64,000 nucleotides of DNA. Source: Streptomyces sp. NBC_01351. Its GTDB lineage: Bacteria; Actinomycetota; Actinomycetes; Streptomycetales; Streptomycetaceae. The number at the start of each line of letters is the position of its first letter. Positions within the stretch are counted from its first letter, which is position 1. Below are positions 1 to 64,000 of this stretch, piece after piece. Below the pieces are notes generated by a model. It saw only the letters and a list, made by a program, of their open reading frames with translations. It was not told the origin of the DNA and did no database searches. The position numbers and the translations under genes were made by a program. The stretch spans positions 310,001-374,000 of the forward strand of contig NZ_CP108356.1 in NCBI RefSeq assembly GCF_036237315.1. The letters are read 5' to 3'.

Positions 1-512
1 CGCCGGCCGCCGCCGTCGTCGTGAACCCCGCGCCGTGCGTCGCCAAGAGCGGGAGCGACGCGACGGAGACCCGTGAGGACTCCTCGGTCGACGAGGGCGA
101 GATCCGGTGGACGGAGTCGACGAAGTACGACGACGCGTTCCGCTGGGCGATCAAGCGCTGGCAGTACGCGGGGGCGAAGATCAAGATCCTCGCGGACTCG
201 GCGACGACCGTCAGCGACCTGGAGTTCGTCGACTATTCGAACGCCGCCGACTCCGCCGCCGGGAACTGGCAGCGGCGTCCGCAGATCGGCGCGACCGACT
301 ACATTCGGTTCAACAGGGCCAAGATGGACGGCTACGACACCGCGATGAAGCGGCAGGTCGCCCTGCACGAGCTGGGGCACGCGCTCGGCCTGTGCCACAA
401 GAGCAACGGCGGCCCCGCCTATGTGCGGTCGATCATGTGGACCGAAGCGCACTCGCTGTTCACGGAGCCGCAGGCCGTCGACAAGGCCAATTACCGAAAG
501 CTGTGGGGCTGA
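1..512 (+). CDS. Secreted metzincin-type zinc metalloprotease, 5'-truncated by window edge
   Basis: The reading frame is open from base 3, so the true start lies left of the window. The first visible residues (PAAAVVVNPAPC) look like the end of a signal peptide; a GTG at 21 is probably internal. Counting from that GTG, the zinc-binding signature HELGHALGLCH covers residues 116-126 (HExxHxxGxxH, with the catalytic Glu at 117), and a Met-turn SIMW follows at about 138-141. This is the metzincin layout, closest to small matrixin-like actinobacterial proteases. It should be an exported peptidase using three His to hold zinc. The stop codon overlaps the ATG of the next gene (TGATG), so the two are probably cotranscribed. 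Substrate unknown. Confidence 0.8.
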   Translation, partial: PAAAVVVNPAPCVAKSGSDATETREDSSVDEGEIRWTESTKYDDAFRWAIKRWQYAGAKIKILADSATTVSDLEFVDYSNAADSAAGNWQRRPQIGATDYIRFNRAKMDGYDTAMKRQVALHELGHALGLCHKSNGGPAYVRSIMWTEAHSLFTEPQAVDKANYRKLWG

Positions 513-1078
513 TGCGCGCAGGGGTATGGACGGTTGCCGGACTGGCCGTGGCCGGGGGGATCACGGCGGGCGGCTGGTACGCGGCCGCCGGGCCGGGCGA
601 GGTCACGGCGGCGGCGGTCTGCGACAGCACCGCGGATCTGTCGACGGACGTCGGTGTCGCCTCGGCGGCGCGGGGCATCGCGGTCGTCGAGGCCGTGCGG
701 AACGTCCGCTACCAGGACGACGAGTCGACTCGGCCCGGCGCGTTCCTCACCACCGAGGTGAGGGTGCTCAGGACGCTGAAGGGCCGCTTCCCGGCGACCC
801 TGCCGCTCACACAGAGCGTGCGGCAGGGCGGAACGCCCGGCCGTTACGTGTCGAGGGAACCGGAGCGCAACGCGGTCCTGGAGCCCGGTCGGCAGTACGT
901 CGTCGCCGTCCGGTTCGGGTCGACGATGGCCGAGCCCGGCACGGAAGCGTGGGTGGCGTACGCCCAGCCGGTACGGCGCGGCGTCGAAGGCGAGGTCGCG
1001 CACTGGAAGCAGGCGGTGGCGCAGGCGCCCCAGGCTGCCGCCCCTGCGGTGTGCGACGACGTGAGCACGGTCGACTGA
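512..1078 (+). CDS. Exported protein of unknown function coupled to the metalloprotease
   Basis: 188 residues. The N-terminus (MRAGVWTVAGLAVAGG) is a signal peptide or membrane anchor. The mature part has two Cys, one near the mature N-terminus (AVCDST) and one near the C-terminus (AVCDDV), that could form a disulfide. The central part is beta-rich (TTEVRVLRTLKG, YVVAVRFGS), resembling hypothetical exported Streptomyces proteins, and I recognise no catalytic motif. Its ATG overlaps the preceding stop by one base, so translation is probably coupled to the protease. It could be an inhibitor, chaperone or substrate of that protease, but that rests only on gene order. Confidence 0.7.
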   Translation: MRAGVWTVAGLAVAGGITAGGWYAAAGPGEVTAAAVCDSTADLSTDVGVASAARGIAVVEAVRNVRYQDDESTRPGAFLTTEVRVLRTLKGRFPATLPLTQSVRQGGTPGRYVSREPERNAVLEPGRQYVVAVRFGSTMAEPGTEAWVAYAQPVRRGVEGEVAHWKQAVAQAPQAAAPAVCDDVSTVD

Positions 1079-1152
1079 GGACGAGGTCATCAGGGCATGG
1101 CCGCTGACCCGGCTGCGGCGGTTCCCACGCTCATGTGTTCGCGCGTGCGTGA

Positions 1153-1194
1153 CCTCGTCCTCGTCCTCGCCCTCGTCCTCGCCCTCGCCCTCGA
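1153..1194. repeat. Hexanucleotide tandem repeat CCTCGN, seven units
   Basis: Seven consecutive 6-bp units (cctcgt, cctcgt, cctcgc, cctcgt, cctcgc, cctcgc, cctcga) lie in the intergenic gap between two convergent genes. Being outside any supported gene, it can vary in copy number without breaking a frame. No function is evident. Confidence 0.75.
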
Positions 1195-1208
1195 CCGGCT
1201 GGTTGGTT

Positions 1209-1227
1209 GGCCGTCCGGCCGGACGCC
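1209..1227. terminator. Hairpin between convergent genes
   Basis: The arms gtccgg/ccggac (1213-1224), extended by GGC/GCC flanks, form a GC-rich hairpin directly downstream of the phytase stop. There is no U-tract, which is usual for Streptomyces terminators. It could serve both convergent transcripts. Confidence 0.4.
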
Positions 1228-1231
1228 GGGA

Positions 1232-2566
1232 TCAGTCGTCGATGCGGTCCATCACCTTGCCGAGGTCGATGAACTTGAAGTTGGTGGCGGTGCGCTCGCC
1301 GTCGTGCGGGCCGTCGTGGCCGTCCTGAACGACGAGGAGGCCGCGCGGGAACTTGGTGCCGAGGGGCTGGCTCAGGGCCGCGGCCCCGTCGCATTCCTCG
1401 GAGCCGTCGATGTCACGGGAGCCGGGCGTGATGCGCAGCCCGGCCTCGTACTCGTTGTCGTCTTCGAGTTCGCGGTCGTAGAAGGCGAAGGTGTTGTCGC
1501 CCTGGCTGGAGGCCATGAGGTAGCCGTCGCCGTCGGACTCGGTGATCAGGGTCAGCCCTTCGACGTCGGCCGAGAGGCGGCGCCCTCCGAAGCCGGGGTC
1601 GGCGCCGGCCGCGCACTCCTCGGTCTCCTCGTCGTACGTGGCCGGGACACCGTACTCCCGGACCTTGTCGACGAGTTCGGGGCGGCCGCCGAGGTCGGCG
1701 CGGACCCGCCAGATACCGACATCCTCCTGACCCGCGTACAGCGTGCCGCTCGCCGGGTCGACGACCATGCCCTCGACCTGGGGGCGTTCGCCCGGCTCGG
1801 CGCAGGGGGTCCAGGAGGTGCCGTTCGGCATGCGGAAGGAGGCCGGCAGTTCCAGGCTGCGGATCTTCCGGTACCCGACGGTGCCGCCGGGGGCGGCGAC
1901 GAGTTCGAGCAGGGCGACGGTCGTCTCGTGGCGGCGGCTGACCAGCGCGTACGAGCGGCCGGTGGCCGGGTCGGTCCAGGTGGCCAGGCCGTAGGCGGTG
2001 CGCTGGTCGTTGATCTCGGCCTGGTCCGCGGAGAAGACCGGGCGGGCGGCGGGGTCGGTGATGTCGGTGAGCGGGCCGCCGGGCCGGCTCCGGTCGATCC
2101 GGTACACGCGGAGGCGGTCGTTGCCGCGGTCGGTGACGACCGCGATGTCCGCGCGGCCCGTGGTCAGGGGCATGCGGTGGACAAGGTCCACGTTGTTGAA
2201 CCGGCCGGGCGCGTCGTCCGGGCCCGGGCCGGCGGGCGCCGCAAGGGCCTGTACCTGGGCCGCGTCGAGGTCGTAGACCCGCAGGCCGCCCTCCTTGGCG
2301 GTGGCGATGACCAGGCTGCGCGCGGGATCGGCGCCATTGCGCCAGATCGCCGGGTCGTCGGCGTTGGCGTTGCCGCCCTCCTCGTCGTCGAAGAGCGGTG
2401 CGGTTTCGGCGACGGGCGTCACGGCCGGGAGCGAGCCTGCGGCGGCCCGGGAGGCCGCGGCGTGCGTGGGAGTGGCGTGGGCCGGCGCGCTGACTCCGGA
2501 GGCCAGCAGCAGCGCGGCGGCGCCCACGACGAGGGCGGCCGGGCGGGTCTGACGTGGCAGGGTCAC
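1232..2566 (-). CDS. Secreted beta-propeller phytase (3-phytase)
   Basis: 444 residues. It has a clear signal peptide with an alanine-rich h-region ending near SAPAHA. The mature protein matches the beta-propeller phytase family, with signatures DDPAIW near the N-terminus, NNVDLVHRM and VTDRGNDRLRVYRID. Later strands include VEGMVVDPASGTLYAGQEDVGIW and SADVEGLTLI. Family members are calcium-dependent and remove phosphate from phytate outside the cell, and the length fits a single-propeller enzyme. The start is GTG with GGAG about 8 nt upstream. Transcribed away from its neighbours; in Streptomyces such genes are often phosphate-regulated, but I did not identify a pho box here. Confidence 0.88.
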   Translation of the reverse strand: MTLPRQTRPAALVVGAAALLLASGVSAPAHATPTHAAASRAAAGSLPAVTPVAETAPLFDDEEGGNANADDPAIWRNGADPARSLVIATAKEGGLRVYDLDAAQVQALAAPAGPGPDDAPGRFNNVDLVHRMPLTTGRADIAVVTDRGNDRLRVYRIDRSRPGGPLTDITDPAARPVFSADQAEINDQRTAYGLATWTDPATGRSYALVSRRHETTVALLELVAAPGGTVGYRKIRSLELPASFRMPNGTSWTPCAEPGERPQVEGMVVDPASGTLYAGQEDVGIWRVRADLGGRPELVDKVREYGVPATYDEETEECAAGADPGFGGRRLSADVEGLTLITESDGDGYLMASSQGDNTFAFYDRELEDDNEYEAGLRITPGSRDIDGSEECDGAAALSQPLGTKFPRGLLVVQDGHDGPHDGERTATNFKFIDLGKVMDRIDD

Positions 2567-2735
2567 GAAGGGACTCCAATGTCAGGTACATGATGAAGAG
2601 TTGGTCGCCGCTGAGCGTCGGTCCACGGGATGGCCGCGGCCTGTTGGCCGGGCGGCCAGGGCGTGTGCGCACGGTGAACTCGAGCACCGTCGCGTCGCCC
2701 ACGGGCGCCGGACCCTCCCGCCCGTCCCGGGGGCG

Positions 2736-3593
2736 TCACGATCGCGGACGCGTCGCGGTGATCACGTAGTAGTCGAGGATGCCCTGCCGGTAGGCGGCCA
2801 GGAAGTTGCGCGGCCAGGTGCCGGGCTTCCACTGGTCCGACAGCCAGCGGTCCCAGCCCTGCCACACTCCGGGGCCGATGGACGTGGCCCTGACGCCGGT
2901 CAGACCGGCCGCGGTGAACGCCTCCGTCAGGGAGGCGAAGGGGCGGGCGATGTCCAGTCCGCTGGCGTACGAGTCGAGGAGCTCGGCGAGCCGTGCGCCG
3001 TGCCCGGGAGCGTCGTCGGGCGTGAAGAAGCTCGCGACGACCACCCGGCCTCCGGGCCGCAGGACCCGGGCCGCCTCGCGGGCGAACGCGTCGAGGTCGT
3101 CGAAGTGCTGGGCGGCCTCGACGCTGTACACGCGGTCGAACTCGCCGTCGCCGAACGGCATCCGCTCCGCCGCGCCCCGCACGAACCGCATCCGCGCCGG
3201 ACCGGCCTCCAGCAGCGCCGCGTTGGCCTGCCGGGCGCGTTCCAGCTGCTGCGGGTGGATGTCCATCCCGGTGAGGTGCGCGGGGGCGTACTCCCACAGG
3301 GCCAGCGCGCAGCCGACGCCGAGGCCGCAGCCGACCTCCAGCATCCGGCGGCCCTCGACCGGGGCCGCACTGCCGAGCACGTGCCGGTACAGGTCCTGCT
3401 GGCTGCGGACGCGGTCGGCGACGGACAACGGCCCGGTGAGGTCGATGGCCTGCCAGTAGCCGAAGTTGATGAATCCGCCGGCGAACACCGGCACCGAGCT
3501 GAGGTCCGCCGGCCCGTACGTCTCCCGGACCGGGGCCCGCATTCCGTCCGCCGCGCTCCGCTCCGACTCCATCGGTTCCGCCACCCGCGTCAC
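2736..3593 (-). CDS. Class I SAM-dependent methyltransferase (Methyltransf_11 type)
   Basis: 285 residues. The SAM-binding motif I is LEVGCGLGVG at about 100, followed by the acidic residue of motif II (GMDIHP) and the post-motif sequence FDRVYSVEAAQHFDD. RVLRPGGRVVVASFF is motif III. An N-terminal segment FINFGYWQ precedes the fold, as in small-molecule C- or O-methyltransferases of the sterol/erythromycin type that act on hydrophobic acceptors. The substrate cannot be read from the sequence. GTG start at 3593; an in-frame ATG at 3572 is an alternative. It stands alone, divergent from the RNA phosphodiesterase gene. Confidence 0.8.
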   Translation of the reverse strand: MTRVAEPMESERSAADGMRAPVRETYGPADLSSVPVFAGGFINFGYWQAIDLTGPLSVADRVRSQQDLYRHVLGSAAPVEGRRMLEVGCGLGVGCALALWEYAPAHLTGMDIHPQQLERARQANAALLEAGPARMRFVRGAAERMPFGDGEFDRVYSVEAAQHFDDLDAFAREAARVLRPGGRVVVASFFTPDDAPGHGARLAELLDSYASGLDIARPFASLTEAFTAAGLTGVRATSIGPGVWQGWDRWLSDQWKPGTWPRNFLAAYRQGILDYYVITATRPRS

Positions 3594-3670
3594 CTCCGCG
3601 TCCAGTGTGGCGCACGGCGAGCGGGGACAGAAGATGACCGGACCGCCTGCGGCACGGTACTAAGTGCACT

Positions 3671-4255
3671 GTGAAGGAAAAGACTCATCCGGCGACCGTT
3701 CGGATATTCATCGCACTCGCCCCGCCGGACGACGCGAAGCAGGAGCTGGAGCGGGAGCTGCTCCCCGCCTACGAGGCGTACCCGCGCATGCGGTGGAACC
3801 GCATCGAGGACTGGCACATCACCCTGGCGTTCCTCGGCGAGCTCCCGGTCGGAGCCGTCGAGCTGCTGCGGCCGCCGCTCGCCGAGCTCGCGGCGGGTCA
3901 CCGGCCCGTACGACTGGCGCTGCGCGGGGGCGGCCACTTCGACGAGCGGGTGTTGTGGACCGGCATCGACGGGGACCTCGACGGGCTGCACCTCCTCGCC
4001 GACAACGTGCGCGCCGCGGTCAGGGAGTGCGGCATCGCCTTCGAGGGCCGGCCACTGCGCCCCCATCTGACCCTGGCCCGGTCCCGCCGCAACGAGCCGC
4101 CCCACGCGGTGGAGGCCGCCGCCGGCCTCAGCGCCTTCACGGGCCGCCCATGGCAGGCCGAACGGCTCCACCTGGTCGGCAGCAACATCGGCCGCGGCCC
4201 GGGGCCGATCCACTACCGCGACATCGAAGCCTGGGACTTCGGCGGCGGGGTCTGA
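3671..4255 (+). CDS. thpR: RNA 2',3'-cyclic phosphodiesterase (2H family, ThpR/LigT)
   Basis: 194 residues with the two hallmark HxTx motifs of the 2H phosphoesterase fold: HITL at 49-52 and HLTL at 132-135. Between them is the usual two-lobed alpha/beta sequence (FIALAPPDDAK at the N-terminus, TGIDGDLDGLHLLADNV in the middle). Family members open 2',3'-cyclic phosphate RNA ends and act in the cytoplasm. The start is GTG at 3671. A TACTAA box at 3658-3663 lies 7 nt before it, with TGACCG 17 nt further up, so the mRNA is probably leaderless. No operon partner. Confidence 0.88.
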   Translation: MKEKTHPATVRIFIALAPPDDAKQELERELLPAYEAYPRMRWNRIEDWHITLAFLGELPVGAVELLRPPLAELAAGHRPVRLALRGGGHFDERVLWTGIDGDLDGLHLLADNVRAAVRECGIAFEGRPLRPHLTLARSRRNEPPHAVEAAAGLSAFTGRPWQAERLHLVGSNIGRGPGPIHYRDIEAWDFGGGV

Positions 4256-4260
4256 ACGCG

Positions 4261-4276
4261 CCGGCCGTTCGGCCGG
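4261..4276. terminator. Hairpin between convergent thpR and DUF3592-like gene
   Basis: A perfect 6-bp stem (ccggcc/ggccgg) with the loop GTTC, immediately after the thpR stop and before the end of the opposite-strand gene. Likely a bidirectional terminator. Confidence 0.5.
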
Positions 4277-4329
4277 TTCGCCGAGGTCGTGCCGCATCTG
4301 ACCGTGGCTCCGCGTCTGTTCGGTCGGAC

Positions 4330-4926
4330 TCATGGCCTGCGACGGGACGCAGTGGCGGGAGCGGGCCTCCTTCGCCCTGCGAGGCCAGTGCACGCTGCGA
4401 GGAGGATCAGCGCCCACAGGGCCGTAGTCCGCGGCGAGGTCTCGCCCTCCACCGACGGGGTCACGCGGCGCTCCGGGTCGTAGGAGACCCGGATCTCCGC
4501 GCCCACCGCGGCCCGGGGCGCGTCCTTGACCTCGGCCGGGTAGCCGCCGGGGCAGGTCAGCGCGAGTCGGTACAGGGTCTTCGTCGCGGAGCCCTCTCCG
4601 TGGGCGTGCTGGTCCTTGGCCTGGACCTCCCGTACGACGCAGGTGGCGACCTCCCCGCGCGCCGTCGTCTGGTCCGCGGTCGCCACCGTCGCCAGAAGCC
4701 CCAGGGCGAGGAACAGCGTTCCGAAGAAGCCACCGCTGCCCCCGACGCGTGCGAAGTACACCGTGCAGGCCGCACAGAGCAGGATCGCCACGCCCGCCAC
4801 GGCCACGGTGGTCGACGGCGCCGAGGAACTGGTGAAGCACCAGTACGCCCACGCGAAGACGACCGCTGCCGCGACGGCCGGCAGGGCCGCGGTCGGCCCC
4901 CACGCGCGCGGTTCCGGCTCTGACAT
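4330..4926 (-). CDS. DUF3592-like membrane protein
   Basis: 198 residues starting MSEPEPRAWG. There are two N-terminal membrane helices (about 14-32 and 37-60), then possibly a third (FFGTLFLALGLLATVAT). A soluble loop of about 85 residues follows, with YRLALTCPGGYPAEVK and VGAEIRVSYDPERRV, and then a C-terminal helix (TTALWALILLAACTGLAG). The extracytoplasmic segment with the YDP pattern is typical of DUF3592 proteins, whose function is unknown. GTG at 4935 is an alternative start; the ATG at 4926 follows a GGTGG-like site. A positively charged tail (RRRP) closes the protein. Confidence 0.65.
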   Translation of the reverse strand: MSEPEPRAWGPTAALPAVAAAVVFAWAYWCFTSSSAPSTTVAVAGVAILLCAACTVYFARVGGSGGFFGTLFLALGLLATVATADQTTARGEVATCVVREVQAKDQHAHGEGSATKTLYRLALTCPGGYPAEVKDAPRAAVGAEIRVSYDPERRVTPSVEGETSPRTTALWALILLAACTGLAGRRRPAPATASRRRP

Positions 4927-4983
4927 GAACACCACCCCCGCAGGGGGGACGCCCGCCGCGCCTCCCCCGGTTTCAGGGATGCG

Positions 4984-6423
4984 TCAGGTGATCGGGGACA
5001 GTCGGGACGGCACCGGCGGCACGGCCGGCGCGGGGGCGCCGTAGGTGGTGGCCAGGGCGCTGCCCGCCTGCCAGGCCGGCCAGTCCATGTTCCAGTCGCC
5101 GATGCCGTTGCCGAAGGGCTCCATGCGCGGGCCGCCGCTGTTGACGACCTCGACGATGTCCCCCTCACGGACCGTTTCGAAGAACCAGGCCGCGTCCTCG
5201 GTGCTCATGCCCGTACAGCCGTGGCTGACGTTCTCCTCGCCCTGCGCTTCCACGGACCAGGGCGCGGCGTGCACGTACTCGCCGCTCCAGGTCACGCGGG
5301 TCGCGTAGCGGACGGGGAGGTCGTAGAACTCGCTCGTGCCCTTCTTGATGCCGATGGAGTCCCCGCGCATCCGCACCTTGGATTCCTTACGGAGGACGAC
5401 CTTGACACCGGCGCGGGTCCTGAATCCGGCCTTGCCGGTGGTGACCGGAATCGTCCTGATGACCCGTCCGTTGCGGCGTACCGTCATCGTGTGCGCGGCC
5501 GAGTCGGTGACCGCCTCGATCCGGTCCGCGACGGTGAACTCGACGCCGTCGGAGGGCCCGCCGTAGACGCCCTCGCCGATCTCTACCCCGTCGAGGCCGC
5601 TGCGGACGCTCACCTTCGTGTGGGCGGGCCAGTACGTGCGGGGGCGGTAGTGCAGGGTCGATTCGTCGACCCAGTGCCAAGCGCCCTCCACGCGGGGGTG
5701 GGAGGTCACCTCCAGCGCCTGTTCCACGCGGGTCCGGGCCAGGCCGTCGTCGGCCGGCACCGGACGGCTCAGTTCCGCCGTGACGATCTCCCCCGCGCCA
5801 TACGTACCGGGGCGCGGCCCGAAGTCCGCCGTCAGCCGGCCGCCGTCCGCGGGCGGCGCCGTCCGGAACACCAGGGTCGCACCCACCGCGGTCCCCGCCG
5901 CGTCCTGCGCGCCGACCCGCACCGTGTACGACTCCCCTGCGCGCAAGGACTCCACGTTCACCCAGCGGCCGCCGCCCGCGCCGAGCACGCCCGCCACGTG
6001 GCGGCCGTGGCCGTCCGTGACCGACACGTCGGTCAGGGATCCCTGCCCCGGCTCGGCCACGGCGATCTCCAGCGGCCCGCCGGCGTCCGTCCCCGGGGCG
6101 GCCCGGTGGGACACGCCGCCGGGGAGCGGCGCCGGGATGACGACTCCGTGCCCGCCGGCGGTGGCCAGCACGCGTTCCTCCCGCCAGCCCTGGCACATGC
6201 CCAGCCGGAACACGTCCACCGTGCACTGCTCCCCACCCGGCCGGACGGCCCCGCGGCCCTCGTCCAGCACCCGGCCCACGAGCAGGCCGACCGCCGGAAC
6301 CCCGGGGTCCCGACCCGCTTCGTCCACGCCGGGCCCGCGGCCGGGGGCCGCCGCACCGACCATCAGCAGGACACTCGCTCCCGCACCCGCAACCGCCATC
6401 CGTGTCCGTCGTGCCCGCCGCAT
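4984..6423 (-). CDS. L,D-transpeptidase with Ig-like domains (YkuD fold), cell-wall cross-linking
   Basis: 479 residues. An N-terminal export helix (about 9-27) is followed by an Ig-like region (about 110-190), a second Ig-like region (about 195-300) and the YkuD catalytic domain (about 305-430). Catalytic residues are visible: His385 in YVHAAPWS, then SHGC with His401 and nucleophile Cys403. The family makes 3-3 peptidoglycan cross-links outside the membrane. Streptomyces paralogues usually read SHGCVGMS; here the residue after Cys is Thr. No lipobox Cys is present, so it is secreted or N-anchored. ATG 6423 is preferred over GTG 6429 because GGGAGGG lies 7 nt upstream of it. Confidence 0.88.
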   Translation of the reverse strand: MRRARRTRMAVAGAGASVLLMVGAAAPGRGPGVDEAGRDPGVPAVGLLVGRVLDEGRGAVRPGGEQCTVDVFRLGMCQGWREERVLATAGGHGVVIPAPLPGGVSHRAAPGTDAGGPLEIAVAEPGQGSLTDVSVTDGHGRHVAGVLGAGGGRWVNVESLRAGESYTVRVGAQDAAGTAVGATLVFRTAPPADGGRLTADFGPRPGTYGAGEIVTAELSRPVPADDGLARTRVEQALEVTSHPRVEGAWHWVDESTLHYRPRTYWPAHTKVSVRSGLDGVEIGEGVYGGPSDGVEFTVADRIEAVTDSAAHTMTVRRNGRVIRTIPVTTGKAGFRTRAGVKVVLRKESKVRMRGDSIGIKKGTSEFYDLPVRYATRVTWSGEYVHAAPWSVEAQGEENVSHGCTGMSTEDAAWFFETVREGDIVEVVNSGGPRMEPFGNGIGDWNMDWPAWQAGSALATTYGAPAPAVPPVPSRLSPIT

Positions 6424-6530
6424 GACCACACCCTCCCTGAACCGCCTGAGCCCGGAGAGGGCATCAAAACGGACAAGAGGCCTGAACGATGATCACCAAC
6501 CCGGCTGTGCCGCCGAACGAGACCCCGAAC

Positions 6531-6929
6531 TCAACCCGCACGGACCACGGCGTCGATCTCCACTTCCACGAGCCACGCGGGATCTATGAAGCGGGAAACC
6601 TCCACGAAGGTGGTGACGGGCCGGATGGAGGCGAACCGCTCTCCGTGTGCCCGCGCGGACTCCTTCCACCGCGTCACGTCGGTCAGCATGACGCGGGTCC
6701 GCACGACGTCCTGGAGCGAGGCCCCTGCCTCGCGCAGCGCCCGCTCGGCGATGTCCAGGCACCGCACCGTCTGGGCGTAGACATCGCCTGGGGCGGCGGT
6801 GGAGCCGTCGTCGGCGATGGGCGCCGTTCCGGCGACGGCGACGAAGTTCCCCGTCCGCACCGCGCGCGAGAAGCCGATCTGCGGTTCGAGGGGCGATCCC
6901 GAGCTGACGATCCGATGTTCGATGTCCAT
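6531..6929 (-). CDS. RidA-family (YjgF/UK114) protein
   Basis: 132 residues, the normal length for this trimeric chorismate-mutase-like fold. Family features include FVAVAGTAPI near 30, AERALREAGASLQDVVRTRVMLTDV in the middle and LVEVEIDAVV at the C-terminus. In RidA proper an Arg just before the last strand (ARxTV) is needed to hydrolyse 2-aminoacrylate. Here the equivalent stretch reads RPVTTFVEV, so the Arg seems displaced. This is therefore more likely one of the Rid paralogue groups than a true imine deaminase. Cytoplasmic, monocistronic. Confidence 0.82.
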   Translation of the reverse strand: MDIEHRIVSSGSPLEPQIGFSRAVRTGNFVAVAGTAPIADDGSTAAPGDVYAQTVRCLDIAERALREAGASLQDVVRTRVMLTDVTRWKESARAHGERFASIRPVTTFVEVSRFIDPAWLVEVEIDAVVRAG

Positions 6930-7039
6930 CTGATCATGGTGCCCGGCACACCTCGACCGGCCCGCCCGTCGTGCGCATAGTGATGAGGCTGTGACCTGGG
7001 GATGTTCAGATCCACGGCGGTGATCACTAAGGTCTCACC

Positions 7040-7786
7040 GTGTCCAACCCTTACGAGATACCGTACGAATCCGCCACCCCGGCCCGCCGCAAGCGGGTGT
7101 GGCCACTGACCGCCGTTCTGGTGGTGTCGGCGGCAGCGCTGGCCGCCCTCGGCCTGAAGCTCACGGGCTCGTCGTCCGACGGTGAAGCCGGCTCCGGCGC
7201 ACCCGCGACTTCCGCTTCCGCTTCCCCCTCCCCCGCATCACCGAAAAAGGCCGCCCCTGCGGGTGGCGCGGCCGACCGGCCGATGATCCCGCTCGCGGAC
7301 GCGTTCCCGGCCCAGGTGAAGGACGCCACCGGCGCGACCTTCACCAGGGTCGGCTCGGTCGCGCTGGCCTCCTGCACCGAGCCCGACTCGGTCGGACCGA
7401 CCCTGGCCGCGCTCATCGAAGGGAGTGCGGGCTGTGTGGGCGAGCAGGTCGCGCTCTACAAGGACGCACAGAACAACCAGTTCAACCTGGCCGTCTTCAC
7501 CATGAAGGACCCACAGGACACCATGATGCTGGTGTCGCGGCTGGCGATGGCCTTCGACGACTACCAGGTGGGCGCGCAGGCGCCGCCGCCCGGTTCCGGC
7601 CTGCGGACGCTGCCGCCGGACAGCGGGATGGTGCAGGCCTTCACCGGCCAGGGCCGCGCCATGGTGGTGGGGTTGGGGCAGTGGTCGGACGGCCGCGTCG
7701 CCGACTACCAACAGTTGGTGGACCGGTTGGACCCGCTGCTGCAGGCGGTCTCGAAGAACGTCGGCGACCACGAGACCAAGAACTGA
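7040..7786 (+). CDS. Single-pass membrane protein of unknown function
   Basis: 248 residues. A short cytoplasmic N-terminus (MSNPYEIPYESATPARRKR) is followed by one membrane helix (VWPLTAVLVVSAAALAALGL, about 20-40), a Ser/Pro/Ala-rich linker (about 50-75) and an extracytoplasmic domain of about 170 residues. That domain contains two Cys (SCTEPD, GCVGEQ) that could pair. No known domain is recognised; similar proteins are common in Streptomyces as hypotheticals. GTG start with TAAGGT 6 nt upstream (7028-7033), so the transcript is probably leaderless. Confidence 0.7.
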   Translation: MSNPYEIPYESATPARRKRVWPLTAVLVVSAAALAALGLKLTGSSSDGEAGSGAPATSASASPSPASPKKAAPAGGAADRPMIPLADAFPAQVKDATGATFTRVGSVALASCTEPDSVGPTLAALIEGSAGCVGEQVALYKDAQNNQFNLAVFTMKDPQDTMMLVSRLAMAFDDYQVGAQAPPPGSGLRTLPPDSGMVQAFTGQGRAMVVGLGQWSDGRVADYQQLVDRLDPLLQAVSKNVGDHETKN

Positions 7787-7923
7787 CTCGGCCCGACGTC
7801 GGCGAGCGGCTCGGCACCGGGCAGCTCACGTGCCGATCCGCTCCGCGGTCGCGGGCCGGATCGGCCAGGTCTAGGCTGGTGCCACTGCCTTGCCCTGGCA
7901 CTCCGTACGACAGGAGGCATGCC

Positions 7924-9165
7924 GTGAGGTCGACGCACACACGACTTCGCCGGGCCTGTGTGGCGGCCGCTTCCGCGGCTCTGCTCGTCGTCCCGGCCAC
8001 CGCCGGCTCCGCGTACGGGGCGCCCACACCCGGTCCTTCCGTCACCGCCGCCCCCTCCCCCACTCCCACCCCGGGCGGCGACTCCGAGTTCCCGCAGCTC
8101 ACCCCCGCCGTCGCGGCCCAACTGGACGTCGCGATACGGAAGGTGCTGGGGGAGACGCAGGTGCCGGGCGTGATCGTGGGCCTGTGGGCCCCCGGCAAGG
8201 GAAGCTACGTGCGGACCTTCGGTGTCGCCGACAAGGCCACCGGCGCTCCCATGGAGACGGGCTTCAACTTCCGGATCGGCAGCGAGACGAAGACGTTCAC
8301 GGTCACCGCTCTCCTCACCCTCGTCGACCAGGGAAAGCTGGGCCTGGACGACCCCATCGGCAAGTACATCGAGGGCGTCCCGAACGGCGACCGCATCACG
8401 CTGCGCATGCTGGCCGGAATGCGCAGCGGGCTGTTCAACTACAGCGATGACCCGGACTTCGACAAGGTGTTCACCACCAACCCCAACACCTACATGTCGC
8501 CACGGCAGTTGCTCGACTACTCCTTCAAGCACCCCGTGCAGTTCGCGCCCGACGCGGAGTTCGATTACTCCAACACCAACCTGATCCTGCTCGGGCTCGT
8601 GGTGGAGAAGATCGGCGGCCGGCCGCTCCACGAGTTCATCCGGCAGGAGGTCCTGGAGCCGGCCGGGCTGCGCCGGACGGTCTTCCCCGTCGACGCGGAC
8701 TTCCCCGATCCGCACCCGCAGGGCTACACCAACCAGTCGGCCTCCGGCAAGGTCGTGAACTCGACCGACTGGAACCCCTCCTGGGCCTGGTCCGCGGGAG
8801 CGATGATCTCCGATCTGATGGACCTGCGCAGCTGGGCGCACACGCTGGCCACCGGCACCCTGCTGACGCCCGCGACCCAGGCCGAGCGGCTGAAGACCAC
8901 CCCGATGGACATTCCCGGTGACGGGTACGGGCTGGGCATCTTCAACGTCCAAGGCTGGATCGGGCACAACGGCTCGCTGCCCGGGTACGAGTCGCTGACG
9001 ATCTACCTCCCGGAGGACAAGGCAACGTTGGTCGTCCTCCTCAACACCGACATCACGACCGAGGGCCAGGAGCCGAGCACCCTCTTTGGCGAGGCGGTCA
9101 CCGAAATCGTGACCCCCGACCACGTGTTCCCCGGCCACAAGCCGATCGCACCCAAGGCCAAATGA
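7924..9165 (+). CDS. Exported serine hydrolase (class C beta-lactamase / D-Ala-D-Ala carboxypeptidase type)
   Basis: 413 residues. A signal peptide (RRACVAAASAALLVVPATAGSAYGA) is followed by a Pro/Thr/Ser linker and the beta-lactamase fold. The three active-site motifs are visible: SxxK (GSETKTFT), YxN (YSNTNLILL) and HxG (IGHNGSLPG). They match the Streptomyces R61 D,D-peptidase group and its many esterase relatives. It acts outside the cell on acyl or peptidoglycan-like substrates. The GTG start at 7924 is chosen because AGGAGG sits at 7912-7917, 6 nt upstream. It converges with the next gene with only a 9-nt gap. Confidence 0.82.
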   Translation: MRSTHTRLRRACVAAASAALLVVPATAGSAYGAPTPGPSVTAAPSPTPTPGGDSEFPQLTPAVAAQLDVAIRKVLGETQVPGVIVGLWAPGKGSYVRTFGVADKATGAPMETGFNFRIGSETKTFTVTALLTLVDQGKLGLDDPIGKYIEGVPNGDRITLRMLAGMRSGLFNYSDDPDFDKVFTTNPNTYMSPRQLLDYSFKHPVQFAPDAEFDYSNTNLILLGLVVEKIGGRPLHEFIRQEVLEPAGLRRTVFPVDADFPDPHPQGYTNQSASGKVVNSTDWNPSWAWSAGAMISDLMDLRSWAHTLATGTLLTPATQAERLKTTPMDIPGDGYGLGIFNVQGWIGHNGSLPGYESLTIYLPEDKATLVVLLNTDITTEGQEPSTLFGEAVTEIVTPDHVFPGHKPIAPKAK

Positions 9166-9174
9166 GGTGTGAGC

Positions 9175-9966
9175 TCAGGCCGCCGACGCGGTGGTGACCA
9201 CCAGCGGCGGCCGCGCCCGTTCCGCCGCCCACGCGCGGCCGCGTGCGAACTCCGGGTCGGCGACCGCGAGGGCCTCCTCGACCGTCGGGCGCTGCTGGAC
9301 GACGTCCCGGAACCGGGCGCTCTCCAGGAGGGCCGGATACAGATCGACCGGCCACGCGTGGTTGCGTACCTCCTGCCAGGATCCGTCGGTTCGCCGCAGA
9401 CGTACGGTCAGGGGCTCGCCCGGCTCGTACGCGGTGCCCGGGTCGCCGATCCGCAGGGAGGCGTACTCGGTGCCGGCGCACGCGGGGTCGGTGGTCAACA
9501 GCACCAACGGTGCCCCGGGGCGCAGGAGTCGGCGGACCTCCGTGAACACCGCGAGCAGGGCCTCCTCGGTCGGCAGCGAGGCGAGGACGTGGTTGCACAT
9601 CACCGCGTCCGCGCAGCCGTCCGCCAGGCCGGTCACCCGCCCGTTCTCGACGAGGTGGTACTCCGCGACCGCGGGAGCCGAGGCGCGGGCCAGCTCCAGC
9701 ATCTGCGGGGAGGTGTCGACGCCCAGGACGCGTGCGCCCAGCCGGCGGGCCGCCGCGTCGGCCACCTTGCCCGGTCCGCAGCCGTAGTCCACGAGGACCG
9801 CGCCGGGGCCGAGCCGGCGGGCGAGGGCCCGGAAGACGAACGGATATCCGAGCAGCCAGTCGGTGGCGGCCTCCACTGCCGCGAAGGCGCGCGCCCCCTC
9901 CCGTCCTGACCAGTCCGTTCCCGGTGCGGCGCCGTCCTGTGCCGGGCCCTGCGCGGAGTCGCTCAC
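9175..9966 (-). CDS. Class I SAM-dependent methyltransferase
   Basis: 263 residues. Motif I is VDYGCGPGKVAD, followed by GVDTSPQML (motif II), DAVMCNHVLASLP (post II) and RLLRPGAPLVLLTTDP (motif III). This is the Methyltransf_25/11 type with a C-terminal acceptor region (DGSWQEVRNHAWPVDLYP). Acceptor unknown. The GTG start at 9966 is preceded by a GATAGT box 7 nt upstream on the minus strand, suggesting a leaderless message divergent from the yciO-like gene. Confidence 0.78.
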   Translation of the reverse strand: MSDSAQGPAQDGAAPGTDWSGREGARAFAAVEAATDWLLGYPFVFRALARRLGPGAVLVDYGCGPGKVADAAARRLGARVLGVDTSPQMLELARASAPAVAEYHLVENGRVTGLADGCADAVMCNHVLASLPTEEALLAVFTEVRRLLRPGAPLVLLTTDPACAGTEYASLRIGDPGTAYEPGEPLTVRLRRTDGSWQEVRNHAWPVDLYPALLESARFRDVVQQRPTVEEALAVADPEFARGRAWAAERARPPLVVTTASAA

Positions 9967-10053
9967 AGGCCCCACTATCGACCTGTCGCCGCGGCCGCGC
10001 GCGGTGCGACACGAGGTGTCGGGTCCGGGGGGCGGATCACGTAGTCTCGGCGG

Positions 10054-10680
10054 ATGGCGAAGTACTTCGACGTGCACCCTGAGAATCCTCAGCAGCGCAC
10101 GATCAGCAGCGTGGTAGACAGCATCCGCTCCGGCGCTCTCATCGCGTACCCGACGGACTCGTGTTTCGCTCTGGGGTGCCAGCTCGGCAACCGCGAGGGC
10201 GTGACCCGGATCCGTTCGATCCGCAACCTCGACGACAAGCACCACTTCACCCTGGTGTGCCAGAACTTCGCTCAGCTGGGCCAGTTCGTACAGATCGACA
10301 ACGACGTGTTCCGCGCGATCAAGGCGGCCACGCCCGGGCCGTACACCTTCATCCTCCCGGCCACCTCGGAGGTGCCGCGTCAGCTGCTGCACCCGAAGAA
10401 GAAGACCGTCGGAGTCCGCATCCCCGACCACGGCGTCACGCAGGCCCTGCTCGCGGAGCTCGGCGAGCCGCTGCTGTCCAGCACGCTGCTGCTGCCCGAC
10501 GAGGACGAGCCGATGACCCAGGGCTGGGAGATCAAGGAGCGGCTCGATCACGTGCTGGACGCGGTGGTCGACTCGGGTGACTGCGGCACCAAGCCGACCA
10601 CGGTGATCGACTTCTCCAGCGGCGAGGCCGAGATCGTACGCCGCGGAGCGGGCGACACCGCGCGGTTCGAGGCCGAATAG
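10054..10680 (+). CDS. YciO-type Sua5/YrdC-domain protein
   Basis: 208 residues, a single YrdC/Sua5 domain without the extra C-terminal Sua5 domain. The N-terminus (HPENPQQRTISSVVDSIRSG) and the motif YPTDSCFALGCQ are typical of the YciO branch; the lysine-rich stretch HPKKKTVGVRIP and SSTLLLPDEDEP follow. YrdC proteins make threonylcarbamoyl-AMP for tRNA t6A37, whereas YciO paralogues are related but usually do not replace TsaC. The exact role is therefore uncertain. TAGTCT at 10042-10047 is 6 nt from the ATG, indicating a leaderless start. Confidence 0.82.
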   Translation: MAKYFDVHPENPQQRTISSVVDSIRSGALIAYPTDSCFALGCQLGNREGVTRIRSIRNLDDKHHFTLVCQNFAQLGQFVQIDNDVFRAIKAATPGPYTFILPATSEVPRQLLHPKKKTVGVRIPDHGVTQALLAELGEPLLSSTLLLPDEDEPMTQGWEIKERLDHVLDAVVDSGDCGTKPTTVIDFSSGEAEIVRRGAGDTARFEAE

Positions 10681-10719
10681 CCGTTCCGGCCGCGCGGGGG
10701 CGCTGACTATGATCACCGC

Positions 10720-11253
10720 GTGACGCAGACCTCGACCGGCACCGCTCTCGTCCTCGTGGACCTGATGCCCCGCATCGTCGCCCTTCCGGTGGCCCCGCAC
10801 TCCGGCGAGGAGGTCGCGGCCCGCTGTGCGCGGCTGGCCGAGGCGTTCCGCTCCGAGGGGCGCCCGGTGGTCCTGGTCCGCGTCGAGCGGCCGAACGTGG
10901 CCGAACAGCCGCCGGGCAGTGGCCTGGTGGAGGGCCTCGCGCACCCCGGTGACATCGAGATCGTCAAGCGGACGGTCGGCGCCTTCCAGGACACGGGCCT
11001 GGACGAGAGGCTTCGGGCGCTCGGCGTCGACCGGCTGGTGCTGGCCGGTCTGGTGACGACGATGGGGGTGGAGTCCACCGCGCGCGCGGCGAGCGACCAC
11101 GGCTACGAGATCGAGTTCGTCGAGGACGCCATGTCCGCTTTCGCGGCGGACGAGCACGAGTTCGCGGTGCGCAGGATCTTCCCCCGGTTCGGCGAGGTAC
11201 GGGACACCGCGTCGTACACCGGTGGTTCGGGAGTGGGCGGCGGAGCCGCGTAG
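10720..11253 (+). CDS. Isochorismatase-fold protein lacking the catalytic cysteine
   Basis: 177 residues with the cysteine-hydrolase fold. The first catalytic Asp is in LVLVDLMPRI and the Lys in EIVKRTVGAF. The third position, where active members have Cys (as in TxxCVxST), reads TTMGVESTARAA, so the nucleophile is Gly. The fold is otherwise intact. It is probably either a non-hydrolytic relative or uses different chemistry; a Gly in this place is also seen in some other actinobacterial members as far as I recall. GTG start with TATGAT at 10708-10713, 6 nt upstream (leaderless). Confidence 0.75.
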   Translation: MTQTSTGTALVLVDLMPRIVALPVAPHSGEEVAARCARLAEAFRSEGRPVVLVRVERPNVAEQPPGSGLVEGLAHPGDIEIVKRTVGAFQDTGLDERLRALGVDRLVLAGLVTTMGVESTARAASDHGYEIEFVEDAMSAFAADEHEFAVRRIFPRFGEVRDTASYTGGSGVGGGAA

Positions 11254-11283
11254 CCCGGCCGCCCGTTCCCGCACCCCCTGGAC

Positions 11284-11739
11284 CTACAGCGGGGTGCCGG
11301 ACTTGTTCGCCCGCTCCACCGCGGCCAGCCCCTCGGCGGTCCAGCTGCCGTCCGGCGCGATGTAGCCCGCGTCGAGCCAGCGCTTGAACTGCTGGAGGGC
11401 GATGACCGCGTCGTCCGCGTACTCGATCTTGTTCGGGTTGAACCAGCCGGCTTTCCTGAGCCGGATCAGCTCGATGGAGGCCGCTTCCTCGTCATCGGTG
11501 AGCGTGACCTGCGGCCTGCCGCCCGTGGGGGTGGCCGCCGTTGCGGCCGGGGTCGGGGTGGCGGCCGGGGACGAGACAGCGGGCGACGGGGCGGCAGGCG
11601 AGGAAGCGGCCGTCGGCGTGGCGGGGGCGGCGGGCTCGGCCTCCTGGCCGTTCTTGCCGCACGCCGCCGTGGCGAGGACGCCGAGGCCTACGGCCGCGGT
11701 GACGAGCACCGCCTTGAGCTTCAACTTACGCATCGTCAT
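11284..11739 (-). CDS. Lipoprotein with Pro/Ala/Ser linker
   Basis: 151 residues from the ATG at 11739, which has GGGGA just upstream; ATG 11733 is also possible. The signal peptide ends in a lipobox (ATAAC, Cys27), so the protein should be anchored on the outer face of the membrane. About 45 residues of Ala/Pro/Thr/Ser linker follow. The C-terminal domain of about 70 residues (SIELIRLRKAGWFNPNKIEYADDAVIALQQFKRWLDAGYIAPDGSWTAEGL in spread form) resembles a small helical, possibly peptidoglycan-binding-like, module. Function unknown. Confidence 0.72.
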   Translation of the reverse strand: MTMRKLKLKAVLVTAAVGLGVLATAACGKNGQEAEPAAPATPTAASSPAAPSPAVSSPAATPTPAATAATPTGGRPQVTLTDDEEAASIELIRLRKAGWFNPNKIEYADDAVIALQQFKRWLDAGYIAPDGSWTAEGLAAVERANKSGTPL

Positions 11740-11840
11740 GTCTTCCCCTGCTGGGTGCGGATGACCGGCGCCGGACGGAAGGGCACCGAACGGCACTGAA
11801 CGGAACGGACCTTACTGTCTGCGCCCGCGTCCGGCGGCCA

Positions 11841-11869
11841 GGCCCGCCCCGGCAGGGCGGGGGCGGGCC
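11841..11869 (-). terminator. Strong hairpin downstream of the ECF sigma gene
   Basis: 10-bp perfect arms (11841-11850 and 11860-11869; ggcccgcccc and its complement) with a 9-nt loop, lying just past the stop of the minus-strand sigma gene. No U-tract. Confidence 0.6.
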
Positions 11870-11876
11870 CGGGTGG

Positions 11877-12779
11877 TCAGCCGTCGAGGACGCTCAGGTC
11901 GATGCGCGCGAGGCGCTCCGGATCGGTGAGGATGTCCAGCGCGGTGATCCTGCCGCCCCGGATGGTGAACGCCATCACCGACAGCGGACTGCCGTCCCGC
12001 GCGAAGGAGACGACGCCGGGCGCGGCGTTGACGAGCGCCGGGCGGGCCGCCTCGGCGAAGCGGGCGAACATGATCGCCTGCGAGGCGACGTCCGCGGCGC
12101 CCCGGCGGAGCAGGCCGGGGCGCAGCGTACCGCCGTCGGAGCGGGCCACGACCTCGGGGTCGAGGAGGGCGACGAGGGCGTCGAAGTCCCCGCCGCGCGC
12201 GGCCTCCATGAAGGCGTCGACGATCCGGCGCCGCTGGTCCGGGTTCGGGTCCGTGTCCGGGGCGGGGGCCGACCCCTGGACGCGGCGGCGGGCGCGGCTG
12301 GCGAGCTGCCGGGTGGTGGCGGGCGTACGTCCGAGGACGGGCGCGATCTCCTCGAAGGGGACGGCGAACATGTCGTGCAGGACGAAGGCGAGGCGCTCGG
12401 CGGGGCCGAGCGTGTCGAGGACGACGAGCAGCGCGATGCCGACCGAGTCGGCGAGGAGGACCTCCTGTTCGGGGTCCAGCCCGTCCGCGTTGCTGACGAT
12501 CGGGTCGGGGAGCCGGAGCCGTCCGTGCTGGTCGTGCAGCGGGTCCTCGCGCCGGGTGGCCCGCGAGCGCAGCATGTCCAGGCAGACCCGGCCGACCACC
12601 GTGGTCAGCCAGCCGCCCAGGTTCTCCACGGCCGCGGCGTCGGAGCGGCTCAGCTTGAGCCAGGCCTCCTGTACGGCGTCCTCGGCCTCGCTGAGCGAAC
12701 CCAGCATCCGGTAGGCCACCGCTCGCAGATGGGAGCGGTGCTCCTCGAAGCGCCGCGCCAGCCGTTCCGTCTCGCTCAT
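11877..12779 (-). CDS. SigJ-type ECF RNA polymerase sigma factor with SnoaL-like C-terminal domain
   Basis: 300 residues. Region sigma-2 is at about 8-75 (HLRAVAYRMLGSLSEAEDAVQEAWLKL) and sigma-4 at about 115-170 (LDTLGPAERLAFVLHDMFAVPFEEIAPVLGRTPATTRQLASRARRRV in pieces). A SnoaL/NTF2-like domain of about 110 residues follows (IVDAFMEAARGGDFDALVALLDPEVV). This matches the ECF41-like group, in which the C-terminal domain tunes sigma activity in place of an anti-sigma factor. ECF41 genes usually sit beside a carboxymuconolactone decarboxylase or oxidoreductase gene, and none is adjacent here. Confidence 0.88.
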   Translation of the reverse strand: MSETERLARRFEEHRSHLRAVAYRMLGSLSEAEDAVQEAWLKLSRSDAAAVENLGGWLTTVVGRVCLDMLRSRATRREDPLHDQHGRLRLPDPIVSNADGLDPEQEVLLADSVGIALLVVLDTLGPAERLAFVLHDMFAVPFEEIAPVLGRTPATTRQLASRARRRVQGSAPAPDTDPNPDQRRRIVDAFMEAARGGDFDALVALLDPEVVARSDGGTLRPGLLRRGAADVASQAIMFARFAEAARPALVNAAPGVVSFARDGSPLSVMAFTIRGGRITALDILTDPERLARIDLSVLDG

Positions 12780-12944
12780 GTGTCACATCCCCCGTATAGC
12801 CATGCGATCACTGCCGCCCTGGACCATAGCCGCCCGGTGCGACACGTTCCGAGGTCGCGGGGCGGTGCGCGGGGTCGCAGCATGGAAGGAGGCCCGGGTC
12901 CGTCCGGGCTGCCCGGCGGACGTGTACGGGTGAGGAGGCCGCTG

Positions 12945-15032
12945 ATGGCCACTGACCAGCCCCTTCCGTCGGTCCCTGACTCCGGAGCGGGGGACGTGGC
13001 GCTCGCGGCGGGCGGACTGCTGGACGTACTGGGCGTGGCGGCGATCGTCCTGGACGGTGAGGGGCGGGTCACCCTGTGGAGCCCACAAGCCGAGCACCTG
13101 TTCGGATATACGGCGAAGGAGGCCTGGGGCCATTACGCCGCGCAGCTGCTGGTCGAGGAGCGGCACCGGGACGTGGTGCTGGGGCTGTTCGGCCAGGTGA
13201 TGGCGGGCGACGGCGCGTGGGCCGGGGCCTTCCCCGTCCGGCGCCGCGACGGGACGACCGTACTGGTGGAGTTCCGCAACATGCGGCTGGAGGCGGACGG
13301 CGGCAGCGCCTTCGCCCTGGGGCTCGCCACCGACCGGGCCACGTTGCGCCGGGTCGAGCGGGACCTGGCGCTGTCGCTGAGGCTGGTCGACCAGTCGCCG
13401 ATCGGGCTGGCCGTCCTGGACACGGATCTGCGGTACGTGCTGGTCAACCCGGCGCTGGAGCGCATCAACGGGGTGCCGGCCGCCCGGCACCTGGGGCGGC
13501 GGATCACCGAGGTCCTGCCGTTCCTGGACGGCGCGAGCATCGAGGCACGGATGCGTGAGGTCATGGAGAGCGGAGTGCCCCTGCTCGACGATTTCACCAC
13601 CGGACGGATCTCCCCGGACGCGGAGAGTGATCACGCCTGGCTCTCGTCGGTGTACCGGCTGGAGGACCAGGCCTCGCAGGTGATCGGGGTGGCCGTTTCG
13701 GTCGTGGACGTGACGGAGCAGCACCTGGCCGCCGTTTCCGCAGCCCATGCCCGCCGCCGCCTGTCCTTGATCGCGGACGCGTCGGTCCGTATCGGCACCA
13801 CCCTCGACCTCGACGTGACCGCCCGGGAGCTCGCGGACGTGGCGGTGCCCGAGGTCGCCGACATCGCCGCCGTCGACATCCTTGACACCGTCCTCGCGGG
13901 GCCCCGTCCCGGTGAGGGCGCGGACGGGGAGGCCGTCCGGTTCCGGGCACTGGCGGTGAAATCCGCCTACCGCAGCCCGGCCGAGGAGGCCGCCGACCCC
14001 GTCGGTGACGTTGCGCTGTACGGCCCCACCCGGCTGGTGTCGCGCTGTGCGAGCACGGGCCGTCCGGTACTGCTGCCGCGCGTACGGCCGGAGGACCTGC
14101 CGCGCATCGCCCGCGACGAGCACGCCGTGCGGCTCCTCGCCGAGGCCGGGGTGCACTCGTACCTGGCGGTGCCGCTCATCGCGCGCGGCCAGGTGCTCGG
14201 CGCGCTGGACCTCAAGCGGGCCCGCAACCCCGAGCCGTTCGGCACGGACGACGTGCTGCTGGCGTCCGAACTCGCCGCGCGCGCCGCCGTGTCCGTGGAC
14301 AATGCCCGCTGGTACCAGCACCAGCGGCACACCGCGCTCGCTCTCCAGCGCCACCTCCTGCCGCAGCATCCCCCCACGGCCGTCGGGCTGGACATCGCCT
14401 ACCGGTACCAGCCGGCCGGCGCGGCGGACGAGACGGGAGGCGACTGGTTCGACGTGGTCCCGCTCGACGGCGACCGTACGGCACTCGTCGTCGGGGACGT
14501 GATGGGCAGTGGCATCAACGCCGCGGCCACCATGGGCCAGTTGCGCACGGCGGCCCGTACCCTGGCGCGGCTCGGGCTGGAGCCGGCGACGGTCCTCAGC
14601 CACCTCGACGAGGCCACCGCCGACCTGGGCGAGGCCATGGCCACCTGCATCTACGCCGTCTACGACCCGCACACCCGGCTGTGTCACATCTCCACTGCCG
14701 GCCACCTGCCGCCGATCCATCTCCGGGCGGGGCGCCCGCAGCTCGTGGAGCTCGCGACGGCGGTGCCGCTCGGCGTGGGCGGCATCCCGTTCAGCACCAC
14801 CACCATCGGGCTGGGTCCCGGCGACGAACTGGTCCTGTACACCGACGGGCTGGTCGAGACCCGGGACCAGGACATCTACGCCCGCATCCAGACCCTGACG
14901 GATCTGCTCGCGGTCCCCCACCGCCCGATCGAGGAGACCTGCGACCTCCTCCTCGGGGCTCTGCGCCGCCCCGACACCCACGACGACGTGGCCCTGCTCA
15001 TCGCCCGCACGCACGGGGCGGAGGTCACGTGA
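12945..15032 (+). CDS. PAS-PAS-GAF-PP2C sensor phosphatase (SpoIIE/RsbU family)
   Basis: 695 residues. The N-terminal PAS domain (about 20-130, DVLGVAAIVLDGEGRVTLWSPQAEHLFGY) is followed by a second PAS (about 145-265, LVDQSPIGLAVLDTDLRYVLVN), a GAF domain (about 270-450) and a SpoIIE-type PP2C domain (about 470-690). Metal-site motifs include GGDWFDVVPLDGDRTALVVGDVMGSG, TAGHLPPI and YTDGLVE. The family dephosphorylates anti-anti-sigma factors in partner-switching stress pathways and is cytoplasmic here (no membrane helix). No kinase domain is fused. ATG 12945 is chosen for the GAGGAGG 6 nt upstream. The last 8 bases overlap the convergent next gene. Confidence 0.88.
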   Translation: MATDQPLPSVPDSGAGDVALAAGGLLDVLGVAAIVLDGEGRVTLWSPQAEHLFGYTAKEAWGHYAAQLLVEERHRDVVLGLFGQVMAGDGAWAGAFPVRRRDGTTVLVEFRNMRLEADGGSAFALGLATDRATLRRVERDLALSLRLVDQSPIGLAVLDTDLRYVLVNPALERINGVPAARHLGRRITEVLPFLDGASIEARMREVMESGVPLLDDFTTGRISPDAESDHAWLSSVYRLEDQASQVIGVAVSVVDVTEQHLAAVSAAHARRRLSLIADASVRIGTTLDLDVTARELADVAVPEVADIAAVDILDTVLAGPRPGEGADGEAVRFRALAVKSAYRSPAEEAADPVGDVALYGPTRLVSRCASTGRPVLLPRVRPEDLPRIARDEHAVRLLAEAGVHSYLAVPLIARGQVLGALDLKRARNPEPFGTDDVLLASELAARAAVSVDNARWYQHQRHTALALQRHLLPQHPPTAVGLDIAYRYQPAGAADETGGDWFDVVPLDGDRTALVVGDVMGSGINAAATMGQLRTAARTLARLGLEPATVLSHLDEATADLGEAMATCIYAVYDPHTRLCHISTAGHLPPIHLRAGRPQLVELATAVPLGVGGIPFSTTTIGLGPGDELVLYTDGLVETRDQDIYARIQTLTDLLAVPHRPIEETCDLLLGALRRPDTHDDVALLIARTHGAEVT

Positions 15033-15432
15033 GGCGGAAGGGGAACGGGGCCAGGTCGGGCTCGGTCCAGGCGGTCCTGGCGTGGGGTGCTGCCAGGGTG
15101 CCCGGGCAGTAGAAGCGCTCCAGCAGGTGCTTGTCGAGGAGGTCGGGGTGGTGGTCGGCGAAGGCCGGGAAGTCCTCGCCGCCGTCGGGGCCGGTGTGGT
15201 GGGCGACCAGTTCCACCCAGGCTCGGGTGACGGTCGCGTGGTACTTCTCCGGCACTCCCGCCTCGGTGGCGGTGCGCCGGATGCCCTCGTCGAGCAGGCG
15301 CAGGGCCTCGGGCCCGCCGAAGCGCCGTACGGCGAGCCAGGTGAGGTGGACGTGTTCGCGGTGGCCGAACCGTCCGGCCGAGGCCGTCACCTCGGCCATC
15401 AGCGTGTCGAACGCGGTGGGCCCGGTACTCAA
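15025..15432 (-). CDS. Conserved His-rich protein of unknown function, coupled to MarR
   Basis: 135 residues, soluble. The N-terminal signature FGHREHVHLTWLAVRRFG and further His residues (YHATVTRAWVELVAHH, ADHHPDLLDKH) suggest a small helical protein with several possible metal or haem ligands. I do not recognise a named family. It starts at an ATG overlapping the stop of the MarR gene (15429-15432), so the two form one transcription unit under the repeat-rich promoter at about 15872-15900. Its own 3' end overlaps the convergent phosphatase gene by 8 bases. Confidence 0.72.
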   Translation of the reverse strand: MSTGPTAFDTLMAEVTASAGRFGHREHVHLTWLAVRRFGGPEALRLLDEGIRRTATEAGVPEKYHATVTRAWVELVAHHTGPDGGEDFPAFADHHPDLLDKHLLERFYCPGTLAAPHARTAWTEPDLAPFPFRLT

Positions 15433-15863
15433 GCGGACACCTCCGTCAGGGCCCGCAGGGCGGCGCGCAGCCCGGCGAGCGCCTCGGGCGGCAGGCCGTC
15501 CAGCGCACGGCGTTCCAGGGCCGTGATGGTCTCCCGGATGGTGGCGGCGGCCACCCGCCCGGAAGGGGTGAGCTCGATGAGCACCGCGCGGCGGTCCCCC
15601 GGGCGGGTGCCGCGGGTGATGTGACCGCGCCGCTCCAGCCGGTCGAGGACGCTGGTCAGCGTGGTGGGGCGGGTTCCGACGGCCGCGCCGAGTTCGGATA
15701 CGGTCCGGCCGCGGCCGTCAGCCAGGTTGGCCAGCGCATTGATCTCGGACGGGGTGAGGTCCAGGTCGACGAGGTCCGCGGCGAGCACCTGCAGGGTCGC
15801 GTGGGTGGCTCTTTGCAGCGCGAGGAGCGCCGACCAGTCCGATGGCTCGATTTCGGAATACAT
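15429..15863 (-). CDS. MarR-family transcriptional regulator
   Basis: 144 residues with a winged-helix domain: LTPSEINALANLADGRGRTVSELGAAVG leads into the recognition helix, and RPTTLTSVLDRLERRGHITRGTRPGDRRAVLIELT is the wing. Regulators of this family bind palindromes as dimers and often respond to small phenolics or oxidants. It is first in a two-gene operon with the His-rich protein. TATAGT lies 8 nt before the ATG and TTGCAG 17 nt further up, so the mRNA is leaderless. An inverted repeat lies on the promoter, consistent with autoregulation. Confidence 0.85.
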   Translation of the reverse strand: MYSEIEPSDWSALLALQRATHATLQVLAADLVDLDLTPSEINALANLADGRGRTVSELGAAVGTRPTTLTSVLDRLERRGHITRGTRPGDRRAVLIELTPSGRVAAATIRETITALERRALDGLPPEALAGLRAALRALTEVSA

Positions 15864-15900
15864 AATTTCGGACTATACGATTTCGTACGATCTGCTGCAA
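15850..15900 (-). promoter_or_regulatory. Promoter and probable operator of the MarR operon
   Basis: On the minus strand TTGCAG (15895-15900) and TATAGT (15872-15877) are separated by exactly 17 nt, with the start codon 8 nt downstream of the -10. The perfect inverted repeat TACGATTTCGTA (15876-15887) overlaps the -10/spacer. In addition, the hexamer ATTTCG occurs at 15850, 15865 and 15880 on the plus strand, a 15-nt period. The first copy lies inside the coding start. This looks like a MarR autoregulatory site. Confidence 0.6.
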
Positions 15901-15978
15901 GCGAGCCCCTGTGCGCCGGTGTGCGCGCCCGCGCCGGCGGGGCATGAGGCAGGCGTCCGCAGCGTGGAAAGGAACGCC

Positions 15979-16692
15979 TTGGCCACTCAGCTTCTCGCCC
16001 GGCTCGTACGACAACTCGGGGGACGCACCGGCAGGGGCCGCGGCGCCGTGGTGTTCACCGCCGACTTCGGGTCGACCACCCAGTGGGTCGCCGGCCGCTC
16101 CTGGGCCTATCCGGACGGCGGGCCCACCAACCCCGGGGACAACAAGCTCGACCACCTGGTGGAGGACCCCTCCTACAGTCGCACCGGCACCTTCCTGGCC
16201 ACCCGGCGGACGGACGGCAACTGGGACGCCGGCCTGCTGACCACCGAGGGCAGCGACGAAGGCTTCGCGGTCAGGACCGGGGACGTTCTGGAGACCCGGG
16301 TACGGCTGCCGGTCGAGCTCGGGGCCTGGCCGGCGGTCTGGACCTGGCGGGACGGCGGCAACGAGGTCGACGTCTTCGAGTACCACCCGGACAACCCCGA
16401 CCTGCTCGAACTCTCCAACCACGTCAAAGGGGGGCAGCGCTACCACCGGGACCCGGCCGTCTCCCCCGGCGGCTGGGTGGACCTGGAGGTCGAGTTCGGG
16501 GCGCGCTCGGTGGTGTGGTGGGTCAACGGATCACGGGTCTTCGCCGACCGCCGGGGCGTGGGGCGCGGCTGGCGGGCGTACCTGATCGTCAACCTCTCCG
16601 TGTGCGCCGGGCGTTACCACCCGGCGCCCGACGCGGACGTGTCGCGCATGTCCTTCGAGGTGGCGCACCTGCGCGTCCGCCGGTCGCGGTGA
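15979..16692 (+). CDS. GH16-like concanavalin-fold glycosidase, cytoplasmic or unconventional
   Basis: 237 residues from TTG 15979 (AAGGA 5 nt upstream); GTG 15964 in the same frame is the alternative. The sequence is one jelly-roll domain. The GH16 catalytic pattern ExDxxE is present (NEVDVFE), preceded by AWPAVWTWRDGG and followed by VDLEVEFGARSVVWWVNGSRVF, the usual family order. GH16 enzymes cut beta-1,3/1,4-glucans. There is no obvious signal peptide, which is unusual for this family. The 3' end is only 3 bases from the convergent RNase HI gene. Confidence 0.7.
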   Translation: MATQLLARLVRQLGGRTGRGRGAVVFTADFGSTTQWVAGRSWAYPDGGPTNPGDNKLDHLVEDPSYSRTGTFLATRRTDGNWDAGLLTTEGSDEGFAVRTGDVLETRVRLPVELGAWPAVWTWRDGGNEVDVFEYHPDNPDLLELSNHVKGGQRYHRDPAVSPGGWVDLEVEFGARSVVWWVNGSRVFADRRGVGRGWRAYLIVNLSVCAGRYHPAPDADVSRMSFEVAHLRVRRSR

Positions 16693-16695
16693 GGG

Positions 16696-17397
16696 CTACA
16701 GGGCCTCGGACGCGGCGGTGGCGCAGGCCTCGTGGCCCCAGCGGCTGCCGTGCTTGGCGATCATGTCGCCGGCCGTGTAGGGCTTCCCACAGGGGCAGCT
16801 GCCCGGGAACTTCGCCTTGATGGCCCGGGATCCGCGGCCGGTGGACGCGCCTTCGGACGTACGCTTCTTCGGCGCCGCGGACTTGCGGCGCGAGGGGGCG
16901 ACGGGCGCGGGGACCGGGATGTCCGCGTGCCCGTGGGCCGTGCCGGCGGCCTGCTGCGTCACGGCCGCGTCGCTGGCGGCCTGGTCGGCGATGGCGTTCA
17001 GGTGGTCGCCGTCCTCGCGGTGGGCGGGGACGTAGAGGAACGTCACGTCGCGGTCGGCGAGCAGTTCGTCGATGCGCTCGACGAGTTCGCGGTTGGCCAC
17101 GGGCTGGCCGGAGGCGGTCTTCCAGCCGTTGCGCTTCCAGCCCGGGAGCCACTGCGTGACGGCCTTCATCGCGTACTGCGAGTCCATCCGTACCTGCATC
17201 GACGTCCCGGGAGCGACCGCCTCCAGCACGCGCTGGAGGGCGGTCAGCTCCCCGATGTTGTTGGTGGCCCGGCCGAGCGGGCCGGCCTCCCAGCGCTCGG
17301 GACGGCCCTGGGGGTCGGCGATGACCCATCCCCATCCGGCGGGGCCGGGATTACCTTTCGCCGCTCCGTCACAGGCGGCAATGATGCGTTCGGACAT
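16696..17397 (-). CDS. rnhA: Ribonuclease HI with extra C-terminal Cys/His motif
   Basis: 233 residues against about 150 for plain RNase HI. The catalytic carboxylates are visible: Asp10 (ACDGAAKGNPG), Glu50 (NNIGEL), Asp72 (RMDSQYA) and Asp138 (NAIADQAA). It cleaves the RNA strand of RNA-DNA hybrids in the cytoplasm. After a basic linker (about 165-195, RRKSAAPKKR) comes a 35-residue tail with CPCGKPY, then HGSRWGHEAC, which could bind zinc. The start is MSERIIAAC at 17397; ATG 17415 is in frame. The frame stays open further upstream into the amylase-like relic. Confidence 0.85.
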   Translation of the reverse strand: MSERIIAACDGAAKGNPGPAGWGWVIADPQGRPERWEAGPLGRATNNIGELTALQRVLEAVAPGTSMQVRMDSQYAMKAVTQWLPGWKRNGWKTASGQPVANRELVERIDELLADRDVTFLYVPAHREDGDHLNAIADQAASDAAVTQQAAGTAHGHADIPVPAPVAPSRRKSAAPKKRTSEGASTGRGSRAIKAKFPGSCPCGKPYTAGDMIAKHGSRWGHEACATAASEAL

Positions 17398-17435
17398 CCC
17401 CCGATCATGCCCCATCCGGACGGGGTCGCGGCCCT

Positions 17436-17948
17436 CCTGCTTCCGGCAGGGGCTCTCGGCCCCCTTCGGGGTGGGGGCCCACTTCAGGTGGGGACCGGCG
17501 TCGCCGATCTTCCCGGGGCCGTTGAGGACGTAGACGCGCAGGTTCCCCTTGCCGGGGGCGGCGACGGCGAGGTTCCCGTCGGTGACGACGCGGGCGGTGA
17601 GCACGAAGTAGACGGGGTCCTTGCGGGGGTCGGTGCCCAGCGGGGTGCCGGCGGGCGCGGCCGGCGCCCCAGGCCCGGCACGGTCGTCCAGGCGCCGCCT
17701 TCGGGCTTGTAGTGCAGGTTCGTCGTGGTCCAGCCGACGGTCGCGGTCGAGTAGTAGACGGATGCGGTGTTCGTGCCCGGCCCGGTGCCGGTGCCCGTGC
17801 AGGGGTCGCTGTGGGCCACGACCACGTCCTTGACGGTGATGACTCCGGTGCCGAGGGCGTAGTTGCGGCCGGCGTTGTTGTCCCAGACGCCGTTGCCGTT
17901 GTTGAAGGTGGCCTGGAGCCCGGCCGCGGTCCCCAGGGGGACGGTCAT
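17436..17948 (-). pseudogene. Decayed CBM25 / alpha-amylase-like relic
   Basis: The 5' part (17948 down to about 17680) encodes a CBM25 starch-binding sequence: ATFNNGNGVWDNNAGRNY, the strand TGVITVKD, then a Gly/Thr linker and a second copy (SVYYSTATVGWTTTNLHY). It starts abruptly with an in-frame TGA just upstream and has no signal peptide. After WTTVPG the matching reading continues in another frame (TPLGTDPRKDPVYFVLTAR), which resembles the start of a GH13 amylase barrel. That stops matching after about 20 residues. So there is a 5' loss, a frameshift and a deletion. The second frame runs without a stop into the RNase HI gene. Confidence 0.6.
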
Positions 17949-18287
17949 TCACGTCTCCAGGGCTTCCGGCCTGGCCCCGGACAGCCTCAAGGGCCAAGCG
18001 GACGGGGATGATGGGAGTGAAGATCCAGCCGGAATGTTGCTGCAAGTTCTTGCGACATGGAAGTGCCTGCACATGACAACCCCGTAAAGGGCTCGGGAGA
18101 GCCCGGAGCGGATGTCGTCCGCCCAGCGCTCCGCAGAGCGGCGCCCGCGCAGATCCGGGCATACACGCGGGCATCACGACATCAGGGCCGTGCGGCGAAC
18201 GCCGCACGGCCCTGATGTATTACTTCTATTGTTTCCGCACCGTGGTGCCGAAACGGTTCCTCGCCCTCGGAAGACAGGCGTCGGAGA
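17949..18287. other. Gene-free interval of about 340 bp
   Basis: I see no supportable coding sequence. It holds small hairpins (gggctc/gagccc at 18089-18104; cgctc/gagcg at about 18127-18140) and one large one at 18179-18218. The left end may contain more decayed sequence from the amylase-like relic. Confidence 0.5.
18179..18218 (-). terminator. 18-bp perfect hairpin downstream of the cold-shock gene
   Basis: Arms 18179-18196 and 18201-18218 are perfectly complementary with a GAAC loop. It lies 70 nt past the csp stop. On the plus strand it is followed by a U-rich stretch (attacttctattgttt), on the minus strand it is not, so it may work in both directions. Confidence 0.65.
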
Positions 18288-18491
18288 TTAGGCGGGGGTG
18301 ATGTTCTCCGCCTGCGGGCCCTTCTGGCCCTGCGTGATGTCGAACGTCACGGCCTGGCCCTCCTGGAGCTCGCGGTAGCCGGAGGCGTTGATCGCGGAGT
18401 AGTGCGCGAAAACGTCCGGACCGCCGCCGTCCTGGGCGATGAAGCCGAAGCCCTTTTCCGAGTTGAACCACTTCACGGTTCCCGTAGCCAT
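18288..18491 (-). CDS. cspA: Cold-shock protein (CspA family)
   Basis: 67 residues, the full length of this one-domain OB-fold family. RNP1 (KGFGFI) and RNP2 (VFAHY) are both present within [17 protein letters not shown]...[13 protein letters not shown]. The protein binds single-stranded RNA/DNA as a chaperone in the cytoplasm. ATG 18491 is chosen because GGGAAGG is 7 nt upstream; ATG 18497 two codons earlier is too close. The upstream leader contains a terminator-like hairpin (18580-18603), suggesting transcript-level control as in other csp genes. Confidence 0.93.
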
Positions 18492-18579
18492 GTTCATGCC
18501 TTCCCGTTGACGTACGTCTCCCACACCACGTGGGAAACGGAGGTGATCGCCCTGGTCCTACGGCACAACACAGCAAAAC

Positions 18580-18603
18580 TGCCCACACCCAGGGGTGCGG
18601 GCA
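18580..18603 (-). promoter_or_regulatory. Attenuator-like hairpin in the csp 5' leader
   Basis: Arms 18580-18590 and 18593-18603 are complementary with one mismatch. On the minus strand the hairpin is followed directly by GTTTTGC, that is, an intrinsic-terminator layout, about 90 nt before the cspA start codon. Long structured leaders are known for csp mRNAs. Whether it lies inside the transcript depends on the promoter, which I could not place firmly. Confidence 0.4.
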
Positions 18604-18682
18604 AGGCACTTGGAACCACGACAGCTACCCGTGAAGGTACACGTCTGCACGCACTGTCACCAGGGGGTTTGATCGTCGCTTG

Positions 18683-18722
18683 ACGGAGGGGTCCGGATCC
18701 GGCCGGATCCGGACCCCTCCGT
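18683..18722. terminator. 40-bp perfect palindrome after the ABC permease gene
   Basis: Bases 18683-18702 are the exact complement of 18703-18722, giving a 20-bp-arm palindrome with no spacer. It lies 21 nt beyond the stop of the minus-strand permease and separates that operon from cspA. Most likely a transcription terminator. Confidence 0.6.
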
Positions 18723-18743
18723 GCGTGCCGTGGGGCCCCCGGG

Positions 18744-19709
18744 TCAGGTGAGACGGCGCCGCGTCCACCAGAAGCAGAACAGTCCGAGGACCGCCGCCAG
18801 TACGAGGCAGAGGCCCGTTTCCGCCCATTGGAGCGGCCACAGGTGGGACGGGGGATGGTGCCGGGCCCACTCCCCCACGATCCCGTTCCGGGCGAGGCAC
18901 TGCTGGAAGTCCTCGGCACGCAGGCAGTGCGGCAGGTCCCCGACCCGCTGTCCCGCGGAGGTGAGCAGGCCCTGGCCCAGCACCCACGAGTCACCCAGCC
19001 GGTCCGAGCCCTCCGTGCCCCGCCACTGGGTGACGACCGCCGGCCACAGGGAGCTCCGCACCCGTTCCAGGGCGAACAGCAGGGCCGCGCCGACCGCCAG
19101 GGTCGCCCCCATGGCCGCCACCGTCCGGCGCAGCACCAGGCTCAGCGCGATCCCCGTCATCAGCATCAGCAGCGCCTTGGCGACCGCGGCGGGGCCTATG
19201 GCGTCGTACGGCATCCAGCCGTGCCACGGGAAGCGGCTGCCGAGGGGGCCGGCCACCTCGTGCCACCACCAGGTCGCGGTGACCGTGACCAGCCCGCTGA
19301 CGAGGACCGTCAGGGCGGCGGGGACGGCCAGCTTGGCCAGGAACCAGCCGGTCCGGGTCACCGACTGGGAGAGGGCGGTGCGGTAGGTGCCGGATTCGAG
19401 CTCCGCGGCGAACAGCGGGCCGCCCAGGAAGATTCCGAGGACGAGCGGGAGCAGTGCGAGGGCCTGGAGGGGTTGGCGCAGCGGGTACTGGTGCTCCTGC
19501 TGGAACGCGGTCAGCGCGTCCGCGCACCGCGGGGAGTGCTCGGCGGCGGGGCCCGTGCAGCCCGCGAGTTGCTGCGCGACGGCGTCGGCCGCGCCGTAGC
19601 GGCCGAGCAGGAAGTACCCGGCGAGGGCGGCGGATCCGGCGAGCAGGGTCCACATCGCGGTGCGGTGCTGGCGTACGACCAGCCATGTCACGCCTCGTAC
19701 GAGCCTCAT
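18744..19709 (-). CDS. ABC-2-type transporter permease
   Basis: 321 residues with about six membrane helices, including AMWTLLAGSAALAGYFLLG, LLPLVLGIFLGGPLFAAE, VPAALTVLVSGLVTVTATW and LCLVLAAVLGLFCFWW. The EL-SGTYR motif before helix 3 is typical of ABC-2/ABC_trans permeases of the NosY type. A loop of about 60 residues with several Cys and a His-rich stretch lies outside. It overlaps the ATPase gene by 4 bases (ATGA at 19706-19709). The pair is divergent from a histidine kinase gene, as in drug or envelope-stress exporters. Confidence 0.82.
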   Translation of the reverse strand: MRLVRGVTWLVVRQHRTAMWTLLAGSAALAGYFLLGRYGAADAVAQQLAGCTGPAAEHSPRCADALTAFQQEHQYPLRQPLQALALLPLVLGIFLGGPLFAAELESGTYRTALSQSVTRTGWFLAKLAVPAALTVLVSGLVTVTATWWWHEVAGPLGSRFPWHGWMPYDAIGPAAVAKALLMLMTGIALSLVLRRTVAAMGATLAVGAALLFALERVRSSLWPAVVTQWRGTEGSDRLGDSWVLGQGLLTSAGQRVGDLPHCLRAEDFQQCLARNGIVGEWARHHPPSHLWPLQWAETGLCLVLAAVLGLFCFWWTRRRLT

Positions 19710-20539
19710 GCCGCCGCCCCTGCCTGCTCGGGCCGGGCGGCCGGGGTGATCAGCGTCGGCAGCTCGGGGTCGCGCAGGTAGGTCATGAGCAGCTGCTCCA
19801 GGGAGGGTGCGGGGCCGTCGCCGCCGGGGTGGTGGGCGGCGCGCAGCTCGTCGATGTCGCCGGCGAGGCGGATCCGGCCGGAGCCGACGACGAGCAGGAA
19901 GTCGCAGGCGCCCGCCAGCTCGGCGACCACGTGCGAGGAGAGCAGCACGGTGGTTCCGTGGGCGGCCGCCTCGGCCAGCAGGAGTCCCGTCATCTCGTGG
20001 CGTACGAGGGGGTCGAGGTCGGCCATGGGCTCGTCGAGCATCAGCAGGCGGGGTCGTTTGCCGAAGGCCAGGGCGAGGGCGACGCGGGTGCGCTGGCCGC
20101 CGGAGAGCGAGCCGACGCGTGCGGCGTACGGGATGTTCCCGCCGGCGATGACGCGTTCGGCGGTCGCCCGGTCCCAGGTGGGGTTCATCTCGGCGCCCAT
20201 GCGCAGGATCTCGGCGACGCGGAAGCCGCGGTGGAGCGGCTTGTCCTGGCTGAGCAGAGCGGTCGACCGGCGGGCCTCGTGGGTGTCGGGCGAGGCGCCG
20301 AAGACACCGATCGCGCCTTCGGTGGGGGTGAGCAGGCCGGCGGCCAGGGACATCAGGGTGCTCTTGCCCGCTCCGTTGGGGCCGACGAGGGCGCAGACGC
20401 GGCCGGCGGGGATCTGGAAGGTGCAGTCCCGTAGCGCCCAGCCGCGCGGGTAGCGGCGGCCGAGGCCTACGGCGCTCAGCGCGGGCCCGTCCGTCCGGTG
20501 TGACCGGCTCGACCGGCTCGACTCGTTGGTCTGGTTCAT
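19706..20539 (-). CDS. ABC transporter ATP-binding protein
   Basis: 277 residues. Walker A is GPNGAGKST, the signature LSGGQRTRVALALAFG, Walker B LLMLDEPMADLD and the switch His in VLLSSHV. These are the standard single-NBD features of the CcmA/DRA family. It powers the adjoining permease. The N-terminal tail is rich in Ser/Arg (SSRSSRSHR), encoded by a short repeat. ATG at 20539; the permease ATG overlaps its stop. Confidence 0.88.
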   Translation of the reverse strand: MNQTNESSRSSRSHRTDGPALSAVGLGRRYPRGWALRDCTFQIPAGRVCALVGPNGAGKSTLMSLAAGLLTPTEGAIGVFGASPDTHEARRSTALLSQDKPLHRGFRVAEILRMGAEMNPTWDRATAERVIAGGNIPYAARVGSLSGGQRTRVALALAFGKRPRLLMLDEPMADLDPLVRHEMTGLLLAEAAAHGTTVLLSSHVVAELAGACDFLLVVGSGRIRLAGDIDELRAAHHPGGDGPAPSLEQLLMTYLRDPELPTLITPAARPEQAGAAA

Positions 20540-20710
20540 GTCGGTGACGCTAGGCAGGCCGTCCGGCCTGGGGCATCGGGGCAAAGTCTGCGGCTGCCCC
20601 CGACCTTCGGCGCCGGGTCCGGGGGCCGCAGGGTGACCAAAGTACGGGCTCCGCCGCCGAAAGTACGGCCGGGTGATTTGCACCTATTCGGTCGAGTAGT
20701 GTCTTGGCGC

Positions 20711-21994
20711 ATGCCCTCCACGTCCCGAACCCGGCGCGAGCGGTCCGTCGACCTCGCCGTGGTGCTGTTCGCCGCCGGTCTGTCGTTCGCGCTCGCGGCG
20801 GCGGCCACGAACCCGCTGCTGATGTTCCCGCGCATGCCCATGGGCGCCGGCCTGCTGCGCCCGGTCGAGGACCTGGTCCGGCTCCCCTTCTACGGCAGCG
20901 GGCCCCTCGTCGGCGTGTGCGGGGCCCTCGCGCTGTGGTGGCGCAGGCGCTTCCCGGTCGCGGTCGTCGCGGTCACCCTGGGTCTCGGGCTGGTCTCGTC
21001 GGCGGTCACGGTCTCCGCGATGGTGGCGCTGTTCACGGTGGCGGCGCTGCGGCCGGTGCGGACCACCACGTGGGTCGCGGCGGCCGCGGCGCTCCCCGTG
21101 CCGCTGACCATGCTGTTCGCCGAGGCCCCGAGCAGCGGGCTCTCCGTCATGGGCATCCTGCTCATCGCCTGGACCCTGGTGGCGCTCGCCGTCGGGTGGG
21201 GGCTGTTCGTACGCTCCCGCCGGATGCTGGTCGCCTCGCTGACCGAGCGGGCTCGCCGGGCGGAGGAGGAGGCGGCCCGGCAGGCGCTGGAGGCGCAGCT
21301 GCGGGCCCGCGAGGAGATCGCGCGCGAGATGCACGACGTACTGGCGCACCGGCTGTCGCTGCTGAGCGTCCACGCGGGAGCGCTGGAGTTCAACAAGTCC
21401 CCGGATCCGGCCGACGTGGGGCGGGCGGCGGGCGTGATCAGGGACAACGCCCATCAGGCGCTCCAGGACCTGCGCATGGTGATCGGCGTCCTGAGCTCGC
21501 CGGACGCCGGGACCGGGCCCGGCGCCTCGGCGGGTGCCGTGGCGGATGCCGTCCCGGGCGTGCCGGCGGAGCAGGTTCCGGTCGAGGCGCCCCAGCCGGT
21601 CCTCGGTGACCTCGACCGGCTCGGCCGGGAGTCCCGCGCCGCCGGGATGCGCCTGCGGCTGGAGGTGCGCGTCGACGACCCGGACGCGGTGCCCGTGCTC
21701 GCGGGCCGTACCGTCTATCGGATCGTGCAGGAGGCCCTGACCAACGCCCGCAAGCACGCCCCCGGCTCCGCCGTGCACGTCGAGGTGAACGGTGAGCCCG
21801 GCGGCGGCATCGACGTCATCGTCCGCAATCCGGTCCCGGCGCGGGACCTTCCCGCCGCGCGGTCGCAGATCCCGGGGTCCGGCCGGGGCCTGATCGGCCT
21901 GGCCGAGCGCACCTCGCTCGCCGGGGGTCAGCTGCGCCACGGCCCGACGGGCGGGGATTTCCTCGTACAGGCGTGGATACCGTGGTCGGCATGA
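20711..21994 (+). CDS. Two-component sensor histidine kinase (NarL/LiaS group)
   Basis: 427 residues. About five membrane helices lie in the first 175 residues, followed by a coiled segment (LTERARRAEEEAARQALEAQL). The HisKA_3 phosphorylation site is REMHDVLAHRLSLLSVHAGAL, and the HATPase domain has NARKHAPGSAVHVEV and GRGLIGLAERT. No extracellular sensor domain is present, so signals are probably sensed in the membrane. The stop overlaps the regulator start (ATGA at 21991-21994). A TAGTGT box 8 nt before the ATG suggests a leaderless message. Confidence 0.88.
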   Translation: MPSTSRTRRERSVDLAVVLFAAGLSFALAAAATNPLLMFPRMPMGAGLLRPVEDLVRLPFYGSGPLVGVCGALALWWRRRFPVAVVAVTLGLGLVSSAVTVSAMVALFTVAALRPVRTTTWVAAAAALPVPLTMLFAEAPSSGLSVMGILLIAWTLVALAVGWGLFVRSRRMLVASLTERARRAEEEAARQALEAQLRAREEIAREMHDVLAHRLSLLSVHAGALEFNKSPDPADVGRAAGVIRDNAHQALQDLRMVIGVLSSPDAGTGPGASAGAVADAVPGVPAEQVPVEAPQPVLGDLDRLGRESRAAGMRLRLEVRVDDPDAVPVLAGRTVYRIVQEALTNARKHAPGSAVHVEVNGEPGGGIDVIVRNPVPARDLPAARSQIPGSGRGLIGLAERTSLAGGQLRHGPTGGDFLVQAWIPWSA

Positions 21995-22671
21995 TCCGGG
22001 TACTCCTCGCCGATGACGATCCGCTGGTGCGGATGGGGCTGCGGCTGATGTTCGGCAGCGTCGACGACATCTCCATCGTCGCGGAGGCCGCCGACGGGGA
22101 GCAGGCCGTCGCCCTGGGCCGGGAGCACGCGCCCGACGTCGTCCTGCTGGACATCCGGATGCCCGTGATGGACGGGCTGGCCGCGACGGGGGCCCTGCGG
22201 GCCCTGCCCGAGCCGCCCGCGATCGTCATCCTGACCACCTTCAACCCGGACGAGTACGTCGTACGCGCGCTGCGCGCGGGGGCCGCGGGCTTCCTCCTGA
22301 AGGACACCCCGCCGGCCGACATCATGGCCGCGGTGCGCCGCGTCGCGGCCGGCGAGCCCGTCCTGTCCCCGGCCGTGACCCAGCAGCTCATCGCCCGGGT
22401 GGCGGATCCCGCCGCGGAGGGCGACGCCCGTACGGACTCCCGTACGAGGGCGCGTGCGCGGCTGGAGCGGCTGGCGGCGCGCGAGTACGACGTGGCGCTC
22501 GCCGTCGGCCGGGGGCGCACCAACGCGGAGATCGCCGCCGAGCTGTACATGGGCCTGCCCACGGTCAAGGCCCACGTGTCGAGCATCCTCGCCAAGCTCG
22601 ACGTGACCAACCGGGTCCAGGTGGCCCTGATCGTGCACGATGCCGGGCTGGGGCAGCCGCCCGCCGTGTGA
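21991..22671 (+). CDS. NarL/LuxR-type response regulator
   Basis: 226 residues. The receiver domain (1-120) has the acidic pair DDD, the phospho-acceptor Asp in VVLLDIRMP, and Lys in LLKDTPP. The C-terminal LuxR helix-turn-helix (about 160-222) reads YDVALAVGRGRTNAEIAAEL and TVKAHVSSILAKLDVTNRVQ. It is cotranscribed with the kinase before it. The divergent ABC pair is a likely target. ATG 21991 is preferred over the upstream GTG at 21973 because of the ATGA overlap. Confidence 0.88.
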   Translation: MIRVLLADDDPLVRMGLRLMFGSVDDISIVAEAADGEQAVALGREHAPDVVLLDIRMPVMDGLAATGALRALPEPPAIVILTTFNPDEYVVRALRAGAAGFLLKDTPPADIMAAVRRVAAGEPVLSPAVTQQLIARVADPAAEGDARTDSRTRARARLERLAAREYDVALAVGRGRTNAEIAAELYMGLPTVKAHVSSILAKLDVTNRVQVALIVHDAGLGQPPAV

Positions 22672-22769
22672 CCGCACTCACATGAACTTCCCGGCCTCCG
22701 GTGTCGACCGGATCCACCGCGCCGGGCGTATGCCCGGTGAGAGGGATACATGGATTCGGGAGCGATTTT

Positions 22770-23267
22770 TTGACCGTCGAGGAGTTCGAAGAGTTCTACG
22801 CGCAGGCGGCGGGACGGCTCACCGGGCAGTTGTACGTGATGCTCGGCGATCACCACGAGGCACAGGACGTGGTGCAGGAGGCCTTCGTCAAGGGCTGGGG
22901 CCGCAGGCGTCAGCTGGAGCGGGACGGCCGGCCGGAGGCCTGGATCCGTACCGTCGCCTGGCGGCTCGCCGTGAGCCGCTGGCGCGGGCGGCGGCGCAGC
23001 GCCGACGCCTGGCGGCGCACCGGGCCCGCCGGGCACGTGGAGGGGCCCGGGCCTGAGGTCGTGGCCCTCGTGGCGGCGCTGCGGCACCTTCCCCTGAAGC
23101 AGCGCCGGACCATGGCGCTGCACTACGTGTGCGATCTGACCGTCGAGCAGATCGCCGCCGAGACCTCGCTGTCCGCGAGCACGGTCAAGACGCACCTGTC
23201 CCGCGGCCGGGCCACGCTCGCCGGCCATCTGCAGGACCCCCGCATTGAGGAGGCTCCCGATGCCTGA
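22770..23267 (+). CDS. ECF RNA polymerase sigma factor (SigE-like)
   Basis: 165 residues from TTG 22770, which has CGGGAG 7 nt upstream; in-frame GTG codons further left (22701, 22734) are alternatives. Sigma-2 includes RLTGQLYVMLGDHHEAQDVVQEAFVKGW and sigma-4 LRHLPLKQRRTMALHYVCDLTVEQIAAET plus STVKTHLSRGRATL. The last 8 bases overlap the next gene, a membrane protein that may be its anti-sigma partner. Its position after the two-component genes suggests an envelope-stress role, but that is inference. Confidence 0.83.
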   Translation: MTVEEFEEFYAQAAGRLTGQLYVMLGDHHEAQDVVQEAFVKGWGRRRQLERDGRPEAWIRTVAWRLAVSRWRGRRRSADAWRRTGPAGHVEGPGPEVVALVAALRHLPLKQRRTMALHYVCDLTVEQIAAETSLSASTVKTHLSRGRATLAGHLQDPRIEEAPDA

Positions 23268-23643
23268 CGCGTACGACCAGGACCCGCTGCGGTCCTTGTT
23301 CCGGCAAGCCGCCTCGGCCGGCCGGTCGGAAGCCGCCCTCGCGCCGGTGTCCGTCATCGCCCGGCGCGGGGAGCGGGCCCGGCGGCGCCGGATCGCCGGC
23401 ATCGCCCTGGCCTGCTGCCTCGTCCTCGCCGGTTCCGGCGCGGCCGTCGCCGCCTTCCTGCCGCAGGGGGCGGGCCCCACCCTCCCGGCGACCACTCCCC
23501 CTCCCCCGGCACCCTCCCCGGCGCCGACCGAGACCCGACCGCCCACGACGCGACCGCCCGTCGGGCCGCCGCCGAGCGGGACCGCGGAACCGGGCGCGTC
23601 CGCCACCGCCACTGCCACTGCCACCGCCACACAGGCGCCTTGA
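23260..23643 (+). CDS. Small single-pass membrane protein, candidate anti-sigma partner
   Basis: 127 residues. A short cytoplasmic region with a basic cluster (RRGERARRRR) leads to one helix (about 46-68), then a Pro/Thr/Ala tail ending in an alternating Thr/Ala repeat. It lacks the Cys/His motif of ZAS anti-sigma factors. Translation is coupled to the sigma gene: GAGGAGG at 23247-23253 is inside the sigma coding region and 6 nt from the ATG. That placement is why I suggest an anti-sigma role; nothing in the sequence proves it. Confidence 0.7.
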   Translation: MPDAYDQDPLRSLFRQAASAGRSEAALAPVSVIARRGERARRRRIAGIALACCLVLAGSGAAVAAFLPQGAGPTLPATTPPPPAPSPAPTETRPPTTRPPVGPPPSGTAEPGASATATATATATQAP

Positions 23644-23682
23644 ACAGCCCTGCGGCAGCCAGATCAGGAGACCAGATCCCGT

Positions 23683-24900
23683 ATGCCCGTCACCGCCGCG
23701 CAGCGGCCGGCCGTCACACCCCGCTCCCCCGCTCCAGCGCGGTACACGAAGGCCGTCCCGGGCAGACCGCGGCTCGGCCCGGACGACCGCGAGGTGCTCT
23801 GGCTGTACGTGCTCACCCGCGTGGGGATCTGGACGACCGCGGGCGCCGTCCGCTGGCTGTTCCCCGCCGGCGGGGACCGGGCCCCGCGGCCCGGCCCGCT
23901 GCTCTCGCCCTGGCAGCAGTGGGACTGGTGGCACTACCTCCACATAGCCCAGGACGGCTACTTCCCCGCCGGCGCGGGCCCGTGGACCGCCGGCTGGGAC
24001 AACCGGGAGGCCTTCCTGCCCGGGTTCCCGCTCGCGCTGCGCGCCGTCCACGCGGTGGTCCCGCACTGGGCCGCGGCGGGAGCACTGATCTCGTTCCTCG
24101 CGGGAGGAGTGGCCGTCCTCGCCCTGGCGCGCATCGCCCGCCGGCATCTGCCTGACGCGCAGGCCGGCCGGCGCACGGTCCTGTTCTTCCTCCTCTCGCC
24201 GTGCGCGGTGTTCCTCGCCGCCGGCTACACCGAGGCACTGTTCCTGGCCCTGGCCCTGCCCGCCTGGTCGGCGGCGCAGCGCGGGAACTGGCCCGCGGCG
24301 GCGGTGCTGGCCTGCCTGGCCTGTTCGGTGCGCGCCTCGGGACTGTTCCTGGTGGCCGCGCTCGTCCTCCGGTTCGTCCTCGCCGCGCGGAGCCGCCGCG
24401 ACTGGCGGGCGGCCCCGTGGCTGTGTCTGCCCGCGCTCGCGCCGGCCGCGTACAGCTGGTACCTCCACGCGAAGACCGGGGACTGGATGGCGTGGCGGCA
24501 CGCCCAGGAACGCGGCTGGTACCGGGAGTTCCACGCCCCGTGGGAGGCCTGGTCCCACACCTGGGACGCCGCCTTCGGGCACACCCAGCCCACCGGGTAC
24601 GCCCTGATGTGGCAGGCCGAACTGCTGGCCATGGTGGTGGGGATCGCGCTCGTGGTGCTGCTCGTGCGACGCCGGCAGTGGCCCGAGGCCCTGTACATCG
24701 CCCTGACGTTGTGGGCCCTGGGCACCTCCTACTGGTACACCTCCATCCCCCGTTCCACGCTGCTGTGGTGGCCGCTGTGGATCGCCCTGGCCGGCTGGAG
24801 CCTGCGCCGTCCGCGTGTCCGGACCGCGTACCTGTGCGTCGCGGGCCCGCTGTCCACGTTGGTGGCCGTCACTTTCATGACGGGGCACTGGGCGGGCTGA
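23683..24900 (+). CDS. Polytopic membrane glycosyltransferase-like protein (PIG-V/mannosyltransferase type)
   Basis: 405 residues with about eight to ten membrane helices. After a soluble N-terminus the first helix is followed by the loop WQQWDWWHYLHIAQDGYF, in which the Asp and His resemble the acceptor/donor loop of PIG-V-like mannosyltransferases. A second conserved stretch is YTEALFLALALPAWSAA. Family enzymes use polyprenyl-phosphate sugars on the outer face of the membrane. The acceptor here is unknown. It ends 25 nt before a convergent regulator gene. Confidence 0.75.
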   Translation: MPVTAAQRPAVTPRSPAPARYTKAVPGRPRLGPDDREVLWLYVLTRVGIWTTAGAVRWLFPAGGDRAPRPGPLLSPWQQWDWWHYLHIAQDGYFPAGAGPWTAGWDNREAFLPGFPLALRAVHAVVPHWAAAGALISFLAGGVAVLALARIARRHLPDAQAGRRTVLFFLLSPCAVFLAAGYTEALFLALALPAWSAAQRGNWPAAAVLACLACSVRASGLFLVAALVLRFVLAARSRRDWRAAPWLCLPALAPAAYSWYLHAKTGDWMAWRHAQERGWYREFHAPWEAWSHTWDAAFGHTQPTGYALMWQAELLAMVVGIALVVLLVRRRQWPEALYIALTLWALGTSYWYTSIPRSTLLWWPLWIALAGWSLRRPRVRTAYLCVAGPLSTLVAVTFMTGHWAG

Positions 24901-24925
24901 AGTACACGCTGCCAGGACGACCCGG

Positions 24926-25615
24926 CTACAGCAGGCCGTGGTCCCGGGCGTAGATGGCGGCGTGCGTGCGGTCGCGCAGGCCGAGGCGCGAGAGGACGCG
25001 GGAGATGTGGTTCTTGACCGTGCCCTCGCTGAGGAACAGGCGGGCCGCGATCTCCCGGTTGGTCGAGCCCGTGGCGATGAGGCGCAGTACGTCGGTCTCC
25101 CGCTCGGTCAGGGCGGGGAGGCCGACGGGGGCGGCGCGGATCGCGGGGGCGACCGCGGGCGGTTCCGGGGGCGCGGGGCGGGCCGCGTTGGCGGCCAGGC
25201 GGCGGGCAACCGCCGCGTCGAGCTGGGCCACCCCGGCGTGTGCGAGGCGTACGGCCGCGGCCAGTTCGGCCGAGGGCAGGTTCTTGAGCAGGTAGCCCAC
25301 GGCTCCCGCGGCGAGGGCCTGGGCCACGTACTCGTCGTCGTCGAAGGTCGTCAGCATGATCACCCTGCAGTCCGGGGCGCGGCGGCTGAGGACCCCGACG
25401 GCGGTGACCCCGTCCATGACGGGCATCCTGACGTCCATCAGGACCACGTCGGGCCGGTCGGCGAGCGCGGCCTCGACTGCCTGGCGGCCGTCCTGGACGG
25501 CCCCGGTCACGGTGATGCCGGGCTGGATGCCGAGCAGGGAGGCGATCCCCTCGCGGACGAGCTGCTGGTCGTCCACGACCAGCACCCGTACGTCGGGGCG
25601 GGCCGGTGTGGTCAT
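24926..25615 (-). CDS. NarL/LuxR-type response regulator
   Basis: 229 residues. Receiver domain: VVDDQQLVREG, phospho-Asp in VVLMDVRMP, and LLKNLPSAE. A Pro/Ala linker (about 145-165) precedes the LuxR helix-turn-helix (LTERETDVLRLIATGSTNREIAARLF, TVKNHISRVLSRL). Its ATG overlaps the kinase stop by 4 bases (25612-25615). Targets unknown; the nearby tannase-like gene and membrane glycosyltransferase are possible. Confidence 0.88.
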   Translation of the reverse strand: MTTPARPDVRVLVVDDQQLVREGIASLLGIQPGITVTGAVQDGRQAVEAALADRPDVVLMDVRMPVMDGVTAVGVLSRRAPDCRVIMLTTFDDDEYVAQALAAGAVGYLLKNLPSAELAAAVRLAHAGVAQLDAAVARRLAANAARPAPPEPPAVAPAIRAAPVGLPALTERETDVLRLIATGSTNREIAARLFLSEGTVKNHISRVLSRLGLRDRTHAAIYARDHGLL

Positions 25616-26871
25616 CGGTCGGTCTCCGGTGTCGGGGCGGGGACGCGGGGCACGCGCGCGGTGACGGTGGTGCCGCGGCCCGGTCCGGTGTCCACTTCGA
25701 CCCGACCGCCGAGGAGCGCCAGCCGCTCGCGCATCGCGCGCAGGCCGAACCCGCTCGCGTCGCCCGCGTCGCCCGTGCGGGCATCGGCGCGGAAGCCGCT
25801 GCCGTCGTCGGCGACGACCAGCCGGGCTTCGTGCTCCCCGTACCGCGCCGACAGCCGGACCTTCGTCGCGCCCGCGTGGCGGCGTGCGTTGGTGAGCCCC
25901 TCCTGGGCCGCGCGGTACAGGGCGGTGAGCGCTTCCGCACGGTGGCCGTGTTCGTCCCCGGACAGGTCGAGGGTGACAGCGGGCCCGCCGCCGTCCGCCT
26001 GGCGGGCGAGGTCGGCGAGGGCCGCGGAAAGCGAGAAGGGCTCCGGCCCGTCCTCGTCGCGCATGGCCCGTACCGACCGACGGACGTCGTCGAGCGCCTG
26101 GTCAGCCGAGCGGCGGGCGTCGGCGAGGGCCTGCCGTGCGGTGTCGGGGTCCCGATCCTGGAAGGCGGACGCCTTCTCCAGTTGTACGGCGATCGCGGTG
26201 AGGTGGTGGCCGAGGCCGTCGTGGAACTCGCGGGCGAGCCGGTTGCGTTCACGTACGGTCGACAGCCGCGCGACCCGGGCCGCGTAGTCGGTCAGTCGTC
26301 CGTGCGCGTCGCGCAGTTCGTCCAGGGTGTGCGTGAGCCGGTGGCGGGCTTCTTGTTCCCCTGCGGCGACGGTGGCCATCGAGACGGCGAGGACGAGGGC
26401 GAGGCCGGACATCAGCAGGTCGGTGATCTCGCCCGGCCGGACGTACCACCCGGGCGCCCACAGGGTGTTCCCGGCGAGGACCACCGCCCCGCACCCCACG
26501 CCCAGCGCGATGCCGGCCCTGCGGCCGAAGGCGAAGTACGCGCTCAGCGGCAGCAGGACGAACAGGGCCCGCGCCACGCCCGAGCCGTCGAGGGCGGCCG
26601 CGACGGCGGACAGCGCGATGCGCGCGAGGAGCAGCAGGAGGGCCGGATGGAAGGGTGTCCGCCCCGGGTGGCGGTGGGCTTCGGCGCGGTCGAGGGCGGC
26701 GAGGAGGAGCAGGCAGGTGGTGAACCCGCCGAGCCGCAGCGGGTCGGCGGGCGGCCCGGCCGCCACCGTGCCGGCGTACACGCCGCCCCCGAGAACCACC
26801 GCGTGGACGAGGGGCGGCAGCCACGGCAGGGGCCTCGGGGGCCGGGTGGCCGAGGTCGGCGACGCGCTCAT
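25612..26871 (-). CDS. Two-component sensor histidine kinase (HisKA_3)
   Basis: 419 residues. Five or so membrane helices fill residues 15-165, with no extracellular domain. The phosphorylation site lies in LAREFHDGLGHHLTAIAVQL, and the ATPase has TNARRHAGATKVRLSARY and GFGLRAMRERLALLGG. A GGGGAG ribosome site is close to the ATG. First gene of a kinase-regulator operon transcribed leftward. Confidence 0.87.
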   Translation of the reverse strand: MSASPTSATRPPRPLPWLPPLVHAVVLGGGVYAGTVAAGPPADPLRLGGFTTCLLLLAALDRAEAHRHPGRTPFHPALLLLLARIALSAVAAALDGSGVARALFVLLPLSAYFAFGRRAGIALGVGCGAVVLAGNTLWAPGWYVRPGEITDLLMSGLALVLAVSMATVAAGEQEARHRLTHTLDELRDAHGRLTDYAARVARLSTVRERNRLAREFHDGLGHHLTAIAVQLEKASAFQDRDPDTARQALADARRSADQALDDVRRSVRAMRDEDGPEPFSLSAALADLARQADGGGPAVTLDLSGDEHGHRAEALTALYRAAQEGLTNARRHAGATKVRLSARYGEHEARLVVADDGSGFRADARTGDAGDASGFGLRAMRERLALLGGRVEVDTGPGRGTTVTARVPRVPAPTPETDR

Positions 26872-27118
26872 GGGCTCCCCCTCGTGGGCTTCGGCTGCCG
26901 CGAACGATACGCGCGGGGCGGGGCCGGGCGGGAGCGCGCGCGTCGGGTCGTGACGGACCTTGGCCGGAGGTCATGTGCCGTTCGGCCACGGTGTCCCGAC
27001 CGGGTGTGGCCGCTCGGCATCTGGGGGCCGGCGCCTCGGCGTTCCTAGCCTCGGAGCGCCGGATGACAGTCGAGGTCCGGTTCACCGCAGACCGCCGACA
27101 AGACAGGGATGGCTCCCG

Positions 27119-28492
27119 ATGCCCCTCATGCGAATCGCCCGACCGATAGCGGCCGTTGGCGCGACGCTGCTGACCGCGCTCCTGGTGCCCCCGGGCGCGA
27201 ACGCGGCCCCGGCACCGCACCCGGCGTGCACGGCCCGGGTCCCCGGCGCGGAGTACGTGACCGGCGCCTGCCTCGCCGACCTCACCACCGCCGGGACCAC
27301 GGTGACCGGGCACACCGATCCGGCCGACTGGGCCGGGCTCGAAGCGCCCGGCGCGGTCAATCCGTCGGGGGTGAAGGGGGTCCAGCTGGACGGGTACTTC
27401 CCCGACACCTCGACCACCAACACCAACCACGGCTGGAACCACGACAGTCAGTTCGTGATCCGGCTGCCCGACCACTGGAACGGCGGTCTGGTCGTCGCCG
27501 GACCGCCCGGTGTCCGCGAGCAGTACGCCAACGACCGCCTGATCGCCGACCACGTGCTCGCGCAGGGGTACGCGTACGCGGCCACCGACAAGGGCAATAC
27601 GGGTGCACGGATCCACACGGACGGACGGCGCCCCGGCGACGCGGTGGCCGAATGGCACGACCGGGTGACGCAGCTGACGGTGGCCGCCAAGCGGACGGCC
27701 GCGCGCCACTACGGCCGGGCGCCCGTGCACACGTACATGGCCGGCGCCTCGGCCGGCGGCTATCTGGTGCGGTGGCAGCTGGAGAACCGCCCGGATCTGT
27801 ACACGGGCGGAGTGGAGCTGCACGGCCTGCTGCTCACCCCCGACAGCCCCAACGTCCTGGACACCGCCCCCGCCGCCCTGCGCGCCTATCCGCGCTACGC
27901 GGCCGGGGAGCCGGGCGCCCTGGAGGAGATGTACGCCGCCGGGTATCCGGAGGGGACCAGGCCCCTGTGGGAATGGCACTACCGCAACCAGTGGGACTCC
28001 CTCCAGCGGATCATGCGCGAGGAGATCGACCCAGGGTACGACGGCGACCGGGAGGCCGGGTTCCCCTTCTGCCCGGCGGGAGTTCAGCCGGGCTGCGACA
28101 CCGACTACGTGTACGCCGACCGTCCGCGCCGCGTGCACAGGACGGTGGAACGGCTGTCGCTGACCGGCCGGATCGGGCGGCCGCTGATCACGCTCCAGGG
28201 CACCCTCGACACCCTCCTGCCGATCAGCAGGAGCGGTGACGTCTACGCGCGGATGGTCGAGGACTCCGGGCGCGGCGGTCTGCACCGCTACTACCGGATC
28301 GCGGACGGGACGCACTCCGACGGCCTGGCGGCACCCTTCCCGCAGCTGGTCCGGCCGATGTCCCCGTGCCTGCGGACGGCTTTCGACGCGCTGACCGCCT
28401 GGACGGGGCCGGGCGGCACGCTCCCCCCGCCGAGCCGTACGGTGCCCAGGCCCGCGCCCGGGAGCGACACCGTGAACATGTGCTCGCTGTGA
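27119..28492 (+). CDS. Secreted alpha/beta hydrolase, tannase / 3-hydroxybutyrate oligomer hydrolase-like
   Basis: 457 residues. A signal peptide ends near PGANAAPAP. The nucleophile elbow is YMAGASAGGYL; a likely catalytic Asp is in LQGTLDTLLP and the His in ADGTHSDGL. Four or more Cys in the mature protein (ACTA, GACLA, FPFCPAG, PGCDTD) probably form disulfides. The layout fits secreted tannase/feruloyl-esterase-like hydrolases and their 3HB-oligomer relatives; which ester it cuts cannot be told. ATG 27119, with ATG 27128 also possible. Monocistronic, about 250 nt after the divergent kinase gene, with no clear promoter seen. Confidence 0.75.
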   Translation: MPLMRIARPIAAVGATLLTALLVPPGANAAPAPHPACTARVPGAEYVTGACLADLTTAGTTVTGHTDPADWAGLEAPGAVNPSGVKGVQLDGYFPDTSTTNTNHGWNHDSQFVIRLPDHWNGGLVVAGPPGVREQYANDRLIADHVLAQGYAYAATDKGNTGARIHTDGRRPGDAVAEWHDRVTQLTVAAKRTAARHYGRAPVHTYMAGASAGGYLVRWQLENRPDLYTGGVELHGLLLTPDSPNVLDTAPAALRAYPRYAAGEPGALEEMYAAGYPEGTRPLWEWHYRNQWDSLQRIMREEIDPGYDGDREAGFPFCPAGVQPGCDTDYVYADRPRRVHRTVERLSLTGRIGRPLITLQGTLDTLLPISRSGDVYARMVEDSGRGGLHRYYRIADGTHSDGLAAPFPQLVRPMSPCLRTAFDALTAWTGPGGTLPPPSRTVPRPAPGSDTVNMCSL

Positions 28493-28532
28493 ACCGGCCC
28501 CCGGCCGGGCCGCGGACGCGCATACTCGGAGC

Positions 28533-28775
28533 ATGGCTGCTGACACCACCACAGTCGAGGTCGACACCGATGTGCACGAGCGGCTCACCGCGCTCGCCAC
28601 GGCCCGCGGACTGAGCCTGCGCGCGTACCTCGCCGAGCTCGCCGCCGCCCACGAGAACGAAGCCGGGCTCGCGCGCGCCACGCTCGCCTTCGAGCGGGCG
28701 GTCGAGCGGCCCGGCTTCCGGGAGGGCTTCGAGCGGGACTTCGGCCCCGGCCGGGCGGACGCCCGGGTGGCGTGA
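28533..28775 (+). CDS. Ribbon-helix-helix antitoxin-like protein, no partner toxin seen
   Basis: 80 residues. The N-terminal half (TTTVEVDTDVHERLTALATARG, then SLRAYLAELAAAH) matches the beta-helix-helix pattern of MazE/FitA-type antitoxins; the acidic, Arg-rich tail would be the toxin-wrapping region. Only 65 bases separate it from the next, opposite-strand gene, and no toxin gene follows. It is therefore an orphan antitoxin or a stand-alone repressor. CATACT sits 6 nt before the ATG. Confidence 0.65.
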   Translation: MAADTTTVEVDTDVHERLTALATARGLSLRAYLAELAAAHENEAGLARATLAFERAVERPGFREGFERDFGPGRADARVA

Positions 28776-28820
28776 GCGGGCCCCCTCCCATCTGGTGGCT
28801 CCCCCAGTGGTGCGGACCCG

Positions 28821-28840
28821 CCGCGGCCTCCTCGCCGCGG
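28821..28840. terminator. Hairpin between antitoxin-like gene and the metal-chelator operon
   Basis: 7-bp stem (CCGCGGC/GCCGCGG) with a CTCCTC loop at the convergent end of both transcripts. Confidence 0.45.
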
Positions 28841-30271
28841 TCAACAGCCGGCGCTGACCCCCTCCTCCGCCGGTGACGCGATGCGTCCCGCGTCCAGTAC
28901 GGCGGTACGGTCGGCCAGCGCGGCCGCGGCGGCCAGGTCGTGGGTGATGAACACCAGGGCGAGCTCCGTGCGCTCGCGGAGCTCCGCGAGAAGTTCGAGC
29001 ACGGCCCCGCGGGTGGTGGGGTCCAGTCCCGAGGTGATCTCGTCGCAGACGAGCAGCCTCGGCCGGGCGAGCAGGGCCCGGGCAAGCGCGGCCCGCTGGA
29101 GTTCCCCGCCGGAGAGCGCTCCCGGTCGGCGGGCGGCCGTGGAAGGGCTCAGGCCCAGCCCGGTCAGCGCCTCGGCGGCTTCCTCGCGGGCCGCCGCCGG
29201 GTCCGCTCCGCGCAGCCGGACGGCGGTGCGGGCGACCTGGTCGAGGACCGGCCGGTGTTCGTCGAAGGCCGCCCTCGCGTCCTGGAACACGTACTGGACG
29301 GCCGCCAGCTGGGCCCGGCTGCGCGCCCGCAGGCTGTTCGGCAGCGGTGCCCCGTCGAGCAGGATCCGGCCCCGGTGCTCGGCGTGCAGACCCGCCAGGC
29401 ACCTCCCCAGGGTGGTCTTGCCGCTGCCCGAGGGGCCGACCAGGGCGAGGCACTCCCCCGCCGCGACCGAGATCCCGACGTCGTGGAGCACGTCCACTGC
29501 GCCGCGCGCCGTGCGGTGCGAGGCCGTCAGGGCCTCGACCTCCATGCGGACCGTGCCTGTCGGCCGGCGTGCGCGCGGAATGCGGGGCGAGGCCTGCGGG
29601 CTCGGCGCGTCGAGCACGGCGTCGGCCGGTCCCCGGTCCACGATCCGGCCGCCGCGCATCACCACGACCTCGTCGGCCAGCTCCCGCACCACGTCGAGGT
29701 CGTGGCTCAGCAGGACGACGGCCATGCCCCGCGCGGCGAGGGCGGCCAGTTCGGCCACGATGCCCGCTTTGGTGTGTGCGTCCTGACCGGTCGTGGGTTC
29801 GTCGGCGACGATCGCCGAGGCCCCGAGCAGCAGTGCCTGTGCGAGCACCACGCGCTGCTGCTGGCCGCCGGAGAGCTGGTGCGGGAAGCGCCGCAGCACC
29901 TGCTCGGGGTCCGGGAGCCGGGCCAGCCGCAGCGCCTCGTGCACCCGCCGCAGCCTCTCCCGGCGGCCGCCTCCCGCGAGGGCGGCGATGTCCCCGAGGA
30001 GGGCGCCGACGCGCCGGGCCGGGTTGAGTACGGCGGCCGGGTGCTGGGGTACGTACCCCACCGCGCCCGGCCGGGTGCGTACGAGTCCCTCGACGCGGGC
30101 GCCCGGCGGGTACTCGCCGAGGAGCGCGAGGCCGGTGGTGGTCTTGCCGCTGCCGGAGGGGCCGATGAGGGCCGTGATCCGGCCGGCGCGGGCCGCGAGG
30201 CTGACGCCGTCGACGAGGGCCCGGCCGCCGATCTCCACCCGTAGGTCCCGTACTTCGGCGACCGTGCTCAC
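28841..30271 (-). CDS. ABC transporter, two fused ATP-binding domains (peptide/nickel importer type)
   Basis: 476 residues holding two complete NBDs. NBD1 has Walker A GPSGSGKTTTG, signature LSGGQQQRVVLAQALL and DEPTTGQD; NBD2 has GPSGSGKTTLG, LSGGELQRAALARALL and DEITSGLD. In Dpp/Opp/Nik systems the two ATPases are normally separate subunits (D and F, or D and E); here they are one chain. GTG 30271 overlaps the preceding permease stop (GTGA). Last gene of the ten-gene operon. It should energise uptake through the two permeases next to it. Confidence 0.87.
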   Translation of the reverse strand: MSTVAEVRDLRVEIGGRALVDGVSLAARAGRITALIGPSGSGKTTTGLALLGEYPPGARVEGLVRTRPGAVGYVPQHPAAVLNPARRVGALLGDIAALAGGGRRERLRRVHEALRLARLPDPEQVLRRFPHQLSGGQQQRVVLAQALLLGASAIVADEPTTGQDAHTKAGIVAELAALAARGMAVVLLSHDLDVVRELADEVVVMRGGRIVDRGPADAVLDAPSPQASPRIPRARRPTGTVRMEVEALTASHRTARGAVDVLHDVGISVAAGECLALVGPSGSGKTTLGRCLAGLHAEHRGRILLDGAPLPNSLRARSRAQLAAVQYVFQDARAAFDEHRPVLDQVARTAVRLRGADPAAAREEAAEALTGLGLSPSTAARRPGALSGGELQRAALARALLARPRLLVCDEITSGLDPTTRGAVLELLAELRERTELALVFITHDLAAAAALADRTAVLDAGRIASPAEEGVSAGC

Positions 30272-31062
30272 TTTCCCGTTCCTTTCCGGAGGGCCGCGTC
30301 GAACAGCAGGTTGGCGCCGGTCGACAGGGCCGCGATGAGGGCCGCCGGTATCACCACGGCCCAGGGCTGGAGGAACAGCCCGGTGCGGTTGCGGTCGACC
30401 ATCACCGCCCAGTCGGCGGCGTCCGGTTGGACGCCGACGCCCAGGAACGCGGCCGTGGCCACCAGGTACAGGGCCCCGGTGAGACGGATGCCGGCGTCCG
30501 CGGCGAGGGTGCGCCGCATCGACCGGGCGACGTAGCCGAGCGCCGTGCGCCACCAGGATTCGCCCTGCATGCGCAGCGCTTCGACGGCCGGCCGGGAGGC
30601 CACCTCCACCGCCGCCGCGTGGACCACGCGGGCCGCGTCCGGTACGGCGGCCAGCCCGACGAGCGCGGTCAGCGCGACGGGTCCGGGCGTCAGGGTCGCC
30701 GCCACGAGCAGTACGAGGAGCAGCGAGGGCACGGCGCTGAGCACGTCCAGCGGCCTCATCAGCGCCTCCTCCAGCCAGCCGCGCCGGGTGAGCGCGGCGG
30801 CGAGGCCGGCGGGCAGCGCGACGAGGTAGGCGAGCGCGGTCGCGGCGAGGGCCACGAGCACCACGGAGCGGCCGCCGAGCAGCACCTGCCGCCAGACGTC
30901 GCGGCCGCTGAAATCGGTGCCGAGCCAGTGGTCCGGGCCGGAGGCGAAGGAGACGGAGCGCGGTCCGGGGGGCCCGGCGAAGAGCGGTCCGAGGAGGGCC
31001 AGCAGCAGGGGTACGGCGACGAGTGCGGCGGCCAGGGCGTACCGGGCGGGAGCGCGTTTCAC
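30268..31062 (-). CDS. ABC importer permease (DppC/NikC type)
   Basis: 264 residues, GTG start, about six membrane helices. The N-terminal region (GPDHWLGTDFSGRDVWRQVLLGGR) is the hallmark of the C-type permeases in peptide/nickel importers. The cytoplasmic coupling loop contains EALRMQGESWWRTALGYV, close to the EAA motif. It overlaps both neighbours by 4 bases. Works with the B-type permease and the double ATPase. Confidence 0.86.
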   Translation of the reverse strand: MKRAPARYALAAALVAVPLLLALLGPLFAGPPGPRSVSFASGPDHWLGTDFSGRDVWRQVLLGGRSVVLVALAATALAYLVALPAGLAAALTRRGWLEEALMRPLDVLSAVPSLLLVLLVAATLTPGPVALTALVGLAAVPDAARVVHAAAVEVASRPAVEALRMQGESWWRTALGYVARSMRRTLAADAGIRLTGALYLVATAAFLGVGVQPDAADWAVMVDRNRTGLFLQPWAVVIPAALIAALSTGANLLFDAALRKGTGK

Positions 31063-32006
31063 GCGGCCACCCCCGCCCGTGGGGCGAAGCGGCGGGCGAC
31101 GAGGTCGGCGCCGAGGTTGGCCAGGACGGTGACGACTCCGAAGACGACGGCCATGCCCTGTACGACGGGCACGTCCCGGGCGGCGACGGCCTCGATGAGC
31201 ACGGTACCCAGCCCCGGGACGACGAACAGGGCCTCCACGACGATGACCCCGCTCAGCAGCCAGTCGACGGTGCGCGCCAGCTGCTGCGTGGCGGGCGCCA
31301 GCGCGCACGGCAGGGCGTGCGCCCAGCGGATGCGGGAGCCGGAGATGCCGTACCGGCGCGCCTGGGCCACGTACGGCGAGGCCATGGCCTCGATCATCCC
31401 GGCGCGCACGAGACGGCTGAGGGTGCACACGGGGCGGGCGGTGAGCACGAGTACGGGCAGCACCAGCACGACGGGGTCGGCGGCGAGGTCCGTTCCGACG
31501 GCGGTGGCCGGGAGCCAGCCCAGGTGGAGGGCGAACAGAGCGGCCAACAGCACGCCGAGGGCGAATTCGGGTACGGCGTGCACGGCCAGCGTCACGGCGC
31601 TGACGGCCTGGTCCACCGGGCCGCCCTCGCGGCGGGCGGCGAGGACGCCGAGGCCGACCGAGAGGGGCACGAGCAGGGTCAGGGTGGCGGCGGCGAGGAT
31701 CAGGGTGGGGCCGAGACCGGCCGCGAGGTGTCCGGTGACGGGCCGTCCGGTGACCAGGGAGGTGCCGAGGTCGCCGTGGAACATCCCCGCGACCCAGTCC
31801 AGGAGCCGCTGCTCGGCGGGCCGGTCCAGTCCCATGGCCTCGCGGATCCGGGCGATGCGTTCGGGGTCGGGCTGGTCGCCCGCGAGGGCGACGGCCGCGT
31901 CGCCGGGCAGTGCCTCGGTGAGGACGAAGATGATCAGGACGACGGCCGCCGTCTGCCCCAGGCCGAGGAGCAGGCGGCGGCCGATCCAGGGAAGTCCCGT
32001 GGTCAC
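31059..32006 (-). CDS. ABC importer permease (DppB/NikB type)
   Basis: 315 residues, GTG start, about six membrane helices. It has the B-type features: TEALPGDAA after helix 1, the long periplasmic loop with RIREAMGLDRP, then GDLGTSLVTGRPV, and the EAA-like loop SPYVAQARRYGISGSRI. Family partner of the C-type permease. Both ends overlap neighbours by 4 bases (GTGA). No frameshift. Confidence 0.86.
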   Translation of the reverse strand: MTTGLPWIGRRLLLGLGQTAAVVLIIFVLTEALPGDAAVALAGDQPDPERIARIREAMGLDRPAEQRLLDWVAGMFHGDLGTSLVTGRPVTGHLAAGLGPTLILAAATLTLLVPLSVGLGVLAARREGGPVDQAVSAVTLAVHAVPEFALGVLLAALFALHLGWLPATAVGTDLAADPVVLVLPVLVLTARPVCTLSRLVRAGMIEAMASPYVAQARRYGISGSRIRWAHALPCALAPATQQLARTVDWLLSGVIVVEALFVVPGLGTVLIEAVAARDVPVVQGMAVVFGVVTVLANLGADLVARRFAPRAGVAA

Positions 32007-33568
32007 GCGAGCCAGGTCTTGTCGAAGCGCGCCCAGTCGAGGGTGTTGGCGGGGGCCGTCTTGGACACCCCGTGCACCTTCGGCGAGGTGGCGACGATCC
32101 AGTCGGCGAAGCCCCAGATCAGGAAGCCGCCTTCGTCGTGCAGCCGGCGCTGCATGCGCTCGTAGAGGGCCGTGCGCTCCTTCTCGTCGCGGGTGGACTG
32201 GGCCTGCTGGTAGAGGTCGTCGAAGTCCTTGTGCTGCCACTTGGTGGCGTTGGTGGTGGATCCGGTGAGCAGGCGCTGGTTGACGTGGGACTCGATGGGC
32301 ATGGCGCCGGAGCGGTAGGAGGCAAAGGTTCCGCCGGAGAGGATGTCCTTCCAGTAGGTGTCCTTGTTGCCGACCTTGACCTCCACGGTGACTCCGGCCT
32401 TCGCCGCCTGCTCCTTGAAGATTCCGGCGGCCTCGATGAAGCCGGTGGCGGCGGGGGCGGTGTCGAGGGTGACCTTGAGGCCTTCGGCGCCGGCCTCCTT
32501 GAGAAGGGCGCGGGCCCGGTCGAGGTCCTGGGTGCGCTGGGGCAGGCCGGCCGCGTAGTACTGGCAGCCCTTGCCGAAGAGGTCGTTGCCGATCTCCCCG
32601 GCCCCGGAGAGGGCTCCGTCGACGAGCTCCTTGCGGTCGGCGATGAGGAAGAAGGCCTGGCGGACCCGCTTGTCGTCGAAGGGCGGCCGGTCGGTCTTCA
32701 TGACGAAGCCCTGCATGGCGCTGCCGGGCAGCCGTACGACCTCGATCCTGCCCTTGCCCTCGTGGGCGCGGGCGCTGGCCGGGGTGAGCTCGTGGGCGTA
32801 CTCGACCTGGCCGCCGAGGAGCGCGCTCACCCGCGCGGACTCCTCCGCGGCGATGACGAATTCGAGCTCGTCGAGGTGCGGGGCGCCCTCCCAGTAGGCG
32901 GGGTTGCGCTCGACGAGGAGGCTGCTGCCGGGCTTGAAGGAGACGAAGGTGAAGGGGCCCGAGCCGACGGGCTGCGCGAAGTCGGTGGCGTCCTTGGGGA
33001 CGACGTACGCGCCGAAGGCGGCCAGCGTGTTGGGGAATTCGGCGTACGGCCGCTTGAGCCGGAACTCGACGGTGGAGGCGTCCACGGCGCGGCTCGCCGC
33101 CAGGTCGATCGGTTCGAGGGAGGCCTTCGCGCGGAAGGTGCCCTTCGGGTCGGCGATCCGGCGGTAGCTGTACAGGACGTCTTCGGCGGTGACGGGCCGG
33201 CCGTCGTGGAAGGCGGCCTTGCGCAGGGTGATCCGCCAGGTGTCCAGGGTCTCGTTGGGCTCCCAGCGTTCGGCGAGGCGCGGTACGGGGGCGAGGTCGG
33301 CGCCGAAGTCGGCGAGCTTGTCGAAGAGGGCCTTGGCGCGGGCGGCGTCGACGAAGAGGTTGGCCGCGTGCGGGTCGAGGGTCTCGGCGGCGCCGCCGCC
33401 GGCGAAGGCCGCGCGCAGGCGTCCGCCGGGCTTGGGCGTGCCGGTTCCCCCCTTGGCGTCGCTCGCGGTGGTCTTGGGGGTCCCGCAGCCCGTGGCGAGG
33501 GCGAGGGTGGTGGCGGAGCCCGCGATGAGGAGGGTCCTGCGGGCGAAGCCGGTCCGGCGGTCGTTCAT
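32003..33568 (-). CDS. ABC substrate-binding lipoprotein (SBP_bac_5, peptide/nickel/opine type)
   Basis: 521 residues. The signal peptide has a twin-Arg pair (FARRTLL) and a lipobox ending at Cys28 (LATGC), so the protein is an outer-face lipoprotein. The mature part has the family signature LAERWEPNETLDTWRITLRKAAFHDGRPVTAEDVLYSYRRI in order, then PVGSGPFTF and VRQAFFLIADR. Family members bind di/oligopeptides, nickel or metallophores such as opine-metal complexes. In this operon it most plausibly captures the product of the biosynthetic genes with bound metal. ATGA overlap with the methyltransferase upstream. Confidence 0.87.
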   Translation of the reverse strand: MNDRRTGFARRTLLIAGSATTLALATGCGTPKTTASDAKGGTGTPKPGGRLRAAFAGGGAAETLDPHAANLFVDAARAKALFDKLADFGADLAPVPRLAERWEPNETLDTWRITLRKAAFHDGRPVTAEDVLYSYRRIADPKGTFRAKASLEPIDLAASRAVDASTVEFRLKRPYAEFPNTLAAFGAYVVPKDATDFAQPVGSGPFTFVSFKPGSSLLVERNPAYWEGAPHLDELEFVIAAEESARVSALLGGQVEYAHELTPASARAHEGKGRIEVVRLPGSAMQGFVMKTDRPPFDDKRVRQAFFLIADRKELVDGALSGAGEIGNDLFGKGCQYYAAGLPQRTQDLDRARALLKEAGAEGLKVTLDTAPAATGFIEAAGIFKEQAAKAGVTVEVKVGNKDTYWKDILSGGTFASYRSGAMPIESHVNQRLLTGSTTNATKWQHKDFDDLYQQAQSTRDEKERTALYERMQRRLHDEGGFLIWGFADWIVATSPKVHGVSKTAPANTLDWARFDKTWLA

Positions 33569-34386
33569 GAGGTGCTGTCTCCGTTGCTGTGGTGATGGGG
33601 CTTCAGGCGCGCTACGAGGTGCAGCCGGTCGGCGCTCGCCGTCGCGTGCGGGGCGTCGCCCTCGCGCCAGGGCGGGTCGGTCCTGGGGCCGGGCCCGTCG
33701 TTGAGGTCGAGCGCCTCGAAGCCGGCGGTGTCCAGGAAGTGGCGGAGCTCCTGCGGGAAGAGCAGACGCCAGGCGGAGTGCTGCTCGGCCGGGGGCGTGC
33801 CGTCGTCGGCGGACCAGATCCGGTGGCGGCGCAGGAGTTGCGCGGCGTGGTCGATGTGCAGGGTGGTGCGGGAGGTGTAGGTGATGCCGTGCCAGGTGAA
33901 CCCGGCGGTGCGCGGGCCGTCGAGCAGCTCGGTGTTGCCGAGGAAGAAGGCCCCGTTGCGCATTTCGGCGACGAGCAGTCCACCGGGGGTGAGGTGGGCG
34001 CGGCAGCGGGCGAGGAAGGCGGTGAGGTCCTCGTTGGTGTGGCAGTAGAGCAGGGCGCTGTCGAGGCAGACGACGGCGTCGAAGGTCCGGGGCGCGAGGT
34101 CGAAGTCCCGCATGTCGGCGCGGTGGTAGGCCGGTCCGTGGTGCCGGTCCCGGGCGTGGGCCAGCATCGCCTCGGAGGTGTCGATGCCGGTGACCTCGCG
34201 GTCGGCCCGGTGGTGCAGCCAGGCGGCGTCGCGTCCGGTGCCGCAGCCCACGTCGAGCACGCGGGGCCCGGCGCCGTGGTGGGCCAGGACGGACTCGGCC
34301 CAGCGGGCGGCGAGGTGGTCGGGGTCGGGGAAGCGCTCCTCGTAGAGCTCGGGGTGGTCGGTGAGGAGGTTGCCGGAGGTGGTCAT
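33565..34386 (-). CDS. Class I SAM-dependent methyltransferase in the metal-chelator operon
   Basis: 273 residues. Motif I VLDVGCGTGRDA, motif II GIDTSEAML, post II FDAVVCLDSALLY, motif III LTPGGLLVAEMRNG. A C-terminal acceptor region of about 100 residues (WHGITYTSRTTLHIDH) follows. It is translationally coupled on both sides, between the MFS exporter and the binding lipoprotein, so it probably modifies the small molecule made by the operon (N- or O-methylation). The substrate cannot be seen. The C-terminus is His-rich (KPHHHSNGD). Confidence 0.82.
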   Translation of the reverse strand: MTTSGNLLTDHPELYEERFPDPDHLAARWAESVLAHHGAGPRVLDVGCGTGRDAAWLHHRADREVTGIDTSEAMLAHARDRHHGPAYHRADMRDFDLAPRTFDAVVCLDSALLYCHTNEDLTAFLARCRAHLTPGGLLVAEMRNGAFFLGNTELLDGPRTAGFTWHGITYTSRTTLHIDHAAQLLRRHRIWSADDGTPPAEQHSAWRLLFPQELRHFLDTAGFEALDLNDGPGPRTDPPWREGDAPHATASADRLHLVARLKPHHHSNGDSTS

Positions 34387-35996
34387 CGGCTCTCGCTTGT
34401 CTGACGGATGTCGGCGGACAGGGGCTGGGCGGGCGGGGGCTGGGCGGGCGCCGGTTCGGCGGGCGGTGCCCCGGCGGGCGGAAGTTCCCCGGGCAGGGCC
34501 CCGGCGGGCGCAGGCCCTGCGGGCACGGCCCCGGCAGGCGCAGGTTTCGCGGACGGAGCCCCGGCAGGGGCACCTCCTACGGACGCGGCCTGCGCAGGCG
34601 CGGGACCCTCGGGTACGGCCCCGCCGGACGTAGACCCTGCGGGCACGGCCCTGGCAGGCGCATCTCCCGCGGACCCGGCCTTCGCAGGCGCAGGGCCCTC
34701 GGGCACGGCCTCGGCGGGCGACGGTTGCCGGGGCGCGTCAGGACGGGTTCCGGTCGCCCCGGCGGAATCGGCCGACGCGGCGGCCTCCGGGAGGGCGCGT
34801 CTTCGGTGGAGACGGGCCACGGCCGCCGCCGAGGCCAGGCCGAGGGCGAGGCAACAGGCGAAGGGCAGCCAGGCCAGGCCTGTGTGTCCGGCGGTGTCCA
34901 TGGCCCAGCCGACGGCGGCGCTGCCGGCGGCGGCCGCGATGCCGGACACCGCGTAGAAGAGCCCGTAGTAGGTGCCGGTGAGGCTCTGGCGGCCGAAGGC
35001 GGGTATCAGCTCCATCACGAACGGCTGGGCGATCATCACGCCGAAGTGCAGCAGCAGCGCGCCGGCGAGCACGAGCAGCAGGTACCCCGGGTGCGGGGAT
35101 CCGGCGCCCGCGACGAGCATCGGGGGGACGAAGCCGAGGCCCATGACCGCCAGACCCACCGATATCCAGCGGGCGCGGCTGCCGGTCCCCTTCAGCCTGC
35201 GGGTGATGCGGAGCTGGAGGAGGAGGTTGGCGACGGTGCCGGCCAGGAAGAGGAGCCCGATCGAGCCGTCCCAGCCGGAGGCTCGTACCGCCGCGTGCGG
35301 CAGCAGCAGGTACAGCTGGTTCTCCAGTCCGTACATGCCGATCATGGCGAGGGAGAAGGCGAGGAACCCCCGGCTGCCCGCCGCCTCCCGCCAGTCGCCC
35401 GTCAGCCGCGTCTCCGGGGCCGGGACCTCCCGCGCGGGCAGCACGAGGAGTTGGGCGAGGGTGAGCGCCGCGAAGATCCCGGCCGCGGTGACGGCGGCGG
35501 CCCGGAAGTCCACCAGGAGGAGCAGCGTCCCGAGCAGCGGGCCGAGCAGGGCCCCGGTGGTGGCGAAGACGTTGAACAGCGCGAAGGCCTCGGCCTTGCG
35601 CTCGCCGGCCTCCTGGGCGACGTAGGTCCGTACGGCGGGGTTGAAGAGGGCCCCCGCCAGCCCGCTGAGTATGGACGCGGCGAGCAGCAGCGGCAGCGCG
35701 TCGCCGAGTGCGAACATCGCGAACCCCAGCGTCCGCAGGGCACAGCCCGCGATGATCACCCCGCGGGCGCCGAGCCGGTCGGCGGCCGAGCCGCCGAGCA
35801 GGAAGAGACCCTGCTGGCTGAGGTTGCGCAGGCCGAGTATCACGCCGACGGCGGCCGCGGAGAGCCCGAGGTCCTGGGAGAGGTGCGTGGCGAGGTACGG
35901 GATGAGCAGGTAGAAGCCGGTGTTGACGCCGAGCTGGTTGACGAGGAGCAGGCGGACGGCGAGCGGGAAGCCGCGGACGGCGTTCAGGGTCTTCAC
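34383..35996 (-). CDS. MFS exporter with long Pro/Ala/Gly C-terminal tail
   Basis: 537 residues; twelve membrane helices within the first ~410 residues. The A-loop motif DRLGARGVI after helix 2 is MFS-typical. The family is that of MdtH/staphyloferrin-type drug or siderophore exporters. The last ~120 residues are a low-complexity tail with repeats of the form PAPAGAxPxGP, including two long near-copies (AVPEGPAPAKA and AVPEGPAPAQA). The tail is likely translated, because its stop forms the ATGA overlap with the methyltransferase start. GTG 35996 overlaps the upstream gene. Likely exports the product of the operon. Confidence 0.82.
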   Translation of the reverse strand: MKTLNAVRGFPLAVRLLLVNQLGVNTGFYLLIPYLATHLSQDLGLSAAAVGVILGLRNLSQQGLFLLGGSAADRLGARGVIIAGCALRTLGFAMFALGDALPLLLAASILSGLAGALFNPAVRTYVAQEAGERKAEAFALFNVFATTGALLGPLLGTLLLLVDFRAAAVTAAGIFAALTLAQLLVLPAREVPAPETRLTGDWREAAGSRGFLAFSLAMIGMYGLENQLYLLLPHAAVRASGWDGSIGLLFLAGTVANLLLQLRITRRLKGTGSRARWISVGLAVMGLGFVPPMLVAGAGSPHPGYLLLVLAGALLLHFGVMIAQPFVMELIPAFGRQSLTGTYYGLFYAVSGIAAAAGSAAVGWAMDTAGHTGLAWLPFACCLALGLASAAAVARLHRRRALPEAAASADSAGATGTRPDAPRQPSPAEAVPEGPAPAKAGSAGDAPARAVPAGSTSGGAVPEGPAPAQAASVGGAPAGAPSAKPAPAGAVPAGPAPAGALPGELPPAGAPPAEPAPAQPPPAQPLSADIRQTSESR

Positions 35997-37048
35997 CGTC
36001 CGGCCCCCGCCCGGGCCGGTCTGACGCCGAGTCCGGCCCGGTTCGCGGCCCGTACGGTCCCGTCCGCGCCGCCGATGCCGGTCCACGGGTCCTCGGCGAG
36101 CAGCAGGTGCCCGTCGAGGTCGACCCAGCGTGCCCGGTCGGCGAGGTGCACGGCGGGGGCGATGCCGAGCGAACTGGCGGTGAGGCAGCCGAGCATCAGG
36201 TCGGTGCCGCTGCCGCGCAGGGCTTCGTGGATGCGCAGGGCGGCGCGCACCCCGCCGCACTTGGCGAGTTTGACGTTGACGCCGTGGACCAGGCCGGCGA
36301 GCGCGACGGCGTCCTCGTAGGAGACCGCGTCCTCGTCGGCGATCACGGGGATCGGGGATTCCTTGGCGACCCGGGCCAGGACGTCGGGCCGGCCTGGTGC
36401 GACGGGCTGTTCCACGGCGCCGACGCCGAGCGCGGCGAACCGCGGCAGCAGGTCGAGGGCCTGGGCTTCCGTCCACGCGCCGTTGGGGTCGAGCAGCAGG
36501 GCGGCCCCGGGCGCTCCGGTGCGTACGGCTTCCACGCGTGCGAGGTCCTCGGCCGGATCGGGGGATCCCGCCTTGACCTTGAGGACGGTGAAGCCGCTCA
36601 TGGCGAGCCGGGCGGCTTGGGCGGCGGCCGGTACCGGGGCGGTGATGCCGATCGTACGGGCGGTCGCGGCGGCGGGGGCGGTGGGCGTGCCGAGCAGCCG
36701 GTGTGCGGGCTCGCCCGCCCGCTTGCCCACCAGGTCCAGCAGGGCGGCCTCGACGGCGGCCAGTACCCCGGGCGGCAGCCCGTCCCAGGCGGGGTGGCCG
36801 CTGCCGGTCTCGGCCCAGGCGGTCTCCGGGTCGGGGAAGCGCTCGGTGGCGGCGCGCACCGACTCCAGGTGCTTGTGGATGGCGGCGGTGGGCAGCCCGA
36901 GGTAGTCGCTGCTGACGGCCTCGCCCCGGCCGCGCAGCCCGCCGTGCTCGATCACGACCTCGACGGCGTCGCGGCGGGACATCACCGAGCGGGAGATGCG
37001 CAGGGGTTCGGCGAGTTCCAGGCCGGCGGTGTGCCGGGTGAGCTTCAC
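35993..37048 (-). CDS. Enolase-superfamily enzyme, dipeptide-epimerase-like
   Basis: 351 residues of the muconate lactonizing enzyme / L-Ala-D/L-Glu epimerase group. The catalytic KxK is KVK at 157-159, metal ligands Asp187 (LDPNG), Glu213 (VEQPV) and Asp238 (IADED), and the second catalytic Lys 263 (VKLAKCGG). The capping domain loop LRISRSVMSRRDAVEV is also typical. Such enzymes racemise an amino acid next to a peptide or acyl bond. In this operon it would epimerise an intermediate or the ligase product. GTG start, 4-bp overlaps on both sides. Confidence 0.84.
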   Translation of the reverse strand: MKLTRHTAGLELAEPLRISRSVMSRRDAVEVVIEHGGLRGRGEAVSSDYLGLPTAAIHKHLESVRAATERFPDPETAWAETGSGHPAWDGLPPGVLAAVEAALLDLVGKRAGEPAHRLLGTPTAPAAATARTIGITAPVPAAAQAARLAMSGFTVLKVKAGSPDPAEDLARVEAVRTGAPGAALLLDPNGAWTEAQALDLLPRFAALGVGAVEQPVAPGRPDVLARVAKESPIPVIADEDAVSYEDAVALAGLVHGVNVKLAKCGGVRAALRIHEALRGSGTDLMLGCLTASSLGIAPAVHLADRARWVDLDGHLLLAEDPWTGIGGADGTVRAANRAGLGVRPARAGAGR

Positions 37049-38133
37049 GCGGCGCCTCCGCGGGTTGGTGCGAGGACGGCCTTGCAGCGGGCCCAGCCGG
37101 TGGCTTCGACGGCGTGGGGGTGCGGGATCTCCAGGGGGCGGACGGCGCGGACGGCGGTGTCCAGGCCGTGGGTGCGGCAGAAGTCGTCGTCGTAGACGGT
37201 GTCGAGGTAGCGGTGCGGTCCGTCGGGGAAGACGGTGGCGACGACCGCGCCGGGCTCGGTGCGGGCGGCCCAGGCGGAGACGAGGGCGACGGCACCGGTG
37301 CTCCAGCCGCCGCTGACGAAGGCGGAGCGGGCGAGCCGGCGGCAGGCGTCCACGGCTTCGGCGGGCCCCACCCAGTGCACTTCGTCGAAGGCCTCGTGGG
37401 CGACGTTCGCGGGGTGGATGCTGCTGCCGAGTCCGCGCATCAGGCGGGGACGGGCGGGCTGTCCGAAGATGGCCGAGCCGACGGAGTCGACGCCGATGAC
37501 CTTCAGGCGGGGCCAGCGGCGGCGCAGCGGGGCCGCGAGTCCGGCGCTGTGGCCGCCGGTGCCGACGCTGCACACGAGCACGTCCAAGTGGTCGAGCTGT
37601 GTGGTGAGTTCGGTGGCCAGCGAGCGGTAGCCGGCGGCGTTGTCCGGGTTGTTGTACTGGTCGGGCCAGTACGCCCCCGGCATCGAGCGGAGCACCTCGC
37701 GCAGCCGGGCGATCCGCGCGGCCTGCCAGCCGCCTTCGGCCGCCGGGCGGTCGACGAGTTCGAGGCGGGCGCCGTGGCTGCGCAGCAACTGGCGCATGGA
37801 CGGTTCGAGTTCGGTGTCGCCGACGAGGACCACGGGGTGGCCGAGGGCCTGGCCGGCGAAGGCAAGGCCGATGCCCAGGGTGCCGGAGGTGGATTCCACG
37901 ACGGGGGCGCCGGGCAGCAGTTCGCCGCGTGCGCGGGCGCCGGTCAGCATGGAGACGGCGGCGCGGGCCTTCATCCCGCCGGCGCCGAGGCATTCGAGTT
38001 TCGCCCAGAAGCCGGGGTGGCGGTGCGGCAGGTCGGCGCGGATCCGGGCGAGCGGGGTGCGGCCGAGGAGCGGCAGCAGGTCGGGGTTGGCGGTCCGGGT
38101 CTGCGGGCGGGGCAGGATCGGGGTGACGGTCAC
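37045..38133 (-). CDS. Cysteine-synthase-like PLP-dependent enzyme
   Basis: 362 residues, fold-type II PLP enzyme. The Lys in GGMKARAA (Lys55) is at the place of the internal aldimine Lys, and the phosphate/substrate loop reads STSGTLG (81-87) where O-acetylserine sulfhydrylases have TSGNTG. A glycine-rich PLP loop is VGTGGHSAG. Relatives include SbnA-type enzymes that make 2,3-diaminopropionate precursors for staphyloferrin B, as well as cysteine synthases. It probably performs beta-replacement with an unusual nucleophile. The loop difference argues against plain cysteine synthesis. 4-bp overlaps on both sides. Confidence 0.8.
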   Translation of the reverse strand: MTVTPILPRPQTRTANPDLLPLLGRTPLARIRADLPHRHPGFWAKLECLGAGGMKARAAVSMLTGARARGELLPGAPVVESTSGTLGIGLAFAGQALGHPVVLVGDTELEPSMRQLLRSHGARLELVDRPAAEGGWQAARIARLREVLRSMPGAYWPDQYNNPDNAAGYRSLATELTTQLDHLDVLVCSVGTGGHSAGLAAPLRRRWPRLKVIGVDSVGSAIFGQPARPRLMRGLGSSIHPANVAHEAFDEVHWVGPAEAVDACRRLARSAFVSGGWSTGAVALVSAWAARTEPGAVVATVFPDGPHRYLDTVYDDDFCRTHGLDTAVRAVRPLEIPHPHAVEATGWARCKAVLAPTRGGAA

Positions 38134-38993
38134 CGGATCCCCCCGTAGCGGTGGATGACGCCGGGGCCGCCGTCGAGCCAGAAGAAGGGGTAGGGCTCGG
38201 CGGAGACGGCGTGCACCCCGGCGCCGAGGAAGCGCGGGAGTACGGCGCTGCCGGTCTGGGCGAACATGACGAGGGGCTTGCCGGTGGCGGCGGCGTGGTC
38301 GAGCAGCGGCTGGAAGGTGCCGTTGCCCAGCGTCATGCCGGAGGCGAGGACGGCGTCGCAGTGCGCGAGCTCGGCGAGCGCGTCGGTCCGTACGGGCTCG
38401 CCCCATTCGGTGGTGCCGCCCTTGAGGTCGCAGGGCGTGTACGAGGTCCCGCGCTCGCGGAGCCCCTCCAGCAGCGAGTTGACGACGCCGACGACCAGGA
38501 CGCGGCGCACTCCGGCTTCGGGAAGGAGGTCGACGACGGCTCGGGCGCGGGCCCGGGAGCGGAGCAGCGAGGTGCCGGCCGGGATGGCGTAGGGGCGGGC
38601 TCCGTGTTCGGGGGTGTGCGGGCGGACGTGCGTCAGGTAGGCGTCGAGGGCGGCGATCCGTACGGGCCGGAGCGGGTGGTCGAGCAGGTCGGCGACGGTC
38701 GCGCCGACGCAGTCGTCGAGCGCGGCCGGGGGCAGGGCGCCGGGTTCCACGGCGCAGGAGCCGACGGCTGCGGCGAGGCGCAGGCTGAGCACCTCGTTGC
38801 GGTAGCCGGAGGCGCGGCCTTCGTGGCGTACGGCCTGGGCGGTGGTGAAGGCGAGGGCCACGCGCTGCCCGGCGGGGTCGGGGCCGTAGGCACCGGCGCG
38901 GACCTGTCCGAGGAGGTCGTCGACGGTACGCACCCGGGGTTCGTGCGGGGTGGGGGCGGAGGTGCGGGGAGAGGTGGGTGCGGGGGCGGTCAC
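38130..38993 (-). CDS. DUF364-like Rossmann protein (putative heavy-metal chelation domain)
   Basis: 287 residues. The N-terminal half has a DUF4213-like start (VALAFTTAQAVRHEGRASGYRNEVLSL). The C-terminal Rossmann-like half has VLVVGVVNSLLEGLRERG, CDLKGGTTEW, HCDAVLASGMTLGNGTFQPLLD and FAQTGSAVLPRFLGAGVHAVS. This is how I recall the DUF364 'heavy-metal chelation' family, which is not biochemically defined to my knowledge. It sits between the ATP-grasp and PLP enzymes with 4-bp overlaps, so it belongs to the biosynthetic module. The role could be metal handling or a SAM/nucleotide-linked step. Confidence 0.7.
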   Translation of the reverse strand: MTAPAPTSPRTSAPTPHEPRVRTVDDLLGQVRAGAYGPDPAGQRVALAFTTAQAVRHEGRASGYRNEVLSLRLAAAVGSCAVEPGALPPAALDDCVGATVADLLDHPLRPVRIAALDAYLTHVRPHTPEHGARPYAIPAGTSLLRSRARARAVVDLLPEAGVRRVLVVGVVNSLLEGLRERGTSYTPCDLKGGTTEWGEPVRTDALAELAHCDAVLASGMTLGNGTFQPLLDHAAATGKPLVMFAQTGSAVLPRFLGAGVHAVSAEPYPFFWLDGGPGVIHRYGGIR

Positions 38994-40279
38994 GCGTTCA
39001 CCGCCGCGGTCTGCTCGGCGGGACACAGCTCGTAGGCGGGGCGCAGGCGGGCGATCAGCCGCTCGGCCCGCGCGCGGGCGCCCGCGCCTTCGGTGTCGGC
39101 GGTCATGACGTGGCCGAGGTACTCGTTGTTGCTGGTGGCGGGCCGCACGGCGCGGCCCGGTTCGGCGAGGGTGAGTTCCACGACCCCGGGCTCGCCCCGC
39201 ACCTCGTCGGCTCCCTCGACGCCGGTCAGGATCCCGCCGTCGGAGGGCAGCAGGAAGGCGATGGCGGCGCTGTGCACCCCGGTCGGGCGGACGGTGAGGT
39301 CGGGCGTGCGGCCGAGGGCGACGTCCACGCAGGCGGCAGCGAGGTCGACGCCCGTGACGTGGCGGACGAGTTCGGTGATGCGGTTGCCGGCGGGGCGGGG
39401 GTTGACCTCGATCAGGCGCGGCCCGGCGGGGGTCAGTTTGAGTTCGGTGTGGCTGACGACGTGGTCCAGGCCGAGTGCGGAGACGGCCGCCACGGCGGTG
39501 TCCGCCGCCTCGCGCACCCGCTCCGGGCCGATGTCCGCCGGGAACATGTGGCCGGTCTCGATGAAGGCGGGCGCCCCGCCGATGCTCTTGTCGGTGACGC
39601 CGACCACGTGCGTCGTACCGTCGAAGGAGACGGTCTCGACGCTGACCTCGGGGCCGGTGAGCAGCTCTTCGAGGAGGATGACCGGGGCACGCTGCTGCCC
39701 CCGGGCGTTGACGGGGAACTCGGCCAGGGCCCGGCAGGCCCGCTCCAGCTCGCGCTCGTCTCCGACCTCGCGCACGAGCATGCCGCCGCACAGGTCGGCG
39801 GGCTTGACCACGAGGGGGTAGCCGATCCCCCGGGCGGCCGTCAGCGCCTCCTCGGTGTCGGCGCAGAGCGCGAAGCGCGGTCCGGGCACCCCCGCCTCGG
39901 TCAGCACCCGGCGGGTCAGGTCCTTGCGGCAGGCGTTCTCGACGGCTCCGGCCGCGGGGCCGGGCAGGCCCAGTCGCTCCGCGACGCGTGCCACGGCGGG
40001 CAGGTAGTAGTCGCAGGAGGAGACCACGCCGTCGAAGCCGAGCACCGCGTGCAGCCGCTCGACGAGCGGGAGCAGGGCCTCCACGTCGTTGGTGTCGGCG
40101 GTGATGAGGTTGCGCGCCAGGAGCAGGGGGTGCGGGCCGCCGTCGGCCGGGGCGGAGCGCAGGTAGTGGTGCAGGTCCCGGGTGAGGAAGGTGAACTCGT
40201 GTCCGCCTTCGCGGATCGCCCTGGGCAGGAGCCTGCTCATCGACCCCACCCAGCTTTCGATAACCAGTACGTGTCCCAC
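38990..40279 (-). CDS. ATP-grasp carboxylate-amine ligase (L-amino acid ligase-like), first gene of the operon
   Basis: 429 residues. An N-terminal Rossmann-like domain (VLVIESWVGSM) is followed by the ATP-grasp fold: GYPLVVKPADLCGGML (phosphate loop), VILLEELLTGPEVSVE, and the metal-binding RLIEVNPRPAGNRI. The closest functional group would be peptide-bond-forming ligases that join free amino acids (BacD/YwfE-like). It would build the backbone of the operon's product. GTG 40279 has GAGGAAG about 6 nt upstream. Promoter and Zur-like site lie at 40369-40397. Confidence 0.85.
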   Translation of the reverse strand: MGHVLVIESWVGSMSRLLPRAIREGGHEFTFLTRDLHHYLRSAPADGGPHPLLLARNLITADTNDVEALLPLVERLHAVLGFDGVVSSCDYYLPAVARVAERLGLPGPAAGAVENACRKDLTRRVLTEAGVPGPRFALCADTEEALTAARGIGYPLVVKPADLCGGMLVREVGDERELERACRALAEFPVNARGQQRAPVILLEELLTGPEVSVETVSFDGTTHVVGVTDKSIGGAPAFIETGHMFPADIGPERVREAADTAVAAVSALGLDHVVSHTELKLTPAGPRLIEVNPRPAGNRITELVRHVTGVDLAAACVDVALGRTPDLTVRPTGVHSAAIAFLLPSDGGILTGVEGADEVRGEPGVVELTLAEPGRAVRPATSNNEYLGHVMTADTEGAGARARAERLIARLRPAYELCPAEQTAAVNA

Positions 40280-40368
40280 GGGACTTCCTCTCGACCGCTG
40301 TCACAGCTCTCGGGCATACGTGCGGAACGGCGAGCGCCTGGCAGGCGGCGTCCGGTCCGACCGAAAGG

Positions 40369-40397
40369 AAGCTATCGGAAATCGTTTTCATTTCCAA
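40369..40397 (-). promoter_or_regulatory. Promoter of the ten-gene operon
   Basis: On the minus strand TTGGAA (40392-40397) and TAGCTT (40369-40374) are separated by exactly 17 nt. This gives a leader of about 85 nt to GTG 40279. The spacer is AT-rich and holds the Zur-like site. Confidence 0.5.
40377..40395. promoter_or_regulatory. Zur-like operator between the operon and the GNAT gene
   Basis: GGAAATCGTTTTCATTTCC has 5-bp inverted arms (GGAAA/TTTCC) around an AT-rich core. The core GAAATCGTTTTCAT resembles actinobacterial Fur-family zinc boxes (GAAAATnATTTTCA type). It stands out from the very GC-rich neighbourhood and occupies the spacer and -35 of the leftward promoter. It does not resemble the IdeR/DmdR iron box. 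No protein binding is proven. Confidence 0.5.
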
Positions 40398-40425
40398 TAC
40401 CGCGATTTTCCGCTACGGTGGGATC

Positions 40426-40998
40426 ATGGAAGATCTGAGAGAGCGTCAGACCGCGGAGGTTCACGACCTGGGGGCCTACCAGGTACGACACGCGGGACCG
40501 GAGGACGTGCGGGGCGCCCGCAGCGTCATGCTGGACACCTTCTACCGGGAGTTCGACTACGGGTACGTGCCCGAGTGGCACGCCGACGTGGTCGACATCC
40601 GCGGCACCTACCTCGACGACCCGCGTCACGCCCTCGTCGTGGCCGTGCGGGACGGCGAGGTGGTGGGCACCTGCGCCGTGCACTCCCGGGGGCCCGCCCA
40701 CCCACCGCACCCGCGGTGGCTGACCGAGCGCTACCCGTCGGGCCGCACCGCCCAGCTCCTGCGGGTGTACGTGCGCCCCGAGCACCGGCGGCACGGACTG
40801 GCCCGCGCCATGGTGCGGGCGGCCTGCGCCTTCGCTGCCGGGGTTCCGGGCTACGAGCGCGTCTACCTGCACACCAATGTCGACATCCCCGGTGCGGAGG
40901 GGTTCTGGCGCAGCCTGGCCACCGAGGTCTGCGACGCCCGCACGACGGGCGAGCACGGCGGGTACGGGACGGTCCATTTCGAGATCCCGCTCCCGTAG
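40426..40998 (+). CDS. GNAT-family N-acetyltransferase, divergent from the metal-chelator operon
   Basis: 190 residues. GNAT core: YQVRHAGPEDVRGARSVML (first strand/helix), ALVVAVRDGEVVGTCAVHS, then the acetyl-CoA loop RVYVRPEHRRHGLARAMVRAA and YLHTNVDIPGAEGFW. It would acetylate an amine. TACGGT at 40414-40419 lies 6 nt before the ATG, so the mRNA is probably leaderless. Its promoter overlaps the Zur-like site, suggesting co-regulation. It may belong to biosynthesis or to self-protection; either is inference. Confidence 0.82.
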   Translation: MEDLRERQTAEVHDLGAYQVRHAGPEDVRGARSVMLDTFYREFDYGYVPEWHADVVDIRGTYLDDPRHALVVAVRDGEVVGTCAVHSRGPAHPPHPRWLTERYPSGRTAQLLRVYVRPEHRRHGLARAMVRAACAFAAGVPGYERVYLHTNVDIPGAEGFWRSLATEVCDARTTGEHGGYGTVHFEIPLP

Positions 40999-41134
40999 GG
41001 CCGGGCCCCGGCCCGGGCCACAGCCGCCGACGGGCCGCGCGGACAGACCCCCGACGGGCCGCCGACGGGCCGCCGACGCGGAACGTACCTATGCTCGGAA
41101 GAGAGGTTGACCCGACTCCTGGAGGGCCGCTGTC

Positions 41135-41965
41135 ATGACCGAGTCGAACGACGCGGCCCAGGCGGACCGCGCCCTGAAGGCCAAACACCGTGCGATGTGG
41201 GCCCTGGGCGACTACCCGTCCGTGGCCTCCCACCTCATCCCGGACCTGGGCACCGTACTCGTCCGCGAGTGCGGAGTGAGCCGCGGCGACCGGGTGCTCG
41301 ACGTCGCCGCGGGCGCCGGCAACGCGGCCATTCCGGCCGCGCTCGCCGGGGCCGATGTCGTGGCGTCCGACCTCACACCCGACCTGATGGAGGTCGGCCG
41401 GCACCTGGCCGCCGTACGCGGGGCCCAGCTGGAGTGGCAGGAGGCGGACGCCGAGGCGCTGCCCTTCGCGGACGGCGAGTTCGACACCGTGATGTCCTGC
41501 CTCGGTGTGATGTTCGCACCGCACCACCAGGCCGCCGCGAACGAACTGCTGCGCGTCTGCCGCGCCGGCGGCACCATCGGGCTGCTCAACTGGACCCCGC
41601 AGGGGTTCATCGGCCGGATGTTCGCCACGATGAAGCCCTACGCTCCCCCGCCACCGCCCGGGGCGCAGCCGCCCCCGCTGTGGGGGGACCCGGAGCACGT
41701 CCACGAGCTGCTGGGCGACGGGGTGGCCGATCTGGTCGCCCGCCGCGAGACGGTCCGCGTGGACCGCTTCAAGCAGCCCTCGGAGTTCCGGGAGTTCTTC
41801 AAGGCCCTGTACGGGCCGACCATCGCCGTCTACAGCTCCCTCGCCGACGCACCCGAGCGGGCCGCCGCGCTGGACGCTGAACTCGACTCCCTCGTGACCG
41901 AGTTCACGTCGGACGGCGTCATGGAGTGGGAGTACCTGCTGCTGACGGCTCACCGCCGGGGCTGA
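41135..41965 (+). CDS. Class I SAM-dependent methyltransferase (UbiE/Methyltransf_11 type)
   Basis: 276 residues. Motif I VLDVAAGAGNAAIPAALAGADV, motif II SDLTPDLME, post II FDTVMSCLGVMF, motif III RVCRAGGTIGLLNW. The acidic VxxxDAEALPF stretch before post II is typical of UbiE-like enzymes. A Pro-rich insert (PYAPPPPPGAQPPPLW) lies near 170-185. GGAGGG before the ATG and TATGCT further up indicate a conventional leader. Acceptor unknown. Confidence 0.8.
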   Translation: MTESNDAAQADRALKAKHRAMWALGDYPSVASHLIPDLGTVLVRECGVSRGDRVLDVAAGAGNAAIPAALAGADVVASDLTPDLMEVGRHLAAVRGAQLEWQEADAEALPFADGEFDTVMSCLGVMFAPHHQAAANELLRVCRAGGTIGLLNWTPQGFIGRMFATMKPYAPPPPPGAQPPPLWGDPEHVHELLGDGVADLVARRETVRVDRFKQPSEFREFFKALYGPTIAVYSSLADAPERAAALDAELDSLVTEFTSDGVMEWEYLLLTAHRRG

Positions 41966-42035
41966 TCTGCCCCGGCCGAGACCGTCGAGTCCAGGTGAGC
42001 TGACGCCCGCCTGAACACCCGCTCCACCGCCCGAA

Positions 42036-42076
42036 GTCCGGCCCGGCCCCCGTCTGCCGCGGGGACCGGGCCGGAC
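42036..42076. terminator. Bidirectional terminator hairpin
   Basis: 11-bp perfect outer arms (42036-42046 and 42066-42076), continued inward by CCCC/GGGG with one bulged A, between convergent genes. One of the strongest hairpins in the window. Confidence 0.7.
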
Positions 42077-42080
42077 CCGT

Positions 42081-42542
42081 TCAGCCCGTGGTCCTCCTGA
42101 CGGCTCCGACCGCCGCCACGGACCAGGCCGCCACCCACACGGCGCCTACGGCCAGCGCCGCGAGGGCCGTTCCCATGGCCGGCGGGGTCGCGCCCAAGGC
42201 GGGTGCGAGGCCCGCCGCCCGTGCACCGAAGCCGATGACTCCGGCTCCGATCATCAGGATGCCGAACCACGAGACGACGACCACGCCCAGCCGGAGCCGG
42301 CGGGCGGCCGGCGGACGGACGAGCAGCAGCGCGACAACAGCCATCACCAGACCCAGACCGGCGTTGCCCAACTGGGCGGCCGTGACATCGGCGATCGACG
42401 CGTAGGCCTCGGGCGGAGCGGGGAAGCCCGGCATGCCCAGCTCGCCGTTCCGGGCGAGGTCGACCTTGCTGACGGTGTAGGCGAGCGCTCCGGCGCAGGC
42501 GGTGAGCGCGGCGATCCGTTGGGTCCCGGGTGATCGGTTCAT
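42081..42542 (-). CDS. Four-helix membrane protein (DUF3995-like)
   Basis: 153 residues with four predicted membrane helices (about 8-24, 60-78, 85-108, 122-147). The sequence (AALTACAGALAYTVSKVDLARNGELG) resembles the small DUF3995 or related integral membrane proteins. Function unknown. Leftward and monocistronic, ending at a strong hairpin. Confidence 0.7.
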   Translation of the reverse strand: MNRSPGTQRIAALTACAGALAYTVSKVDLARNGELGMPGFPAPPEAYASIADVTAAQLGNAGLGLVMAVVALLLVRPPAARRLRLGVVVVSWFGILMIGAGVIGFGARAAGLAPALGATPPAMGTALAALAVGAVWVAAWSVAAVGAVRRTTG

Positions 42543-42636
42543 GACTCCATGCTGCTGCGGAGGTCGCCGCGGGACGTCCTCCGCACGTACGGTCCGCCTC
42601 CCCCGCCCGGGGGAGGACGGGTCGTCGCCCTCGGGG

Positions 42637-43179
42637 TCAGGACGCGAACCGGAGGACCTTGACGATCCGGCAGGTGATCGTCTCCGAGATCTCGTCCAGT
42701 CCCTGGGCGGTGACCTCGGCGCTCTGGCCCGACGCCAACCTCAGGGCCGACGCGTAACCCTCGCCGAGCCGCTTGCCGGCCGCGTTCACGAACTCGACCT
42801 CGACGCTGTAGTCGCTGCTCTTGCTGGAGCGGTTGTCGATCAGCAGCTTGGCACTGGCCCACTTCGTCACGGAGCTGACCTCGCACCCCGTGATCTTCAC
42901 ATCGCCCTCCGGCCCGCTCTCCTGGGTCGCCACCCCCGCGGACCGTGACGGGGTGATCCGATCCGGCTCGTTCGCCACGTCGCCACCGATCAGCAGGCCT
43001 GCCACGAGGAGCAGAACCACCAGGGCCAGCGCTCCCAGGCACGAGCAGCCGATGATCTTTCCCGTATTTCGCTTCGGCGGCGCGGGCGGCTGCGGCGGCG
43101 ACCCCCAGGACCCCTGGGGCTGCTGCGGCTGCTGCGGCTGTCCGGGTCCCCATCCGGGCGGAGGCTCCTGGTGCGACAT
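42637..43179 (-). CDS. Membrane-anchored FxLYD-like protein
   Basis: 180 residues. A cytoplasmic Pro/Gln/Gly-rich head (PGQPQQPQQPQGSWGSPPQ) is followed by one helix (about 42-66; IIGCSCLGALALVVLLLVAGLLIGG in pieces). The outside domain is about 110 residues, with SVTKWASAKLLIDNRSSKSSDYSVEVEFV resembling FxLYD/DUF4352-type beta domains. Two Cys there (TGCEV and ITCRI) could pair. Function unknown; such proteins are common in Streptomyces envelopes. Confidence 0.72.
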   Translation of the reverse strand: MSHQEPPPGWGPGQPQQPQQPQGSWGSPPQPPAPPKRNTGKIIGCSCLGALALVVLLLVAGLLIGGDVANEPDRITPSRSAGVATQESGPEGDVKITGCEVSSVTKWASAKLLIDNRSSKSSDYSVEVEFVNAAGKRLGEGYASALRLASGQSAEVTAQGLDEISETITCRIVKVLRFAS

Positions 43180-43221
43180 GGATCCAGGGTCCGCCCGGTC
43201 GGGCGGCGCCGCATCCGGTCG

Positions 43222-43830
43222 CTACGGAGTCTCCTCGCCCGGGTCGTATCCGGTGACGACGCGGGCGTAGGCGTGCAGCGCGGCGAGGACCTCGGAGCGG
43301 GTGCGGCGGCCCGCGAGGATCTCCATCTGGTAGCCGTCCTCCATGGCGACGAGGCTCGCCGCGAGCAGCCGCGGCGAGTCGGTCAGCCGGAAGTGCCCCT
43401 GCGACTCCCCCAGGACCAGGATCCCGTAGTAGACCGCGACCTGGCGTTCGGTCAGCGCACTGTCCAGGGCAGCCGCCTTGGGGTCGCGCAGGCTGCGCGG
43501 CCAGTACTCGAAGAGCAGCCGGGGCAACAGGTCGTCGGGGCCCGTGGCCACGCCGGAGGAGATGCAGCCGGCCAGGCGCCGACGGGCGTCCGGCAGCCCT
43601 TCGGCGGCCTGCTCGCGCTCGCGGCAGAAGCGTTCCATGGCCTGCTGGAAGGTCTCGTACATCAGCTCGTCGAGGTCGCCGTAGTAGTACAGGACGGCGG
43701 CCGGCGTGACTCCGGCCTCGGCCGCCACGTCCTTGAGGCGCAGCCCCTCCAGCCCGCGGCTGAGCAGTGCGCGCTGCGCCGCCTCGCCGAGCTCGGCGCG
43801 CCGCGCCTCCTGGTCCTTGCGTCGCCCCAC
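43222..43830 (-). CDS. TetR-family regulator of the APC permease/nitrilase unit
   Basis: 202 residues from GTG 43830 (upstream CGGGG-like site); an open frame extends to 43914. The helix-turn-helix is GLEGLRLKDVAAEAGVTPAAVLYYYGDLDELMYETF. The C-terminal ligand domain is of the BetI/TetR_C type (SPRLLAASLVAMEDGYQMEILAG). It is divergent from the amino-acid permease gene, and an inverted repeat sits on that gene's -10 box. It likely represses the permease and amidohydrolase until an amine or amide substrate appears. Confidence 0.84.
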   Translation of the reverse strand: MGRRKDQEARRAELGEAAQRALLSRGLEGLRLKDVAAEAGVTPAAVLYYYGDLDELMYETFQQAMERFCREREQAAEGLPDARRRLAGCISSGVATGPDDLLPRLLFEYWPRSLRDPKAAALDSALTERQVAVYYGILVLGESQGHFRLTDSPRLLAASLVAMEDGYQMEILAGRRTRSEVLAALHAYARVVTGYDPGEETP

Positions 43831-43895
43831 GGCCCCGTCTCCCGCCTGCCACCACTTCGTCTCTGAACCTGAGCGTAACGATACCCGACCAGCTA

Positions 43896-43934
43896 TTGAC
43901 GGACCGCGCGCCATTTCCTTAAATCAGCGTTTAA
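43896..43934 (+). promoter_or_regulatory. Promoter and TetR operator of the permease gene
   Basis: TTGACG (43896-43901) and TTAAAT (43919-43924) with a 17-nt spacer make a good vegetative promoter. The inverted repeat TTAAA-6 nt-TTTAA (43919-43934) covers the -10 region and start site, the usual place for a repressor. The mRNA would have a leader of about 30 nt with CGGAGG before ATG 43962. Confidence 0.6.
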
Positions 43935-43961
43935 CAAATCCAGCGCACCCCGGAGGCCCTC

Positions 43962-45455
43962 ATGACGACCACCGCGAGACACCAGGACCCAGCGGCGGCA
44001 CCACCCGGCAAAGGCCTGCGGCCCGGGACGGTGGGCCTGCTCGGGTCGGTCGCCCTCGGCCTGTCCTCCGTCGCCCCGGCCTACTCGATCGCCGTCACCC
44101 TCGGCTTCGTCACCGTGGTCGCCCAGACCGCCGCACCGGCCGCCCTGCTGCTCGGATTCCTCCCGGTGCTGCTCACCGCCTACGCCTTCCGCGAGCTGAA
44201 CCGGGAGATGCCCGACTGCGGCACCACCTTCGTCTGGACCACCCGCGCCTTCGGCCCCTTCGCGGGCTGGCTCTCCGGCGGCTGGGTCGTCCAGTGCGCC
44301 ACCCTCATCGCGATGACCGCCCTAGCCAGGGTCGGCGCCGGATACCTGCTCGGGCTGCTCGGCCTCGACGCGCTCGCCGACAACGCCCTGGCGGTCACCG
44401 CAACGGCCGTCCTGCTGATCGCGCTCGTCACTCTGGTCGCCCGCCGCGGACTGCAGCTCGCGGCCTCCGTCCAGTACGCGCTGCTCGGCCTCCAGCTGCT
44501 GGCGCTGCTCGCCTTCGGCGTCGCCGCGCTCTCCCGGGACGGCGCCGCCACCCCCTCGCTCTCCTGGTTCGATCCGTTCGCCTTCGACGGCTTCGGGCCG
44601 TTCGCCGAGGCGGTGCTGCTCTGCCTGTTCATCTACTGGGGCTGGGACGCCCTGATCACGGTCAACGAAGAGACCACCGACAGCACCCGCACCCCCGGCC
44701 GGGCCGCCGTACTGTCCACCGTGATCCTGCTCGCCACCTACCTGTTCACCGCCGTGGCCGCGATCTCCTACGCCGGCGCCGGCGCCACGGGCAGCGGTCT
44801 CGGCAACCCCGACAACGCCCCCGACGTCCTCGCGGCCCTGGCCCCCTCCGTCCTCGGCGAGGCACTCGCCAAGGTCGTCGAGCTGGCGGTCTGCGTCTCC
44901 GCCGTCTCCGCGCTGCTCACCTGCGTCGTCGGCAGCGCCCGCGGCACCCTCTCGATGGCCACGCACCAGGCCCTGCCCCGGCGGTTCACCCGGATCCACC
45001 CGCGCCACGGCACCCCGAGCTTCGGCACCGTCTTCTTCGGATCGGCCGCGGCCCTCCTGCTCACCCTGCTGACCCTGGTCTCCGCGGACTTCCTCGGGGA
45101 CGCGATCCTCTCCGTCGGCCTGCTCATCGCCCTGTACTACGGCGTCACCGGCCTGGCCTGCGCCTGGCACTTCCGCCACGGCCTGCGCGGCTCCGTCCGG
45201 GACCTGGTGCTCAAGGGCGTCATGCCCCTCGCGGGAGGCCTGATGATGCTCGCCGCCTTCGCCCGGACCGCCTACGACATGGTCGACCCCGCCTACGGCT
45301 CCACCTCCTTCGGGGGCATCGGCGGGGTCTTCCTGCTCGGTGCCGGATCCATCGCGCTCGGCGCGGTCGTCACGCTCGTCGTCGCCACCCGGTTCCCCCG
45401 CTTCTTCCGCGAAGGCCGCAGCGCCGTCGCCGCACTCACCGTCAAGGACAACTGA
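43962..45455 (+). CDS. APC-superfamily amino acid/amine permease
   Basis: 497 residues with twelve or more membrane helices. The N-terminal signature LGSVALGLSSVAPAYSIAVTLGFV (helix 1 with the GSV/G break) and the AYAFRELNREMPDCGTTFVWTTRAFGPFAGW loop are typical of the amino acid-polyamine-organocation superfamily. It is followed after 5 nt by the nitrilase-family gene, so the pair likely imports and then hydrolyses a nitrogen compound. Substrate not identifiable. Confidence 0.88.
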   Translation: MTTTARHQDPAAAPPGKGLRPGTVGLLGSVALGLSSVAPAYSIAVTLGFVTVVAQTAAPAALLLGFLPVLLTAYAFRELNREMPDCGTTFVWTTRAFGPFAGWLSGGWVVQCATLIAMTALARVGAGYLLGLLGLDALADNALAVTATAVLLIALVTLVARRGLQLAASVQYALLGLQLLALLAFGVAALSRDGAATPSLSWFDPFAFDGFGPFAEAVLLCLFIYWGWDALITVNEETTDSTRTPGRAAVLSTVILLATYLFTAVAAISYAGAGATGSGLGNPDNAPDVLAALAPSVLGEALAKVVELAVCVSAVSALLTCVVGSARGTLSMATHQALPRRFTRIHPRHGTPSFGTVFFGSAAALLLTLLTLVSADFLGDAILSVGLLIALYYGVTGLACAWHFRHGLRGSVRDLVLKGVMPLAGGLMMLAAFARTAYDMVDPAYGSTSFGGIGGVFLLGAGSIALGAVVTLVVATRFPRFFREGRSAVAALTVKDN

Positions 45456-45460
45456 TCCCC

Positions 45461-46318
45461 ATGCGCACCCTCGCCATCGCCGCCCTGCAGACCACTCCCG
45501 TCCCCTACGACCTCGAAGCCACCTGGGAGCGCTACGCCGACCGCGTCCGCGCGGTCCGCGCCACCTTCGCGCACGTCCGGCTCGTCGTGGTCCCGGAACT
45601 GCTGCTCGCCGCCGAAGCCCCGCTGCTCCAGGCCCGGTCCGACTGGATGCACGAGGCCGCCGTCACCGTCCCCGGCCCGCTCACCGACCGGATCTGCGCC
45701 CTGGCCCGCGAGACGGAGCTGTGGCTCGTCCCCGGCACCCTCTACGAGCGGGCGGCCGACGGCCGGATCCACAACACCGCGATCGCCGTCTCCCCGGAGG
45801 GCGAGATCGCCGCCGTCTACCGCAAGGTCTTCCCCTGGCAGCCGTACGAGACCACCGCGCCCGGGGGCGAGTTCGTGGTCTTCGACCTGCCCGGCATCGG
45901 CCGCGCGGGGCTGGCCATCTGCTATGACGGCTCCTTCCCGGAGACCGCCCGCCAACTCGCCTGGCTCGGCGCCGAGATCATCATCCAGCCGACCCTCACC
46001 ACGACGCGGGACCGCGAGATGGAGCTGGTCTGCGCCCGCGCCAACGCCTGGACGAACCAGGTCTACGTGGTCAACGTCAACGGAGCCGACCCGGCGGCGG
46101 TCGGCGCCAGCGCCATCGTGGACCCGGAGGGGATCGTCCGCCAGCAGGCGGGCGGCGGAGAGGAGGTGCTCGTCGACGTCCTCGACCTCGACGCCGTCAC
46201 CCGGGTGCGCACCCACGGCAGCGCGGGCCTCAACCGCCCTTGGGAGCAGCTCGCCCGCTACGGCTCCACCATCCACCTCCCCGCCTACGGAGCGACCTTC
46301 CAGCCCGTGCCGCGGTGA
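45461..46318 (+). CDS. Nitrilase-superfamily carbon-nitrogen hydrolase
   Basis: 285 residues, full length for the family. The catalytic triad is visible: Glu46 (VVVPELLL), Lys122 (YRKVFPW) and nucleophile Cys154 (LAICYDGSFPETARQLA). GGGEFVVFDLPGIGRAGLAIC is the typical lead-in. It hydrolyses a nitrile or, more likely here, an amide (omega-amidase, N-carbamoyl amidohydrolase or formamidase types). ATG 45461 is 5 nt after the permease stop, so the two are coupled. Cytoplasmic. Confidence 0.87.
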   Translation: MRTLAIAALQTTPVPYDLEATWERYADRVRAVRATFAHVRLVVVPELLLAAEAPLLQARSDWMHEAAVTVPGPLTDRICALARETELWLVPGTLYERAADGRIHNTAIAVSPEGEIAAVYRKVFPWQPYETTAPGGEFVVFDLPGIGRAGLAICYDGSFPETARQLAWLGAEIIIQPTLTTTRDREMELVCARANAWTNQVYVVNVNGADPAAVGASAIVDPEGIVRQQAGGGEEVLVDVLDLDAVTRVRTHGSAGLNRPWEQLARYGSTIHLPAYGATFQPVPR

Positions 46319-46330
46319 CGGCCGGGCCCG

Positions 46331-48238
46331 CTACGGGCCCTCGTCCACGGTGAGCGGCCCGAAGCGGATCCGGGTCAGCGATCCGTCGTCCGCCCAGCGC
46401 ACCTCGACGGCTTCGGCCCCGACCGCCTCCACCCCGGCGACCGCTTCGGCCAGGGGCGACGCCGGCGGTGTCCGCGCATCGTCCGTGAGCCTGGCGAGGC
46501 AGGCGTAGAGGGCGGTTCCCTCCGCGTCGGCCGAGAGCCTCGGCATCCGGGCCGACGCGGTGTAGGCGGTCCCGGCGGGCGCCCGCACCGCGTCCGCCCC
46601 GGACCAGCCGTGCAGCGGGTGCAGCTCGGAGCGCAGGGTTTCGGCGGGGCCCGTGGCCCAGCCCGTCTGGTGGACGCGGGCGCCCGGCGGTGCGCCGAGC
46701 ACCCGGTGGACGCGCAGCTCGTACGGTCCCCTGGCCACGATGACGCTCTCCACGCGCAGTCCGGGCACGGTGGCCGGGCCGCTGCCGAAGACCGGCAGGT
46801 GCCAGGAGCCGGCCCAGCCCCAGCCGTCGCCCTGCCCGGCCCCGAGCGGGTGGATGCGGCGGCGGGCGCTGCGCGCGCCGGCCACTTCCACGCCGAGGTG
46901 GTTGTCGGGGGCGTTGGAGTACGCGGTCGGCCCGGTCCGGGTGGAGTAGGCCTGGCGGGCGTACAGCGGGTCCTCCTCGGCCGCCGATTCGCCCTGGGCC
47001 GGGCCGACGTGATCGCTGCCGTGATTGTGCAGGCGTACGATCCCGTCCGCGCGGGTGCTCTGCAGCAGGAGGCCGGGGGCGGCCAGGGCCAGTACGCGGT
47101 CGGGGCCCTCGCTCGGCGCGGGCGCCTCGGGCGCGGTCCACAGCGGGTGGCCGGCCGGCGCGAGCAGGCAGACGAAGGCCTTGGACGCCCAGTACGGCGA
47201 TGCGGGTCCGGAGTAGGGCTGGAGCGTCGCCTCGTGCGGGCCGTGCCAGCCGAGGGTGAGCAGCCCGTCGGCGTCGACCGCGCCGCGGTCGAGGAAGTAG
47301 CGCAGGGATCCGCTCAGCAGCCTGCGCGAGGTGCCCGGGGTGAGCGGCGTGTGGCCGGTGACCGCGCCGAGGCCCACGGCGGAGGCGGAGGCGAAGCGGT
47401 AGGTGAGGGAGCGCCCGAAGTGGACGGGCGCGCCGTCGGCCCCGAAGAGCAGGGAGAGGCCGTCCAGGTGTTCGCGCAGCCGGTCGCCGTGCGGGCCGGC
47501 GGTCTCCGCTCCGCCCGCTCCGCCCGCGAGGTGGGCGTCGAGGACGGGATACAGGTGCAGGGCCCAGCCGTTGTAGTGGTCAAAGGCCCGTCCGTCGCCG
47601 TCCGCGTACCAGCCCTGGCCCCGGTACCAGCCCTCCAGCAGGTCGAGTCCGCGTCGGCGCGCCCCGGCGGTCTCCGCGTCCCCTCGCCCCACCGATTCCA
47701 GGAATCCGGCCACGGTGAGGGGGAAGAGGTACCAGTTGTTGGGAGAGGGCAGGTGCCTGAGGGCTCCGCGCAGCCACCGCTCGGCCCGGTCCTGTACGCC
47801 GCTGTCGAGGCGGTCCCACAGCCAGGTGCCGGTCAGCCGCAGCCCGAGAGCGACGGACGCGGCTTCGACCATCGGCTGGCCCTGGACGTGGCAGTCGAGC
47901 ACGGCGGGCCAGGACTCGGCGTCGTCGCGGCCGGGTGTGCGGGTGCCGGCCGCCAGCCCCTCCGCGTACCGGTCGAGCCAGCCGTACGGGTCCTTGCCGT
48001 CGGCGCCCGCGACCCGGAAGGCGGCGGCGAGGAAGGTACGGGCGTACCCTTCGAGCCCGTCGGAGCGGACCCCGGAGGCGGAAGGCCGTCCCGGCAGGTC
48101 GAGCAGGGCCCCGCTCGGTGTGGCCCAGCGCCAGGCCGCGCGCAGCAGCCCGTCGGCGGCGGCCTCCCAGTGGTCGCGCGCGTAGCCGGTGTACGGGCTC
48201 AACTCGCGGTCGTCGGCGGGAAGTCCGGGGATCGTCAT
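46331..48238 (-). CDS. DUF2264-domain protein (putative glycoside-acting)
   Basis: 635 residues, no signal peptide. The first ~330 residues form the alpha/alpha-type DUF2264 domain: SPYTGYARDHWEAAADGLLRAAWR, SDGLEGYARTFLAAAFR, NNWYLFPLTVAGFLESVG, FDHYNGWALHLYPV. The C-terminal half is beta-rich. The family is thought to act on oligosaccharides (heparinase-like fold) but has no assigned reaction that I know. ATG 48238 chosen; upstream frame is open to 48274. Converges with the nitrilase gene 12 nt away. Confidence 0.78.
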   Translation of the reverse strand: MTIPGLPADDRELSPYTGYARDHWEAAADGLLRAAWRWATPSGALLDLPGRPSASGVRSDGLEGYARTFLAAAFRVAGADGKDPYGWLDRYAEGLAAGTRTPGRDDAESWPAVLDCHVQGQPMVEAASVALGLRLTGTWLWDRLDSGVQDRAERWLRGALRHLPSPNNWYLFPLTVAGFLESVGRGDAETAGARRRGLDLLEGWYRGQGWYADGDGRAFDHYNGWALHLYPVLDAHLAGGAGGAETAGPHGDRLREHLDGLSLLFGADGAPVHFGRSLTYRFASASAVGLGAVTGHTPLTPGTSRRLLSGSLRYFLDRGAVDADGLLTLGWHGPHEATLQPYSGPASPYWASKAFVCLLAPAGHPLWTAPEAPAPSEGPDRVLALAAPGLLLQSTRADGIVRLHNHGSDHVGPAQGESAAEEDPLYARQAYSTRTGPTAYSNAPDNHLGVEVAGARSARRRIHPLGAGQGDGWGWAGSWHLPVFGSGPATVPGLRVESVIVARGPYELRVHRVLGAPPGARVHQTGWATGPAETLRSELHPLHGWSGADAVRAPAGTAYTASARMPRLSADAEGTALYACLARLTDDARTPPASPLAEAVAGVEAVGAEAVEVRWADDGSLTRIRFGPLTVDEGP

Positions 48239-48325
48239 ACGAGGATCCTGATCGCGCGGACCGCCACGGGTCAACGCGTCGCGCTGCCCGGCCGCACCGG
48301 CCTGCGCGTCTCCGAGCCTCGGCGC

Positions 48326-48625
48326 CTAGGTCTGCTTCGGCGTCGGCCGCCCGCGGCCCGTCCCGCTCTCCGGGGCGATCATGGCGCGCATTCCGAGGTC
48401 CAGTTCCGCACCGTCGACGAGCAGCGCCTCGACGGAGCGCGTGCGCGGGTCGATGTCGGCCTCCATGCCCTGCCCCCGGTAGTGCGGGTAGCCGGAGGAG
48501 CCGGTCTCGCCGGTCGCCTCGACCACGGCCGAGCGCAGGGCCCTGTCGGCCGCGGAGCCGCCGCGCAGGTTCTCGATGTGCTCGGGTACCAGCAGGATCT
48601 CGAAGCTCTGCGGCTCAGGGGTCAT
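48326..48625 (-). CDS. Conserved small protein of unknown function
   Basis: 99 residues, soluble and acidic-basic mixed: SFEILLVPEHIENLRGGSAADRALRSAVVEATGETG, then HYRGQGMEADIDPRTRSVEALLVDG. No domain recognised. A TAGCTT box lies about 8 nt before the ATG (leaderless). Codon bias looks native. Confidence 0.6.
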   Translation of the reverse strand: MTPEPQSFEILLVPEHIENLRGGSAADRALRSAVVEATGETGSSGYPHYRGQGMEADIDPRTRSVEALLVDGAELDLGMRAMIAPESGTGRGRPTPKQT

Positions 48626-48704
48626 GTCTCGAAGCTACCCGATCTTTCGTACGCGCCGCGGGAGCCCCACCGGGGTCTGGCCGCGGGGCAGCCGTCGCGG
48701 CAAA

Positions 48705-48737
48705 GAGCCTCCGGCCCCGTCTTCGGGCGGGAGGCTC
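48705..48737 (-). terminator. Terminator of the rodlin gene
   Basis: 8-bp arms (gagcctcc/ggaggctc) extended by an inner GCCC/GGGC after one mismatch. On the minus strand it is followed by TTTGCC. The interval 48738-48877 up to the rodlin stop holds nothing recognisable. Confidence 0.55.
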
Positions 48738-48877
48738 CGTGTCGTGCCTAGGTGTGGATCGGCGCCCACCGCGACGGCCTCGCGGCCGACGCGCGCCTGC
48801 TGATGTGGTGGAACGGGCCGGGGCCCCGTGGGCACTCGCGCAGGCGTCGGAGGCCCCGGCTCGCGGAGGGAACCGGG

Positions 48878-49288
48878 TCAGCTGCCGGCCGAGACGTTGC
48901 CGGAGAGGACCGGGATGTTGCTGAGGAGGTGCGAGAGCGGCTCGTCGCCCTTGGCCTGGGTGGAGTTCTCGGTGCACTGCTGGTTCTGCGGGTTCGACAG
49001 GACGTTGATGTCCTGGACGCCGACGTTGACCGCGGCAAGGATCGACTGCGCGTTGAGCTTGGCGGGCAGGCCGATGCAGGGCTTGTTCAGGGTGCCCTGG
49101 ACCAGGCCGAGCTGCGGGCTCAGGTCGCCGTGGGTCTTCTGGTTGCCGTAGACCTGCTGGGCGTTGTTGCCGTTGACGCTGTTGATGCCGTTGTCGTTGC
49201 CGATGGCCATGGCCGGTGCGGCGACGGCAGCGCCCGCGCCGAGGATGGACGCGGTGGCGGCAGCGGTGGCCATCATCTTCTTGATCAT
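48878..49288 (-). CDS. rdlA: Rodlin (aerial hyphae surface protein)
   Basis: 136 residues. Secreted: signal peptide MIKKMMATAAATASILGAGAAVAAPAMA. The mature protein carries NDNGINSVNGNNAQQVYGNQKTHGDLSPQ in sequence, typical of RdlA/RdlB, plus two Cys (KPCIGLP, NQQCTEN). Rodlins order chaplin fibres into rodlets on aerial hyphae and spores. In S. coelicolor rdlA and rdlB are a divergent pair; only one copy is present here. SD AAGGA precedes the ATG. Confidence 0.9.
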   Translation of the reverse strand: MIKKMMATAAATASILGAGAAVAAPAMAIGNDNGINSVNGNNAQQVYGNQKTHGDLSPQLGLVQGTLNKPCIGLPAKLNAQSILAAVNVGVQDINVLSNPQNQQCTENSTQAKGDEPLSHLLSNIPVLSGNVSAGS

Positions 49289-49388
49289 CGTTGGTCCTTC
49301 TGTTGCACGAGTGCAGGGTGGTGAGCGCCTTGATCAACGGCGCCGATCCCGCCAGGTTCCGCGGCTTCACCCGATCAGCGGCCGATGG

Positions 49389-50531
49389 TCACGCCCTGCC
49401 TGCCGCGTACGTCCAGAACTCGCGCATGAGCCGGGGCGGCGTCGCGCCGGTGAGTTCGCGTTGGGTGAGGAGCACCATGACGGTGCCCGTGGTCGGGACC
49501 ACGTGGGCGGCGGTGCCGGTGCCGCCGATCCAGCCGTAGCGTCCCGGCGAGTTCCAGGGGGCGCGGCGGGTCACGTCGACCGAGCCGCCGAATCCCCAGC
49601 CCTGGCCCTCCAGGAACAGCTCGCCCGCCTCGCGTTGGGCGGCGGTGAGGTGATCGGTGGTCATCTGGCGTACCGAGTCCGGCGAGAGGAGGCGGCGGCC
49701 TTCGTACGTGCCCCCGGCGAGCAGCATCCGGCCGAAGGCGTGGAGGTCGTCGGCGGTGGATACCAGTCCGCCCGCGCCGGAAGGGAACGCGGGGAGGGCG
49801 CTCCACTCCCCGTCGGGGGCGTCGACCAGGTCCAGTGCCTCGCCCCGGTAGCAGCTGGTGAACCGGTGGAGTTGCCCCGGCGGGACGGCGAAGGCCGTGT
49901 CCCGCATGCCGAGCGGCGCGAAGACGCGTGCGGCCAGGAACTCCGGGAGCGGCGCTCCGGCGGCGCGGGCGATGAGCACGCCGAGGATGTCGGAGCTCGT
50001 GTTGTACAGCCAGGCCCGTCCCGGCTGGTGGAGCAGCGGGATGCGGGCCAGGGTCGCCATCCACTCATCGGGCGCCGCGGTCTGCCCGGGCTGCGGCAGC
50101 CCCTGCTTCAGCTCGGTGAACAGCGGCGCCACGGCCGGCAGCGAGAAGTCGGCCGGGAAGCCGTACCCGGCACGGAATGTGAGGAGGTCGGCGACGGTGA
50201 TCGGGCCCTCGGCGGGGACGACGTCGTGGAGCGGTGAGGAAGGCGTACGGACGACCACGGGCGCCGCGAGCTCCGGGAGCCAGCGGGTCACGGGCGCGTC
50301 GAGGGCGAGCACGCCGTCCTCGATCAGCATCATCGCGGCCGCGGCGGTCACCGGCTTGGTCAGGGAGGCGATCCGGAACAGGGAGTCCCGTGCCATGGGG
50401 GCGGTGCCTGCCGTGTCGAGGGAGCCGACGGCCGCCACTTCGACGTCTTCCCCACGGCCCACCAGGGCCACGGCGCCGGGCATCGGTCCGGCCTCGACGT
50501 GCGATTCCAGAAGTCTGCGCAGGTCGCTCAT
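49389..50531 (-). CDS. Serine hydrolase (beta-lactamase class C-type, cytoplasmic esterase-like)
   Basis: 380 residues without a signal peptide. SxxK is SLTKPVTA, YxN is YNTSSDILG, and the third motif region is RYGWIGGTGT (in place of HxG/KTG), which is typical of EstB-like esterases. The N-terminal MSDLRRLLESHVEAGPMPGAVALVGRG is the family start. It likely hydrolyses small esters or amides rather than penicillins. GAGGAAGAAG is about 7 nt before ATG 50531. Confidence 0.82.
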   Translation of the reverse strand: MSDLRRLLESHVEAGPMPGAVALVGRGEDVEVAAVGSLDTAGTAPMARDSLFRIASLTKPVTAAAAMMLIEDGVLALDAPVTRWLPELAAPVVVRTPSSPLHDVVPAEGPITVADLLTFRAGYGFPADFSLPAVAPLFTELKQGLPQPGQTAAPDEWMATLARIPLLHQPGRAWLYNTSSDILGVLIARAAGAPLPEFLAARVFAPLGMRDTAFAVPPGQLHRFTSCYRGEALDLVDAPDGEWSALPAFPSGAGGLVSTADDLHAFGRMLLAGGTYEGRRLLSPDSVRQMTTDHLTAAQREAGELFLEGQGWGFGGSVDVTRRAPWNSPGRYGWIGGTGTAAHVVPTTGTVMVLLTQRELTGATPPRLMREFWTYAAGRA

Positions 50532-50632
50532 GGGCCACTTCTTCCTCTCGTCCGCGCCGTGCGCGGGTCGGGTGCTCGAGAGGAAGACTGCCGTCGGCCC
50601 GCGAGTTCATCGGTCCGACACGGCTGCGGGCG

Positions 50633-50821
50633 TTACGCGGCCGGTACGACCGAGGCCCGTATCGCGGCGGCCCACTCCTGCAGCAGAGAGGCGTGTCGGA
50701 CGCGCTCCGCGTCGGACAGGCGGCCGTCGGCGCGGGCGAAGAGGCCTCGGATGTCGGCGTTGATCTCGGCGAGGGGACGCTCGGGGGCGGGATGGGTTTC
50801 GGTGTCAGGGGTCGGTCTCAC
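50633..50821 (-). CDS. Small hypothetical protein
   Basis: 62 residues from GTG 50821; TTG 50851 is an in-frame alternative. The sequence is helical: PLAEINADIRGLFARADGRLSDAERVRHASLLQEWAAAIRA. TACTCT lies 7 nt before the GTG, fitting a leaderless message. Divergent from the following GNAT gene. No known family. Confidence 0.5.
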   Translation of the reverse strand: MRPTPDTETHPAPERPLAEINADIRGLFARADGRLSDAERVRHASLLQEWAAAIRASVVPAA

Positions 50822-50901
50822 GTGATCAAGAGTAGGCGGGGGGTCTGACAACGGTGGACCATGTCCGGCATGCGGACGACTTCCCGGATTAGTCTGATCT
50901 C

Positions 50902-51333
50902 ATGAAGATCATTGACCTTGAGCCCGGCGACCCGCGACTGATCGAGGACCTGCTCCCCGTCCTGCGTGAACTGCGCCCCCATCTCACCGAGAAGCTGTTC
51001 CTCGAAATCCTCGGTGAGGCACAGGGCCAGGGGCTGCGCTTCACCGCCGCGTACGACGAGGGCGGCGTGTGCGTGGGCGCTGCCGGCTGGCGCGTCGTCG
51101 CCAACACCCACCTGGTCCGCAAGCTGTACGTCGACGACCTCGTCACCGCCTCCACCGCCCGTTCGGGCGGCGTGGGCCACGCGCTGCTCGGGCACCTGGA
51201 GGAGCACGCCCGGGCGGCCGGGTGCGCCGCGCTCACGCTCGACTCCGGGACCCAGCGGGCCGACGCGCACCGCTTCTACTTCCGCGAGCGGATGGCCGTG
51301 ACCGCCTTCAGCTTCGAAAAGCCGCTCGGCTGA
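50902..51333 (+). CDS. GNAT-family N-acetyltransferase
   Basis: 143 residues, one GNAT domain: KLFLEILGEAQGQGLRFTAAYDEGG, VRKLYVDDLVTASTARSGGVGHALLGHLEEHARAAGCAAL (acetyl-CoA loop SGGVGHA) and RADAHRFYFRERM. The FYFRERM stretch is usual before the last strand. TAGTCT at 50890-50895, 6 nt before the ATG, indicates a leaderless mRNA. Substrate unknown. Confidence 0.82.
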   Translation: MKIIDLEPGDPRLIEDLLPVLRELRPHLTEKLFLEILGEAQGQGLRFTAAYDEGGVCVGAAGWRVVANTHLVRKLYVDDLVTASTARSGGVGHALLGHLEEHARAAGCAALTLDSGTQRADAHRFYFRERMAVTAFSFEKPLG

Positions 51334-51423
51334 GACGCGGGGCCTGGCGTGCGTGGCCAGGCCAGGCCACTTTCGTCGAATTGGCCTTGCCGGAGCGGTG
51401 ATTGGCCTCGGTACGTTCGCTGC

Positions 51424-52269
51424 ATGCGCATCCACATCGTTGACGCCTTCACCACTCGCCCCTTCGCCGGAAACCCCGCCGGGGTGTGTCTGCTCCCGGC
51501 CGGGCCCTGGCCGCAGGACTCCTGGCTGCGGCGGATCGCCGCCGAGCTGAACCATCCGGAGACGGCCTTCGCGCTGCCGCTCCCGGCCGGGGGCGACGGC
51601 GGGGACGCGGCCGAGTGGGAGATCCGTTGGTTCACCCCGTTGGTCGAAGCCAATCTGTGCGGCCATGCCACATTGGCCACGGCCCACACGCTGCGCCGCG
51701 AGGGGCTGTTGACCGGCGGCTCGGTGCGGTTCCGCAGCCGGTTCAACGGAGTGCTGATCGCGCACGCCGGGGAGGGCGGGGAATTCACGCTGGACTTCCC
51801 CGCCGCCCCCGCGCACGCGGTACCCGTCCCCGAGGGCCTCGCCGACGCGCTGGGGGTGCGGCCCGAGGGCACCTTCCGTACCGGCGCGCTGGGCGATCTG
51901 CTCACCGTGCTGCCCGACGAGGCCGCCGTACGGGCGCTTCGCCCCGACCTCGCGGCGATCGCGGCGCTGACCGTGCGCGAAGGGCTGCGCGGGGTCATCG
52001 TCACTGCGGTCGCGGCGGAGACCGGGCAGGGCCACGACTTCGTCTCCCGCTTCTTCGCGCCCGCCAACGGGATACCCGAGGACCCGGTCACCGGCAGTGC
52101 CCACACCTCGCTGGCGCCCTTCTGGTCGGCGCGGATGGGCGGCCGCACCGAACTCGTCGGCTTCCAGGCCTCGGCACGTACCGGCCTGGTCAGGACCGCG
52201 CTGCGCGGGGACCGCGTGCTGCTCTCCGGGCATGCGGTCACCGTGCTCGAGGCGACCCTGACGGCCTGA
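51424..52269 (+). CDS. PhzF-family isomerase/epimerase-like protein
   Basis: 281 residues. The family pattern is clear: VDAFTTRPFAGNPAGVCLLP at the N-terminus, AAELNHPETAFAL with the conserved Glu (NHPET), RWFTPLVEANLCGHATLATAH, and EDPVTGSAHTSLAPFW. PhzF converts trans-2,3-dihydro-3-hydroxyanthranilate in phenazine synthesis, but most chromosomal members like this one are not linked to phenazine genes and have unknown substrates. ATG 51424; TACGTT 6 nt upstream suggests leaderless translation. Confidence 0.85.
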   Translation: MRIHIVDAFTTRPFAGNPAGVCLLPAGPWPQDSWLRRIAAELNHPETAFALPLPAGGDGGDAAEWEIRWFTPLVEANLCGHATLATAHTLRREGLLTGGSVRFRSRFNGVLIAHAGEGGEFTLDFPAAPAHAVPVPEGLADALGVRPEGTFRTGALGDLLTVLPDEAAVRALRPDLAAIAALTVREGLRGVIVTAVAAETGQGHDFVSRFFAPANGIPEDPVTGSAHTSLAPFWSARMGGRTELVGFQASARTGLVRTALRGDRVLLSGHAVTVLEATLTA

Positions 52270-52408
52270 GAGCCCGAGGCCTCTCGCGGCCGGGGCAAGG
52301 CCGGGCGCCGTGACCGAAACGTCGCCCGTCCGAGGCCCGCTCGGCCTCGTGGGTGCCGGGCCCGCTTGCTAGGTTCCTGGCGATACCGAGCTCGGGGAGA
52401 GCGATCGC

Positions 52409-53137
52409 ATGCCCACATCCGGAGGAGCCGTCCGGGCCCTGTCCGCCACGGCCGTGGCCGCAGCCCTGCTCACGGGGGCCATCGGGTGCGCGGACAAGGG
52501 CGGCAAGCCGGCGGCTTCGGCCGTGGGCTCCGTGTCGGCGTCGGGTTCGCTGTCGGCTTCGGGTTCGGTGTCGGGTTCGGTGTCTGCCTCCGCCTCGGCC
52601 TCCGCTACGGCGGCCGCTTCGCCGTCGCCGTCGGCGGTCGGCTCCGTGTCGGCCTCGCCTTCGCGTACGCCGGCGCCGCGCCCGCCGTCACCGACCCGGC
52701 TGACCGTGTCCGTCGACACCCGGGGCGGGCGGCTCGCCCTCGTGCGCGGCGGGGCCGCACAGGAGTTCACCGTCACCCTGAGGAACGGGAACTCCGCCGA
52801 GTACCGGCACGTGCTGGTCGCGTTCCAGATGGAGCTCCTCGTGGGTGAACCCGGGGACCAGCCTGGCAGCGGACCGGGATTCCTGTTGGAGCGGTTCCAC
52901 GCCGCCTCGGGCTCCTGGCGCCCGGCCGACCTGCGGATCGCCAACGACGCCAAGCCGCTGTCCCTCTTCACGGGCGGTACGTCGCTCGCTCGCGATGCCG
53001 TCCGTACCGAGCGTTACCGGATGCGCGCGACCGCCGGCGGGCCGACGGGCAGCACCCCGGTGGTCGTGTCCTTCATCGACACGGACACCGACCGGGCGGT
53101 CGCGGCGCACGTCGTCCTCGGACACAGCACGCGCTGA
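52409..53137 (+). CDS. Lipoprotein-like exported protein with Ser/Ala repeat linker
   Basis: 242 residues. The signal peptide ends with GAIGC (Cys27), a slightly atypical lipobox. Residues ~35-95 are a Ser/Ala/Val/Gly repeat (variants of GSVSAS) encoded by a repetitive tract. The C-terminal ~140 residues form a beta-rich domain (AQEFTVTLRNGNSAEYRHVLVAFQM and PVVVSFIDTDTDRAVAAHVVL). Function unknown; probably surface-exposed and anchored to the membrane. The next gene follows a hairpin. Confidence 0.72.
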   Translation: MPTSGGAVRALSATAVAAALLTGAIGCADKGGKPAASAVGSVSASGSLSASGSVSGSVSASASASATAAASPSPSAVGSVSASPSRTPAPRPPSPTRLTVSVDTRGGRLALVRGGAAQEFTVTLRNGNSAEYRHVLVAFQMELLVGEPGDQPGSGPGFLLERFHAASGSWRPADLRIANDAKPLSLFTGGTSLARDAVRTERYRMRATAGGPTGSTPVVVSFIDTDTDRAVAAHVVLGHSTR

Positions 53138-53238
53138 GGGTGCCGGCCGGTTTCGTGGTGCGCCACGGCGCCGAATATGACCGAACGGTCACAGGATCGG
53201 ACGCGGGGAACGGGCGCGGCACCGCGGACATCTTGGGA

Positions 53239-53269
53239 TGCGGCGAGGGCCCGTCGGGTCCTCGCCGCA
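53239..53269 (+). terminator. Hairpin between lipoprotein and carboxypeptidase genes
   Basis: 10-bp perfect arms (53239-53248 and 53260-53269) with an 11-nt loop. If it is a terminator or leader structure, the carboxypeptidase cannot start at 53238, which supports ATG 53355. Confidence 0.5.
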
Positions 53270-53354
53270 CGGTATCGGCAACGACCGGATCGCCACCGGG
53301 CACCGCGTGGGCGGTGGGGCGGCGACCGGGTACGAGCGGCAAGGCGGGGCTGGG

Positions 53355-56300
53355 ATGAAGGCAGTAACGGCGGCGGGCGGTTCCTCGGACGACCGGAAGA
53401 CGGAGGAGCCCACCGCGGCCCAGGCCGCCGAACCCGGGGCCCGTCCCGAGTCGGAACCCAGGGCCGAGTCCCCCCGGCCCGAGTCGGCACCCGGAGCCGG
53501 GACCGGGGTTGCCCAGACGGAGGCCGACTCCGAGTCCGGAGCCCGGACCGGCCCGGAGCCCGACGACCGGGCGCAATCCGAAGCCGAAGCCGAAGCCGAG
53601 CCCGAAGGCCCGACGGAGGTCGAATCCAGCGCCGGGGCCGGAGCCCGTTCCGAGGGCGGGACCGATGGCATCGCCGCACCCCACTCCGAGCTTGCCCGGA
53701 CCGAGACCGGCACCGAGTTCGGAACCCAGAGCAGCACGGAGCTCGAAGAAGCGGCCGAAGCCGAAGGCGGGGACGAGACCTGGGCGGAGCCCGGGCACGG
53801 GTCCGGGACGGAGCCCGAAGCCAGGGCTGGGGCTCGGGCCGAGCCCGGAGGCAGCGCCGAGCCCCTGGCCGGGGCTGGGGCCGAGGCTGGAATCCCGGAC
53901 GAGCCCGGGACCGAGGACGGAGCCCGAACGGGGGTCGGGACAGAGGCTGAAGGTGAGGCCGGGGCCGGGGCCGCGCTCAGCGCCGGGACCGGGACCGGGA
54001 CCGGAGTCGCGCTCAGCACCGGCCCCGGCACTGAGAACGGGGACGGGGACGGGACCACAGACGGAGGCGGGGCCAGAGGCGAAGCCAGGGCCGGGAGTCC
54101 TGAGGACGTCGGAGACGGGGCTCCCCGTGGAGTTGGGGACGGGATCAGGGGGGACGGCCCCGGCGCGGTTGAGCGAGGCTCAGGGGCCAACGGTGAGCGG
54201 AGCGTGCCCTCTTGGGCCCGTGGGGCGGATACCGATGCCGCGCGCACCAGTGAGTTCGTCGCGCTCAAGGAGCTCGATGTCCAGCAGACCGCCGCGGCAG
54301 GACCTCAGGCCGAGCTGAGGGGCCGGTCTGCCCAGGCGGTTGGGGGGCAGGAGTCAACCCCGACCCTGGGCCAGGGGCCGGACGCAGGCCCGGCCTCGGG
54401 CGCGAAGTCAGGCACAGGAGAACACCCGGACGCAGTCCCGGAGGCACACCCGGATTCAACTCCGGTCGCAGGACCGGGTGCTGCGGCGAGGCCGGGCGCG
54501 ATGCCGGACATGGCTGCGGGGCAGAGCGCACGGCCGGAGGCTGCGCCGGGGTCGGGTGCCGGGAAAGGCACCGCGGCGGGGCCGGACGCCGGGCCGGACG
54601 CAGCGGAGGGGCAGGGCACACGGCCGGACCGGCCGGACGGGCCCGTCGCACGGCCAAGCCTGACAGCGGGGCCGGGTGCTGCGCCGGACCTGGCGACGGA
54701 GCGAGGCCCCCAGCCGGGCGCTGCGGCGGGGCCGGGTGCCGGGCCGGACCTGGCGGCCGGGCCAGGCGCGTGGCCGAACGTGGCGGCGGGGCACGGCACA
54801 CAGCCGGGCGCAGCGGCGGGGCCGGACGCCTGGCCGGACGTAGCGGCGGGGTCAGGTGCCTGGCCAGACGTAGCGGCGGAGCAGGGCGCACGGCCGGGCG
54901 CTGCGGCGGGGGCAGGTGCCGGGCCAGGCGTTGCTGCAGGGCCCTACGCGCGGCCAGGCCTGGCGGCGGGGTCGGGCGCCGCGCCGGACCTGGCTGCGGG
55001 GCACGGCGGACAGCCGGGTGGGGCCGCTGGGGGAAGCGGGGGTGGGGTGGGTGGCCCCGCTTTGGGGTTGTTGGCCGAGCTCACCAATACCGCTCCCCCG
55101 CCCGAGACGCCTCGGCGGACCGTCGTGCGGCGCGTCAAGGTGTGGACGCCGATCCTCCTGCTCCTCGGCGGCGCCTTCGTCGGGGCGCAGCTGCTGCGGC
55201 CGCTGCCCGAGCCGAAGTTCGTCGCGGCCGAGCCCGTGCACGCCCTCGACGGGCAGTTCTCCATCCCCTGGCCCGCCCAGGGGCAGGGGGCCGTCCGCGT
55301 CCCGGGATCCGGGGACATCGGCACCTTCGGCGAGCAGAAGCCCGTCCCGACGGCCAGTGTCGCCAAGGTGATGACCGCCTACGTGATCCTCAAGGGCCAC
55401 CCGCTGCGCGGCAAGGCTGACGCGGGGCCCTCCATCGAGGTCGACGCGAAGGCAGTGGCGGACGGCACCGCCGAGAGCGAGTCCCGGATCGAGGGGCTCA
55501 CCGCCGGTACGAAGTTCAGCCAGCAGGACATGCTCAAGATGCTCATGATCCCCTCGGGCAACAACGTGGCCCGGCTGCTCGCCCGGTGGGACGCCGGCAC
55601 CAACGACGAGACGGCGTTCGTCGCGAAGATGAACGCCGCCGCCGCGGAACTCGGCATGAAGGACACCGTGTACACCGACCCCAGCGGTCTGGACGCGGCC
55701 ACCGTCAGCACCGCCGTCGATCAGCTCAAGCTCGCCGAGGCCGTCATGAAGGACGAGGCGTTCCGCGCGGTCGTCGCGATGCCCAACGCCACCGTCAAGG
55801 GCTTGCCCAAACCGATCTACAACAACAACGACAGCCTGCTCACGGCGGCCGGCCTGAGCATCAGGGGCATCAAGACCGGTTCGAGCACGCCGGCCGGCGG
55901 GACGCTGATGTGGGCGGCGTACAAGTCCGTCGGCGACGAGACCCCCCTGGTGCTCGGCACGATGATGGACCAGCACGCGGACGGCCCGGACCCGGACGGC
56001 CGGGACAGCCTGGTGCTGGTGAAGGAGAACAGCAGGAAGGTGATCGAGGCCGTGCGGGCTGCGCTGGCCGCTTCCCCGGCCGTCCGCAAGGGGCAGACGG
56101 TCGGGTACCTGGACGACGGGCTCGGCGGCCGTACCCCGCTCGTGGCCACCAAGGACCTGAACGTGATCGGCGTACCCGGGCAGCGGATGCGGCTCTCCCT
56201 CGGGGCCGGCGCCGGGGCCGTCCCGCATGCCGCGACGGACGGGGCCGAGGTCGGCGTGCTCACGGTGGGCGACGGGGACGGGGCCAAGAGCGTGCCGGTG

Positions 56301-56360
56301 GCGGTGCGGGGCGACCTGGCCGAGCCGTCGTTCGGGACCAGGCTCACCCGCCTGCGGTAG
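53355..56360 (+). CDS. D-alanyl-D-alanine carboxypeptidase (S11) with ~590-residue disordered N-terminus
   Basis: 1001 residues. Residues 1-~590 are cytoplasmic and disordered: first an acidic Glu/Pro/Gly/Ala tract, then from about 430 on short repeats of the type AAGPGAxPDLAAG. One membrane helix follows (596-614, WTPILLLLGGAFVGAQLL). The extracytoplasmic S11 domain has SVAKV (Ser668, Lys671), SGN (Ser734, Asn736) and KTGSS (Lys840). It trims the terminal D-Ala of peptidoglycan stem peptides. The shape resembles other Streptomyces S11 proteins with a long N-terminus. No frameshift seen across the repeats. Confidence 0.82.
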   Translation: MKAVTAAGGSSDDRKTEEPTAAQAAEPGARPESEPRAESPRPESAPGAGTGVAQTEADSESGARTGPEPDDRAQSEAEAEAEPEGPTEVESSAGAGARSEGGTDGIAAPHSELARTETGTEFGTQSSTELEEAAEAEGGDETWAEPGHGSGTEPEARAGARAEPGGSAEPLAGAGAEAGIPDEPGTEDGARTGVGTEAEGEAGAGAALSAGTGTGTGVALSTGPGTENGDGDGTTDGGGARGEARAGSPEDVGDGAPRGVGDGIRGDGPGAVERGSGANGERSVPSWARGADTDAARTSEFVALKELDVQQTAAAGPQAELRGRSAQAVGGQESTPTLGQGPDAGPASGAKSGTGEHPDAVPEAHPDSTPVAGPGAAARPGAMPDMAAGQSARPEAAPGSGAGKGTAAGPDAGPDAAEGQGTRPDRPDGPVARPSLTAGPGAAPDLATERGPQPGAAAGPGAGPDLAAGPGAWPNVAAGHGTQPGAAAGPDAWPDVAAGSGAWPDVAAEQGARPGAAAGAGAGPGVAAGPYARPGLAAGSGAAPDLAAGHGGQPGGAAGGSGGGVGGPALGLLAELTNTAPPPETPRRTVVRRVKVWTPILLLLGGAFVGAQLLRPLPEPKFVAAEPVHALDGQFSIPWPAQGQGAVRVPGSGDIGTFGEQKPVPTASVAKVMTAYVILKGHPLRGKADAGPSIEVDAKAVADGTAESESRIEGLTAGTKFSQQDMLKMLMIPSGNNVARLLARWDAGTNDETAFVAKMNAAAAELGMKDTVYTDPSGLDAATVSTAVDQLKLAEAVMKDEAFRAVVAMPNATVKGLPKPIYNNNDSLLTAAGLSIRGIKTGSSTPAGGTLMWAAYKSVGDETPLVLGTMMDQHADGPDPDGRDSLVLVKENSRKVIEAVRAALAASPAVRKGQTVGYLDDGLGGRTPLVATKDLNVIGVPGQRMRLSLGAGAGAVPHAATDGAEVGVLTVGDGDGAKSVPVAVRGDLAEPSFGTRLTRLR

Positions 56361-56385
56361 CGCGGGGCGGGTGAGCGCGCGGCCC

Positions 56386-58182
56386 TCAGTCCTTGCGGGC
56401 CGCGCCGCGCCAGACCGTGATGTCGAGGGTCACGTACTTGCTCGGGTCGTTCTTCGCCGAACTGCCCTTGTAGACGACCAGGGCAATGGTCCCCTCCTCG
56501 GTCTTCACGCACATCGCGCCGCCCTTGGAGAGCGCCTCCACGGGGATCTTGCTCGCGAAGCGGGTCTCCTGACGGCAGGCCTGGAGCGAGCCCTCGGTCC
56601 CGCTGTCCAGGCGGGCGAGTTTGGCTGTGCTGACGCCGAAGCTGCAGTCCTGGAAGGCGCAGTAGTAGTAGAAGTCGTCCTTGGTGCTGTCGTGCGGCTC
56701 CAGCACGTCATCGGCGAACTTCAGATGGTAGTTGCTGGTCAGCTTGAAGTCCTTGGACACGATGGGCTGCGGGTCGGGACGCGGTTGTCCGCCGGCCGTG
56801 GCCGAGCCCGTGGGCGAGGCTCCGCCCAGGCTGTCGCGGGACGTCGTGCTGTCTCCGATGGCGTTGAGAATGGCGCCGCAGCCGGCCAGGAGGAGGAAGA
56901 GGCCGCCGAAGACGGAGACCAGGATGATCGCGGTCCGGTTGCGTGGCTTCGGGGGCTGCGGCATCTGCATCTGGATGACGGGCATCTGGACGGGCGCTGC
57001 CGCGGGCCGCGGCGCGTACGTGGCCTGCGGCGGCCCGAAGGCTCCGGGCGGGCCGTAGCCGTGCGGGCCGGGCGGGGTCCCCGGCCGGCCGGGAGGGCTG
57101 GTGGGGTGGACGGTGGGGTGGGCCCCGGACGACGGGTACCCGTTCGCTGCCGTGGGGACCGTCGGCTGCTGCGGGGCGTGGGTGGGGGCGGGAGGGGGCA
57201 CGGCCTGCGCGGTGTTCGCCGCGGCGGGGGGTGTCGTCGGCGCGGTCGGGACCGAGGTCGTCGGGACCGGGGCCGGGACCTCCTGGCGGTTCGAGATGCC
57301 CGCCGCGACCCCTCCGGGCAGCCAGTCCTCCGGCCGCCGCAGCTGGGTCTGGTCGGCGGCGGTCCGGCACAGGTCGAGGATCTCGGTGAGCGAGGCCCGC
57401 CCGGCCGGATCCTTTACGAGGCAGCGTGTGATCAGCGGCCGCAGTTCGGCGGGGATCCCGGAGAGGTCCGGCTCCTCGTGCACGATCCGGTACAGCACGC
57501 CGTGCGAGGGCCCGTCGCCGTACGCGGGCGCGCCGAGCGCGGCGTACGCGGCCACCTGGCCGAGGGCGAAGATGTCGGTGGCCCCGCTGATCGCACGGCC
57601 GGCGGCCTGTTCGGGGGCCATGAAGGCGGGGGTGCCGACGGCGACTCCGCTGGCGGTGAGCGAGGTGGCGTCGGCGGCCCGGGCGATGCCGAAGTCGATG
57701 ACCCGGGGGCCGTCGGCGGCGAGCAGTACGTTGGAGGGCTTGAGATCCCTGTGGACGATGCCCGCGCCGTGGATGACCTGGAGGGCCTCGGCGATGCCGG
57801 CGACGAGCATCAGGATGGTCCCGGCCGGGAGCGGGCCGTGCTCGGCGACCGCCGCGGAGAGGGTGGGCCCCGGTACGTAGGCGGTGGCGAGCCAGGGGTT
57901 GGGGCCGTCGGTGTCGCTGTCCATGACCGGGGCGGTGTAGAGGCCCTGGACCCGCTGCGCGGACTGCACTTCCTGGCGGAACCGCCGCCGGAACTCGGGG
58001 TCTTCGGCGAACTCGGGCCGGATCACCTTGATGGCGACCGGCCTGCCTCCCGGCGTGTGCGACAGGTAGACCTTCCCCATGCCGCCGGAGCCGAGCCTGG
58101 CGGCGATCCGGTAGCCCGCCACCATCGGCGGATCATCGCCCTCCAATGGCTGGAAGACTCCGCCCGCCACGTCCCCGTTCAT
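56386..58182 (-). CDS. Transmembrane Ser/Thr protein kinase (PknB type)
   Basis: 598 residues. Kinase domain 20-275: Gly loop GSGGMGKV, Lys52 (VAIKVI), HRDLKPSN (Asp146), DFG (Asp163). Then a Pro-rich linker (about 300-412), a membrane helix (417-437) and an outside domain of about 155 residues with Cys residues (YYYCAFQDCSFG, QACRQE, AMCVK). There are no PASTA repeats, so its ligand is probably not muropeptide. It should phosphorylate cytoplasmic targets in response to an external signal. ATG 58182 is set by AGGGGA just upstream. Confidence 0.9.
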   Translation of the reverse strand: MNGDVAGGVFQPLEGDDPPMVAGYRIAARLGSGGMGKVYLSHTPGGRPVAIKVIRPEFAEDPEFRRRFRQEVQSAQRVQGLYTAPVMDSDTDGPNPWLATAYVPGPTLSAAVAEHGPLPAGTILMLVAGIAEALQVIHGAGIVHRDLKPSNVLLAADGPRVIDFGIARAADATSLTASGVAVGTPAFMAPEQAAGRAISGATDIFALGQVAAYAALGAPAYGDGPSHGVLYRIVHEEPDLSGIPAELRPLITRCLVKDPAGRASLTEILDLCRTAADQTQLRRPEDWLPGGVAAGISNRQEVPAPVPTTSVPTAPTTPPAAANTAQAVPPPAPTHAPQQPTVPTAANGYPSSGAHPTVHPTSPPGRPGTPPGPHGYGPPGAFGPPQATYAPRPAAAPVQMPVIQMQMPQPPKPRNRTAIILVSVFGGLFLLLAGCGAILNAIGDSTTSRDSLGGASPTGSATAGGQPRPDPQPIVSKDFKLTSNYHLKFADDVLEPHDSTKDDFYYYCAFQDCSFGVSTAKLARLDSGTEGSLQACRQETRFASKIPVEALSKGGAMCVKTEEGTIALVVYKGSSAKNDPSKYVTLDITVWRGAARKD

Positions 58183-58237
58183 CAATTCCCCTTGCTTTTC
58201 GTGATGTTGAGTCAACCCTAGACGTACGTGTGCGGCC

Positions 58238-58266
58238 GGGGCCGTACGGGAGTGCCGTACGGCCCC
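58238..58266 (-). terminator. 12-bp hairpin after the VWA/lipoprotein operon
   Basis: Arms 58238-58249 and 58255-58266 are perfectly complementary with a 5-nt loop (gagtg), just beyond the stop of the lipoprotein gene at 58280. Confidence 0.65.
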
Positions 58267-58279
58267 AACCGCTGCCGGG

Positions 58280-59104
58280 TCAGGCCTGCGGCGGGACCCT
58301 GGAGGGGCGGCCCGAACCGCGTGTGAGGGAGTACCCGAAGAGGCCCGCGAGGGCCGCGAGGACTCCGCCGGCCGCGGTCCAGATCCAGCGGTCCGACCAC
58401 CAGCCGCCGGACCAGCCGTCCTCCGGCTCGCGCAGGGTACCGGTCACGGTGGCGGGCACCAGGGGGGTGGAGAGGGCTCCGTCCACCGCGTGGGCGCCGC
58501 CGGCGTCCGCCACCTCGGCCTGGACCGCGGCGCGCACCGGCAGGCCCTTGTCCTCGTCCGGCAGCGAGACGACGGTCAGGCGCACGTAATAGCTGCCCGG
58601 CAGCGGGTCGTTGGCCCATTGCTCGGCCGTGGCGCGGACGGTGCGCAGGGTGCAGGACAGTTCGACCGTCGAGGCTTCCTTGGCGGCGGCGCGGGTCTGG
58701 GTGCCGTAGGCGCATGCCTGGCGGCGGCGCAGCCCGTCGTACACGTCGATCTGCCAGGTCTCCGCGCCGTGCCGGGTCGCGGACTCGGGGAGGGTGACCG
58801 TGGCCTTGACCGTGGCGCGCTGCTCGGCGTCGACGGGGAGCACCCAGTAGAGGTAGTCGCCGGTGGACGCCCCGGCCGTGGCCTGCTGGCCCGGGCGGAA
58901 GGGCGTGGCGGTGCGGAAGCTGGTGCCCGCCTCGGTCGGCGCCGACTGCTCGGTCTTGTCCGAACTCCCGCTGGGGCCAGGGGTTGCCGCCGAGCCTGCC
59001 GACGACGTGGCCGGCGGGGTGTCCGCCTCGGACGTGCAGCCCGCCACGCCGAGGGCGGTGGCGCCGGCGAGCAGGGCCGCGGTCAGTGTGCGTACGGTAC
59101 GCAT
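58280..59104 (-). CDS. Lipoprotein with C-terminal membrane helix, partner of the VWA protein
   Basis: 274 residues. Lipobox ends at Cys23 (GVAGC). A Ser/Thr/Pro linker follows, then a beta-rich domain (about 65-215) with two Cys (QACAYG, LSCTL). Near the C-terminus lies a predicted helix (WIWTAAGGVLAALAGLFGYSL). It is therefore tethered at both ends. The ATG overlaps the stop of the VWA gene (TGATG), so it is made together with it. Function unknown; the pairing suggests a surface complex. Confidence 0.72.
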   Translation of the reverse strand: MRTVRTLTAALLAGATALGVAGCTSEADTPPATSSAGSAATPGPSGSSDKTEQSAPTEAGTSFRTATPFRPGQQATAGASTGDYLYWVLPVDAEQRATVKATVTLPESATRHGAETWQIDVYDGLRRRQACAYGTQTRAAAKEASTVELSCTLRTVRATAEQWANDPLPGSYYVRLTVVSLPDEDKGLPVRAAVQAEVADAGGAHAVDGALSTPLVPATVTGTLREPEDGWSGGWWSDRWIWTAAGGVLAALAGLFGYSLTRGSGRPSRVPPQA

Positions 59105-60381
59105 CAGTTGGTCCTCCAGACGGAGATGCGCCAGCGCGAGATCCAGCCCCACACCAGACCGGCCAGCAGTCCGACGAGGGCCAGGGCCGCCAGGAGCCAC
59201 CAGCCGCGCCCGAGGCCGAAGGAGGCGGTGTCGGAGGCCGTGTCGGGTCCGTCGACGAGGTCGATGGTCAGCTCGACGGGCATGCCCGGGGCGGTCTTGA
59301 CGGAGGCGGGTGCGGAGAAGGAGTTGCTGACCTGGACGCAGACGGTCTCGGCGGCCGGCTTCGTGTCCGCGTCGACCCCGTCGATCTCGGCCTTCGGGTA
59401 GCGCAGGCCGGTGGAGATGACGTCGGTGCGCCCGTCACCGGCCTCCGCGCCGCGGACGATCTCCCGGCCGTGGAGGGTGGTGGCGCGCAGCAGGACTCCG
59501 TAGTCCCGGTTGACGGCGCGGTCGGAGGCGATGCTCACGGAGGCGCGCAGTTCCTGGCCGGGGAGGACCTCGACCCGGTACCAGCGGTGCTCGCCGAAGG
59601 TCTCGCGGTCGCTGTAGAGGCCGGGCTTCAGCAGGGGGGCGCCTTCGCACTGCTTGGCGCCCTCGGTGGCGACCGGGTTGACGACGGGCTCGGCGGCCCG
59701 GTCGATCAATTGGCGGACGCGGCTGGAGAGTTCGTCCTTGTGCTGCACCGCGGTGTACGTACCGCCGGTGGCCTCGGCGATGCAGGTGAGCTGGGCGCGG
59801 ATCTTGGCGTCGGGAACCAGGCCGAGGGTGTCGATGGTCAGGTTGATGCCCTTGGCGGCGATGTCGCGCGCCACTTCGCACGGGTCGAGCGGGGCGCAGG
59901 TGTCCTCGCCGTCGGTGATGAGGACGATCCGCTTGGTGGCTTCGCCGCCCTCCAGGTCCTGGGCGGCGGCCAGCAGGGCCGGACCGATCGGCGTCCACCC
60001 GGTGGGGGCGAGGGTGGCCACGGCGGTTTTGGCCTCGGTGCGGTTGAGCGGGCCTACCGGGTACAGCTGCTTGGTGTCCTTGCAGCCGAGCGCCTTGTCC
60101 TCGCCGGGGTAGGTGGCGCCCAAGGTACGTATGCCGAGCCGCACTTCGTCGGGGACGGCGTCGATGACCTCGTTGAACGCCTGCTTGGCGGCGGACATCC
60201 GGGATTGGCCGTCGATGTCGTTGGCCCGCATGGAGCCGCTGACGTCGAGGACGAGATCGACCTTGGGGGGTTCCTTCGCCGTCTGTCCGTCGGCGGCGCT
60301 GGCGCTCGCCGGGAAGAGCCCGACGGCGAGGGCGGCGAGCAGGCCGCACGCCCCGGCCGCAAGCCGTTTTCTTGTGATCAT
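59104..60381 (-). CDS. Secreted, membrane-anchored von Willebrand factor A domain protein
   Basis: 425 residues. Signal peptide up to about residue 30 (PASASA). The VWA domain (about 40-240) has the MIDAS DVSGSM with Asp46, Ser48 and Ser50, then TGWTPIG and VLITDGEDTC. A second, beta-rich region follows (about 245-385), and a C-terminal helix (WWLLAALALVGLLAGLVWGWI). VWA domains bind proteins via a divalent metal. TACGAT lies 6 nt before ATG 60381, indicating a leaderless mRNA. Upstream of the partner lipoprotein. Confidence 0.85.
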   Translation of the reverse strand: MITRKRLAAGACGLLAALAVGLFPASASAADGQTAKEPPKVDLVLDVSGSMRANDIDGQSRMSAAKQAFNEVIDAVPDEVRLGIRTLGATYPGEDKALGCKDTKQLYPVGPLNRTEAKTAVATLAPTGWTPIGPALLAAAQDLEGGEATKRIVLITDGEDTCAPLDPCEVARDIAAKGINLTIDTLGLVPDAKIRAQLTCIAEATGGTYTAVQHKDELSSRVRQLIDRAAEPVVNPVATEGAKQCEGAPLLKPGLYSDRETFGEHRWYRVEVLPGQELRASVSIASDRAVNRDYGVLLRATTLHGREIVRGAEAGDGRTDVISTGLRYPKAEIDGVDADTKPAAETVCVQVSNSFSAPASVKTAPGMPVELTIDLVDGPDTASDTASFGLGRGWWLLAALALVGLLAGLVWGWISRWRISVWRTN

Positions 60382-60544
60382 CGCCGGATCGTATTGAGGA
60401 TCGTCCGTCAATCCAAAACGTGATCCCGGCACCGGATTTCAGGGGGTGGCGATCGCTATCCGGACGGAGATCCGGGTGCGGGGGCAGAGGGCCCGATCCA
60501 GGCTGCCGGGATGAGCTGCTGGGGTGCGTCGACGCCCTGTGGGA

Positions 60545-62197
60545 CTACCCCTGATCCGTGGGGGCGAAGACGTCGGCCAGGTGGGTGCGCAGTGCCCGCA
60601 CGGTGGGTGGGGCGAGGCGGGCCCCGAGGTAGCCGTCCGGGCGGATGACGAAGGCCGTCGGGCCTTGCGCCTCGTAGCGGCGGGCGAACTGGGTCGCGGT
60701 GTCCCGGTAGACCGGCAGGCCGTCCGTGGAAGGGGTGGCGGAGGGGGCGTCTGCGGCGAGCAGGACGAGGGTCTCCATGCGGCCGCCGGTGGCCTCCCTG
60801 GCCGCGCGGGCGAGCTCGCCCGGGTCCGGCCCGGGCCCGCGGCCGTCCGCGTAGAGCAGCAGTACGTGGTCGCGGTCGCGCAGGAGGTCGTACAGGCGCA
60901 GCGGGTAGGCCGCGATCTGCCCGGTGAGGCCGACGCAGTCGGGTGCCCGGTCCCCCGGGCGGGGGCCCTGCCCCACGCCGGGCGGGTCGGTGAGGGGGCT
61001 GCCGCGGTAGCCGACGAGGAGTTGGGCCTCGCGCAGCACCAGGGTCCGCGGGTCCTCCGGGTCGGCCTGGATGCCCTCCTTGGCGTGCCGGACGGTGCGG
61101 CCGATGACTTCCTCGCCGACGGGCCGGCGCTCGGCGTCGTAGCTGTCGAGGAGGCGGGGGTGGGTGCCTCCCCCGACCGCGAGGGCGAGTTTCCAGGCCA
61201 GGTTCCAGGCGTCCTGGATCCCGGTGTTCATGCCCTGGGCGCCCGTCGGCGGGTGGATGTGGGCGGCGTCCCCGGCGACGAAGACCCGGCCGTCGCCGTA
61301 GTGGTTCACGATGCGGTGGCTGATCCGGAACACGGAGGTCCAGCGGATGCCGGAGGCCGTGGTGGGTTGCGGTGACAGTCGGTCCAGGACGGCCTGGATG
61401 TCGGGCAGTTCGGGGGCGCGGCTGCTCTGCAGTCCGTGCGCGACGCCGTCGGGGTCCGCGCCCACCCGTTGGGCGGTGGAGAGTTCGGGCGGGACCTTCA
61501 TCGACATCCGGTAGCGGCCCGGGCCGGGCAGGGGGATGCCCACCAGTACGTCGTCCACGGCGCCGGAGGCGTCCCGGTGCATGGAGCGCAGTCCGTACTC
61601 GTGGGGCAGGTCCCAGTCGACCTCGACGTCGGCCAGCATGAACTCCTCGGGGAAGGCTCCGCCCTCGAAGGTGAGTCCGAGCCCCTTGCGGACGATGCTG
61701 TGCGCACCGTCGCAGCCCACGAGGAACCGGGTCCGCACTTCCTCCTCCGCTCCGGAAGGGGTACGGACCCGGTTGGTCACTCCGTCGGCGTCCTGGGCGA
61801 ACGACACCAGCTCGGTGCCGCGTTCGACCTCGGTGCCGAAGCGGGCCAGGAAATCGGCGAGGAGGCGCTCGGTCTCGTACTGCGGCAGGGCCGCGAATCC
61901 GTACGGGACTTCCGGCGGCAGCAGCATGTCGAGGCGGGGCTGCTCGACGCCGTTGACGTAGACCAGCTGCCCGCGCAACGGGACGGCCGCGTCGAGCGCG
62001 GCGCGCACCAGGCCCATGCGGTCCCAGAGTTCCAGGGTGCGGGGCTGGATGCCGACGGCCTTCGCGAACGGCAGCCGGGCGGGCAGGCGGTCGACGATGC
62101 GGCAGGAGACACCGCGCCTGCGGAGTTCGACGGCCGCCGTCAGCCCGACGGGGCCGGCGCCGGCGACGAGTACGTCCGTTGCGTAGGTGTGCGCCAT
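60545..62197 (-). CDS. FAD-dependent aromatic-ring-type monooxygenase
   Basis: 550 residues of the PheA/TetX (FAD_binding_3) family. N-terminal dinucleotide fold VLVAGAGPVGLTAAVELRRRG, then the DG motif FLVGCDGAHSIVRK, and the second FAD motif VFVAGDAAHIHPPTGAQGMNTGIQDAWNL. The C-terminal thioredoxin-like region (about 430-550) is characteristic of the PgaE/MhpA branch. It would hydroxylate an aromatic substrate using NAD(P)H and O2. GGGAGG before ATG 62197. It lies beside ohr; no polyketide genes are near, so this looks like catabolism or detoxification. Confidence 0.87.
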   Translation of the reverse strand: MAHTYATDVLVAGAGPVGLTAAVELRRRGVSCRIVDRLPARLPFAKAVGIQPRTLELWDRMGLVRAALDAAVPLRGQLVYVNGVEQPRLDMLLPPEVPYGFAALPQYETERLLADFLARFGTEVERGTELVSFAQDADGVTNRVRTPSGAEEEVRTRFLVGCDGAHSIVRKGLGLTFEGGAFPEEFMLADVEVDWDLPHEYGLRSMHRDASGAVDDVLVGIPLPGPGRYRMSMKVPPELSTAQRVGADPDGVAHGLQSSRAPELPDIQAVLDRLSPQPTTASGIRWTSVFRISHRIVNHYGDGRVFVAGDAAHIHPPTGAQGMNTGIQDAWNLAWKLALAVGGGTHPRLLDSYDAERRPVGEEVIGRTVRHAKEGIQADPEDPRTLVLREAQLLVGYRGSPLTDPPGVGQGPRPGDRAPDCVGLTGQIAAYPLRLYDLLRDRDHVLLLYADGRGPGPDPGELARAAREATGGRMETLVLLAADAPSATPSTDGLPVYRDTATQFARRYEAQGPTAFVIRPDGYLGARLAPPTVRALRTHLADVFAPTDQG

Positions 62198-62337
62198 GGG
62201 CGCCTCCCGGCGTGCGGTCCCCGTACGAGTCGGTGCTCCTCCATGGTGGGCGCCCGCCGGGCGTCCGGCATCTTCAGTCGATGCCGGACGGTCGGCGGCC
62301 CCTGATCGACGACCCGGTCGATGACCTGCTCGATGAC

Positions 62338-62748
62338 CTACTCGATGACGAGGTCCACGGCGATGTTGCCGCGGGTGGCGCGGGAGTACGGGCAGACCTC
62401 GTGCGCCTGCTTGACCAGCAGGGCGCCGGTCTCGCCCGCGAGGGACTCGGGGAGCTCGACGCGCAGGACGACGCCCAGGCCGAAGCCCGCGCCGTCCTTG
62501 CCGATGGAGACCTCCGCGGTGACCGAGACCTCGCTGGTGTCGGCCTTGGCCTGGCGGCCGACCAGGCCGAGCGCGCTGGAGAAGCAGGCGGCGTAGCCGG
62601 CCGCGAAGAGCTGCTCGGGGTTCGTGCCCTGTCCGTTGCCGCCGAGCGCCGGGGGCATGGCCAGGGCGAGGTCGAGCTGACCGTCGGAGCTGACGGTGCG
62701 GCCCTCGCGGCCGTTGGCGGTGGCGACAGCGGTGTACAGCGCGTCCAT
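62338..62748 (-). CDS. ohr: Organic hydroperoxide resistance protein (Ohr peroxiredoxin)
   Basis: 136 residues. The two catalytic Cys are Cys55 (AACFSSAL) and Cys119 (EVCPYSRA). MDALYTAVATANGREG is the standard start. Ohr reduces organic hydroperoxides with lipoylated partners in the cytoplasm. AGAGGAA precedes ATG 62748. It is divergent from its repressor gene ohrR, with operator-like repeats in between. Confidence 0.93.
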   Translation of the reverse strand: MDALYTAVATANGREGRTVSSDGQLDLALAMPPALGGNGQGTNPEQLFAAGYAACFSSALGLVGRQAKADTSEVSVTAEVSIGKDGAGFGLGVVLRVELPESLAGETGALLVKQAHEVCPYSRATRGNIAVDLVIE

Positions 62749-62815
62749 CGGAGTTCCTCTCCCAGAAATCAACGGTGCGGCGGCCGGTGGTCGACCTCGC
62801 TCCATGAGTAGAGCA

Positions 62816-62842
62816 CACAATTCAGTTGTGCACAATTCAATG
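62816..62842. promoter_or_regulatory. OhrR operator region
   Basis: CACAATTCAGTTGTG (62816-62830) is an inverted repeat with one mismatch and is followed directly by a second half, CACAATTCAATG (62831-62842). It resembles the known OhrR consensus (TACAATT-AATTGTA). On the minus strand TTGTGC and TCTACT, 17 nt apart, form a plausible ohr promoter that overlaps it. Confidence 0.7.
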
Positions 62843-62873
62843 CCTCGCAAGTTCTCCCGGGTACACTGGCCGC

Positions 62874-63350
62874 ATGACCGAGCAGCCGACCGCCACCCAC
62901 CCCGACCAGGACTTCCTGCGCCTGGACGGCCAGATCTGCTTCGCGCTGAACGCCGCGAGCCGCGCCTTCGGCGGGCTGTACCGCGTCGTCCTGAAGGACC
63001 TCGGGCTCACCTACCCGCAGTACCTGGTGATGCTGGTGCTGTGGGAGCACGGGGAGATGCCGGTCAAGCAGATCGGGCAGCACCTGCGACTGGACTCGGG
63101 GACGCTGTCCCCGCTGCTCAAGCGACTCGAGGCAGCCGGACTGGTGCGCCGCGAGCGCAGCACCGAGGACGAGCGTTCCGTGCACGCGCACCTGACCGAG
63201 GAGGGCGCGGCTCTGCGCGCCCGGGCCGTGGAGGTACCGCGCCGGATCGCGACCGCGACCGGGTTCGAGCTCGGCGAGATCATCGACCTCCAGACCCGCT
63301 TGAACCGCCTCACCGCCGCCCTCGACGCCGCCGCGCCGGAGGAGGCGTAG
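62874..63350 (+). CDS. ohrR: MarR-family organic peroxide sensor OhrR
   Basis: 158 residues. The peroxide-sensing Cys is Cys22 in DGQICFALNAASRAF, at the usual place. The winged helix has GEMPVKQIGQHLRLDSGTLSPLLKRLEAAGLVRRERSTEDERSV. Oxidation of the Cys releases it from DNA and derepresses ohr. TACACT at 62862-62867 is 6 nt before the ATG (leaderless). Only one Cys is visible, so it is of the one-Cys type. Confidence 0.92.
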   Translation: MTEQPTATHPDQDFLRLDGQICFALNAASRAFGGLYRVVLKDLGLTYPQYLVMLVLWEHGEMPVKQIGQHLRLDSGTLSPLLKRLEAAGLVRRERSTEDERSVHAHLTEEGAALRARAVEVPRRIATATGFELGEIIDLQTRLNRLTAALDAAAPEEA

Positions 63351-63414
63351 GCGGTGTAGGAGGCGCGAGTGCCTCCCGCGCCGGACACTGGGTCCGGGAG
63401 CCAGGAGGTGCGCG

Positions 63415-64000
63415 ATGGATCCGGTTGCGGCGCTGGACCGCATCGCCTTCCTGCTGGAGCGCGCACAGGCGCCCACGTACCGGGTGCGGGCCTTCCGGAC
63501 GGCGGCGGCCACGGTCGGGGCGATGGGCGGGCCGGAGCTGGCGGAGCGCGCGGCGGCCGCCGGTTCCCTGGAGCAGCTCAAGGGCATCGGCCCGAAGACG
63601 GCCCAGGTCGTACGCGAGGCACTCGCCGGGGAGGTTCCGGCCTATCTCCGGACCCTGGAGGACGAGGCCGCCGCCCTCCCCGACGCACCGCCTGCCACCC
63701 CTGCCGCCACCGCCCTGCGGGCGGCGCTGCGCGGGGACTGCCACATGCACTCGGACTGGTCGGACGGCGGCAGCCCGATCGAGGCGATGGGGCGGGCGGC
63801 CGCCGCGCTGGGCCACGAGTGGGCGGTCCTCACCGACCACTCGCCGCGGCTGACGATCGCCCGGGGGCTCTCCCCGGAGCGGCTGCGCGAGCAGCTCGGG
63901 GTGGTGGCCGAACTGGCCGAGGCCTGGGCGCCGTTCCGGCTGCTGACCGGCATCGAGTGCGACATCCTCGACGACGGTTCGCTGGACCAGGAGCCGGAGC
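63415..64000 (+). CDS. PHP-domain protein with helix-hairpin-helix head (DNA polymerase X-like), truncated by window edge
   Basis: The frame runs off the window at about residue 195. The N-terminal part (MDPVAALDRIAFLLERAQAP, then LKGIGPKTAQVVREALAGEVP) is a PolX-like helix-hairpin-helix segment, and the PHP domain follows with HMHSDWSDG and VLTDHSPR, which hold metal-binding His and Asp. PHP domains hydrolyse phosphoesters. In full bacterial PolX the order is polymerase then PHP; here no nucleotidyltransferase palm lies between, so this is a stand-alone HhH-PHP protein. AGGAGG is 6 nt before ATG 63415. Confidence 0.78.
   Translation, partial: MDPVAALDRIAFLLERAQAPTYRVRAFRTAAATVGAMGGPELAERAAAAGSLEQLKGIGPKTAQVVREALAGEVPAYLRTLEDEAAALPDAPPATPAATALRAALRGDCHMHSDWSDGGSPIEAMGRAAAALGHEWAVLTDHSPRLTIARGLSPERLREQLGVVAELAEAWAPFRLLTGIECDILDDGSLDQEPE

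Follow-up and report, generated by a model that had tools for sequence, protein, structure and literature searches.

Organization of the locus

Ten minus-strand genes (28841-40279), a divergent GNAT gene and a Zur-type box between them make up the locus described here. All coordinates are positions in the window, the whole 64,000-nt stretch of DNA that was analysed (G000:C1:310001-374000).

38990..40279, minus strand: ATP-grasp enzyme of the L-amino acid ligase type, first gene (PF13535 and PF18603, LAL_C2, above cut-off)
38130..38993, minus strand: DUF364 protein, enolase-N-like and Rossmann-like
37045..38133, minus strand: SbnA-family PLP enzyme of cysteine-synthase fold (PALP); SbnA is the top NCBIfam and PDB match
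35993..37048, minus strand: enolase-superfamily (MR_MLE) enzyme, dipeptide-epimerase/DgcA-like (PF13378)
34383..35996, minus strand: MFS exporter with an Ala/Pro/Gly-rich, repeat-coded C-terminal tail (PF07690)
33565..34386, minus strand: class I SAM methyltransferase (PF13649)
32003..33568, minus strand: substrate-binding lipoprotein of the Nik/Opp/Dpp family (SBP_bac_5; PF00496, E 6e-81)
31059..32006, minus strand: ABC permease, NikB/Opp2B-like (BPD_transp_1; PF00528)
30268..31062, minus strand: ABC permease, NikC/Opp2C-like (BPD_transp_1; PF00528)
28841..30271, minus strand: fused double ABC ATPase, NikD/NikE- and CntD/CntF-like (PF00005, two stretches)
40376..40390, minus strand: Zur-type box TGAAAACGATTTCCG, between operon and GNAT gene (12/15 to TGAAAATGATTTTCA)
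40426..40998, plus strand: GNAT acetyltransferase, divergent, sharing the box region with the operon (PF00583)

The first-pass annotation had claimed this minus-strand run and divergent GNAT gene, and both are borne out, with every gene in its place. With the starts chosen here, neighbouring genes overlap by 4 bp at each of the nine junctions, which makes a single translationally coupled operon likely. None of the ten proteins reaches a curated NCBIfam cut-off among the matches listed (for four of them, the best 25), and every substrate is therefore a guess.

Enzymes and transporters

The ATP-grasp protein scores as an L-amino acid ligase in both of its domains (ATP-grasp_4, 67.8 bits against a cut-off of 27; LAL_C2, 65.8 against 29.4). 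Its nearest PDB entry is the L-amino acid ligase BL00235 (3vot, E 8.9e-31) and its nearest NCBIfam model is PRK02186, of which it matches the N-terminal part (213 of 625 bits). The second gene encodes a two-domain protein that scores above 23 bits for DUF364 (PF04016), an orphan family since 2010.

The PLP enzyme has its best PDB matches in SbnA structures (5d84-5d87), and its 256 bits to the SbnA model lie below the TIGR03945 equivalog cut-off of 349.95; judged by these scores, it is a relative of SbnA and not a certified SbnA. The PLP lysine, K55, is present in all 77 rows of the relatives' alignment that have a residue at that position. VGTGG stands in place of the VSTTG of one PDB SbnA sequence, with glycine where SbnA has a serine that we take to be its natural, substrate-binding residue. 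The enolase-superfamily protein has KxK, D187, E213, D238, K260 and DxD invariant in 78/78 rows, presumably the functional motifs of the dipeptide epimerase/DgcA family (KxK, three metal ligands, second lysine and DxD); its scores stay below the equivalog cut-offs for DgcA (218/400 bits) and for two L-Ala-D/L-Glu epimerase models (118.6/500 and 118.4/343). Residue counts cover relatives with at least 45% identity and 0.7-1.4 times the length of the window protein. The methyltransferase is closest in the PDB to CalS10 and sugar N-methyltransferases.

The transport proteins likewise resemble their families below cut-off. The MFS protein, whose tail is coded by tandem repeats at 34411-34720, has MdtH as its best NCBIfam match, and the lipoprotein is nearest to Opp5A_nikA and also matches CntA. 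The permeases reach 225 of 350 bits for Opp2B and 123 of 300 for Opp2C, respectively, and nikD, nikE, CntF and CntD are among the best matches of the ABC ATPase.

A conserved Zur-type box

The box lies 111 bp upstream of the first operon gene and has three mismatches to the consensus. Taken alone it is unconvincing, since it scores only 12/15 and a genome scan at that threshold returned 23 matches, in which one site counts twice (once per strand), compared with 3 for a reversed control; several of the other matches fall inside called genes. A second, identical copy of the 15-mer, the only other one in the genome, is found between the rpmB/rpsN and rpmG/rpmE/cobW/rpsR ribosomal-protein paralogues, which are classic Zur targets. 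Two boxes related to it are found at the start of znuA, whose znu locus adjoins a Fur-family gene.

Relatives carry the stronger evidence. Of the 79 loci that could be tested (80 less L160, which is without upstream sequence), 78 have a box of at least 11/15 upstream of the operon's first gene, the exception being L089 with 10/15; the reversed consensus scored in 0/80 and mononucleotide shuffles in 1/400. Across 1,561,804 bases of the relatives' loci there are 69 boxes of at least 12/15, and 61 of them fall within 300 bp upstream of the operon. The box motif fits the S. coelicolor Zur motif tGaNNatSatNNtCa published in PMC5472717, and in many relatives the fit is full except for the last base. 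Thus, as for members of the Streptomyces Zur regulon, a motif-type box sits in the promoter region and is kept in relatives. The part of the S. coelicolor Zur regulon table considered here (PMC6103462) contains no such operon. An iron-box scan of six stretches of loci L047-L050, with a 19-base consensus, gave 11/19 at best. The label 'zinc-responsive', given without evidence in the first-pass annotation, has gained a basis: zinc control through the predicted Zur box is now well supported by the conserved boxes.

Conservation and a sister type

The first-pass annotation had asked for a search for the gene order in other actinobacteria, and the order is complete in 70 of the loci from 80 relatives. 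Of the other ten, four lie at a contig edge, one falls short only because a permease narrowly misses the identity cut-off, and five differ. Five of the 80 loci are without part of the operon although no contig edge intervenes, two of them missing the methyltransferase alone. The ATP-grasp gene is present in 80/80 loci and the enolase gene in 79/80, with the exception at a contig edge, while a GNAT gene lies on the opposite strand in 27/80. A separate set of 20 fetched loci includes 17 of type A/B, of which 14 have the full set of ten genes. This conservation is far beyond chance, and a unit so conserved supports the make-export-import logic suggested earlier from the gene content.

In a distant sister type (type C), DUF364 is combined with an SbnA-like enzyme and an MFS exporter in 23/23 loci. 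A GHMP kinase match is found in 20/23, four of these being 33-36% identical and placed differently; the importer is of the FecCD family in 20/23 and of the Opp type in two of the remaining three. None of the 23 loci matches the window's ATP-grasp enzyme, and the enolase has a partial match in one locus alone. SbnA is the best match of the PLP enzymes of both types. When whole stretches were scanned, boxes of at least 12/15 were found in 17/23 sister loci (leaving 6/23 without one) and of at least 11/15 in 22/23, against 0/23 for the reversed control at 12/15. Whether the sister-type methyltransferase might be nicotianamine-synthase-like was considered too. Its structure model, of modest quality (pLDDT 73.2, five sequences), is similar to HemK2/N6AMT1 and to other methyltransferases; the enzyme may still be of that kind, although the 50 matches listed include no nicotianamine synthase.

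A DUF364 gene of the window or sister type is present in 172/392 sampled genomes of the genus and in 117/293 of the order. Types A/B and C, separated for this count at a bit score of 435, rarely occur together: 3/293 genomes have both, compared with 12.2 expected (Fisher p 2.8e-4, kinship ignored). In one further locus, L047, a box accompanies DUF364 and the PLP enzyme, with the other operon genes unmatched except for an unrelated-looking ABC ATPase. It was considered as a minimal two-gene version and dropped: surrounded as it is by other transporters and by oxidoreductases, the locus may be a remnant, and no support is drawn from it.

Proposed pathway

We consider it likely that the operon serves zinc acquisition under Zur repression, through a small zincophore that it both produces and recycles. 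The Zur box, together with genes fit for the synthesis, export and recovery of a small molecule, suggests that the product is probably an undescribed zinc-gathering compound. From the position and conservation of the box, Zur would leave it as zinc runs out and the operon would be transcribed. The PLP enzyme would most likely activate O-phospho- or O-acetyl-L-serine and join the beta-carbon to an amine; SbnA itself couples activated serine to glutamate. Because there is no SbnB-type enzyme to split the product, an N-substituted 2,3-diaminopropionate, an aminopolycarboxylate-type metal ligand, would be expected. DUF364 may carry out some further reaction on this scaffold. Judging by their families, the ATP-grasp ligase would add an amino-acid unit, the dipeptide-epimerase-like enolase would invert it and the methyltransferase would decorate the product, which the MFS protein would export and the Nik/Opp-type ABC system would take back in as the zinc complex.

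The earlier proposal is partly supported. A modified di- or tripeptide-like chelator is possible, given the retention of ATP-grasp and enolase genes and the invariant catalytic residues of the enolase. The scaffold is better tied to the SbnA-like PLP enzyme, which the sister type keeps with DUF364 and without an ATP-grasp match, and beta-substitution is likely the scaffold step. We give an even chance to a broader proposal: that DUF364, as an undescribed chelator-building step, and the SbnA-family PLP enzyme are the core of a new zincophore class in about 40% of sampled Streptomyces genomes and hardly outside the family, with ligase/epimerase (window), GHMP-kinase and importer-swapped hybrid chemotypes.

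Alternative readings

The operon might instead import foreign peptides or metal complexes at zinc starvation and remodel or degrade them for zinc or amino acids, with the epimerase, PLP enzyme and methyltransferase in catabolic or detoxifying roles. The Nik/Opp/Dpp type of the importer and the likeness of the enolase to the DgcA/dipeptide-epimerase family, which includes catabolic members, fit such a role, as does an opposite-strand hydrolase gene in 38/80 relatives, with a secreted-looking N-terminus and weak aminopeptidase matches. However, synthesis is suggested by an amino-acid ligase that spends ATP and by the conservation of the MFS exporter, and the sister type retains PLP enzyme, DUF364 and exporter while the importer family changes; we regard scavenging as unlikely. 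Even less probable is a metallophore that chiefly carries nickel, cobalt or copper, or else an antibiotic or toxin under zinc regulation, for which Zur control would be only a trigger. The NikA/NikDE-like importer parts would suit it, and staphylopine-type ligands carry several metals, but the box fits a zinc regulator, is common to the znu and ribosomal-paralogue loci and recurs in kind in the sister type with its FecCD importer. That the box is a non-working Zur site before an ordinary amino-acid or peptide secondary-metabolite cluster is very improbable: the evidence for the box comes from sequence and the window's copy is imperfect, but its retention upstream of the operon in relatives, and the clustering of strong boxes in that promoter region, argue against this.

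Comparison with known metallophore systems

To our knowledge, known zincophore pathways are few and mostly of the NRPS, opine or EDDS type. The first-pass annotation had noted no NRPS, IucA/IucC or nicotianamine synthase-like gene and no fit to known metallophore pathways. Both observations hold: profile matches place none of these genes in the window, and the operon does not match the NRPS, NIS or opine pathways. Condensation domains have 19 matches in the genome and IucA/IucC has five, none of them in the window, where an NRPS metallophore or an NIS siderophore cluster, respectively, would have them. Nicotianamine synthase (PF03059) has no match in the whole genome, with 1/14 control genomes positive, a profile that a more distant CntL could escape; an opine dehydrogenase (CntM) is absent from the Pfam and NCBIfam matches listed for the ten proteins. 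The operon does have the MFS/EamA exporter and Opp/FecCD importer of opine clusters. The EDDS pathway uses an SbnA-like enzyme, which the operon has, and needs an SbnB-like one, for which no operon protein gave a match (OCD_Mu_crystall, PF02423). The operon was thus not assigned to the opine, NRPS, NIS or plain EDDS class, each of which has a defining gene that is missing here.

Partial likenesses remain. According to the portions of the sources used here, [S,S]-EDDS of Amycolatopsis japonicum, an aminopolycarboxylate zincophore, is likewise a Zur-controlled actinomycete chelator pathway (PMC12161575, PMC6103462, PMC9252823), and Zur boxes were the route to the discovery of its genes (PMC12161575, PMC9252823). 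The operon differs in being without an SbnB/ornithine-cyclodeaminase gene and in having ATP-grasp, DUF364, epimerase-like enolase and methyltransferase genes. With the opine-like zincophores staphylopine, pseudopaline and bacillopaline it has in common racemase/epimerase logic, an MFS exporter and an Opp/FecCD importer, and actinobacterial opine zincophore clusters have FecCD importers, some with Opp importers too (both from excerpts of PMC7438024); it departs from them in the opine dehydrogenase and nicotianamine synthase matches lacking as above. Coelibactin of S. coelicolor is, in the passages cited, likewise a Zur-controlled Streptomyces zincophore candidate (PMC5472717, PMC6103462) but the product of an NRPS pathway. 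SbnA, of the staphyloferrin B SbnA/SbnB module, is nearest to the operon's PLP enzyme in NCBIfam and PDB; in contrast, the operon has no SbnB-type gene, the window no IucA/IucC, and the SbnA cut-off is missed. No account of the operon was found among the matches listed in the open-licence literature.

The DUF364 proteins Dhaf4260 and PH1506 (PF04016) are orphans, whereas here DUF364 sits in an operon with a zinc-regulator box, which gives the family a testable physiological setting. Given the spread of the DUF364 gene over the sampled genomes of genus and order, many antibiotic producers may use a zinc ligand as yet unseen.

Gene order and spread of the operon

A scan with a DUF364 alignment gave 562 relatives, and the best 80 of them (76 Streptomyces, two Kitasatospora, one Embleya and one unclassified actinobacterium) were taken for locus comparison. 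The features concerned are as follows.

28841-40279, minus strand: ten-gene operon (ATP-grasp enzyme, DUF364 protein, SbnA-like PLP enzyme, enolase, MFS protein, methyltransferase, lipoprotein, two permeases, fused ATPase)
34411-34720, minus strand: C-terminal tail of the MFS protein, Ala/Pro/Gly-rich, about 110 residues long and encoded by tandem repeats of 15/30/90 bp; its columns show no conservation across 75 aligned rows
40376-40390: Zur-type box between the operon and the divergent GNAT gene
26960-28492: convergent gene downstream of the operon, with weak tannase/feruloyl-esterase similarity

The search for the gene order in other actinobacteria, suggested by the first-pass annotation, recovered the full ten-gene order in 70 of these 80 loci. 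The ten incomplete loci include four in which the contig edge is reached (L117, L134, L135, L149) and L109, where the order is missed solely through a permease slightly below the identity threshold. The five that differ, having lost part of the operon, count against our best reading, a zincophore operon: L091 and L092 lack a methyltransferase match alone, and four to six genes are absent from each of L087, L095 and L097. On the opposite strand, the GNAT gene is found in 27/80 loci and a hydrolase gene with a secretion-like N-terminus in 38/80. DUF364 relatives occur in 172 of 392 sampled genomes of the genus (E 0.001; a few of them weak). The sample of the order gives 117 of 293, confined to a single one of nine genera, and that of the phylum 7 of 396, of which six belong to the same genus and one is a partial match elsewhere.

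Zur-type boxes

The 15-mer TGAAAAYGATTNYCG, or a near variant, lies 63 to 156 bp 5' of the first operon gene in the window and in 16 relatives; the published Zur motif of S. coelicolor is tGaNNatSatNNtCa (PMC5472717). Scored as bases agreeing with the consensus, the best upstream box reached at least 11/15 in 78 of the 79 testable loci of the set of 80, a level attained by the reversed consensus in 0/80 loci and by mononucleotide shuffles once in 400. Boxes of at least 12/15 numbered 69 in 1.56 Mb of loci, 61 of them inside the 300 bp upstream of the operon. Some 1.7 kb before the operon begins, on its upstream side, four relatives carry a second box of 13-14/15 (L109:7043, L119:7046, L124:7036, L128:7008).

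The exact 15-mer of the window has one further copy in the genome, between divergent L28/S14 and L33/L31/CobW/S18 genes; such ribosomal-protein paralogues and a CobW-type gene are given as Zur-controlled in S. coelicolor (PMC6103462). Against the zincophore reading, the S. coelicolor Zur table in that source names no such operon. At the znu locus, which adjoins a Fur-family gene, two related 12/15 boxes are located where znuA begins, and one of them overlaps its called start; the remaining 3-mismatch matches of the genome lie within genes or are without evident explanation.

A Zur-like box, TGAAAATGAGTGTCA (13/15), is also found outside the window, on the same contig (G000:C1:7892376; locus L083:6444-15417), 5' of a run of genes for a LysA-like decarboxylase, SbnB-like, MATE-like, HisC-like aminotransferase, SbnA-like, Peripla_BP_2 and FecCD-like proteins and an ATPase, the MATE, FecCD and ATPase genes being identified by eye from translations. 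This run is a candidate for another metallophore locus of the same genome.

Sister loci and hybrids

Sister-type DUF364 proteins are 41-46% identical to that of the window, among the matches listed, and have a different gene arrangement. In all 23 sister loci (20 fetched, with three earlier ones, L048-L050), DUF364 is accompanied by a PLP enzyme of the SbnA family and by an MFS protein from either of two families. A GHMP kinase match is present in 20/23, four of these 20 being merely 33-36% identical and placed differently, and FecCD with its binding protein in 20/23. L171 gave no match to any importer query in that search. Two loci, L166 and L174, are hybrids in which sister-type enzymes accompany an Opp/Nik-type importer instead of FecCD; L166 has a 14/15 box and L174 no 12/15 box. 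The ATP-grasp enzyme of the window has no match in the 23 sister loci, and its enolase a partial one in L173.

A box of 12/15 or better is present in 17/23 sister loci (reversed control, 0/23), so that six have no strong box, a point against the zincophore reading; the count at 11/15 or above (22/23) has little weight because each scan covered the full stretch of 16.8-20 kb. Window-like and sister types share a genome in 3/293 cases against 12.2 expected (kinship uncorrected), the pattern expected of alternatives for one job. L047, which retains two genes only, also tells against the reading: DUF364 and the PLP gene stand alone under a 13/15 box (L047:11859-13855), next to genes for an NMT1/SBP_3-type transporter, a luciferase-like monooxygenase and a flavin reductase.

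Proposed pathway

Enzymes of the SbnA type couple an amine to the beta-carbon of phosphoserine. The PLP lysine is kept in 77/77 rows reaching that position, and threonine replaces the asparagine of the SbnA TSGN loop in 81/81 rows; the enolase keeps KxK, metal ligands, second lysine and DxD in 78/78 aligned rows. Among the matches listed, none of the ten proteins reached a curated NCBIfam cut-off, which also weighs against the zincophore reading.

From the presence of the box, we infer that Zur would repress the operon under zinc sufficiency. The sister-type GHMP kinase would fit a phosphorylated hydroxy-amino-acid substrate and, there being no SbnB partner, the condensation product may last; it would then be an N-substituted diaminopropionate, which would bind zinc well. 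In the window type, ligase, epimerase and methyltransferase would decorate this product, and DUF364 would contribute a step; no order of steps is implied. The MFS protein would export the product and the Nik/Opp-type importer recover it, closing the cycle. The rival reading, with a metal other than zinc, is improbable.

Comparison with known metallophore pathways

Searches of the open-licence literature brought up no description of this operon. Membership tests place it outside the NRPS, NIS and opine classes; the first-pass annotation, too, saw no match to the metallophore pathways familiar to it. It differs from EDDS, whose gene content reportedly includes an SbnB-like gene, in having none. 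Judged by its sequence, the operon appears to work like a Zur-controlled zincophore cluster, and there is published precedent for Zur boxes disclosing zincophore pathways (PMC12161575, PMC9252823).
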